Origin: Candidatus Kuenenia hertensis
GTDB lineage: Bacteria; Planctomycetota; Brocadiia; Brocadiales; Brocadiaceae
DNA length: 32,034 bases
Assembly (NCBI GenBank): GCA_021646465.1
Contig: SOET01000046.1
Location: forward strand, 1-32,034
Reading direction: 5' to 3'
Shown here: positions 1 through 32,034 of the stretch, piece by piece
Numbering within the stretch: position 1 is the first letter of the stretch
Layout: every line of letters begins with the position of its first letter
The notes under the pieces: generated by a model
What the model was told of the DNA's origin: nothing
What the model saw: the letters and a program-made list of their open reading frames with translations, nothing else
Databases searched by the model: none
Made by a program: the position numbers and the translations under genes

Positions 1-11
1 TATTACAGCAG

Positions 12-37
12 GTTAAGAAACTTCGGCATTTCTTAAC
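12..37. terminator. 9-bp perfect hairpin downstream of the GxxExxY remnant
   Basis: GTTAAGAAA at 12-20 pairs perfectly with TTTCTTAAC at 29-37 around an 8-nt loop. It lies 33 bp past the stop of the minus-strand remnant at 70-234. Read on the minus strand it is not followed by a clear T-run, so it could be a weak terminator or another dispersed palindromic repeat. Its core (TAAGAAA) resembles the loop of the hairpin repeat family at 3395-4490. Confidence 0.4.
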
Positions 38-69
38 TTCACGGCACAAACAAAGCCACAAAGGTTTAT

Positions 70-234
70 TCAAATATATCCATTGAGAATACGGAATATG
101 CCATCCTTCATTAATTCCGCACCAAAGTTCAACAGGTATCCCAGCTTCTTGTCTGTCAATTTCAGATACGTCAACACCTGCTTAAGGCGTACTGCACAAT
201 CTACCACAATTTTTCCAATTTCGTTTTCCGTCAT
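70..234 (-). pseudogene. GxxExxY-family protein, internally deleted remnant (54 aa)
   Basis: This minus-strand frame runs from an ATG at 234 to a TGA at 70-72. Its first residues (MTENEIGKIVVDCAVRL) match the start of GxxExxY proteins, small PD-(D/E)XK-like proteins of about 125 residues common in environmental bacteria. From about residue 18 it continues directly into the family's C-terminal end (TYLKLTDKKLGYLLNFGAEL, then DGIFRILNG). The central part, including the GxxExxY motif and the nuclease-like core, is absent, so some 70 residues were lost in frame. No function is expected from what remains. It is too short to stand out by length; recognition rests on the two conserved ends. Confidence 0.7.
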
Positions 235-288
235 CTCTTCATGCCTTCGTGTCTTTGTGTGAGAATTCTTTTTAGATATCTGTTTTTT

Positions 289-3200
289 TCATTTTTCGTT
301 CTTTTCAAGCGATAATTGATATTCGCTGATGTCAACGCCGTATATATTTACGTACGCTCCTTCTTTTATCGGGACAAATACTAACAGGAATGTTTTTTCT
401 CCAAATTTTTCCACTCTCTGTTCCTGCTTATTTGAGGCAAGCACATCCCGGATGATCGTATTCCATGGGGTTGGAAGCTTGTAGTTTACCTTGCACTTCC
501 AATGTTCCAACAAATACAAACCCGCTTCATTGGAAAAGACTATCGTACCGTCCTGTGTAATTCTCAGCATAGGGGTTGGGTTTCCCTTTAGGAAAGTACC
601 CATGCTGGTTATCTTTTCATCCGACTCCGTAAGTTCGGTAATATCCACAAACGTGATAACGATGCCGTCTATCAGATTGTCTGTCGTGCGATAGGGCAAT
701 ATACGCATGTTATACCAGGAATTATCATTCGTTTTTATCCGGCATACTTTCTTGTTTAGTGTTCTCAATACCTCTGCGGCGTCGTTATGGAGGGTACTCA
801 CATTGAATTTTGCAGTAATATCACCTATTGGACGCTTAATATCCGAAGGAAGCATGTTAAAGAGTTTCGTAATCGCCGGGGTGAAACGGATAATGTTCAG
901 TCTGGTGTCAAGAAAGACAGTCGCTATCTCTGTGCTTGCAAGGAGGTTGTTAAGATCATTATTGGAACGCGACAATTCGATAACCTTATTCTGGAGTTCG
1001 GAGTTTACCGTTTCTAACTCCTCATTGGTGGATTGTTGTTCTTCCTTGGACGTCTCTAATTCCTCGTTAGTGCTCTGCAGTTCTTCGTTTGTGGATTGCA
1101 GTTCTTCATTGGTTGATTTCAGTTCCTCATTTGAGGTCTCCAGTTCCTCAATGGTTGCCTGTAAATATTCCTTTGTGGATTTTAATTCTATTTCAAGCGC
1201 TTTTATCTTCGGGCTTTCTTTAATGATTTTTTCAGAAAATTTCTCTTTTTTTTTCGCTTTTTCTGCCGGTAATTTTTCCTCAAAGATAATTATCGTCAGC
1301 CCTTCGGTTTCTGCTCCGGGCTTAAGCGGCTTGACGGTCAGGTCAAACGTCAGGAAATGTTCATTATCCTTTATCTTTAGTCCTCTCTCTATATGTATCT
1401 CTCTTTTTTTGGAAATTTTATGAAGCATGGTACTCAGTTTATAACGCAGGTCCTCATGAGCTATTTTTAATATATTAAAAGAAGGCAAGCCGGGCGGCGT
1501 TAATAAATACTTGTGAATCATGCCGTTTACATAAAGGATTTCATGCTTTTCATTCACCAGAACAAATGGCGGAGCGTATTTGCTGAGGATTTCTTTTTCC
1601 GCGTATTGAATAAAGTTGATTTCCCGGTAATCTTTTTTCTCCTCTTTCCGGTCTGTTTTTATGGCGCCCTGTATAGGCATGGTCGGAATTTCTGCGCCCT
1701 TTTCAATAACCATTCCCTTGCGTTTGTAAATCTTCCATTTTGGGTTTTCTACTGAAAAAAGATCGGTAAATTCTCCAATGGATTCAGAAGAACCGAGGAA
1801 AAGATAGCCATCTTTGTTCAAGGTATAGTGGAAAACAGGGAGTATCTTTTTCTGCAGAAAGGCATCCATATAAATCAGCACGTTTCTGCATGATATAAGG
1901 TCTAACCGGGAAAAAGGCGGATCTTTTATCAGGTTTTGCGTGGCAAAGACCAGCATTTCCCGTATTCGTTTTTTCAGCCGGTAAGTGTTTTCCTCTTTCG
2001 TAAAATACTGTTTCAGCCGTTCTTTTGAAACGTCCGCGGCAATACTTTCCGGATAAACGCCTGCGCGTGCAAATTCGATGGCGTCCGCATCCAGGTCTGT
2101 CCCGAATATCTGTACGTTATAATGCATTTGCCTCTTATCCATAATTTCCGCGAGGAGTATGGCGATGGAATATGCCTCTTCTCCCGTGGAGCAGCCTGGC
2201 GCCCAAACGCGGATAGAACTATTTGGCCGCTTTCCCTTTAAGATTTCGAAGATTGCCGTTTTTTTCAGGAGATCAAAGGCCTCCTGGTCTCTGAAGAAAT
2301 TGGTTACCCCTATGAGCATGTCTTTGTACAGGATGTCTATTTCAGCGGTGTTTACCCGAAGATAATCGAGATAGTGTGCAATTTTATCGATCTGATGAAC
2401 GGCCATACGCCTTTCTATCCTTCTCCGGATCGTATTCTGTTTGTAATGGGAGAAATCATGCCCCGTAAGGGCGCGAATCTGAAGGAGGATTTTTGTTACA
2501 TAACCCTGATATTTTTGTTCCGTGGTGATTGCCGCCCGGGGGCTTTCGATATAGGGGTGTTTAATGTATTTTGTCAGTTCCTCAGGCATGCGTTCCACCG
2601 GCAGGATAAAATCAACAGCGCCCGTGTTTATTGCGTTTCTGGGCATGCTGTCATATCGAGCCTGGGTTTCGTCCTGTACCATAGTCATTCCGCCGTCTCC
2701 CTTAACTGCTTTCAGACCAAGCGTGCCGTCAGTTCCTGTACCCGAAAGCACGATGCAGATCGCCTTTTCTCCCTGATCATCCGCCAGGGAACGGAAAAAG
2801 AAATCAATAGGCAGCCTGGCGGCATGCGTTTCCAGAGGTTTTATCAATTGGAGGGTGCGGTTGATTATGGCGACGTCCATATCGGGAGGATTGAGATACA
2901 CGCAGTTTTTTTCAACCTTCATTCCATCACTGATGTCTACTATTTTCATCTTCGTATATTTCTTGAGCAGATTTCCCATGATACTCTTGTATGTAGGAGC
3001 TAAATGCTGGACAACTACTATGGCAAGGTTGTTTTGGTCGGGCATGTGGGAAAAGAAGCCTTCGAGCGCCTCAAGCCCCCCGGCGGAAGCGCCGATTCCA
3101 ACAATGGGAAATTTCATATCCTGCATCTTTGCAGCCTTTTTCTCCTTTGCCGGTGTTATCGCCTGCTTTTTGGTTTTTTGCATTTTTGTTTTTGGCGGCG

Positions 3201-3324
3201 CCGTTTTTGTTCCGGTAAGTGTTGTGGGTACTTTGGCTGGTACCGTTGCTATTCTAACGGCTGGTTCCTTTTCTCCGGATCGTACCGCCTTCTTTTTTGC
3301 TGTTTCAGTTTTTTTCTTTGCCAT
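289..3324 (-). CDS. CheB-CheR-PAS hybrid chemotaxis-type signalling protein
   Basis: This 1011-aa cytoplasmic protein joins a receptor methylesterase, a receptor methyltransferase and PAS sensors. Residues 1-65 are a Lys/Ala/Thr/Pro-rich tail. Residues 72-255 are a CheB domain with the Ser80 nucleophile motif GASAGG, His107 (VVQHL) and Asp199 (GTGTDG). Residues 275-535 are CheR, with the SAM-binding segment APGCSTGEEAYS at 375-386 and the DLISCRNVLIY segment near 475-485. A PAS-like region (about 575-685) precedes a long coiled coil (705-795) of repeated STNEELQ/ETSNEEL heptads, then two further PAS domains (about 790-900 and 905-1003). Relatives often end in a histidine kinase; this one ends after PAS, so its output must pass to a partner. 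No receptor or kinase gene is nearby. The ATG at 3324 fits the frame but lacks a strong Shine-Dalgarno. Family is sure; signal and target are unknown. Confidence 0.93.
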   Translation of the reverse strand: MAKKKTETAKKKAVRSGEKEPAVRIATVPAKVPTTLTGTKTAPPKTKMQKTKKQAITPAKEKKAAKMQDMKFPIVGIGASAGGLEALEGFFSHMPDQNNLAIVVVQHLAPTYKSIMGNLLKKYTKMKIVDISDGMKVEKNCVYLNPPDMDVAIINRTLQLIKPLETHAARLPIDFFFRSLADDQGEKAICIVLSGTGTDGTLGLKAVKGDGGMTMVQDETQARYDSMPRNAINTGAVDFILPVERMPEELTKYIKHPYIESPRAAITTEQKYQGYVTKILLQIRALTGHDFSHYKQNTIRRRIERRMAVHQIDKIAHYLDYLRVNTAEIDILYKDMLIGVTNFFRDQEAFDLLKKTAIFEILKGKRPNSSIRVWAPGCSTGEEAYSIAILLAEIMDKRQMHYNVQIFGTDLDADAIEFARAGVYPESIAADVSKERLKQYFTKEENTYRLKKRIREMLVFATQNLIKDPPFSRLDLISCRNVLIYMDAFLQKKILPVFHYTLNKDGYLFLGSSESIGEFTDLFSVENPKWKIYKRKGMVIEKGAEIPTMPIQGAIKTDRKEEKKDYREINFIQYAEKEILSKYAPPFVLVNEKHEILYVNGMIHKYLLTPPGLPSFNILKIAHEDLRYKLSTMLHKISKKREIHIERGLKIKDNEHFLTFDLTVKPLKPGAETEGLTIIIFEEKLPAEKAKKKEKFSEKIIKESPKIKALEIELKSTKEYLQATIEELETSNEELKSTNEELQSTNEELQSTNEELETSKEEQQSTNEELETVNSELQNKVIELSRSNNDLNNLLASTEIATVFLDTRLNIIRFTPAITKLFNMLPSDIKRPIGDITAKFNVSTLHNDAAEVLRTLNKKVCRIKTNDNSWYNMRILPYRTTDNLIDGIVITFVDITELTESDEKITSMGTFLKGNPTPMLRITQDGTIVFSNEAGLYLLEHWKCKVNYKLPTPWNTIIRDVLASNKQEQRVEKFGEKTFLLVFVPIKEGAYVNIYGVDISEYQLSLEKNEK

Positions 3325-3349
3325 GATTTATTGTTTTTAAATAATGGTT

Positions 3350-3523
3350 GTCGGGTAAGAAATCCTGCCTTGCCGATAAGAAATCTTCATTAATGTCGGG
3401 TAAGAAACCCGACCTACAAAATATTATTTTACGAATATTGTAGGGCAGAAAATCCAATCTCCACTAGGTCGGGTTTCTTACCCGACATTTTTCCCATACC
3501 ACCTCTCGGGTTTCTTACCCGAC
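3350..3523. repeat. Cluster of short palindromic (REP-like) hairpin repeats
   Basis: The unit GTCGGGTAAGAAACCCGAC folds as a 7-bp stem (GTCGGGT/ACCCGAC) with loop AAGAA. A perfect copy lies at 3395-3413. An inverted copy (the loop reads TTCTT) is at 3468-3486, and another with one end mismatch at 3505-3523. A degenerate copy starts at 3350. Further copies occur at 4344-4362 and 4472-4490. Several are followed by CTAC or preceded by its complement, so the unit extends beyond the stem. Both orientations occur, as in bacterial REP/BIME elements; mobility is inferred. Confidence 0.8.
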
Positions 3524-3704
3524 ATTTTACTACATTCCCTATTGTTTTTGCCTGAATCCCTATGATTGACAGGCTACAGACCATTTTTATAGGTGCTAAT
3601 ATTTGTTGTGGTATTTTATATTTTATAAAGAGTTTACTCCTGAACGGGGTTTTTGTATAATAAGTTTTTCAGACGACTGTTGATGCATGTTTTCGAAAAA
3701 TAGA

Positions 3705-3768
3705 GTGGTTAAGTGGTTAAGTGGTTAAGTGGTTAAGTGGTTAAGTGGTTAAGTGGTTAAGTGGTTAA
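3705..3768. repeat. Tandem repeat, eight perfect copies of GTGGTTAA
   Basis: Eight uninterrupted identical 8-bp units occupy 64 bp. Because 8 is not a multiple of 3 and each unit ends in TAA, every plus-strand frame hits stops, so it is non-coding. Perfect identity suggests recent slippage. It lies about 380 bp upstream of the minus-strand CheB-CheR start, too far to be an obvious promoter spacer. Confidence 0.95.
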
Positions 3769-3878
3769 AAATTTTAGCAGTTCAACAGAAGATGTCAAGG
3801 GAATTTTTACGCAAAATACATGAAAAAGGGATCATTTTTTCAAGGGGCATAAACGCCAGGTTAAAGTAATTTTGTAAT

Positions 3879-4330
3879 GAATATCGAACAAGGAATTTTG
3901 AATTATGAAGTTTTTTTATCCTCCTTTTGTTTCGCGGTTTTTACGCTTGTCACAAAAATAGAAATAAGCTCATTATTTTCATTAATCAGGGGTTCGAGCT
4001 TTGATACCGGCTTTATGAGACCAGCTTTCACAATCATCAATAACCATATCCTTGTTTCCCGTAATTTCTTAAGAGAGACCTTCATCTTGTGTATAAAATC
4101 AGAACGAGATTCTGCGCTTTGAGCCTCTCCATAATTGGGAGCGGGAGATGTACCACACCGAATGTGTTGACCTGCAATGTGATTTCCCATCCTGGTTTTG
4201 GCAAGGATTCTGCCGTGCGAATAATTCTTACGGCAAAATCTATTAAACGTTCCCCCATTTACATGAGGACATGCTTCAAGATCAAACTGTCTCTTATCCT
4301 TCGATATTCATTATTCCTTGTTCGATATTC
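3879..4330. repeat. 18-bp perfect inverted repeat pair flanking the four-helix-bundle pseudogene
   Basis: GAATATCGAACAAGGAAT at 3879-3896 recurs as its exact reverse complement at 4313-4330, one on each side of the gene remnant at 3903-4258. The right arm is followed by a further partial copy (CGATATTCGATATTGG). The symmetry suggests that the arms and gene form one unit; that it moves as such is inferred. Confidence 0.75.
3903..4258 (-). pseudogene. Four-helix-bundle protein (S23/IVP family), frameshifted
   Basis: The family is made of small helical proteins of about 115-130 residues, named from genes found in 23S rRNA intervening sequences. An ATG at 4256-4258 opens MGERLIDFAVRIIRTAESLPK, the usual first helix. 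The frame is then lost, and the rest, from MGNHIAGQHIRCGTSPAPNY to KTAKQKEDKKTS, continues in another frame ending at 3903. One extra T in the run at 4196-4199 (plus strand) would read LPKTRMGNH and restore a normal 118-residue protein. It is therefore either a pseudogene or carries a homopolymer sequencing error. The longest intact frame (4190 to 3903, 95 codons) begins at an internal Met and is unlikely to fold alone. An 18-bp inverted repeat flanks it. Confidence 0.78.
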
Positions 4331-4343
4331 GATATTGGACTGT

Positions 4344-4362
4344 GTCGGGTAAGAAACCCGAC
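4344..4362. repeat. REP-like hairpin repeat, perfect copy
   Basis: This copy is identical to the one at 3395-3413 and in the same orientation, again followed by CTAC. It lies just right of the inverted repeat around the four-helix-bundle pseudogene. Confidence 0.8.
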
Positions 4363-4471
4363 CTACAGGTTAATTTCTTATGCACCGATTAATATAAATC
4401 AAAACATAAACACGCCAAATTACAGAAGAGCGTAAGCCGGCCTGACAATATTCATGAAATAATAATCTGTA

Positions 4472-4490
4472 GGACGGGTTTCTTACCCGC
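4472..4490. repeat. REP-like hairpin repeat overlapping the mnmA stop codon
   Basis: This is a variant of the repeat with stem CGGGT/ACCCG and the loop in inverted orientation. On the minus strand its left half reads GGCGGGTAA, which encodes the last two glycines and the stop of MnmA. The repeat therefore forms the 3' end of the gene and would fold in the mRNA directly at the stop, perhaps as a terminator or 3' stabiliser. No clear T-run follows. Confidence 0.6.
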
Positions 4491-5571
4491 CGATTAACTG
4501 ATTCTTCCTGTCAATCCATCCCCCCCCCACAACGGTATCATCATCATAAAAGACGACTGCCTGTCCCGGGGTGATGGCTTTTTGCGGCTCTTTGAATTGC
4601 ACCCGAACTTTGCCGGTTCCAAAAGGGGATACGATGGCAGGCGCCGGTGTATGGTGATAACGGATTTTTGTTACTACTTCTATGGGTGATTCCAGTGTGT
4701 TAATGGATATCCAGTTTACTGTGGAGGCAATCAGTTCGGTTTCTTTGAGCTCTTCGTCGGTACCGATTACCACGGCATTTTCACGTGGGTTAATATCGAC
4801 TACGTATCGAGGCGAACCTAATGCGATACCCAACCCCTTGCGCTGACCAATGGTAAAAAAAGGGGTTCCCTGATGTTCTCCCAGGACATTCCCCCTCCGG
4901 TCTTTGATTGGGCCGGGAGTAATACGGTTTCCATACCGCTCGTAGAGAAGGGTGTGGTAATTATTGTCCAGTACAAAACAGATATCCTGGCTTTCCGGTT
5001 TATCTTTTGTTTTCAGGTTTAAATCTTTTGCTATTTGGCGAACGGTTTCTTTCGTCAGCGCGCCCAGCGGAAAAAGTGTTTTTGAGAGTTGTTCCTGGTT
5101 GAGGGAAAAGAGAACGTACGATTGTTCTTTATTGCGGTCGTAACCTTTTTTCAACAGAAATCTTCCGTTTTGCTTCTCTACCTTTGCGTAATGCCCCGTA
5201 GCTACAAAATCCGCGTTAAGCATTTGGGCAAAATTCAGCAGTTTGCCGAATTTCAGTTCCTGATTACACATGATGCAGGGGTTGGGTGTTCGCCCGTTCA
5301 GGTATTCTGTACAAAAATGGTCAATGATGTGGTCAAAGGCTTCTTTGAAATTCAAGAGATGAAATTGAATACCTAACTGGTTTGCAACGGTTTGTGCGTC
5401 TTCCGCATCATCAAGGCTGCAACATACCTTTGTTTTGGTTATGGCGTCCAGTCTCTCCAGCCCTAAACGCATAAAAAGGCCGATGACTTCATATCCCTGT
5501 TCGGCGAGGAGATGCGCCGCAACACTGCTGTCAACGCCTCCGCTCATTGCAATAACAACCTTTGTCTTCAT
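4483..5571 (-). CDS. mnmA: tRNA-specific 2-thiouridylase MnmA
   Basis: MnmA places sulfur on U34 of tRNA-Lys, -Glu and -Gln by ATP-dependent adenylation in the cytoplasm. I chose the ATG at 5571 because the protein then starts MKTKVVIAMSGGVDSS, as in the family. A longer frame to 5610 would overlap the upstream thioredoxin gene and adds 13 unrelated residues. The PP-loop SGGVDSS is at residues 10-16. The catalytic cysteines are Cys102 (PNPCIMCN) and Cys198 (SQDICF). At 361 residues the length is normal. A run of nine G (minus strand) near the 3' end encodes VVGGGW, and the stop codon lies inside a hairpin repeat. The gene follows the thioredoxin gene by 16 bp and is probably cotranscribed. 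The window also encodes one expected substrate, tRNA-Gln(UUG). Confidence 0.96.
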   Translation of the reverse strand: MKTKVVIAMSGGVDSSVAAHLLAEQGYEVIGLFMRLGLERLDAITKTKVCCSLDDAEDAQTVANQLGIQFHLLNFKEAFDHIIDHFCTEYLNGRTPNPCIMCNQELKFGKLLNFAQMLNADFVATGHYAKVEKQNGRFLLKKGYDRNKEQSYVLFSLNQEQLSKTLFPLGALTKETVRQIAKDLNLKTKDKPESQDICFVLDNNYHTLLYERYGNRITPGPIKDRRGNVLGEHQGTPFFTIGQRKGLGIALGSPRYVVDINPRENAVVIGTDEELKETELIASTVNWISINTLESPIEVVTKIRYHHTPAPAIVSPFGTGKVRVQFKEPQKAITPGQAVVFYDDDTVVGGGWIDRKNQLIGG

Positions 5572-5587
5572 AGTTCGTTTATTTGTT

Positions 5588-6079
5588 CTATTTTTTAAGG
5601 AGTGTGGCAATTTCCTGGTCGAACGCCTCTTCAGTCACATATCCTACATGTTTGCTTGCCATATTGCCGTTTTTATCGTAAATAATGGTGGTAGGATATG
5701 CCCTTAGTCCATAAGAAACATCGATGCCGTTTCCCGCAAGATAAACAGGATAATTAATGCCCATGTTTTTTACAAATTCAGGAACCACTTCTGAGCCGTT
5801 TTCGTCGAAGGCAATGCCAATAATCTCCACGCCGTTGTTCTTATATTTATTATAGAGATTAATAAATCCCGGTATCTCTTTTCTGCACGGCGGACACCAC
5901 GTAGCCCATAGATCGACTACCACGACTTTTCCCTTATTGTCTTGCAGGATAGAGCGTAATTCCGTCATCGTTATTGGTGGTATGGTGTCAGTTGTCGCGA
6001 AAGATATTCTGAGTACTGAAAAAATAATTGCTGCACATACTAAGGCGGTATACACGTAGTTCCTTTTTAGCTTGTTCAT
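5588..6079 (-). CDS. TlpA/ResA-like thioredoxin, exported
   Basis: This 163-aa thiol-disulfide oxidoreductase has an N-terminal signal or anchor segment (residues about 8-28, ending near ISFA-TTD) and a thioredoxin fold with active site WCPPC in WATWCPPCRKE, plus the cis-proline segment YPTTIIYD. Such proteins reduce disulfides outside the cytoplasmic membrane, often keeping CxxCH cysteines reduced for cytochrome c maturation. That suits a genome with multiheme cytochromes, but the role here is inferred. AAGGAG lies shortly before the ATG at 6079. It is the first gene of a probable two-gene unit with mnmA. Confidence 0.9.
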   Translation of the reverse strand: MNKLKRNYVYTALVCAAIIFSVLRISFATTDTIPPITMTELRSILQDNKGKVVVVDLWATWCPPCRKEIPGFINLYNKYKNNGVEIIGIAFDENGSEVVPEFVKNMGINYPVYLAGNGIDVSYGLRAYPTTIIYDKNGNMASKHVGYVTEEAFDQEIATLLKK

Positions 6080-6429
6080 TATTTCTGCTCCTTGATTACT
6101 TTAAAAATTCACTGTAATGTATGATGATATGAGATTCAATACATTTTTGACAATAGTAAAAGAATACATTAAAATGTGCGCGTTCGCAAATGATATATAG
6201 CCAAACAAATCTGGTTTTCAAAATTTAGGTTTTTTGAAAAATAGATTTATTTTAAGAAACACACCCCCGGCCCCTCTTGATAGAGGGGAGAAAAAAAGTC
6301 CCCTCTATCAAGAGGGGATTTAGGGGTGTGTAAACATTCGAAAACCTTATTTGTTTGACTATACGTAATAAAAATACGGAAAAAGGGAAATGGATAAAAG
6401 GGGAAATATTTTACAGGTTATAAAAACTT
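6080..6429. other. Intergenic region dominated by a foldback element
   Basis: No gene is seen between the divergent thioredoxin gene and the small membrane protein gene. Most of the 350 bp is the long inverted-repeat element at 6194-6363. Promoters for both flanking genes should lie here, but none is clear. Confidence 0.6.
6194..6363. mobile_element. MITE-like foldback element with terminal and internal inverted repeats
   Basis: The outer arms TATAGCCAAACAAATCTGG (from 6196) and the complement of the right end (6339-6363) match imperfectly across about 25 bp (TATAG[C/T]CAAACAAAT..GGTTTTC). Inside, CCCCTCTTGATAGAGGGGA at 6271-6289 pairs with TCCCCTCTATCAAGAGGGG at 6299-6317, and both sides extend into a matching ACACACCCC/GGGGTGTGT stem. 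The whole is about 170 bp, has no coding capacity and could fold into one long hairpin. That is the architecture of a non-autonomous miniature transposable element. I see no clear target-site duplication, so mobility is inferred. Confidence 0.6.
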
Positions 6430-6843
6430 ATGATAAATCACAAACAAAAAGAACGATATAAAGATGTCGCAATAATTCTTGGGGCAATCGCCCTTGTAGC
6501 GGGAATAATTTTTATTATGGCATTTGTGCGCAGGGGATTATTTCTTTATGACGAAATTGGTTCCCCCTTGTTAGCGGATATTTTAACGGGGGTGGAAAAT
6601 AAGGAAGAGTTTGTTGCGCTGCTCCAGAGCAAAATATCAGAAGAAGGGTACGACATTCAGTTATCAATTCCTGAGGATGAAAGTGAAGATAAAGAGTGTA
6701 TAAAAGTAGAATGGAAGCACATGCGACGTTTTGCCGTTTCGTTGATTGAGCAGCAGGAGGATATGATGTCGGCGTTAAAAAAATTGGGAATAAAAAAGGT
6801 AATACTCACGAATGGAGAAGAGAGCTGGGATGTATTTCCCTGA
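6430..6843 (+). CDS. Small membrane-anchored protein of unknown function
   Basis: This 137-aa protein is not one I recognise. After a short basic start, residues about 13-34 form one hydrophobic helix (VAIILGAIALVAGIIFIMAF) followed by VRR, suggesting a single membrane anchor. The remaining roughly 100 residues are acidic and soluble-looking, with repeated Glu/Asp and the ends ALKKLGIKKVILTNGEESWDVFP. The start at 6430 is supported by the membrane segment; its ribosome-binding site is weak. It stands alone between a foldback element and an inverted-repeat copy. Confidence 0.65.
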   Translation: MINHKQKERYKDVAIILGAIALVAGIIFIMAFVRRGLFLYDEIGSPLLADILTGVENKEEFVALLQSKISEEGYDIQLSIPEDESEDKECIKVEWKHMRRFAVSLIEQQEDMMSALKKLGIKKVILTNGEESWDVFP

Positions 6844-6887
6844 ACATATTCAGACCCGGTTTATTAATGAAACATCCATGACCTAAT

Positions 6888-6972
6888 GGCCACAAAGGGA
6901 CATGAAAATCAATAATTATTTATTATAATAATTCATACACAACGTAGGGGTTGAAGATTTTCAGCCCCCCTA
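6888..6972. repeat. Left copy of an approximately 80-bp inverted repeat flanking sppA
   Basis: This copy starts with GGCCACAAAG, continues through TGAAAATCAATAATTATT and AATTCATACACAACGTAGGG, and ends in an imperfect hairpin (GTAGGGGTTGAA, then TTCAGCCCCCC). The same elements occur in reverse complement at 8140-8219, so the two copies are inverted around the sppA-like gene. Confidence 0.85.
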
Positions 6973-7008
6973 TATGGCAATAATCTATTTTCAAAAGAAA
7001 GATAATTG

Positions 7009-8025
7009 ATGTTAAAAAAATTTCAATATAATCATATTATGAAAAACAATTTCTATCGGATTTTCAGTATTTTTTTTCTTTCCTGTTTCATACTTTTGGT
7101 TTCGGGCTGCAGTTTCATATCTGTTTCTCTTGGCCCCGTCACAGGACCGCTTAGAGAAAAGACGGTTTCGGGAAGGGGGAAGGATAAGATACTTATTGTT
7201 GATATATCCGGAATCATTTCCGATGAAAAAAAGACAGGTTTTCCCGCATTGACGGGTGGGGTGGATATGGTTGCCCGCATTAAAGAAGAGCTAATACATG
7301 CAAAAGGAGACAAAGACGTGAAGGCCGTTCTTCTCCGCATCAACAGTCCTGGCGGGGCGGTTACCGCATCTGACATGATTTATCATGAAATTATGCAGTT
7401 TAAAAAGGAAACGAATAAAATAGTCGTTGCCTGTATTATGGATCTTGGCGCTTCCGGAGGTTATTATGTTGCGGCTTCTGCTGATAAAATTATTGCGCAT
7501 CCTACAACGGTAACGGGTAGTATTGGCGTCATTATGCTCAATCTTAGCGTGGAAGGGCTATTGCAGAAGGTAGGAATTACCGATACGTCAATCAAAACCG
7601 GAGAACACAAGGATATGGGTTCGCCATTGAAAATGATGACCGAGGAGGAGCGGAAAATATTTTTAGAGATACTTAATGCCATGTATGAAAGATTCCTTTT
7701 CGTTATCGAAGAAAACAGAGACGGGCTTTCGGCGGAAAAGATAAGGGCGCTTGCGGACGGAAGGATTTATTCCGCACAACAGGCATTAGAGAATGGATTG
7801 ATTGACCGGATAGGGTATCTGGATGATGCTATTTCAATCGCAAAAAAAGAATCGGGACTGGAAGAAGCGCGTGTCATTCTCTACCACAGACCCGGGGACT
7901 ATAAAAATAATATATACTCGCAATTAGGCAATAGCGGTATCGGCGCTATTAACCTCCTCAATGTTGACCTAAAAACGTTTATCCATTCCGGCGCACCATC
8001 GTTTATGTATCTCTGGATGCCTTAG
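7009..8025 (+). CDS. sppA: SppA-type signal peptide peptidase (S49), lipoprotein
   Basis: This S49 serine protease would degrade signal peptides or other membrane-associated peptides outside the cytoplasm. The N-terminus has a hydrophobic stretch ending in the lipobox LLVSGCS, so the mature protein is probably lipid-anchored. The conserved core includes RINSPGGAVTASDMI, the nucleophile Ser in DLGASGGYYVAASAD, then HPTTVTGSIGVI. The candidate general-base Lys is in TGEHKDMGSPLK, matching the Ser-Lys dyad of short SppA proteins. Length (about 330-340 residues) fits the single-domain type. The start is uncertain: TTG at 7006, ATG at 7009 or ATG at 7039 all keep the signal peptide, and none has a strong ribosome-binding site. 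Inverted copies of an approximately 80-bp repeat lie on both sides. The adjacent lgt at 30969-31838 is the kind of enzyme that would lipidate it. Confidence 0.92.
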   Translation: MLKKFQYNHIMKNNFYRIFSIFFLSCFILLVSGCSFISVSLGPVTGPLREKTVSGRGKDKILIVDISGIISDEKKTGFPALTGGVDMVARIKEELIHAKGDKDVKAVLLRINSPGGAVTASDMIYHEIMQFKKETNKIVVACIMDLGASGGYYVAASADKIIAHPTTVTGSIGVIMLNLSVEGLLQKVGITDTSIKTGEHKDMGSPLKMMTEEERKIFLEILNAMYERFLFVIEENRDGLSAEKIRALADGRIYSAQQALENGLIDRIGYLDDAISIAKKESGLEEARVILYHRPGDYKNNIYSQLGNSGIGAINLLNVDLKTFIHSGAPSFMYLWMP

Positions 8026-8139
8026 AACTGCGTTGCCCGATGGAGAGCAGCAATGTGGATTCCACAGGAAGGATACATAGGGACTGCTGTCACTATTCAG
8101 TAATTTCCCGGTATTTTCCTTCGAAAACAGATTATGTCA

Positions 8140-8219
8140 TGTAGGGGCTGAAGATTTTCAGCCCCTACGTTGTGTATGAATTATTGTAATAATTATTGAT
8201 TTTCAGGCCACTTTGTGGC
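8140..8219. repeat. Right copy of the inverted repeat, with a 12-bp perfect hairpin
   Basis: GTAGGGGCTGAA at 8141-8152 pairs perfectly with TTCAGCCCCTAC at 8157-8168 around the loop GATT. The rest (to TTTGTGGC) is the reverse complement of the repeat at 6888-6972. It lies between the convergent ends of sppA and leuB, where the hairpin could act as a shared transcription stop, although there is no long T-run. Confidence 0.85.
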
Positions 8220-8222
8220 AAT

Positions 8223-9332
8223 TCATGTGCTTAAATATTCCACGACCTTGTCACCCATCTGTGAGGTTGAAAGGATTTTATCTTTTTGCGTAGCTTTATT
8301 TGCAAGATCGATTGTTCGGTATCCCTCTTCCAGTACTTTCATTATTGCCTGTTCAATGGCCTTTGATTCTGTATTAAGACCAAAGGCATATTTTAGCATC
8401 ATTGCCCCTGAGAGTATCTGCGCCAGCGGATTTGCCTTGCCCTGTCCGGCAATGTCAGGGGCGGATCCATGGATGGGCTCGAAGAGCCCGAAACCCGATT
8501 TCGCAAGGCTTGCACTCGGCAGCATTCCAATGGAGCCGGTAATGGCGGAAGCAAGGTCTGATAATATGTCTCCAAACATATTTCCGGTGACAATCACGTC
8601 AAATTGTTTTGGATTCGTTGCCAGTTGCATGGCGGCGTTGTCCACATACATGTGGTTAAGTTCTATCTGGGGAAAATGGGTTTGGACGTATTCAGACACA
8701 ACCTTTCTCCACAATTTTGAGCTTTCAAGGACGTTGGCTTTATCAACGGAGGTGAGTTTTTTGCTGCGTTTCATGGCGGCATTACAGGCTACAGCGGCAA
8801 TCCTTTCAACTTCAGGAACGGAATAAATCATGTAATCTACGGCGTAGCTTCCCTGCATGGCTCCTTCATGGAGGGTAAGAGTTTTTACCTTGTTTCTTCC
8901 AAAATAGATTCCGCCGGTGAGTTCCCGAACGATCAGGATGTCGAGGCCGCCCTCAAGCCGTTCTGATTTTAACGATGCCGCTTCAGCCAGCGGGCCGAAG
9001 ATTATCGCGGGACGCAGATTCGCAAACAGATTATATATCCCCCTTAAAGGAAGCAGTGCTCCGCGTTCCGGGGTAAGTTCCGGGGGTAAATTTTCCCATT
9101 TCGAACCGCCAACTGCACCGAAATAGATAGCATCTGAATTATTGCAAACTTCTTTGGTTTCATCGGGTAACGGATGCCCGTATTTATCATAAGCGCAACC
9201 GCCTACCAGCGCTTCTTTATAATCAAACGTGTGGTTGAATTGTTTTGCTATCGTATCTAATACTTTCAGACCTTCCTTCATTATTTCCGGGCCTATCCCG
9301 TCTCCGGCAAGTACCGCAATGCGTTTTTTCAT
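8223..9332 (-). CDS. leuB: 3-isopropylmalate dehydrogenase
   Basis: LeuB oxidises and decarboxylates 3-isopropylmalate to 2-oxoisocaproate with NAD+, the third leucine-specific step, in the cytoplasm. Visible motifs are [13 protein letters not shown] at the start, [18 protein letters not shown], the metal-binding Asp segment [15 protein letters not shown], and the NAD-binding [15 protein letters not shown]. The length of 369 residues is typical. Its ATG overlaps the stop of the upstream AMMECR1 gene by 4 bp (ATGA), so the two are translationally coupled. The leuA, leuC and leuD genes are not nearby. ilvD, in the same branched-chain pathway, lies about 3.2 kb away on the other strand. Confidence 0.97.
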
Positions 9333-9886
9333 GTATCAGTCTCCATTTTGATTATTTCAACGGTAAAAGTATAAATTTCTATGTCATCCTGCTTCCAGGC
9401 ATTTGCGGGTAATCCTGCCTTGCCGGAACAGCAATGAGAAAGAAACTCTTCTTTGTTCCATCCGGTTTCTTTTGCCACTTGGGGAAGAAAACATCCTGAT
9501 TGAAAACCTTTCTTGATGTATATGCCATGTTTTCCCAATTCAAAGTCAAGGGGGTCTGTGATACGCTTTAAGGGAGACAGTATGGAAAGTTCGATGCTAA
9601 GCATGTCCAGTTCAGCGGGTGTGATCGGATTGTCAAAAAAGCGGGAATCTTCCGTTGCAGAGGAAATTGCTATTTCTGAAACAAGTTTGTAAAGTGGTAT
9701 GTCTGATACGAATCGTCCGATGCAGCCCCGAAGTTGTCCGCGGGTTTTTAAGGTAACAAAAACCCCTTGATTTGACAGTATGTCCGGGTGATCATAGGAA
9801 AAGGTTGGGAGGGATTCTTTTTTTACCGCTGACTCAACGCTTTTTCTGGCAATTTCCAGAAGTATTTTTTTTGCAGTTTCTTCCAA
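9329..9886 (-). CDS. AMMECR1 domain protein
   Basis: This 185-aa single-domain protein carries the hallmark LRGCIGRF (about residues 53-60), followed by the usual [10 protein letters not shown] and the [10 protein letters not shown] strand. Its C-terminal half ([31 protein letters not shown]) aligns well with the C-terminal domain of the neighbouring MEMO-AMMECR1 fusion. The two are therefore paralogues, probably from a local duplication. No signal peptide is seen, so this copy should be cytoplasmic. Translation probably begins at the TTG at 9886, with GGAG about 8 bp upstream. It overlaps leuB by 4 bp. The biochemical function of AMMECR1 proteins is not firmly established. Confidence 0.9.
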
Positions 9887-9966
9887 ATAATATGCTCCGA
9901 TGCGGAAAAAAAATTAGTTACTAAAGAAACCAAAAAATAATTTAGGCAAAAAAACAGGTAAACTAT

Positions 9967-11565
9967 TTAGAGTTTCTTTGCCTCGTGAAATACGTCTGCT
10001 GTAAAAACAAAGAACTCCATATCATTGTCTTTCCATGCATTTACGGGTAATCCTGCTTTTCTGCAAAGATGTTGAAGGGTTTCCGTTTTGTCCCACCCCT
10101 GTTCGGTAGCGACATGGGGAAGAAATACCGCACTTGCATACCCTTTGCGAATAACAATGCCCTCTTTGCCCACAGTAAATTCATGAAAGGTATTAATTTT
10201 TCTTGGTTGACTCAAAACTGAAATTTCTATGTCAATGTCCTTTATTTCTGCACGATTTACCGGCACAAATCTATTGTCTTTTGCGGATGAATTAATGGTA
10301 TTTTCAACTACCGCCTGATAAAGAGGGGTTTTGGGGAGTATATATCCGATACACCCGCGTAAATGCCCGTCCTTCTTTAATGTTACAAAGACGCCGTATC
10401 TCTCTAAAAGCCTTGGTGTTTGAGTGAAAAACCGAAGATCAATTTCAGGAGAAGCGCCTGTACCTGTATACGTTTCCAAAGTGTTTCGGGCAAGCGATAA
10501 GAGTATATTTTTTTCTTTTTCTGAAAAACAAAGGGCATGTTCGTCAGTTTGTGACTTTTCCTGCGGGCGATAGGCGCCTGATTTGATTTCAGCGTCTTTT
10601 GTAAAAAGAATGGAAGCATAGCTAACGGAATAGACAAAATTGTTTGTTTGACGACCTGATGTGTCGTAATTGAGAATGTGCCCTTTTGCGCTGTCGGGTA
10701 ATAGTTTTAAAAGAATTGAAATGGGTAAAATGCCACAGGCATTTATTCCGGTCTCTTTTCGATAGTCTCTTAGTCCGTTAAAATCTTTATTGAGAATCTT
10801 TTCAAATGCCCCGTAATCAAGATTCTTTATGTTTTCCTCCACATTTTCTCTGAAAGGGACATATCGGTACGCATCACCATAGTGTGTAAAGTCGGAACTG
10901 ACGACGAGCAGTGTTTTATCGTCCAGTAATGGCCGGATGGCGTCTGCTATTTTATCGAAATCATCATTTATCAATACACCCACCATAACGGGGACCAGTA
11001 TAAAATCGCCCAATGTTATTTGCAGGAAGGGCAATTGGGTTTCTAAGGAATGTTCTCCCTTGTATGCGCCGTCATATGCACCAAACAGTTTCAGAGGGCT
11101 GTTGTTGTGTGCATTTTTTGATTCCGGTGCGAAGGATGTATTAAGCAAATGGCCACATGCCTCCTGATCAACGGGGATCAGGCCTAAAGGTGTTTTAAAG
11201 TTTTTTACCGTTAGAATCGATGCGCCCCGATACCTTCTTCCACTGTGGCTCGGCGCAAGCACTATTACCCTTTTAAACCCATTATCCTTTATGGCGCTAT
11301 AACCATAGGCTGCTACCTGACCGGAATAAACATACCCCGCATGCGGAGATATAATTGCAAGGGGCCTTCCGTGTGATTTTTGGGAGGGAACTTTCTTTAA
11401 AAATCCATTTATTTGGTCTTTTAATGCTGCATCGTTGCCCGGATAAAACCTTCCGGCCACTTGTGGTTCCCATGCCTGAGATTGTTCAGTTTCTGCAAAC
11501 AGTAATGATAAGGAAGAGGTGAAAGTGATTAGGAAAAAGGTAAATATAAACATTATATGCTTCAT
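9967..11565 (-). CDS. Exported MEMO-AMMECR1 fusion (AmmeMemoRadiSam system A/B type)
   Basis: This 532-aa protein begins with a signal peptide (residues 1-24, hydrophobic, ending LLFA-ET). Residues about 33-325 are a MEMO domain, a dioxygenase-like fold with the conserved segments VAGRFYPGN, ISPHAGYVYSG, LAPSHSGR, EHSLETQLPFLQ, SSDFTHYGD and GINACGI. Residues about 345-530 are an AMMECR1 domain with LRGCIGYI at 402-409. Such fusions belong to the AmmeMemoRadiSam family set, usually accompanied by a radical SAM protein and regarded as intracellular. No PflA-like radical SAM partner is encoded next to it. The export signal is the odd point. AAGGAAAG precedes the ATG at 11565, which starts 11 bp after the yqaA-like gene. 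Domain assignment is strong; function is unknown. Confidence 0.92.
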   Translation of the reverse strand: MKHIMFIFTFFLITFTSSLSLLFAETEQSQAWEPQVAGRFYPGNDAALKDQINGFLKKVPSQKSHGRPLAIISPHAGYVYSGQVAAYGYSAIKDNGFKRVIVLAPSHSGRRYRGASILTVKNFKTPLGLIPVDQEACGHLLNTSFAPESKNAHNNSPLKLFGAYDGAYKGEHSLETQLPFLQITLGDFILVPVMVGVLINDDFDKIADAIRPLLDDKTLLVVSSDFTHYGDAYRYVPFRENVEENIKNLDYGAFEKILNKDFNGLRDYRKETGINACGILPISILLKLLPDSAKGHILNYDTSGRQTNNFVYSVSYASILFTKDAEIKSGAYRPQEKSQTDEHALCFSEKEKNILLSLARNTLETYTGTGASPEIDLRFFTQTPRLLERYGVFVTLKKDGHLRGCIGYILPKTPLYQAVVENTINSSAKDNRFVPVNRAEIKDIDIEISVLSQPRKINTFHEFTVGKEGIVIRKGYASAVFLPHVATEQGWDKTETLQHLCRKAGLPVNAWKDNDMEFFVFTADVFHEAKKL

Positions 11566-11576
11566 GGTAACTTTCC

Positions 11577-12206
11577 TTATTTGAGTAACTTGATGACAAA
11601 AAAACCGGCAATAATTAATACGACAAAGGCAATTGAAATAATGTTGAAATACTTATCGATAAAATGTTTCACTTTTGGCCCAAAGAGATAAATAAGCACG
11701 GCAATTATGAAAAATCTCCCGGACCGGCTGATTGCCGATGCAATAAAGAATGTCCACAAATTAATTTTGCAGGCGCCGGCTGCAATGGTAAAGACTTTAT
11801 ACGGAATTGGGGTAAATCCTGCAATGGCAACGGCGGAAAAAGCATTGGTGTTGTATTGTTCTTTTACATAATCAAACTTTTCCATGAGCCCAAGGGTGTT
11901 GAGAATTGGTACTCCGACAATATCGAATAACCCGAAACCGATAAAATATCCAAAACCACCTCCTAAGACAGACCCTATGGAGCAAATGGCGGCATATTTA
12001 AAGGATTTTTTTGCAATTGAAAATGCAAGCGCCATTAAGAGTACATCGGGTGGGATGGGAAAGAAGGACGATTCACAAAAAGCCAGAATAAATAAAGCGA
12101 TGGAACCATAGGGGGTATGCGCCCAGTGCAGCGTCCAGTCGTAAAGTCTTCTATGCAAACTTGCTTTTTTGATTTGTGGCAATTCTAATTGCTCGGTATG
12201 ATTCAT
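11577..12206 (-). CDS. YqaA-type (SNARE-associated/DedA-related) membrane protein
   Basis: This 209-aa integral membrane protein has the family signature near residues 40-60 (ILAFCESSFFPIPPDVLLMAL), a glycine-rich segment (GSVLGGGFGYFIGFGLFD) and the AGFTPIPYKVFTIAAGAC motif, followed by two hydrophobic C-terminal helices. About five membrane segments are apparent. Relatives are thought to act in membrane lipid or ion homeostasis; the substrate here is unknown. GAGGAG sits 6 bp before the ATG at 12206. It is the first gene of a minus-strand run that continues with the MEMO-AMMECR1 fusion, the AMMECR1 gene and leuB. Confidence 0.88.
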   Translation of the reverse strand: MNHTEQLELPQIKKASLHRRLYDWTLHWAHTPYGSIALFILAFCESSFFPIPPDVLLMALAFSIAKKSFKYAAICSIGSVLGGGFGYFIGFGLFDIVGVPILNTLGLMEKFDYVKEQYNTNAFSAVAIAGFTPIPYKVFTIAAGACKINLWTFFIASAISRSGRFFIIAVLIYLFGPKVKHFIDKYFNIISIAFVVLIIAGFFVIKLLK

Positions 12207-12553
12207 AAAGACTCCTCGGGTTTCCCAAAACGGAAAGATATTATGATTCTTAACACATTATATTTCAATGGTTAATATAAAAACTTGAAGATAGAAACAA
12301 CATTGTCACATAAAAGTTTAATCATGGTGTCGTAGGGAAGTCAAGGGAAAATCTGTTTATGGAAAATTTAAGATAATAGCAACTAAAATACTGGTAAAAA
12401 ACAGGATAAAGTAATCTTTTTTATGTTGTATTTATGGGTAATTATAGTGCTTGCACACATGGGCAGTTTTGATTTGACAATAGTAAGCTTTTCGCTATAA
12501 TGAAAAATTGCGATATTATGAACAGATAAAGGCTTATATACGATTGGAATGAC
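12207..12553. other. Divergent intergenic region between yqaA-like gene and ilvD
   Basis: I see no gene here. On the plus strand it contains the near-consensus ilvD promoter (12474-12501). On the minus strand there is a TATAAT-like hexamer at 12257-12262 that could serve the yqaA-like gene, but no good -35 accompanies it. No leader peptide rich in branched-chain codons or attenuator hairpin is visible. Confidence 0.55.
12474..12501 (+). promoter_or_regulatory. Sigma-70-type promoter for ilvD
   Basis: TTGACA at 12474-12479 and TATAAT at 12496-12501 both match the consensus perfectly, with a 16-bp spacer. Initiation would fall near 12508, about 45 bp before the ilvD ATG. It is the clearest housekeeping promoter in the window. 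Confidence 0.8.
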
Positions 12554-14218
12554 ATGGGTTTGCGAAGCGATAAGATTACGAAAGGTATTGAGCGTGTTCC
12601 TGCAAGGGCGCTTTTATACGCAACTGGTTTAAGTAAAGAAGACTTAGATAAACCATTCATTGGAATAGCGAGCAGTTTTACTGATCTCATTCCCGGGCAT
12701 GTACATATGCGTCCTTTGGAAAGGGCGATAGAAAAGGGTATTCATGCGGGAGGCGGAGTCAGCTTTGTTTTTGGTATACCGGGTATTTGTGACGGAATTG
12801 CAATGGGGCATAGCGGAATGCATTATTCTCTTGCATCAAGAGACCTCATTGCAGATATGATAGAATGCGTAGTAAGAGCCCATTGTTTAGATGGGCTGAT
12901 AATGCTGACAAACTGTGATAAGATAACGCCGGGCATGTTAATGGCCTGTGCAAGGCTGGATATTCCCGGGATTGTAGTTACCGCAGGCCCTATGATTTCC
13001 GGACGCTATGGAAAACAAAAGTTATCTTTGGTAAAAGACACCTTTGAAGCTGTGGGGAGAAGGCGTAAGGGTGAAATTGACGATAAAGAATTGTCCTGTT
13101 TGGAGATGGATGCTTGTCCGGGAGCAGGATCTTGTCAGGGGTTGTATACTGCCAATACCATGGCGTGTGTGTCGGAGGCGTTGGGTATGTCTTTGCCAAG
13201 GTGTGCTGCTACCCTTGCAATTTCTGCTGAAAAGGAACGCATTGCCTATAAAAGCGGGCAACAAGTTGTAGAGCTGGTGAGGAAAGATATTACATCGAAA
13301 AAGATCATGACGCGTGAATCATTCGAAAATGCGATTATGATTGATATGGCCCTTGGCGGATCAACAAATTCTTGTTTACATATACCTGCTATTGCGAATG
13401 AGGCGGGAGTTGAAATAAATTTAAAGTTATTTGACGAAATCAGCGCAAGAACCCCTCATATCACAAGCTTACAGCCAGGGGGTGAATATTTGCTGGAAGA
13501 TTTATATTATGCGGGTGGTATCCCTGCCGTGATGAATCGCCTGCAGGATGATTTGCACGATTGTATTACCGTAAGTGGTTTAAAGATAAAAGAGATAGCA
13601 AAATCCGCTATGATTAATGATGGAGAGGTGATAAGATCAAAGGAAAATGCATACCACAAAGAAGGGGGAATAGCGGTTCTATATGGGAGTTTGTCTCCTG
13701 ATGGTTCTGTAATAAAACAGAGTGCTGTATCTGAAAATATGATGAAGTTTTCCGGAAAGGCAAAGGTTTTTGACAGTGAAGAAGCTGCAATGAATGCAAT
13801 TATGGATTCCCGCATCAGTAAAGGTATGGTGGTGGTAATACGATATGAAGGTCCGCGCGGAGGGCCTGGGATGAGAGAGATGCTGGCTCCGACGGCAGCA
13901 CTGGTGGGATTGGGATTGGGGGAGTCTGTAGCGTTAATTACTGATGGGCGTTTTTCCGGCGGGACACAGGGTCCCTGCATCGGGCATGTGTCTCCGGAAG
14001 CGATGGCTGGCGGTCCTATTGCTTTAGTGGAGGATGGTGATGAAATAATGATAGATATTCCTAATCGGAAATTAGACATTAATGTTTCAAAGGAAATTCT
14101 TGCCCGACGAAAAGAAGAATGGAAGCCGCCAAAGCCAAAAATAACACAGGGCGTGTTGTCCCGATATGCAAAATGTGTTACATCGGCAGATAAAGGTGCG
14201 GTGTTAAGAGCAGAATAG
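12554..14218 (+). CDS. ilvD: Dihydroxy-acid dehydratase
   Basis: IlvD dehydrates 2,3-dihydroxy-isovalerate and -3-methylvalerate to the 2-oxo acids in valine, isoleucine and leucine synthesis, using an Fe-S cluster and Mg2+. The 554-aa sequence starts [21 protein letters not shown] and has the cluster-binding [14 protein letters not shown] and [18 protein letters not shown], plus [31 protein letters not shown] and [13 protein letters not shown], all conserved. Its length is typical of the bacterial/archaeal short form. A perfect -35/-10 pair lies about 50 bp upstream. It is monocistronic as far as visible, followed 58 bp later by tRNA-Gln. Confidence 0.98.
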
Positions 14219-14276
14219 TAATAATACGGCGTGCAAGGCAGTTCAGCGTTGTATAAAAAAATAAGATGTAGAATGC

Positions 14277-14350
14277 TACCCGGTGGTGTAATGGTAACAC
14301 TAGAGATTTTGGTTCTCTCATTGGAGGTTCGAGTCCTCCCCGGGTAGCCA
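14277..14350 (+). tRNA. tRNA-Gln(UUG)
   Basis: A full cloverleaf folds: acceptor TACCCGG/CCGGGTA, D-stem GTGT/ACAC with loop AATGGTA, anticodon stem AGAGA/TCTCT with loop TTTTGGT (anticodon TTG), T-stem GGAGG/CCTCC with loop TTCGAGT. Discriminator G and an encoded CCA complete it. The first base U is usual for tRNA-Gln. Its U34 is a substrate for MnmA, encoded at 4483-5571. Confidence 0.96.
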
Positions 14351-14524
14351 TTCTATTTTTAGGGAATTACGTAAGTTTTGACAAAAATGTGGTTATTGGT
14401 AAGCAATGTAGTATCAGGTCTTTCGAAATATTTGGAATCTGATGTGAAAATTAACGATGGCTTAGAGATGACAAGAAGAAAATAGTTGAGGAGGGGAAAA
14501 ACCAAATTTTTTTAAGGTAGAGAA

Positions 14525-15493
14525 ATGGATAAAAAGAGAAGGTTGGAAGAGTTGGATCATTTGAAAATATTTTCCGGAAACGCAAACTCTGATTTGGCGC
14601 GTAAAATCTGTGAACATTTGTCGATTGATCTGGGTGATGCGTACGTTGGCCGCTTCCCTGATGGTGAAATCGACCTGAAAGTCAATGAGGATGTCCGGGG
14701 TGCTGATGTATTTTTAGTACAGCCAACGTGTGCTCCCGTGAATGAAAACCTGGCGGAACTTCTTATATTTATCGATTGTTTAAAACGGGCATCTGCCGCA
14801 CGTATTACTGCGGTATTGCCTTATTATGGTTATGCGCGAAAGGACAGAAAAGACGAGGGACGCGTTCCGATAACGGCAAAATTGGTGGCAAATCTCATAA
14901 CGGTAGCGGGTGCGGACAGAGTGCTTACTCTTGATTTACATGCGGCGCAGATTCAGGGGTTTTTTGATATTCCTGTGGATCATCTGCTGGCATATCCTGT
15001 CATGATAAAATATTTTGAACAATTAACGACAGAAGATTTGGTGGTAGTTACCCCTGATGTCGGAGGCATAAAACTCGCCAGGAATTATTCAAAGGGTTTG
15101 GGGGTGAAGATGGCTATTGTTGATAAAAGACGGGTAGGGCCTGAGGAAACAGAGGTAGGGTTTATAATAGGAGACGTGGCAAATAAAAATGTGATAATGA
15201 TCGATGATTTAATTGCAACGGGAGGGTCTATTGCGCAGGCAGCGCATGTGCTGAAAGAAAAAGGAGCGCGGGATATATATGTCGGAGCGACTCATCCGGT
15301 TTTTTGCGGTTCGGCAATAGAAAAGTTGTCTGATGCTCCGATAAAAGAAATAGTGATAACTGACTCTATACCACTTTCTGAAAAAGCAAGAGTAGCGGGA
15401 GATAAGTTTAAAGTATTGTCTGTTTCAGGTCTTTTGGGAGATGCGATCATGAGAATACATCACCATGAGTCGGTAAGCTCCTTGTTTGGTTAA
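14525..15493 (+). CDS. prs: Ribose-phosphate pyrophosphokinase
   Basis: Prs makes PRPP from ribose 5-phosphate and ATP for nucleotide, histidine and tryptophan synthesis. The 322-aa sequence shows the class I features: GRFPDGEIDLKV, the catalytic LPYYGYARKDRKDEGR loop, the metal-binding LDLHAAQIQGFFDIPVDHL, and the PRPP loop IMIDDLIATGGS. An AAGGTAG element precedes the ATG at 14525. It starts the plus-strand run prs-rplY-pth-rpsF, an order also known from other bacteria (compare prs-ctc-pth of Bacillus). Residues 1-12 (MDKKRRLEELDH) form a slightly extended N-terminus. Confidence 0.97.
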   Translation: MDKKRRLEELDHLKIFSGNANSDLARKICEHLSIDLGDAYVGRFPDGEIDLKVNEDVRGADVFLVQPTCAPVNENLAELLIFIDCLKRASAARITAVLPYYGYARKDRKDEGRVPITAKLVANLITVAGADRVLTLDLHAAQIQGFFDIPVDHLLAYPVMIKYFEQLTTEDLVVVTPDVGGIKLARNYSKGLGVKMAIVDKRRVGPEETEVGFIIGDVANKNVIMIDDLIATGGSIAQAAHVLKEKGARDIYVGATHPVFCGSAIEKLSDAPIKEIVITDSIPLSEKARVAGDKFKVLSVSGLLGDAIMRIHHHESVSSLFG

Positions 15494-15520
15494 TGGTTTA
15501 TTTTTAGGAGTTGTAAAGGG

Positions 15521-16159
15521 ATGAAAATTTTAGAATTAAAAGCGGAAAAAAGAACAGTGAAAAGAAGTAAAGCCGTGAGAAAATTGAGAGAAACGGGGTA
15601 TATACCGGCGGTAGTTTATGGCCACAAAGAAGATAATGTCATTTTGAGCGTTAACGGGGCTGAATTTGACCGTGTTTTGAACGCCGGTGTGCGTATGATT
15701 CATTTAACTTATGACAATACGAAAGAATCTGTTCTTATAAAAGACGTTCAATATGATAATCTTTCAGACAGTGTGCTGCATGTGGATTTTTCACGGGTTT
15801 CTTTGGATGAAAGAGTAACTTTGAAGGTGCCAATAATACTAACAGGGAATTCTGTTGGGGTGAAAGAAGGCGGCGTGCTGACTCAGGCGATGAAAAGTAT
15901 AGAGATAGAAAGTCTTCCTACCGCAGTTCCTGAAGATATTAAGGTAAATGTGTCAGACCTTGAAATAGGGAAATCCATACATGTTAAAGAATTGCCTGTT
16001 ATGGAAAACATAAAGTATTTATCCGATGCAGATGCAGTTGTTGTTTCAGTACATCATGCTGCGGAAGAAAAGATTGTATCGGAAGAAGAATTGCTTGCCG
16101 GACCGGAAGTGATTTCAAAGAAACCAAAAGAAGAAGCGGGCGTATCCGAAGAGTCGTAG
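15521..16159 (+). CDS. rplY: 50S ribosomal protein L25 (Ctc form)
   Basis: This 212-aa protein binds 5S rRNA. The N-terminal L25 domain (KAEKRTVKRSKAVRKLRETGYIPAVVYG) is followed by the Ctc-type C-terminal beta domain (about residues 95-185) and a short acidic tail rich in Glu and Lys. The two-domain length matches the Ctc form rather than the short E. coli protein. AGGAG lies 12 bp before the ATG. It sits 27 bp after prs and 14 bp before pth, so it is almost certainly cotranscribed with both. Confidence 0.95.
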   Translation: MKILELKAEKRTVKRSKAVRKLRETGYIPAVVYGHKEDNVILSVNGAEFDRVLNAGVRMIHLTYDNTKESVLIKDVQYDNLSDSVLHVDFSRVSLDERVTLKVPIILTGNSVGVKEGGVLTQAMKSIEIESLPTAVPEDIKVNVSDLEIGKSIHVKELPVMENIKYLSDADAVVVSVHHAAEEKIVSEEELLAGPEVISKKPKEEAGVSEES

Positions 16160-16173
16160 TATGGAATTAGTTG

Positions 16174-16728
16174 ATGAAGATAATAGTTGGTTTGGGAAAC
16201 CCCGGCACAAAGTATTTAAGGACAAGGCATAATTTGGGTTTTATGGTAATTGATAAATTTTCCCGGCAACTGGAGATGGAGTGTATCCAAAATAAATTCC
16301 AATCTCTCTTTTGTAAAAAAAAAGTAGGTGAGGAAGAAATTATACTGTTAAAACCGCAGACTTTTATGAATTTAAGTGGTATTGCAGTTAAAGAAGCGGT
16401 AAATATGTACAAATGTCAAATTCAGGATACCATAATTGTATGCGATGATCTGGATCTTCCGTTGGGCAAATTACGTATTCGACGTACCGGTGGTTGCGGA
16501 GGACATCGTGGTTTGGAATCAGTTGCCGCATCTTTAGGGACGACTGATTTCCCTCGCTTGAGAATAGGAATTGGGCGCCCTAAATTTAAAGATACGAGTG
16601 GTTTTGTTCTTTCCGTATTTTCAGCAGAAGAAGATGTTGTGATTGCGGAATCCCTTGAAGAAGCGTGTAGGGCTTTGAAAACATGGGTTTCTGACGGGAT
16701 AGAAGGTTGTATGAATAAATATAACTAA
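16174..16728 (+). CDS. pth: Peptidyl-tRNA hydrolase
   Basis: Pth releases peptides from prematurely dissociated peptidyl-tRNA. The 184-residue product starts MKIIVGLGNPGTKYLRTRHNLGF, with Asn in GNPG and the catalytic His in RHNLGF. It also has LLKPQTFMNLSG, VCDDLDLPLGKLRIR and GGCGGHRGLESV. I place the start at ATG 16174 because it gives the canonical MKIIVGLGN; a TTG lies one codon upstream at 16171. The ribosome-binding site is weak, which suggests coupling to rplY, which ends just upstream. Confidence 0.96.
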   Translation: MKIIVGLGNPGTKYLRTRHNLGFMVIDKFSRQLEMECIQNKFQSLFCKKKVGEEEIILLKPQTFMNLSGIAVKEAVNMYKCQIQDTIIVCDDLDLPLGKLRIRRTGGCGGHRGLESVAASLGTTDFPRLRIGIGRPKFKDTSGFVLSVFSAEEDVVIAESLEEACRALKTWVSDGIEGCMNKYN

Positions 16729-16770
16729 TTTTTTATTTTAAGTGGTATTTTTATAAATAATGTAGAATGT

Positions 16771-16776
16771 AGGAGG
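16771..16776 (+). promoter_or_regulatory. Strong ribosome-binding site fixing the rpsF TTG start
   Basis: A perfect AGGAGG lies 8 bp upstream of the TTG at 16785. Since no ATG fits the S6 N-terminus (RLYEGMFLID), this element decides the TTG as the start. Confidence 0.85.
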
Positions 16777-16784
16777 AAGAAAAT

Positions 16785-17201
16785 TTGAGATTATATGAAG
16801 GTATGTTTCTGATTGACAACGTCCCTGCCAGTGCAGACTGGGATGGTGTAGTAAAAAGTATTCACGGTATTTTGGAGAAGAACGGAGCAGAAATTTTAAA
16901 GACTGAAAAATGGGGAGAGAAAAAATTAGCGTATAAGATTAAAGGCCACAAACGCGGCACCTACCTGTTGATACATTTCAATGCGGAAAGTACGTCCATC
17001 TCCCCGATGAAAAGGGATTTTCAGTTGTCGGATTTTCTTATTCGCTTTTTAATATTAAGAGATACTGTGATAGAAGAATTATCATCTGCCGGTATTGAGG
17101 GAGAGCCTCCCGAAAAAGAAACTGAAAATGCGTTTGAAGCGGAAGAGGAAATAATATCAGAAGAAGAACCCGAGGCCGCTTTAGCTACTGAGAAGAGTTA
17201 A
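16785..17201 (+). CDS. rpsF: 30S ribosomal protein S6
   Basis: S6 binds 16S rRNA together with S18. The 138-aa product has the usual N-terminus (RLYEGMFLID), EKWGEKKLAYKIKGHKRGTYLLIHF and FLIRFLILRDT, then an acidic Glu-rich tail from about residue 105, longer than in E. coli. Translation starts at TTG with a perfect AGGAGG upstream. It opens the conserved group rpsF-ssb-rpsR-rplI-dnaB. Confidence 0.96.
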   Translation: MRLYEGMFLIDNVPASADWDGVVKSIHGILEKNGAEILKTEKWGEKKLAYKIKGHKRGTYLLIHFNAESTSISPMKRDFQLSDFLIRFLILRDTVIEELSSAGIEGEPPEKETENAFEAEEEIISEEEPEAALATEKS

Positions 17202-17305
17202 CACAAGTTCAAATTTTTATTACATAAGAGAAATCATCTCGGACAATAGATCCTGACGATCATTTAAATGAGAAAAAATTTAGTAAAAGATAAAAGGAGT
17301 AAGGG

Positions 17306-17746
17306 ATGGCAAGCCTTAATAAAGTATTCCTCATGGGAAACCTTACCAGAGACCCTGAATTACGATATACCCCGGGAGGATTGGCAGTGGCAAGTTTTGG
17401 GATTGCAGTAAATCGAACCTGGACCGCTAAGACGGGAGAACAAAAGGACGAGGTTTGTTATGTGGATATCAACATATTTGGCAGGAGGGCCGAAGTTATT
17501 GGTGAATACTTTAGTAAGGGGAGTCCTATCTTTATCGAAGGCCGTTTACAATTTAACCAGTGGGAAACAAAAGAAGGACAAAAGCGCAATACGTTGCGGG
17601 TAGTTGCGGAGAATTTTCAGTTTATTGGAGGCGGCGCCGGCAAACGGGCGGAAAGCGATTTAGGGAAATCACTGGACAGTTCAAATTTGGATGAGATATC
17701 TGAAAATATCGTTCCGGATATTAATGGTGAAGAGATACCATTTTAA
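17306..17746 (+). CDS. ssb: Single-stranded DNA-binding protein
   Basis: SSB coats single-stranded DNA in replication, repair and recombination. The 146-aa protein has the OB-fold start MASLNKVFLMGNLTRDPELRYTPGG, the IFGRRAEVIGEYFSKGSPIFIEGRL segment, and an acidic C-terminal tip ending GEEIPF, the tail that recruits partner proteins. AAGGAG precedes the ATG. Its place between rpsF and rpsR is the common bacterial arrangement. Confidence 0.97.
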   Translation: MASLNKVFLMGNLTRDPELRYTPGGLAVASFGIAVNRTWTAKTGEQKDEVCYVDINIFGRRAEVIGEYFSKGSPIFIEGRLQFNQWETKEGQKRNTLRVVAENFQFIGGGAGKRAESDLGKSLDSSNLDEISENIVPDINGEEIPF

Positions 17747-17782
17747 AATAATTTTATAATTTTTATAAGAAGGTTAAATACT

Positions 17783-18004
17783 ATGACAAGAAGAATATTT
17801 AACAAAACAAGCAAATGCAGATTCTGTAGAATGGGGGTTGATGAGGTTGATTACAAGGATATTCAAAATTTACAGAAACTGGCAACCACCAGAGGAAAAC
17901 TTTTTTCAAGAAAACGTTCGGGTAATTGTGCACGGCATCAACGTTCTGTCAAAAATTCTATTAAAAGAGCAAGGTTTATGGCTTTGCTTCCATACGTAAC
18001 TTAG
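17783..18004 (+). CDS. rpsR: 30S ribosomal protein S18
   Basis: This 73-aa basic protein contains YKDIQNLQKLATTRGKLFSRKRSGNCARHQR and the C-terminal IKRARFMALLPYVT typical of S18, which pairs with S6 on the 30S platform. The CRFCR pair plus NCARH could hold zinc, as in the C+ form of some ribosomal proteins; that is an inference. It lies 36 bp after ssb and 13 bp before rplI. Confidence 0.96.
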   Translation: MTRRIFNKTSKCRFCRMGVDEVDYKDIQNLQKLATTRGKLFSRKRSGNCARHQRSVKNSIKRARFMALLPYVT

Positions 18005-18017
18005 GAGGTCATTTTGC

Positions 18018-18476
18018 ATGGAATTATTATTGAAAAAAAATGTCGATAAACTTGGTAAGGTCGGAGATGTTGTTAACGTAAAAAAGGGATATGCGAGGAA
18101 TTATTTGCTACCGAGAGGGATGGCGATTTACGTTACCGAAGGAAATTTGAAACAATTGGAGAAAACAAAAAAGAAAATCGAAATGCAGCAGAAAGAAGAG
18201 CGCGAAAGGCTGCAGGAAATTTTAGAAACGGTTGCCAATGCCTCTTGCAGGATTTCAGCAAAGGCAAATGAAGAAGGACGGTTGTTTGGCTCCGTTACTT
18301 CCGTTCACATTGCTGATGTGCTGAAAAAGCAGGGAATATCAATTGATGAGAATATGATCAAATTGGAGAATCCGATTAAGGAATGCGGCGAGTACGATGT
18401 TGCGGTAGTATTAGGCGCGGAAATGCAGACGACATGTAAGGTGCAGGTGGTCGGTGAAGAAGAGGATGTTGCCTGA
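18018..18476 (+). CDS. rplI: 50S ribosomal protein L9
   Basis: The 152-aa L9 has the N-terminal rRNA-binding domain (MELLLKKNVDKLGKVGDVVNVKKGYARNYLLPRGMA), a long connecting helix rich in Lys and Glu (about 45-75), and the C-terminal domain with the EEGRLFGSVTS segment. Length and order are those of a complete gene. AGGAGG lies in the short gap after rpsR. Confidence 0.97.
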   Translation: MELLLKKNVDKLGKVGDVVNVKKGYARNYLLPRGMAIYVTEGNLKQLEKTKKKIEMQQKEERERLQEILETVANASCRISAKANEEGRLFGSVTSVHIADVLKKQGISIDENMIKLENPIKECGEYDVAVVLGAEMQTTCKVQVVGEEEDVA

Positions 18477-18498
18477 AATTTTTTACGGGGATTAATTT

Positions 18499-19842
18499 AT
18501 GGTAGCAGAATCTGTACTTGATCGTACGTTGCCCCAAAGTATAGATGCCGAAATGAGTGTTCTTGGCGCCATGTTGCTTGACAATGAAGTGATAAGTTTA
18601 ATTGTCCCGGTATTGAATAAGCAAAGTTTTTATAAAACAGCCCACCAGCACATATACCAGGCCATAATAGATTTATATGATAAGGGACAAGCAGTTGATT
18701 TGGTTTTATTGAGAGAAGAGTTAAAGAAACGTTCTTTGCTTGAAAATGTTGGTGATACGGAGTATTTAATGGAACTGGAGGTTGCAGTTCCTACTATAGG
18801 AAATGTAGAATATTATGCGAATATAGTACGAGAAAATGCCATAAAAAGAAACCTCATCGAAGTTGCTGCAAACATTCAAAAACAGGCTTTTGACGGCGCC
18901 GTTGATACCGGTTTTTTACTGGATTCCTCCGAAAGGGCAATTTTTGAAATTACACAAAAAAAATTTAATGCATCATCCATTAAATTAAATGAAATACTGA
19001 AAGAAACTTACAGACGTATCGAAAGCCTGCATGACAGGAAAAGCAGGTTAACAGGATTATCCACCGGTTATTTTGATTTTGATGACCTTACCTGCGGATT
19101 GCAGCCTTCCGAACTTATTATTGTAGCGGCAAGACCCAGTATGGGGAAGACAAGTTTTGTTATGAATATTATTGAACATATTGGGGTTGTAGAAAAAAAG
19201 CCGGTAGCAATATTTTCTATGGAAATGTCAGCCCAGCAATTAGCGCAAAACATGCTGTGTTCTCACTCAAAGATTGATGCGCATAAACTGAGAAAAGGAT
19301 TTCTGGATGATGATGACAGGCTATGGAGCGCGCTTTCAAAAGGGCTGGGGTCTCTTTCTGAAGCGCCTATATTTATTGAAGACACACCCGGGCTGACAGT
19401 GTTGGAAGTGCGTGCGAAGGCGAGGAGATTAAAAGCCCAATATGATATTCAACTAATTGCAGTGGATTATTTACAGTTGATGGAAGCGCCGCGGGGAGAA
19501 AATCGTCAGCAAGAGATTTCGATAATTTCCCGTGGTTTAAAATCTCTTGCCAGAGAATTGGCAATACCGGTAATTGCCGTATCTCAGTTAAACAGATCCG
19601 TAGAGTCAAGGGAAGGGCATAGGCCAAGAATGTCAGACTTGCGTGAATCAGGGTCTATTGAGCAGGATGCGGATGTTATTGCCTTACTTCACAGGGAAGA
19701 CTACTTTAATCCTGATAATAAGGATGGTACGGCAGAACTCATTATTGCAAAACAGCGTAACGGACCCACAGGAGTTATAAAATTGAGTTTTCTCTCACAT
19801 TGTATGCGTTTTGAAAATTTCACATCTTTAGGAATCGAATGA
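18499..19842 (+). CDS. dnaB: Replicative DNA helicase
   Basis: The 447-aa hexameric helicase unwinds DNA at the replication fork. The N-terminal DnaB domain (LPQSIDAEMSVLGAMLLDNE) and a linker precede the RecA-like motor. That motor carries Walker A ARPSMGKTSF, Walker B LIAVDYLQLM, and the motifs AVSQLNRSVESR and LRESGSIEQDADVI. No intein or insertion is present. Its last codons overlap the start of bamA by 4 bp (ATGA), which links replication and envelope genes in one transcript. Confidence 0.98.
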   Translation: MVAESVLDRTLPQSIDAEMSVLGAMLLDNEVISLIVPVLNKQSFYKTAHQHIYQAIIDLYDKGQAVDLVLLREELKKRSLLENVGDTEYLMELEVAVPTIGNVEYYANIVRENAIKRNLIEVAANIQKQAFDGAVDTGFLLDSSERAIFEITQKKFNASSIKLNEILKETYRRIESLHDRKSRLTGLSTGYFDFDDLTCGLQPSELIIVAARPSMGKTSFVMNIIEHIGVVEKKPVAIFSMEMSAQQLAQNMLCSHSKIDAHKLRKGFLDDDDRLWSALSKGLGSLSEAPIFIEDTPGLTVLEVRAKARRLKAQYDIQLIAVDYLQLMEAPRGENRQQEISIISRGLKSLARELAIPVIAVSQLNRSVESREGHRPRMSDLRESGSIEQDADVIALLHREDYFNPDNKDGTAELIIAKQRNGPTGVIKLSFLSHCMRFENFTSLGIE

Positions 19843-22217
19843 AACCAGTTAAGGTTTTGTTGTATACCGCGAAGATAATTGTGTTGCTTGTCTTGGCCTT
19901 GTATTGTGCAAACGGTAAGGTTTTTTGCGATGAAAATCCTGATAAAAACACCGGTATTATCAGGAAGGTTGAAATCCGGGGAAACCAGAGGATTAGTACT
20001 GCGGCGATAAGAAGCAGTATCCGGTCAAAAGAAGGCGACCTGTATGACCCTAATCTGGTAAGCCAGGATGTAGATGCCATTTGGTCGTTGGGGTTCTTTG
20101 ACAATATAGAGGTTGAAATAGAGGAAACAGCGGATGGTTTAAACCTGATTTTCCTTGTTTCAGAAAGGGCGGTTATTGATAAAATACAGTTTTCCGGCAA
20201 TAAAAAGATTAAATCCAAGAAATTGGCAAAGGAAATTGAGATAAAAGAGGGAGATACCTTAAAGTACCACTTGCTGAAACTGGATGAAGATAAAATACGG
20301 GATTTATATAAGAAAAAATGTTTTTCAAGGGTACAAGTGCTTGCGGAGAGCAAGGTCATAAATGGCGAAACCGTGGTTATCTTTAATATAGAAGAAGGAC
20401 CCCGTGTACGTATTTTCGATATTCAGTTCAAAGGAAATACCAGTTATAAACCGAGAAAACTTCTTAAGCAGATGGAAACCCGTAAGAAGCGTTTTCCAAC
20501 ACTGATTTTTCCGGGAAGATTTGCGCAGGATGTATTTGAGTCTGATATTGCAAAACTAAAAGAGTTCTACATGAATAATGGATGGTTGGATGTTGATGTG
20601 GGTTGGGAGATAGCGTACGAAAATGATAACAGCGAGATGTATATAACCATCCACGTAAAAGAAGGGGAAAGATATTATGTGGATACATTAGATATAAACG
20701 GAGCAGCAATATTTACGGGGGATGAATTGAAAGCCGCATTAAAATTAAAAGAGGGCGGACCTTTCTTTTTAGATGCGGTGGAAAAAGATACTTATCAAAT
20801 CCGGTTGGCGTATGGTGCGCAGGGATATCTTGCAACTGTTGTTAATGAAAAGCACACATTTGCTGCCGAAGAGCCTAAAGTAAAAGTAGTTTTTGATATT
20901 GAGGAAAGAGACAGATACTATATCGATAAAATAAAGATAGTCGGAAACGATAAAACGAGAGATAACGTTATTCGCAGACAACTGACCTTTAACCCTGGCG
21001 AGAGATTAAATGTAGAAAAAATACGTGATAGCCAGAGACGCTTAACAAATACCGGATATTTTGATGTGGAATCGGGTATGCCTGCCGGAATTAGTTTTGA
21101 ACAAGGTTCCGAACCAAACAAGAAAAATATAATCGTAGAAGTAAAAGAAGGAAGAACCGGTATGCTGAGGTTTGGCGGCGGATACGGTGCAAATGTCGGA
21201 GCATTTGGCGATATTTCATATACCGACAGAAACTTCGATATTTTTGATTTTCCGAAAAGCTGGAATGATTTTTTAAGTGGCAATGCTTTTCGTGGCGCCG
21301 GAGAAATATTAACGTTACGTTTCAGTCCCGGTTTTGAAAGGACGGAAGTCCTTTTGTCCTTGACGAATCCTTCAGTATTTGACTCTCCGTATAGCGCAGG
21401 AGCAAGTGCATTTAACTATATCAGGTGGTATAGCCTTTATGAGCAGAAAAGTAGCGGGTCGAGAATTTCGCTGGGAAGAGAATTGGTGAGGGATACATAT
21501 GTGAGGGTGAGCCCTTCATTTGAATTGATTGGTATTGAAAGAAGGGAAGATGAGGATGATGCACCGCAGGATGTTTTAGATGCTGAGGGGAGTCATTTGA
21601 AAACAGGCATCACGTTCTCGGCTGAGATAAACAAAACAGATAATATATTTGTGCCAACAAAAGGGTATGCAATCGATACATCGGTAGAGTTTGCCTGCCT
21701 GGATGTAGATATAGTGAAATACGATATAAGGGCAAAAAAATATTCAACACTTTTTGAAATACCCAAATGGGGAAAACATGTCGTGGCTTATGGGGGCACC
21801 TTTGGGATTGTCGAGTCAACATCGGGAGAGGATGTTCCGATTTTCGAAAGGTATTATGCGGGAGGCTTTGGGTCTCTCAGAGGCTTTGAATACAGGGGAG
21901 TGTCGCCTCTTGATCAGAAAACAGACGAACAGGTGGGAGGTGACCTTTTAGTATTGATGAATACGGAGTATTTGGTTCCTTTGTATAAAGATGTTGTTCG
22001 TGTTGCGTTATTTGTAGATGCTGGAAAGGCAGATAGATCTATAAGCGATTTCAGTTTTGAGCGTTTCAGGGTGTCGAGCGGGCTTGGATTAAGGTTGAAC
22101 GTTCCGTTCCTTGGGCAGTCAGCCATTTCAATTGATTACGGTATTCCAATAATGAGAGAAGAGGGGGATGAAACCCAGGGATTTTCATTTAATTTCGGAG
22201 GGGGCAGTAGCTTTTAA
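19839..22217 (+). CDS. bamA: Outer membrane protein assembly factor BamA
   Basis: BamA folds beta-barrel proteins into the outer membrane. The 792-aa protein has a signal peptide (about 1-30), repeated POTRA domains (about 38-430, beginning IRKVEIRGNQRISTAAIR) and a C-terminal Omp85 barrel (about 440-792). The barrel contains the conserved loop YYAGGFGSLRGFEYRG, equivalent to the (V/I)RGF motif. It ends in phenylalanine, as expected for a beta-signal. The ATG overlaps the dnaB stop, with AGGA just upstream in dnaB. skp follows after 2 bp. The gene shows that the organism builds a true outer membrane. Confidence 0.96.
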   Translation: MKPVKVLLYTAKIIVLLVLALYCANGKVFCDENPDKNTGIIRKVEIRGNQRISTAAIRSSIRSKEGDLYDPNLVSQDVDAIWSLGFFDNIEVEIEETADGLNLIFLVSERAVIDKIQFSGNKKIKSKKLAKEIEIKEGDTLKYHLLKLDEDKIRDLYKKKCFSRVQVLAESKVINGETVVIFNIEEGPRVRIFDIQFKGNTSYKPRKLLKQMETRKKRFPTLIFPGRFAQDVFESDIAKLKEFYMNNGWLDVDVGWEIAYENDNSEMYITIHVKEGERYYVDTLDINGAAIFTGDELKAALKLKEGGPFFLDAVEKDTYQIRLAYGAQGYLATVVNEKHTFAAEEPKVKVVFDIEERDRYYIDKIKIVGNDKTRDNVIRRQLTFNPGERLNVEKIRDSQRRLTNTGYFDVESGMPAGISFEQGSEPNKKNIIVEVKEGRTGMLRFGGGYGANVGAFGDISYTDRNFDIFDFPKSWNDFLSGNAFRGAGEILTLRFSPGFERTEVLLSLTNPSVFDSPYSAGASAFNYIRWYSLYEQKSSGSRISLGRELVRDTYVRVSPSFELIGIERREDEDDAPQDVLDAEGSHLKTGITFSAEINKTDNIFVPTKGYAIDTSVEFACLDVDIVKYDIRAKKYSTLFEIPKWGKHVVAYGGTFGIVESTSGEDVPIFERYYAGGFGSLRGFEYRGVSPLDQKTDEQVGGDLLVLMNTEYLVPLYKDVVRVALFVDAGKADRSISDFSFERFRVSSGLGLRLNVPFLGQSAISIDYGIPIMREEGDETQGFSFNFGGGSSF

Positions 22218-22219
22218 AT

Positions 22220-22855
22220 ATGAAATATAAAAAATATTTGTTTGATATGAAATTTGTTTATATGTGCATAACAGTTGCCATGAGTTTATGCTTCCTTTTG
22301 CCGAATAATGCAGGGGCTCAGGGCGGTGACACTTCTTCAGGCGGCTTAAAAATCGGGGTGGTAGATTTAAACATTGTGTTTGAAAAATATGAAAAGAGAA
22401 AAAAATATGATGCTGATTTAAGAGAAGAAGAAAAATCATACCAAACCAAAATAAATGATAAGAAAAAAGAACTGGTGAGTTTAAAAGATAAAATACAGTT
22501 GATGGACCTTGGGAGCCAGGACCGGAAAAAGTACGAAGAAGAATTTGAGAGGAAAAATATTGAGTTGGAATCCTATGCGAAGGTTGCTGAAAAGAGCCTG
22601 ATGAGAAAATATAAAGAGTCATTTGAGCTTCTGTATTCAGAAGTATTAAAAGAGATAGAGGCTATAGGGAGGCAAAATCGTTACGATTTGATTATCAAAA
22701 AAGAAGAGGCCGAGTTGCAAAGCGGGGGTATTTCCGAAATGCAATTTAAGGTAGGGATAAAAACCGTCTTGTATCACTCTGATGCGGTTGATATTACAAA
22801 TCAGGTAATAAATTTGCTAAACAAAAAATATTCCAAAGCAGACAAAGGAAAGTAG
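22220..22855 (+). CDS. skp: OmpH/Skp-family periplasmic chaperone
   Basis: Skp holds unfolded outer-membrane proteins in the periplasm and delivers them to BamA. The 211-aa sequence has a signal peptide ending near NNAGA-QGG, then the family start KIGVVDLNIVFEKYEKRKKYDADL and a long Lys/Glu-rich coiled coil (about 55-145), and ends with a small beta segment. An in-frame Met at codon 10 is an alternative start. It follows bamA by 2 bp and lpxC by its TTG begins 3 bp after its stop. Confidence 0.93.
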   Translation: MKYKKYLFDMKFVYMCITVAMSLCFLLPNNAGAQGGDTSSGGLKIGVVDLNIVFEKYEKRKKYDADLREEEKSYQTKINDKKKELVSLKDKIQLMDLGSQDRKKYEEEFERKNIELESYAKVAEKSLMRKYKESFELLYSEVLKEIEAIGRQNRYDLIIKKEEAELQSGGISEMQFKVGIKTVLYHSDAVDITNQVINLLNKKYSKADKGK

Positions 22856-22858
22856 TTT

Positions 22859-23743
22859 TTGGATACCTTGCAAAAAACAATTGGAAAGCCTGCAGAGTGT
22901 TCTGGTACGGGAATGTTTCGGGGAGAAAGTGTCCGAATAGCATTTAAGCCAGCTCCTGCGAATTCCGGAATAAATTTCGTACGCGTCGATCTGCCACATC
23001 GTCCAAAAATACCCGCGAATGTTCACTTCTTATCAAGTACAGTAAAACGTGTTTTTTTAAAGAAGGAAGATGCTGAAGTAGAAGGAATAGAACATTTAAT
23101 GGCTGCTCTTGCCGGGTTAGGGATCGACAATTTAGAAATTGAAATTCATGGCAGGGAAGTACCCGCAGGTGATGGAAGTGCGAAATACTTTATGGATGTC
23201 CTGAGAGAAGCAAAAATTGTTAATTTGGATGGGAAAAAACAAATTTTCAAAATTCAGGAGCCTATTACGGTGATCAATGGAAAAGCAAGTATTGTAGCGT
23301 TACCCCATGATGAGGGATTGTTTTTTTCTTACACGCTGGACTTTGATGGTTTTTTTATTGAACAACAAACGTATGAAATGGAATTTAATGAGGAAATTTT
23401 TTCCAGAGAAGTTGCTTCCGCCCGAACGTTCGGACTCAGCACATACGTAGAAGAATTCAAAAAAATGGGGTTAGGGAAAGGTATTACGGATGAAAACAGC
23501 TTCATTATCCATGAAGACGGAAAAATTACAAAGCCTCTTTCTATGAATCCTGCAGAATTACGATTTCCGAATGAACATGTAAGACATAAAATTTTGGATC
23601 TTATTGGAGATCTTTATTTGGCTAATGTTGGTATTCAGGGTCATATCGTGGCAAAAAGGTCCGGACATTCGCTCAACGTAGAATTAGCAAGGAAAATAGC
23701 AAATATCTCGCATTTAAAACGTAAAATGTTAAATTCAGATTAA
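22859..23743 (+). CDS. lpxC: UDP-3-O-acyl-N-acetylglucosamine deacetylase
   Basis: LpxC carries out the committed deacetylation of lipid A synthesis using Zn2+. The catalytic set is complete: Glu78-His79 in EGIEHLMAAL, the zinc ligands His243 and Asp247 in VRHKILDLIGD, and His270 in KRSGHSLNVE. The 294-aa length corresponds to LpxC alone, without the FabZ fusion seen in some bacteria. Translation starts at TTG 22859, with AAAGGAAAG overlapping the end of skp. It lies directly upstream of lpxA; lpxD and fabZ, often found here, are missing. Confidence 0.97.
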   Translation: MDTLQKTIGKPAECSGTGMFRGESVRIAFKPAPANSGINFVRVDLPHRPKIPANVHFLSSTVKRVFLKKEDAEVEGIEHLMAALAGLGIDNLEIEIHGREVPAGDGSAKYFMDVLREAKIVNLDGKKQIFKIQEPITVINGKASIVALPHDEGLFFSYTLDFDGFFIEQQTYEMEFNEEIFSREVASARTFGLSTYVEEFKKMGLGKGITDENSFIIHEDGKITKPLSMNPAELRFPNEHVRHKILDLIGDLYLANVGIQGHIVAKRSGHSLNVELARKIANISHLKRKMLNSD

Positions 23744-23778
23744 GAGGCTGACTTATATAAAAAAAAAGGGGAAATGTA

Positions 23779-24597
23779 ATGAAAATTCACCGATGGGCAC
23801 TTGTTCACCCCGGTGCTAAGTTAGGCAGTGATATTGAAATTGGTCCTTTTTCTGTTATAGGTGAAAATGTTACCATTGGTGACGAATCGGTAATAAAGAA
23901 TAATGCAACGATAATTGGCAATACTACTATCGGGAAAAATAATATCATCCATCCGAATGCAGTATTGGGCGCTGAGCCACAAGATCTTAAATACCGGGGT
24001 GAAGAATCTTTGCTTACTATGGGAGATAACAATGTTGTGAGAGAAGGTGTTACTATTAATATGGGGACTGCCGGCGGCGGCGGGAAAACGGTGATAGGGA
24101 ATAATAACTTTTTTATGGCCTGTTCGCATGTTGCCCATGATTGTATTATAGAAGATAATGTCCTCCTGGCAAACGGTGTGTTACTGGGTGGGCATGTCGT
24201 GCTGGAAAGAGGGGTTAAACTTATGGGGCTGGTAGGCATACAGCCCTTTGTAACCATAGGACGTTATGCTTATGTTGGCGGGCATTCCAGAATTGTGCAG
24301 GATGTACCTCCATACGTAATAATTGAAGGACATCCGGCAAGGATTCGTCAGGTAAACGTAATAGGATTGGAAAGAGAAGGTTTTTCAGAAGAGCAAATTG
24401 GTAATATTAAAGAATCATTTCGGGCGTTATTTCGTTCCGGTGAGTTGAACAGAAATAAAATTCTGGAACAATTAGGGAAACAGGAAAACATTTCTCCTGA
24501 AGTTGAATACCTGATCACTTTTCTGAAAAACATTGAAAAAGGTAAACACGGACGATACAGAGAAATATTGAGAGTTTCACCTGCAATAGCTCGTTAG
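23779..24597 (+). CDS. lpxA: UDP-N-acetylglucosamine acyltransferase LpxA
   Basis: LpxA transfers a 3-hydroxyacyl group from ACP to the sugar nucleotide, the first step of lipid A synthesis. The 272-aa protein consists of left-handed beta-helix hexapeptide repeats (IGENVTIGDESVIKNNATIIG and on) and a helical C-terminal domain (from about 195). The catalytic His is His120 in MACSHVAHDC, and the HPNAVLGAEPQDLKYRGE segment is conserved. An AGGGGAAA element precedes the ATG. A Gfo/Idh oxidoreductase follows after 14 bp, raising the possibility that the acceptor is a 3-amino sugar nucleotide. Confidence 0.97.
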   Translation: MKIHRWALVHPGAKLGSDIEIGPFSVIGENVTIGDESVIKNNATIIGNTTIGKNNIIHPNAVLGAEPQDLKYRGEESLLTMGDNNVVREGVTINMGTAGGGGKTVIGNNNFFMACSHVAHDCIIEDNVLLANGVLLGGHVVLERGVKLMGLVGIQPFVTIGRYAYVGGHSRIVQDVPPYVIIEGHPARIRQVNVIGLEREGFSEEQIGNIKESFRALFRSGELNRNKILEQLGKQENISPEVEYLITFLKNIEKGKHGRYREILRVSPAIAR

Positions 24598-24611
24598 TCT
24601 AAAAAGTAATT

Positions 24612-25628
24612 ATGCATAAATTAAAGGTTGCGGTAATAGGTGTTGGTCACTTGGGTAAAGAACATGCAAGAGTATTCACCGAATTACCTGGCGTTGAGTT
24701 GGTTGGAGTAGTTGATGTACAAAACAAACAAGCAGAAAAAATTGCCCATTGCTATAATACACAATGGTATACCGATTATAAAGAAGTAATAGATAAGGTT
24801 TCTGCGGTAAGTATTGCCGTTCCCACAAAATCGCATTACGCAATTGCAAAAGATTTCCTCACTCATGATGTTCACGTTCTTGTTGAAAAACCGATGACAG
24901 GAACCGTTTCTGAAGCGAAAGAATTAATAAATTTAAGCAAGGTGAAAGGGCTTGTACTTCAGGCCGGGTATATTGAAAGGTTTAATCCGGTCATCGTTGC
25001 AATAAAAAAACTTTCTACCAATCCAAGATTTATCGAGTGTCATCGTTTAAGTCCCTTTACATTTCGTTCTGCAGATATAGGTGTAGTCCTGGATTTGATG
25101 ATACATGACATAGATATAATATTGAACATGACGGGTTCAAAGGTGAAAAAAGTGGATGCTATCGGCGTCAATGTTATTGGCGATAAAGAGGACATTGCAA
25201 ATGCCCGTATTCAGTTTCAGAATGGTTGTGTGGCAAACATCACTGCAAGCAGGGTTTCAATTCAGCCTATGCGGAAAGTGAGATTATTTTCTGAAGATTC
25301 GTATATTTCTATTGATTATCAGAAGAAAGAAGCTTTAATATATAAAAAATCTCCCAAACTGACGCTCAGTGCGTTAAATATTTCAGAAATGGACGTTTCG
25401 ACCATTGCGGATCTGAAAAGTTATGTGTTTGGTGATTTGTTAAAGGTAGAACATATAAGAATGGATGATTACGAACCTCTAAAAAAAGAACTGGAGTCTT
25501 TTGTTACGTGTGTTTTGGAAAACAGGGAACCGGAAGTTTCAGGTGAAGAAGGATTAAAGGCAATTGAGGTTGCAAATGATATTTTGCGTGAGATAGAAAG
25601 GAATCTTGCGCAGTCGCGCACACAATGA
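24612..25628 (+). CDS. Gfo/Idh/MocA-family oxidoreductase, possible GnnA
   Basis: This 338-aa NAD(P)-dependent oxidoreductase has the N-terminal Rossmann motif AVIGVGHLGKEHARV, the LVEKPM segment near residue 94 and QAGYIERFNPV, followed by the C-terminal alpha/beta substrate domain. Located directly after lpxA, it may act on the lipid A sugar nucleotide. In Acidithiobacillus and Leptospira the enzyme GnnA, encoded near lpxA, oxidises UDP-GlcNAc at C3 so that GnnB can aminate it, giving amide-linked lipid A. No GnnB-type aminotransferase is present here, so that role is only a hypothesis. It is the last gene of the envelope run. The next gene starts 18 bp later and may be cotranscribed. Confidence 0.88.
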   Translation: MHKLKVAVIGVGHLGKEHARVFTELPGVELVGVVDVQNKQAEKIAHCYNTQWYTDYKEVIDKVSAVSIAVPTKSHYAIAKDFLTHDVHVLVEKPMTGTVSEAKELINLSKVKGLVLQAGYIERFNPVIVAIKKLSTNPRFIECHRLSPFTFRSADIGVVLDLMIHDIDIILNMTGSKVKKVDAIGVNVIGDKEDIANARIQFQNGCVANITASRVSIQPMRKVRLFSEDSYISIDYQKKEALIYKKSPKLTLSALNISEMDVSTIADLKSYVFGDLLKVEHIRMDDYEPLKKELESFVTCVLENREPEVSGEEGLKAIEVANDILREIERNLAQSRTQ

Positions 25629-25646
25629 ATGTAGGGAGGATTAAAT

Positions 25647-26885
25647 ATGGAGTCATTTGATTTTCTACACATCGATGCAGAGCTTGTTGAGGGCAAAATT
25701 GTTGGAAGGGCCGGGGGTATGTTGGGCCATATGTTGCAACATTACGTTGATCAGTTCTTCGAAAAGGTGAATTCGCTTAAGGTTATTGCTACGGTAAATG
25801 GTATGAATGTATATAACCTTTATAATCCTCCGATGCCAAGCCAGGCAGGAATGAGATTCCTTGAGAGAAAATTGCGGATGATGTTAAGCAAGATGGCATT
25901 CCCTGTAACTGCAAACCTTGCGATAACCCATAAATGCCAGTGTCAATGTATTCATTGCAGTGCAGACCCATTCATCGACTACACAAAAAAAGAACTTACT
26001 GTTGAAGAGATTAAAACGGTAGTCGATGGTGCGTTGGATCTTGGTGCAAGTCTTATTATTTATGTTGGCGGGGAGCCAATGCTTCGTGAGGATCTCTATG
26101 ATCTTATCCGGTATGTGGATAAAACAAAGGCGATTCCCATGATTTTTACAAACGGGATAATGTTAACCGAGGAAAATGTTCAGAGGCTTGCGAAGGCAGG
26201 TTTATTTTCTCTGAATATTTCTATCGATAGCAGTGAACCAGAGCTGCATAATGAATTTCGTGCAGTGCCCGGTTGTTATCAAAAGGCATTTGAAGGAGCT
26301 GAACGCTGCCGAAAAGCCGGTATTTTAACGGGGATATCTACGTATGCCACGAGTGAAAGTATTAAAACCGGAAAAGTGGAAAAGCTTTTGAAGATAGCAC
26401 AGGAACAGGGATTTTCAGAGGTTACCATATTTGATTGTATTCCGTCAGGACGATTTTTAAAAGATACTTCAAAAATCTTAACGGCGGAAGACAGAAAGCA
26501 GCTGATTGCGATTACCAGGAAATACCATGAGATGGATCATCCGATGGGTATTAATTGTATGTCAATTATCAACTCGCCAAGGGGAGTTGGTTGTTACGGG
26601 GCGCAGTCACAATTTTATATGACCGCGTATGGCGATATAAATCCTTGCGATTTTAATCCGATTAATTTTGGAAATGTTCGCGATATGTCTATTCAGGAGA
26701 TATGGAAGAAGATGGTTTCTCATCCTGATTTTAACAAGAGATATCCCACCTGCCGAATGCAGAGCAAGGCTTACCGGAAGAAATACATAGATCCGCTTCC
26801 CAAGAACGTAAAGTTGCCCGTGAAAATAGAAGATATTGCACCTGTTGAAACACCTGATAAAGAAGTTACTCTTGTGGGTGTTTGA
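25647..26885 (+). CDS. Radical SAM/SPASM-domain protein
   Basis: This 412-aa enzyme contains the [4Fe-4S]-SAM motif Cys97-x3-Cys101-x2-Cys104 in THKCQCQCIHC, with an extra Cys99 between the ligands. The SAM-binding GGEPMLRED follows at 141-149. The C-terminal part (from about 315) has SPASM-like cysteines Cys316, Cys334 (NPCDFNPINFGNV) and Cys369. An 85-residue N-terminal extension with GRAGGMLGHMLQHY precedes the core. The overall pattern resembles NirJ/AhbC/PqqE-type enzymes that modify tetrapyrroles or peptides. Its position upstream of redox-type small proteins and an octaheme cytochrome suggests a role in cofactor or peptide modification for that system; the substrate is unknown. GGAGG precedes the ATG. 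Confidence 0.88.
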   Translation: MESFDFLHIDAELVEGKIVGRAGGMLGHMLQHYVDQFFEKVNSLKVIATVNGMNVYNLYNPPMPSQAGMRFLERKLRMMLSKMAFPVTANLAITHKCQCQCIHCSADPFIDYTKKELTVEEIKTVVDGALDLGASLIIYVGGEPMLREDLYDLIRYVDKTKAIPMIFTNGIMLTEENVQRLAKAGLFSLNISIDSSEPELHNEFRAVPGCYQKAFEGAERCRKAGILTGISTYATSESIKTGKVEKLLKIAQEQGFSEVTIFDCIPSGRFLKDTSKILTAEDRKQLIAITRKYHEMDHPMGINCMSIINSPRGVGCYGAQSQFYMTAYGDINPCDFNPINFGNVRDMSIQEIWKKMVSHPDFNKRYPTCRMQSKAYRKKYIDPLPKNVKLPVKIEDIAPVETPDKEVTLVGV

Positions 26886-27007
26886 GGGATAGTGTCTCTG
26901 GCTGATCTCTTCTGAAGCTGAAAAAAGGTTATGATCAGGTGAGACAATAAATTAAAAAGTAGCAAGAGAATCGTTAATCGTTATCCGATTATTTTGGGAG
27001 GTGAAGT

Positions 27008-27238
27008 ATGGATAAAGAAGTTCTTATTACAAAAAAAATGAGTACCGGAGAAGTAACAAAAAAATATCCGGCTACTAAAGCAGTTTTCACAAAGTATTTT
27101 GGAAAGGGTTGTTTTGATTGCCCGTCTTTTGGTACTGAGGACATAAATTTAGCATGTATGATGCACAATACAGATGTTGATAAATTTGTGCAAGAATTAA
27201 ATGATGCGGCTTCACAGGAGACAAGTAAAACGTCATAA
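27008..27238 (+). CDS. DUF1858/hybrid-cluster-associated redox disulfide protein
   Basis: This 76-aa protein has the compact family pattern: an N-terminal SxGEVTKKYPAT segment, GKGCFDCPSFGTEDINLAC with a CxxC pair (Cys36 and Cys39), and HNTDVDKFVQELN. The family is named for its association with hybrid cluster proteins, which handle hydroxylamine or NO, and for a presumed redox-active disulfide. No hybrid cluster protein is encoded in the window. A strong GGGAGG lies 5 bp before the ATG. It sits between the radical SAM gene and the cupins. Confidence 0.85.
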   Translation: MDKEVLITKKMSTGEVTKKYPATKAVFTKYFGKGCFDCPSFGTEDINLACMMHNTDVDKFVQELNDAASQETSKTS

Positions 27239-27286
27239 GTCTATTGACTTTGACTTAAACATAGTAAATAAACATAAACACTTTAT

Positions 27287-27301
27287 TACATAATTTATGT
27301 A
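27287..27301. promoter_or_regulatory. Palindrome upstream of the cupin genes, candidate operator
   Basis: TACATAATTTATGTA is a perfect 7-1-7 inverted repeat, 46 bp before the first cupin start. Two TTGACT hexamers lie 32-43 bp upstream of it (27244-27249 and 27250-27255), but no good -10 accompanies them. It does not match the FNR consensus. Regulation is a guess from symmetry and position. Confidence 0.35.
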
Positions 27302-27346
27302 TGCGATTTAATTTTTTTAAAAGATTTAAGAGGAAGATAAATAAAT

Positions 27347-27649
27347 TTGAAAATTATTAATTTGCAGGAAGAAATAGCATTTCACAAAGAGCAGTTTATT
27401 CCCAACATTCTTTACGCATCTCCAAAAGTTAAAATGCCTCTTATCTGTATGGAACCAGGTCAGGCAATCCCACCTCACGGAGGTAATTCTGTAGGTATAT
27501 TCTATGTAAAGGAAGGTAAAGGGATTTTTACCCTCAATGATGAGTCTATTCCTATGGAAAAAGGAACTGTTGTTGTTGCTCCGGAAGGTTCTTCGAGGGG
27601 AATGAAATGTATAGAAAGAATGGTTGTTTTAGCGGTAAGCGCAGGGTAG
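27347..27649 (+). CDS. Small cupin-domain protein 1
   Basis: This 100-aa protein is a single cupin barrel: PLICMEPGQAIPPHGGNSVGIFYVKEGKGIFTLNDE is the first motif and MEKGTVVVAPEGSSRGMKC the second. Only one clear His remains in motif 1 (PPHGG), so metal binding may be altered. It starts at TTG 27347 with AGGAAG about 10 bp upstream. A second, divergent cupin follows 10 bp later; the two may form a heterodimer. The ligand is unknown. Confidence 0.78.
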   Translation: MKIINLQEEIAFHKEQFIPNILYASPKVKMPLICMEPGQAIPPHGGNSVGIFYVKEGKGIFTLNDESIPMEKGTVVVAPEGSSRGMKCIERMVVLAVSAG

Positions 27650-27659
27650 GGGTATTTGC

Positions 27660-27968
27660 ATGGCTAAAATAGTTTTAGAAGAGAAAGTAAAATTTTCACA
27701 ACAGAGTTATTTATCGGACATATTATTTAAAAGCGACAACGCTCAATTAGAATTGCTGTGTTTGGAAGAAGGACAGGAAGTTGTTCCGCACGCAGAGAAT
27801 TTTCAGGTAATCATTTTGGTTATTTCCGGTCGTGGTTCTTTAACGCAGGGAACCGATGTATACGACCTTAAGCCGGATTCAGTAATAATTTTTGAAGGTA
27901 CGGAACCGTGTGGAATAAAAGCGTGCGGGCAATTGGTTCTCGTGCGGTATGTTATACCATCGCCGTAA
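27660..27968 (+). CDS. Small cupin-domain protein 2
   Basis: This 102-aa protein is a cupin with LELLCLEEGQEVVPHAENFQVIILVISGRGSL as motif 1 and LKPDSVIIFEGTEPCGIKACG as motif 2. It resembles the preceding cupin in length and layout but is well diverged, as expected of an old tandem duplication. Motif 1 again keeps one His. Two cysteines near the C-terminus (PCGIKAC) could be redox-active or bind metal. GGTAGGGG precedes the ATG. Confidence 0.78.
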   Translation: MAKIVLEEKVKFSQQSYLSDILFKSDNAQLELLCLEEGQEVVPHAENFQVIILVISGRGSLTQGTDVYDLKPDSVIIFEGTEPCGIKACGQLVLVRYVIPSP

Positions 27969-27995
27969 AGAAATACTTTTAAAAAGGGAGAACAG

Positions 27996-28232
27996 ATGAG
28001 TATTGAAGGACCGATCATATTAGACGTGAGAAACATTATACCAAGAGAAAGGCATCCAAAAATTTTTAATACTTTTGATGGGTTAAAAGCGGGAGAGATG
28101 ATGGTATTGATAAATGACCATGACCCAAAACCCCTAAAATACCAATTGGATGCAGAACGAGCCGGGCAAATGGAATGGAAATACGTTGAACAAGGTCCGG
28201 ATGTCTGGAAGGTTGAGATAATAAAAAAATAA
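27996..28232 (+). CDS. DUF2249 protein
   Basis: This 78-aa protein matches the DUF2249 pattern: ILDVRNIIPRERHPKIFNTFDGLKAGE, the hallmark INDHDPKPLKYQL and a C-terminal WKVEIIKK. The family is frequently found in nitrogen-oxide and Fe-S related gene sets and near hemerythrin-like proteins, but has no proven activity. GGGAG precedes the ATG. It ends 48 bp before the octaheme cytochrome gene. Confidence 0.86.
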   Translation: MSIEGPIILDVRNIIPRERHPKIFNTFDGLKAGEMMVLINDHDPKPLKYQLDAERAGQMEWKYVEQGPDVWKVEIIKK

Positions 28233-28280
28233 TATTTTCTAATATAAGGAGAATAAATAATTATCATAGGAGATGTAGAT

Positions 28281-30062
28281 ATGGGTAAATCTTTAAAAAT
28301 TGTAACGGTAATGTGTTTGTGTATTTTTTTTGCCGGTACGCATTTTGTTTTTAAGCATGTATATGCGGATACGAAAAGTTATGCAGGGGTAAAGGAAAAG
28401 CTTTCTTCAAAATCAGAAAAAAAGGAGAAAGCTGTTTCATCAGAAAAAAAGGAAGTTGTATCGGAAACGAAAGATACTAAAATCGAACAAAAAACGGTAA
28501 CACCGCAAGAAGAGAAAAAAGAGATTGTTAAGCAGGAAAAACCCGGTGAGAAAGTGGAAACTCCTGTTCCTGAAAAAAAAGAAGAAAAACCCGGTATTGT
28601 GGTAAAAAAAGATGTGGTAGATACACATCCGAAAGACAAAAGAACCATACAACAAATTATTTCCGAACTTACCGGAGAAAAGATAGGGCCTGATAATTCC
28701 GGCGATGTTTATCATGGTGGTTTAACGGCTACGTATACCCCGCCTGAGGAATTGCTGCCTGGTGAAGGAAAATTTGGGAAATTATTTAATTTTTTACCTC
28801 TTATGAGATGGTATGATCCGGATCACTATTTTACACCGAACCAGGCGATTGGAGGCGAATTTACGCACGAAGAATGTCTTATGTGTCATACGGTTCAGAC
28901 TCCCGGTATCGTAGCACAATGGAAGAAGAGCAAACATGCGGCAGCGGAACAGGTGGTTGGCTGTGATAAATGTCATGGTAATAATCACCAACAGTTGTAT
29001 ATGCCTTCCTGGCAACATTGTGGCGAATGTCATCCAAAGGAAAAAGAAGGGCATCGTGGCGGGGGATTGGCGTCTCATACTTACGCCTTTCATGTAAGTA
29101 CAATAGAAGCTCCCTGGCAGATTGCAAAGCCGGCGGCAGAGGTAACTGCCTGTGCTACATGTCATGGAATAGCAGAGAATCGATGTGATGGTTGCCATAC
29201 AAGGCATGATTTTTCAGTGGCAGAAGCCAGGAAACCAAACAATTGCGGTATTTGCCATACAGGGTTGGATCATTATGAATATGAGATGTACAAGGAATCT
29301 TACCATGGAATGATATATGAATCGGAGCAGCATAATTGGGACTGGACGAAACCAATGAAACCTGAAAATTATAAAACCCCTACATGCGCATATTGCCACA
29401 TGAAAGATGGCGAACATAATTCGCAAAAATTTTCCACAATTAACAGTCACATGGGTACTTCATTGGTGGACAGAGGAGCGCCAAAGTATAAGGAAGCAAG
29501 GCAGAATTGGATAAACACATGTAAAGGTTGCCACTCTCCAAGGTTCGCAACCGATCAATTCGAGGCGATGGACGAAGCGGTAAAAGTAAGCTTCACAAAA
29601 TGGCGTGAAGCTATGAAAATAGTAGTTGACCTTTATAATGAAGGGATGCTGGATCCGATGCCAAAAGATTTGGCGCCTGATTATGCCGGCCATTATACCT
29701 TTAGTCTGCTTGGCGGAGAAGGAAGAATGTATAATGTGTCTGATATAGAAAGAACTTCATTTGAGATGCTTGTATATATTACCAATGCAATCTATAAAGC
29801 AATGGCGCACGGAGCAATGTACGGCGCTACCTATGGTAAAGGTGCTTTTCTGCAAGACCGCTGGTTGATCCAGATAAAGGCGGAAGCAAGCAGGCTTCGA
29901 CGAATAAAGGCTTTGGAAGAGACGGTGGGGATACAGCACAAGGCATACGATTTCTGGAAGCACGGCGAATATACTGACATGCTTCTGGGTTGGAGGAGAA
30001 AACCGGATGACGTTGACAAGGCTGCATGTAAGCACGAGGGAGCTGATTGTTTGGTCGAATAG
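28281..30062 (+). CDS. Octaheme c-type cytochrome, HAO-like
   Basis: This 593-aa exported protein has a signal peptide ending near VYA-D (residues 1-29) and a Lys/Glu/Pro-rich low-complexity stretch (about 35-118). The heme domain carries eight CxxCH motifs, at Cys199, 228, 247, 291, 302, 322, 369 and 414. A helical C-terminal domain (about 425-560) contains NVSDIERTSFEML and a Tyr/Ala/Gly-rich AMAHGAMYGATYG. Eight hemes in this spacing plus a heme-free C-terminal helical domain fit the hydroxylamine oxidoreductase family, which in anammox bacteria includes oxidising enzymes with a crosslinked tyrosine and reducing forms without it. I cannot tell which applies here. The charged N-terminal segment is unusual. 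No C-terminal membrane helix is seen, so it is soluble or partner-bound. AGGAG precedes the ATG, and an intrinsic terminator follows. Confidence 0.92.
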   Translation: MGKSLKIVTVMCLCIFFAGTHFVFKHVYADTKSYAGVKEKLSSKSEKKEKAVSSEKKEVVSETKDTKIEQKTVTPQEEKKEIVKQEKPGEKVETPVPEKKEEKPGIVVKKDVVDTHPKDKRTIQQIISELTGEKIGPDNSGDVYHGGLTATYTPPEELLPGEGKFGKLFNFLPLMRWYDPDHYFTPNQAIGGEFTHEECLMCHTVQTPGIVAQWKKSKHAAAEQVVGCDKCHGNNHQQLYMPSWQHCGECHPKEKEGHRGGGLASHTYAFHVSTIEAPWQIAKPAAEVTACATCHGIAENRCDGCHTRHDFSVAEARKPNNCGICHTGLDHYEYEMYKESYHGMIYESEQHNWDWTKPMKPENYKTPTCAYCHMKDGEHNSQKFSTINSHMGTSLVDRGAPKYKEARQNWINTCKGCHSPRFATDQFEAMDEAVKVSFTKWREAMKIVVDLYNEGMLDPMPKDLAPDYAGHYTFSLLGGEGRMYNVSDIERTSFEMLVYITNAIYKAMAHGAMYGATYGKGAFLQDRWLIQIKAEASRLRRIKALEETVGIQHKAYDFWKHGEYTDMLLGWRRKPDDVDKAACKHEGADCLVE

Positions 30063-30094
30063 TTTTTTGATTTTTGATTAGTTCATTAATATGA

Positions 30095-30140
30095 ACAGAA
30101 GGCATAACTCTTAATAAAAGATTATGCCTTCTGTTTTTTT
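30095..30140 (+). terminator. Intrinsic terminator after the octaheme cytochrome gene
   Basis: ACAGAAGGCATAA at 30095-30107 pairs perfectly with TTATGCCTTCTGT at 30122-30134 (13 bp, 14-nt loop), followed by a run of seven T (30134-30140). This closes the transcript of the radical SAM to octaheme cluster. Confidence 0.93.
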
Positions 30141-30234
30141 CTATTGTTGTTTTGGTAAAAAGAGATAAAATCGAAAATGTCCTGAGTTGATTTTTGATTA
30201 TAAAATTAGGTGACATTAATGACTGGAGTAAAAA

Positions 30235-30594
30235 ATGAAAAACTATCGATATTGTTTTTTTTTCGTTGTACTCTTTGCTGCATGTTTTTTTGGATGTTCT
30301 AAAAAACAGACAATCTTGGTGGAAAGAGAAGCTATTTGGGAAGTATATGAAAAAGAATGCCAAAAGTGCCATAGGGCACATGGGAGAGGGAGTCTTATTG
30401 GCAGACTATTTTTTAAAGTCCCGGATTTTACCGATGTTAAATGGCAGGATAATGCTTCAGATTCGAGATTGATTATTCATGTAGCAAATGGACTAAGAAA
30501 GATGCCCTCCTTTAAAGGAAAATTAAAAGATGAAGAAATTGTGGATTTGGTAAAAACTTGTGTCCGGAGTTTCTATCCGGCTGTAGAACGATGA
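30235..30594 (+). CDS. Monoheme class I cytochrome c, lipoprotein
   Basis: This 119-aa protein has a hydrophobic start with a lipobox CFFGCS (Cys21), predicting a lipid anchor. One heme site, Cys42-Gln-Lys-Cys45-His46, follows, with Met90 in LRKMPSFKGKL as the likely sixth ligand. The pattern is that of a small electron-shuttle cytochrome. It sits just past the terminator of the octaheme gene, so it is probably transcribed separately, but it could pass electrons to or from that protein. GGAG lies shortly before the ATG. Confidence 0.9.
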   Translation: MKNYRYCFFFVVLFAACFFGCSKKQTILVEREAIWEVYEKECQKCHRAHGRGSLIGRLFFKVPDFTDVKWQDNASDSRLIIHVANGLRKMPSFKGKLKDEEIVDLVKTCVRSFYPAVER

Positions 30595-30609
30595 TAAAGA
30601 GGTAAAATT

Positions 30610-30972
30610 ATGTTAAGAGAGATGTGTAAATCAAAAATACATGGCGCCACGGTAACGGAAACCAATCTTGAATATAACGGAAGCATTACTATAGATAAGT
30701 CTCTTCTCGATGCGGTGGATATTTTGCATTACGAACGAGTACAGGTTCTCAATATAAATAATGGCACAAGGGTTGAAACATATGTCATTGAGGGAGAGCG
30801 AAACTCCGGAGTAATTTGCTTAAACGGGGCGGCCGCAAGATGGGCTCAGCCGGGGGACCGTGTTATTATTATTTCCTATTGCCTTATTGATGACAAGGAT
30901 GCTGTAGGCTGGAAACCAAAGATTATTTCGGTTGATGCAAAAAACAAACTCCTCAAACATCTGCCAACATGA
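30610..30972 (+). CDS. panD: Aspartate 1-decarboxylase
   Basis: PanD forms beta-alanine from aspartate for pantothenate and coenzyme A. The 120-aa proenzyme has the self-cleavage site Gly24-Ser25 (EYNGSITID), where Ser25 becomes the pyruvoyl cofactor, and the conserved [32 protein letters not shown] precedes the ATG. The last codons overlap the lgt start by 4 bp (ATGA). Confidence 0.97.
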
Positions 30973-31838
30973 GACGGATTTTATTTGAAGTCCCCATTCC
31001 TTTTTTTCACAAAAGCATACCAATTTATTCCTATGGATTTATGTTAATGGTGGCCTTTCTTGTTTCCATTGCCGTTGCGCGTTGGAGAGCAAAGAAAGAA
31101 GGTATAGAGCCTAATATCATAACAGATTTGGGGATGTATTTAATTTTTGCCGGAATACTGGGGGCAAGGCTGTTTTTTATAATACAATTTTATGACGATT
31201 ACAAAAATAATTTATTAGGTATATTCAAAATTTATGAAGGTGGTCTGGTATATTATGGTGGTTTGTTTGCTGCCGCTATTATGCTATTCGTTTTCGTTAA
31301 AAAAAGAAAGCTATCCGTATTAAAGGTAGTAGACATTGTTGCACCATCTGCCGCACTGGGGTTAGCCTTTGGACGTATAGGATGCTTTTTGAATGGTTGC
31401 TGTTTTGGTAAAGTAGCACTTAATGTGCCATGGGCAATTTGTTTTCCCAGGACAGTTGACAAACATGGCATAGTTGATGGCAGCCCGGCATTTATACATC
31501 ACTATCAACATGGATTGGTTCAGCTTGCAGATTTGCACTCTTTGCCGGTCCATCCTGCACAATTGTATGCTTTTTTCTCAAACATAGCACTATTTTTTAT
31601 TCTCAATATCTTTTTTAAATTTCGAAAGAGAGATGGAGAGATTCTCCTCCTTTTCGGAATGATCTACTCAGTTATAAGGTTTTGTATGGAATCACTTCGG
31701 GGAGACAATCAATTATATTTTAACTGCTTTACCATTGCACAAATCATAAGTATTATCGTGTTTGTTGTTTCAACAGGTTTTTTTATTTGGCTGAGAACAA
31801 AAAATCAGGGAATAACCCCTACTATTAAACCGATGTAG
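30969..31838 (+). CDS. lgt: Prolipoprotein diacylglyceryl transferase
   Basis: Lgt attaches diacylglycerol to the lipobox cysteine of prelipoproteins in the inner membrane. The 289-aa protein has about seven membrane segments, the [12 protein letters not shown] start, [19 protein letters not shown] and the signature [13 protein letters not shown] (about residues 136-148), then [11 protein letters not shown]. Likely clients in the window are the SppA-like peptidase and the monoheme cytochrome. It is translationally coupled to panD. Confidence 0.97.
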
Positions 31839-31859
31839 CAGGAGCATCCCTGCTCCTGC
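31838..31859. terminator. Hairpin between convergent lgt and the Fis-type regulator gene
   Basis: GCAGGAGC at 31838-31845 pairs perfectly with GCTCCTGC at 31852-31859 around a 6-nt loop, directly at the lgt stop. A second small stem, CCGGAT/ATCCGG, lies at 31863-31880. Neither has a T-run, so this may be a Rho-assisted or bidirectional stop, or a dispersed palindrome. Confidence 0.5.
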
Positions 31860-31903
31860 CCTCCGGATGGAATTATCCGGGTAGTACTTTTGTACAGGGA
31901 GCA

Positions 31904-32034
31904 TCATTTTAACCGGACTAATCTGTTGCGGAGTGTTGTTCTTGGAATACCGAGTATTTCTGCCATCTTTACCTGATTGCCGTTTGTTTTTTGATGCGCC
32001 CATTCGATAAGTCTTTTTTCAACCTCCGTAAGAA
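31904..32034 (-). CDS. C-terminal end of a Fis/NtrC-type regulator (partial)
   Basis: Only the last 43 codons are in the window; the gene continues past the edge. They read LTEVEKRLIEWAHQKTNGNQ, then a helix-turn-helix VKMAEILGIPRTTLRNRLVRLK. This is the Fis-type DNA-binding domain that ends sigma-54-dependent NtrC-family activators. The HTH and the stop at 31904-31906 are clear. Whether an AAA+ domain precedes it cannot be seen. Confidence 0.8.
   Translation of the reverse strand, partial: LTEVEKRLIEWAHQKTNGNQVKMAEILGIPRTTLRNRLVRLK

Follow-up and report, generated by a model that had tools for sequence, protein, structure and literature searches.

Anammox genomes carry about ten HAO-like octaheme cytochromes, most of which have no assigned role or known regulation. 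In Candidatus Kuenenia hertensis, one such octaheme follows a radical SAM gene and four small genes on the same strand, and the question is whether these six genes form one dedicated pathway, as was suggested in the original prediction, or have come together from different sources. The locus was analysed computationally in the window, the 32034-nucleotide stretch of contig SOET01000046.1, and was compared with related genomes. Genomes are labelled G0xx and families f1 to f5; g20 denotes the Scalindua-type genus, and L179 and L192 are loci. We lean towards a composite origin, in which a radical SAM gene of an envelope cluster, an older Drp-like cassette and a kusta0043-type octaheme that was joined to the cassette lie side by side.

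Gene content of the window

ORF and domain-profile analyses placed six co-directional ORFs on the plus strand, with one terminator after the last. Upstream lies an envelope cluster (19839–25628, plus strand) of BamA, OmpH, LpxC, LpxA and a UDP-GlcNAc 3-dehydrogenase-like Gfo/Idh protein, recognised by NCBIfam/Pfam names and conserved order. The radical SAM/SPASM gene (25647–26885) matches PF04055 and PF13186 and has a CxxxCxxC motif near residues 97–104. After a spacing of 122 bp comes the first cassette gene, which encodes a DUF1858 (hybrid-cluster-protein-associated redox disulfide) domain (27008–27238; PF08984 and TIGR03980) and is separated by 108 bp from the small cupin A gene (27347–27649; TTG start; Cupin_2 PF07883, above cut-off). 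A divergent cupin B (27660–27968) matches PF07883 weakly, below the Pfam cut-off, and is followed by a DrpA-like DUF2249 gene (27996–28232; PF10006, 103 bits). The last gene encodes the octaheme cytochrome (28281–30062), with Multi-haem_cyto and Hao_C matches (PF13447 and PF22142, above cut-off) and eight CXXCH motifs between residues 199 and 418. The intrinsic terminator (30094–30143, plus strand) consists of a perfect 14-bp inverted repeat at 30094–30135 and a T run, with a folding energy of −25.4 kcal/mol (z = −5.1). The domain names originally given are thus right, the second cupin being sub-threshold, as are the HAO-like identity of the octaheme and the strong terminator.

Across Brocadiaceae, identities were 85–95% for the radical SAM protein, 83–95% for DUF1858, 71–93% for the first cupin, 81–94% for DUF2249 and about 70–91% for the octaheme. 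Because these values are high, the ORFs are judged to be genuine genes rather than chance reading frames. The whole gene order was kept in 30 of 32 cassette-bearing Brocadiaceae genomes, cupin B being variable, so the co-conservation expected of a module was borne out within this family; beyond it, the set came apart.

Origin of the radical SAM gene

On the original reading, the six genes constitute one pathway, with the radical SAM enzyme as a maturase for the octaheme (or for its heme) and the small proteins as redox or ligand-binding helpers. The shared orientation, the single terminator and the order kept within Brocadiaceae speak for it. Moreover, the closest NCBIfam models by score were those of the heme-modifying enzymes AhbD and NirJ2. 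Although these are the nearest models, the window protein is not a member of either: it scored 161 bits against rSAM_ahbD_hemeb and 140 bits against the NirJ model, far under the cut-off of 500 in both cases, and an AhbD/NirJ function was rejected. Its predicted structure resembles SPASM/radical SAM enzymes generally (SkfB, SuiB, PqqE, MoaA) and indicates no specific function.

Orthologues of the radical SAM protein, 72–95% identical, occur throughout the order. Wherever contigs were long enough, BamA-OmpH-LpxC-LpxA-Gfo/Idh lay upstream of the gene in four families (f1, f2, f3 and three genera of f4), and rpsB-tsf-pyrH-frr lay downstream in most f2–f4 contigs read. In other Planctomycetota the upstream order was partly kept; there the gene sits near or within LpxD/LpxC/LpxA/Gfo-Idh/LpxB, followed by tsf-pyrH-frr, and no octaheme was present at the site. 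The radical SAM gene has therefore long belonged to the outer-membrane/lipid A cluster of Planctomycetota. In f2 and f3 it occurs without the cassette.

Losses of the gene bear on the maturase account directly. Genome G031, from K. stuttgartiensis or a very close relative (476 of 476 HOX residues match 4n4j), has no orthologue of the radical SAM gene and yet keeps the cassette and a putatively P460-competent octaheme. The loss is clean: Gfo/Idh runs directly into DUF1858, and the ribosome-binding site and start of the lost gene are fused to DUF1858 at an ATGGA microhomology. Nor was a radical SAM orthologue found in any of the 13 g20 genomes, and those g20 genomes examined bear Tyr-carrying HAO relatives. 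A role as octaheme maturase was accordingly rejected, and we regard the six-gene pathway as very improbable. The radical SAM protein probably does not belong to the octaheme unit, and most likely it would serve envelope or other housekeeping chemistry. Placing it there clears away a misleading account of the locus.

The radical SAM gene adjoins the cassette in 31 of 32 Brocadiaceae genomes, and it may therefore have a lineage-specific role with the cassette. Taken further, the two could form the functional unit, with the octaheme as a bystander and the cupins and DUF2249 as carriers, for example, of what the radical SAM enzyme makes. They do remain together in G033, from which the octaheme has departed. 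Against this, G031 lost the radical SAM gene and kept the cassette, the cassette persists without it in the Scalindua-type genus and in f5, and the two lie on separate contigs in G044, G045 and G060; such a unit seems improbable.

The octaheme and its joining to the cassette

The octaheme has an N-terminal signal-like segment and a K/E-rich linker, and is 55% identical over 459 aa to kustc1061 HOX (4n4j). Like kustc1061, it shows the same fold, eight hemes and the aligned catalytic residues: Tyr518 aligns with the heme-cross-linking Tyr451, and the Asp-His pair is also kept. It differs from kustc1061, which is without the long linker, and falls in a different tree clade; the window's genome also has its own HOX orthologue on contig C43 (94% to kustc1061). 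An assignment as hydrazine dehydrogenase was rejected (NF052343, 440.5 bits against a curated equivalog cut-off of 900). In the octaheme tree, the protein belongs to a clade of 11 Brocadiaceae rows that includes the K. stuttgartiensis copy and is separate from HOX (support 99), and it is 86% identical to the G031 copy of 591 aa. The HAO-like octaheme kusta0043 (KsCSTR_40830) of Kuenenia stuttgartiensis has a published length of 591 aa (PMC3482989, PMC12053348). By this length match and by elimination, rather than by comparison with the kusta0043 sequence itself, the window gene, a paralogue of the P460-type HAO family, is assigned as the Brocadiaceae orthologue of kusta0043, with no difference of substance between the two. 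The literature searched contained no description of the kusta0043 gene neighbourhood. The intact P460 active site argues that, outside the cytoplasm, the protein would most likely oxidise either hydroxylamine, yielding NO, or hydrazine.

The cassette is a separate unit, older than its joining to the octaheme. At 13 Scalinduaceae/f5 loci it stands without a flanking octaheme. In most Scalinduaceae loci the cassette is followed by a convergent aminotransferase gene, which in six Brocadiaceae loci comes after the cassette plus octaheme; the octaheme was inserted between the cassette and this older neighbour, an event that would date to the Brocadiaceae ancestor. The radical SAM gene, the cassette and the octaheme thus have three separable histories, and the single module fails outside Brocadiaceae. 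What survives is a narrower cassette-octaheme link, which is not obligatory, because there are cassettes that stand alone and, in f3 genomes, close octaheme relatives without a cassette.

These same separations are what would be expected if the octaheme had merely come to lie by the cassette in the ancestor of Brocadiaceae and been kept there by a stable gene order, with no functional link. In G033, too, the octaheme has moved off and the cassette was retained. Two observations weigh against chance, which we consider rather unlikely. In G049 and G058, a type B octaheme, a different paralogue, lies immediately upstream of the cassette, so that in the Scalindua-type lineage a second octaheme appears to have joined the opposite cassette end independently. 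Furthermore, after the sole separation seen, the G033 octaheme had both the catalytic Tyr and Asp altered and evolved faster (end branch 0.29, versus about 0.02–0.13 in the rest of the clade). That the joining apparently happened twice, independently, points to a real link between cassette and octaheme and to selection for linked expression, under which the two would be co-expressed. A cassette attached twice to HAO-like octahemes also offers a handle on the control of the uncharacterised kusta0043.

The cassette and its likeness to Drp proteins

The DUF1858 protein is a stand-alone protein of 76 aa that scored above cut-off with both PF08984 (46 bits) and TIGR03980 (52 bits). Cupin A has invariant H44, C34 and E36; with one invariant His, its alignment columns do not hold the full 3-His metal motif. 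Its predicted structure (pLDDT 93) mainly retrieved small uncharacterised cupins as the closest PDB folds. Cupin B is 26% identical to cupin A and was not found in 22 of the 32 Brocadiaceae genomes. No obvious signal peptides were seen in the cassette proteins. Elsewhere, locus L192 brings together DUF1858, hemerythrin, hemerythrin-DUF2249 and a cupin, and at L179 an NsrR/RirA-like regulator lies near DUF2249. A pooled Pfam census of DUF2249 neighbours outside Brocadiales gave mixed, scattered redox and Fe-S families and was not decisive.

The DUF2249 protein is 66% identical over 70 aa to a DrpA-type protein of Thermus altitudinis, whose DUF2249 gene lies behind two transporter-like genes and ahead of a DUF1858+DUF2249 gene. 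Two residues, H20 and H42, are invariant across the 12 Brocadiales sequences compared and also occur in the Thermus protein. In Thermus, both the expression and the activity of nitrate reductase depend on DrpA and DrpB for their response to nitrate (PMC6282519), and DUF2249 genes are induced in denitrifying Haloferax (PMC11218638). By analogy, the cassette may be a cytoplasmic, nitrogen-oxide-responsive accessory set that senses or handles a nitrogen-oxide or redox signal and supports the expression or maturation of nitrogen-oxide enzymes. We propose, tentatively and with considerable doubt, that in anammox bacteria this Drp-like set (DUF1858, two cupins and DUF2249) detects a nitrogen oxide and either controls HAO-family octahemes or assists them, having been coupled independently to two paralogues.

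Like the window set, DrpA/DrpB of Thermus thermophilus include a single-domain DUF2249 protein, conserved His residues and a DUF1858 domain, and are tied to nitrogen-oxide respiration (PMC6282519). The two differ in that DrpB fuses an N-terminal DUF1858 to two DUF2249 domains, whereas these are separate genes in the window, which has no DrpB proper; the window set also has two cupins, with none reported in the Drp system. Finally, the Drp partner is nitrate reductase, whereas the partner of the cassette would be an octaheme oxidase, and Drp-type proteins, studied in nitrate respiration, would thereby be extended to hydroxylamine/NO chemistry.

Identity of the octaheme cytochrome

All six genes of the original prediction were found at their predicted positions on the plus strand: a radical SAM gene (25647-26885), a cassette of four small genes encoding DUF1858, cupin A, cupin B and DUF2249 proteins (27008-28232), and an HAO-like octaheme cytochrome gene (28281-30062). 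A strong terminator closes the six-gene set, as had been claimed. The octaheme contains eight CXXCH motifs, the Asp-His pair and the cross-linking Tyr (Tyr518, equivalent to Tyr451 of the hydroxylamine oxidase HOX, kustc1061), and shares 55% identity over 459 residues with kustc1061, of which the genome of the window contig (C48) also carries an orthologue. In the tree, the window octaheme fell in a Brocadiaceae clade (support 99). Judging from its HOX, which is identical to PDB 4n4j at 476/476 residues, the complete genome G031 (4.41 Mb, one contig, same genus as the window) is K. stuttgartiensis or nearly so, which makes the source of the window a Kuenenia-like species. Because the G031 copy of the octaheme is 591 aa long, matching the published length of kusta0043, and because the remaining close octahemes of G031 are HOX and two hydrazine dehydrogenase (HDH) copies, the window octaheme was assigned, by length and elimination, as the kusta0043 orthologue.

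A K/E-rich linker of ~85 residues (window 28380-28640) separates the octaheme signal sequence from the catalytic domain; in several Brocadia genomes, the N-terminus resembles a lipoprotein signal instead. Downstream of the terminator lies a small monoheme cytochrome c gene (30235-30594), found at this site, among the loci read, in no genome other than G035 and those of the window's genus.

Co-conservation and the radical SAM gene

The six genes had been proposed to form one dedicated redox pathway, with the radical SAM protein as its maturation enzyme. When 62 Brocadiales genomes were searched and ~70 neighbourhoods read, co-conservation held within Brocadiaceae, cupin B being variable, but the set broke up outside the family. 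The cassette was present in 32 of 33 Brocadiaceae genomes (the exception is 58% complete), and the order radical SAM-DUF1858-cupin A-(cupin B)-DUF2249-octaheme was kept in 30 of these 32, a few contigs among the 30 stopping within the octaheme; G031 lacks the radical SAM gene, and G033 lacks the octaheme at the cassette site. Cupin B was detected in no more than 10 of the 32; elsewhere the cupin A-DUF2249 gap is too short to hold it. The radical SAM gene occurs without the cassette in families f2 (2 genomes) and f3 (8 genomes) and in G059, and the cassette without the radical SAM gene in g20, a Scalindua-type genus of f4, and in f5. The two lie on separate contigs in G044, G045 and G060, the last with a cassette lacking DUF2249. 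Octaheme relatives (65-71% identity) are present in f3 without the cassette.

In f1-f4, the radical SAM gene lies directly downstream of BamA-OmpH-LpxC-LpxA-Gfo/Idh, the last being UDP-GlcNAc 3-dehydrogenase-like, and in most f2-f4 contigs read it is followed by rpsB-tsf-pyrH-frr. Homologues in other Planctomycetota (51-56% identity) were located, in 3 of the contigs long enough to tell, downstream of LpxA-Gfo/Idh-LpxB or near lipid A genes; locus L131 is an exception, and L130 begins at the homologue, its upstream side not being visible. At the G031 junction (L110:6359-6380), the Gfo/Idh stop is followed by the ribosome-binding site and start of the radical SAM gene, and then by DUF1858. The radical SAM gene was cleanly deleted at an ATGGA microhomology, placing DUF1858 directly behind the envelope cluster, and the Tyr-bearing octaheme was retained. 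From this deletion and the envelope neighbourhood, we infer that the radical SAM enzyme is dispensable for the window-type octaheme in G031 and that the home of its gene is the envelope cluster. The radical SAM protein scored far below every NCBIfam equivalog cut-off shown, and its AlphaFold model (pLDDT 88) matched SPASM-type enzymes broadly. The original prediction is thus right on the observation and wrong on the single-pathway reading, given that the set falls apart outside Brocadiaceae and that G031 keeps its octaheme without the radical SAM gene.

Cassette history and octaheme joinings

In g20 and f5, the four small genes form one block, mostly without an octaheme. Most Scalinduaceae loci have an aminotransferase gene convergent with and downstream of the cassette, and in 6 Brocadiaceae loci this gene (59-62% identity) stands in that orientation downstream of cassette-octaheme; given this shared neighbour, the most economical interpretation is an older cassette-aminotransferase order into which the octaheme was later inserted. 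Immediately upstream of the cassette in G049 and G058, and on its strand, is an octaheme of type B, a paralogue clade different from that of the window octaheme. Since both the paralogue and the cassette side differ, this joining is apparently a second, independent event. In G033, the octaheme and the cassette lie at 0.69 Mb and 3.42 Mb, respectively, of a 3.46-Mb contig. Both the cross-link Tyr and the active-site Asp are gone from the relocated octaheme (L099, G033:C1:694698-696248), whose branch in the tree is long; its function may have changed. The second joining and the changes in the relocated G033 octaheme are the best, if circumstantial, evidence that the cassette-octaheme neighbourhood is meaningful. 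The picture that stands is of an octaheme paralogue already known and a small-gene partner set, acquired twice, that had gone unremarked.

The type B clade comprises L111 (G000:C49:70872-72257) and relatives in f1, f3, f4 and f5. Type B octahemes retain the cross-link Tyr and carry Glu-Gln after the sixth heme motif, compared with Asp-His in HOX, HDH and the window octaheme. As no type B match was listed for K. stuttgartiensis (G031), they may have no studied orthologue.

Relatives and possible role of the cassette

The cassette DUF2249 protein shares 66% identity over 70 aa with a Thermus protein encoded downstream of two transporter-like genes and upstream of a DUF1858+DUF2249 gene. The same arrangement was published as drpA/drpB, downstream of the nar operon; when both DrpA and DrpB are lost, nitrate reductase expression no longer depends on nitrate and its activity falls to ~1/10 (PMC6282519). 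In Haloferax under denitrification, all DUF2249 genes are induced (PMC11218638). In several Chloroflexi-type loci DUF2249 is accompanied by cupins; L192 combines it with DUF1858, hemerythrin and a fusion of hemerythrin to DUF2249; and in L179 a nearby Rrf2 regulator is closest to NsrR but under the NsrR cut-off. The DUF1858 protein has a further match in TIGR03980, the model of the hybrid-cluster-protein-associated redox disulfide domain. Conserved in cupin A are one Cys, one Glu and only a single His, which casts doubt on a standard metal site. In three Scalindua-type genomes (L114, L120 and L124), a flavodiiron protein (NO reductase-like) gene was observed in an operon divergent from the cassette.

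By eye, an obvious export signal was seen in the octaheme but in none of the four cassette proteins. The cassette proteins are therefore unlikely to be direct redox partners of the octaheme, unless exported without a signal, a mode of export that has been reported for DrpA. Taken with the relatives described above, this suggests, with moderate to low confidence, that the cassette would act in the cytoplasm as an accessory set responding to nitrogen oxides.
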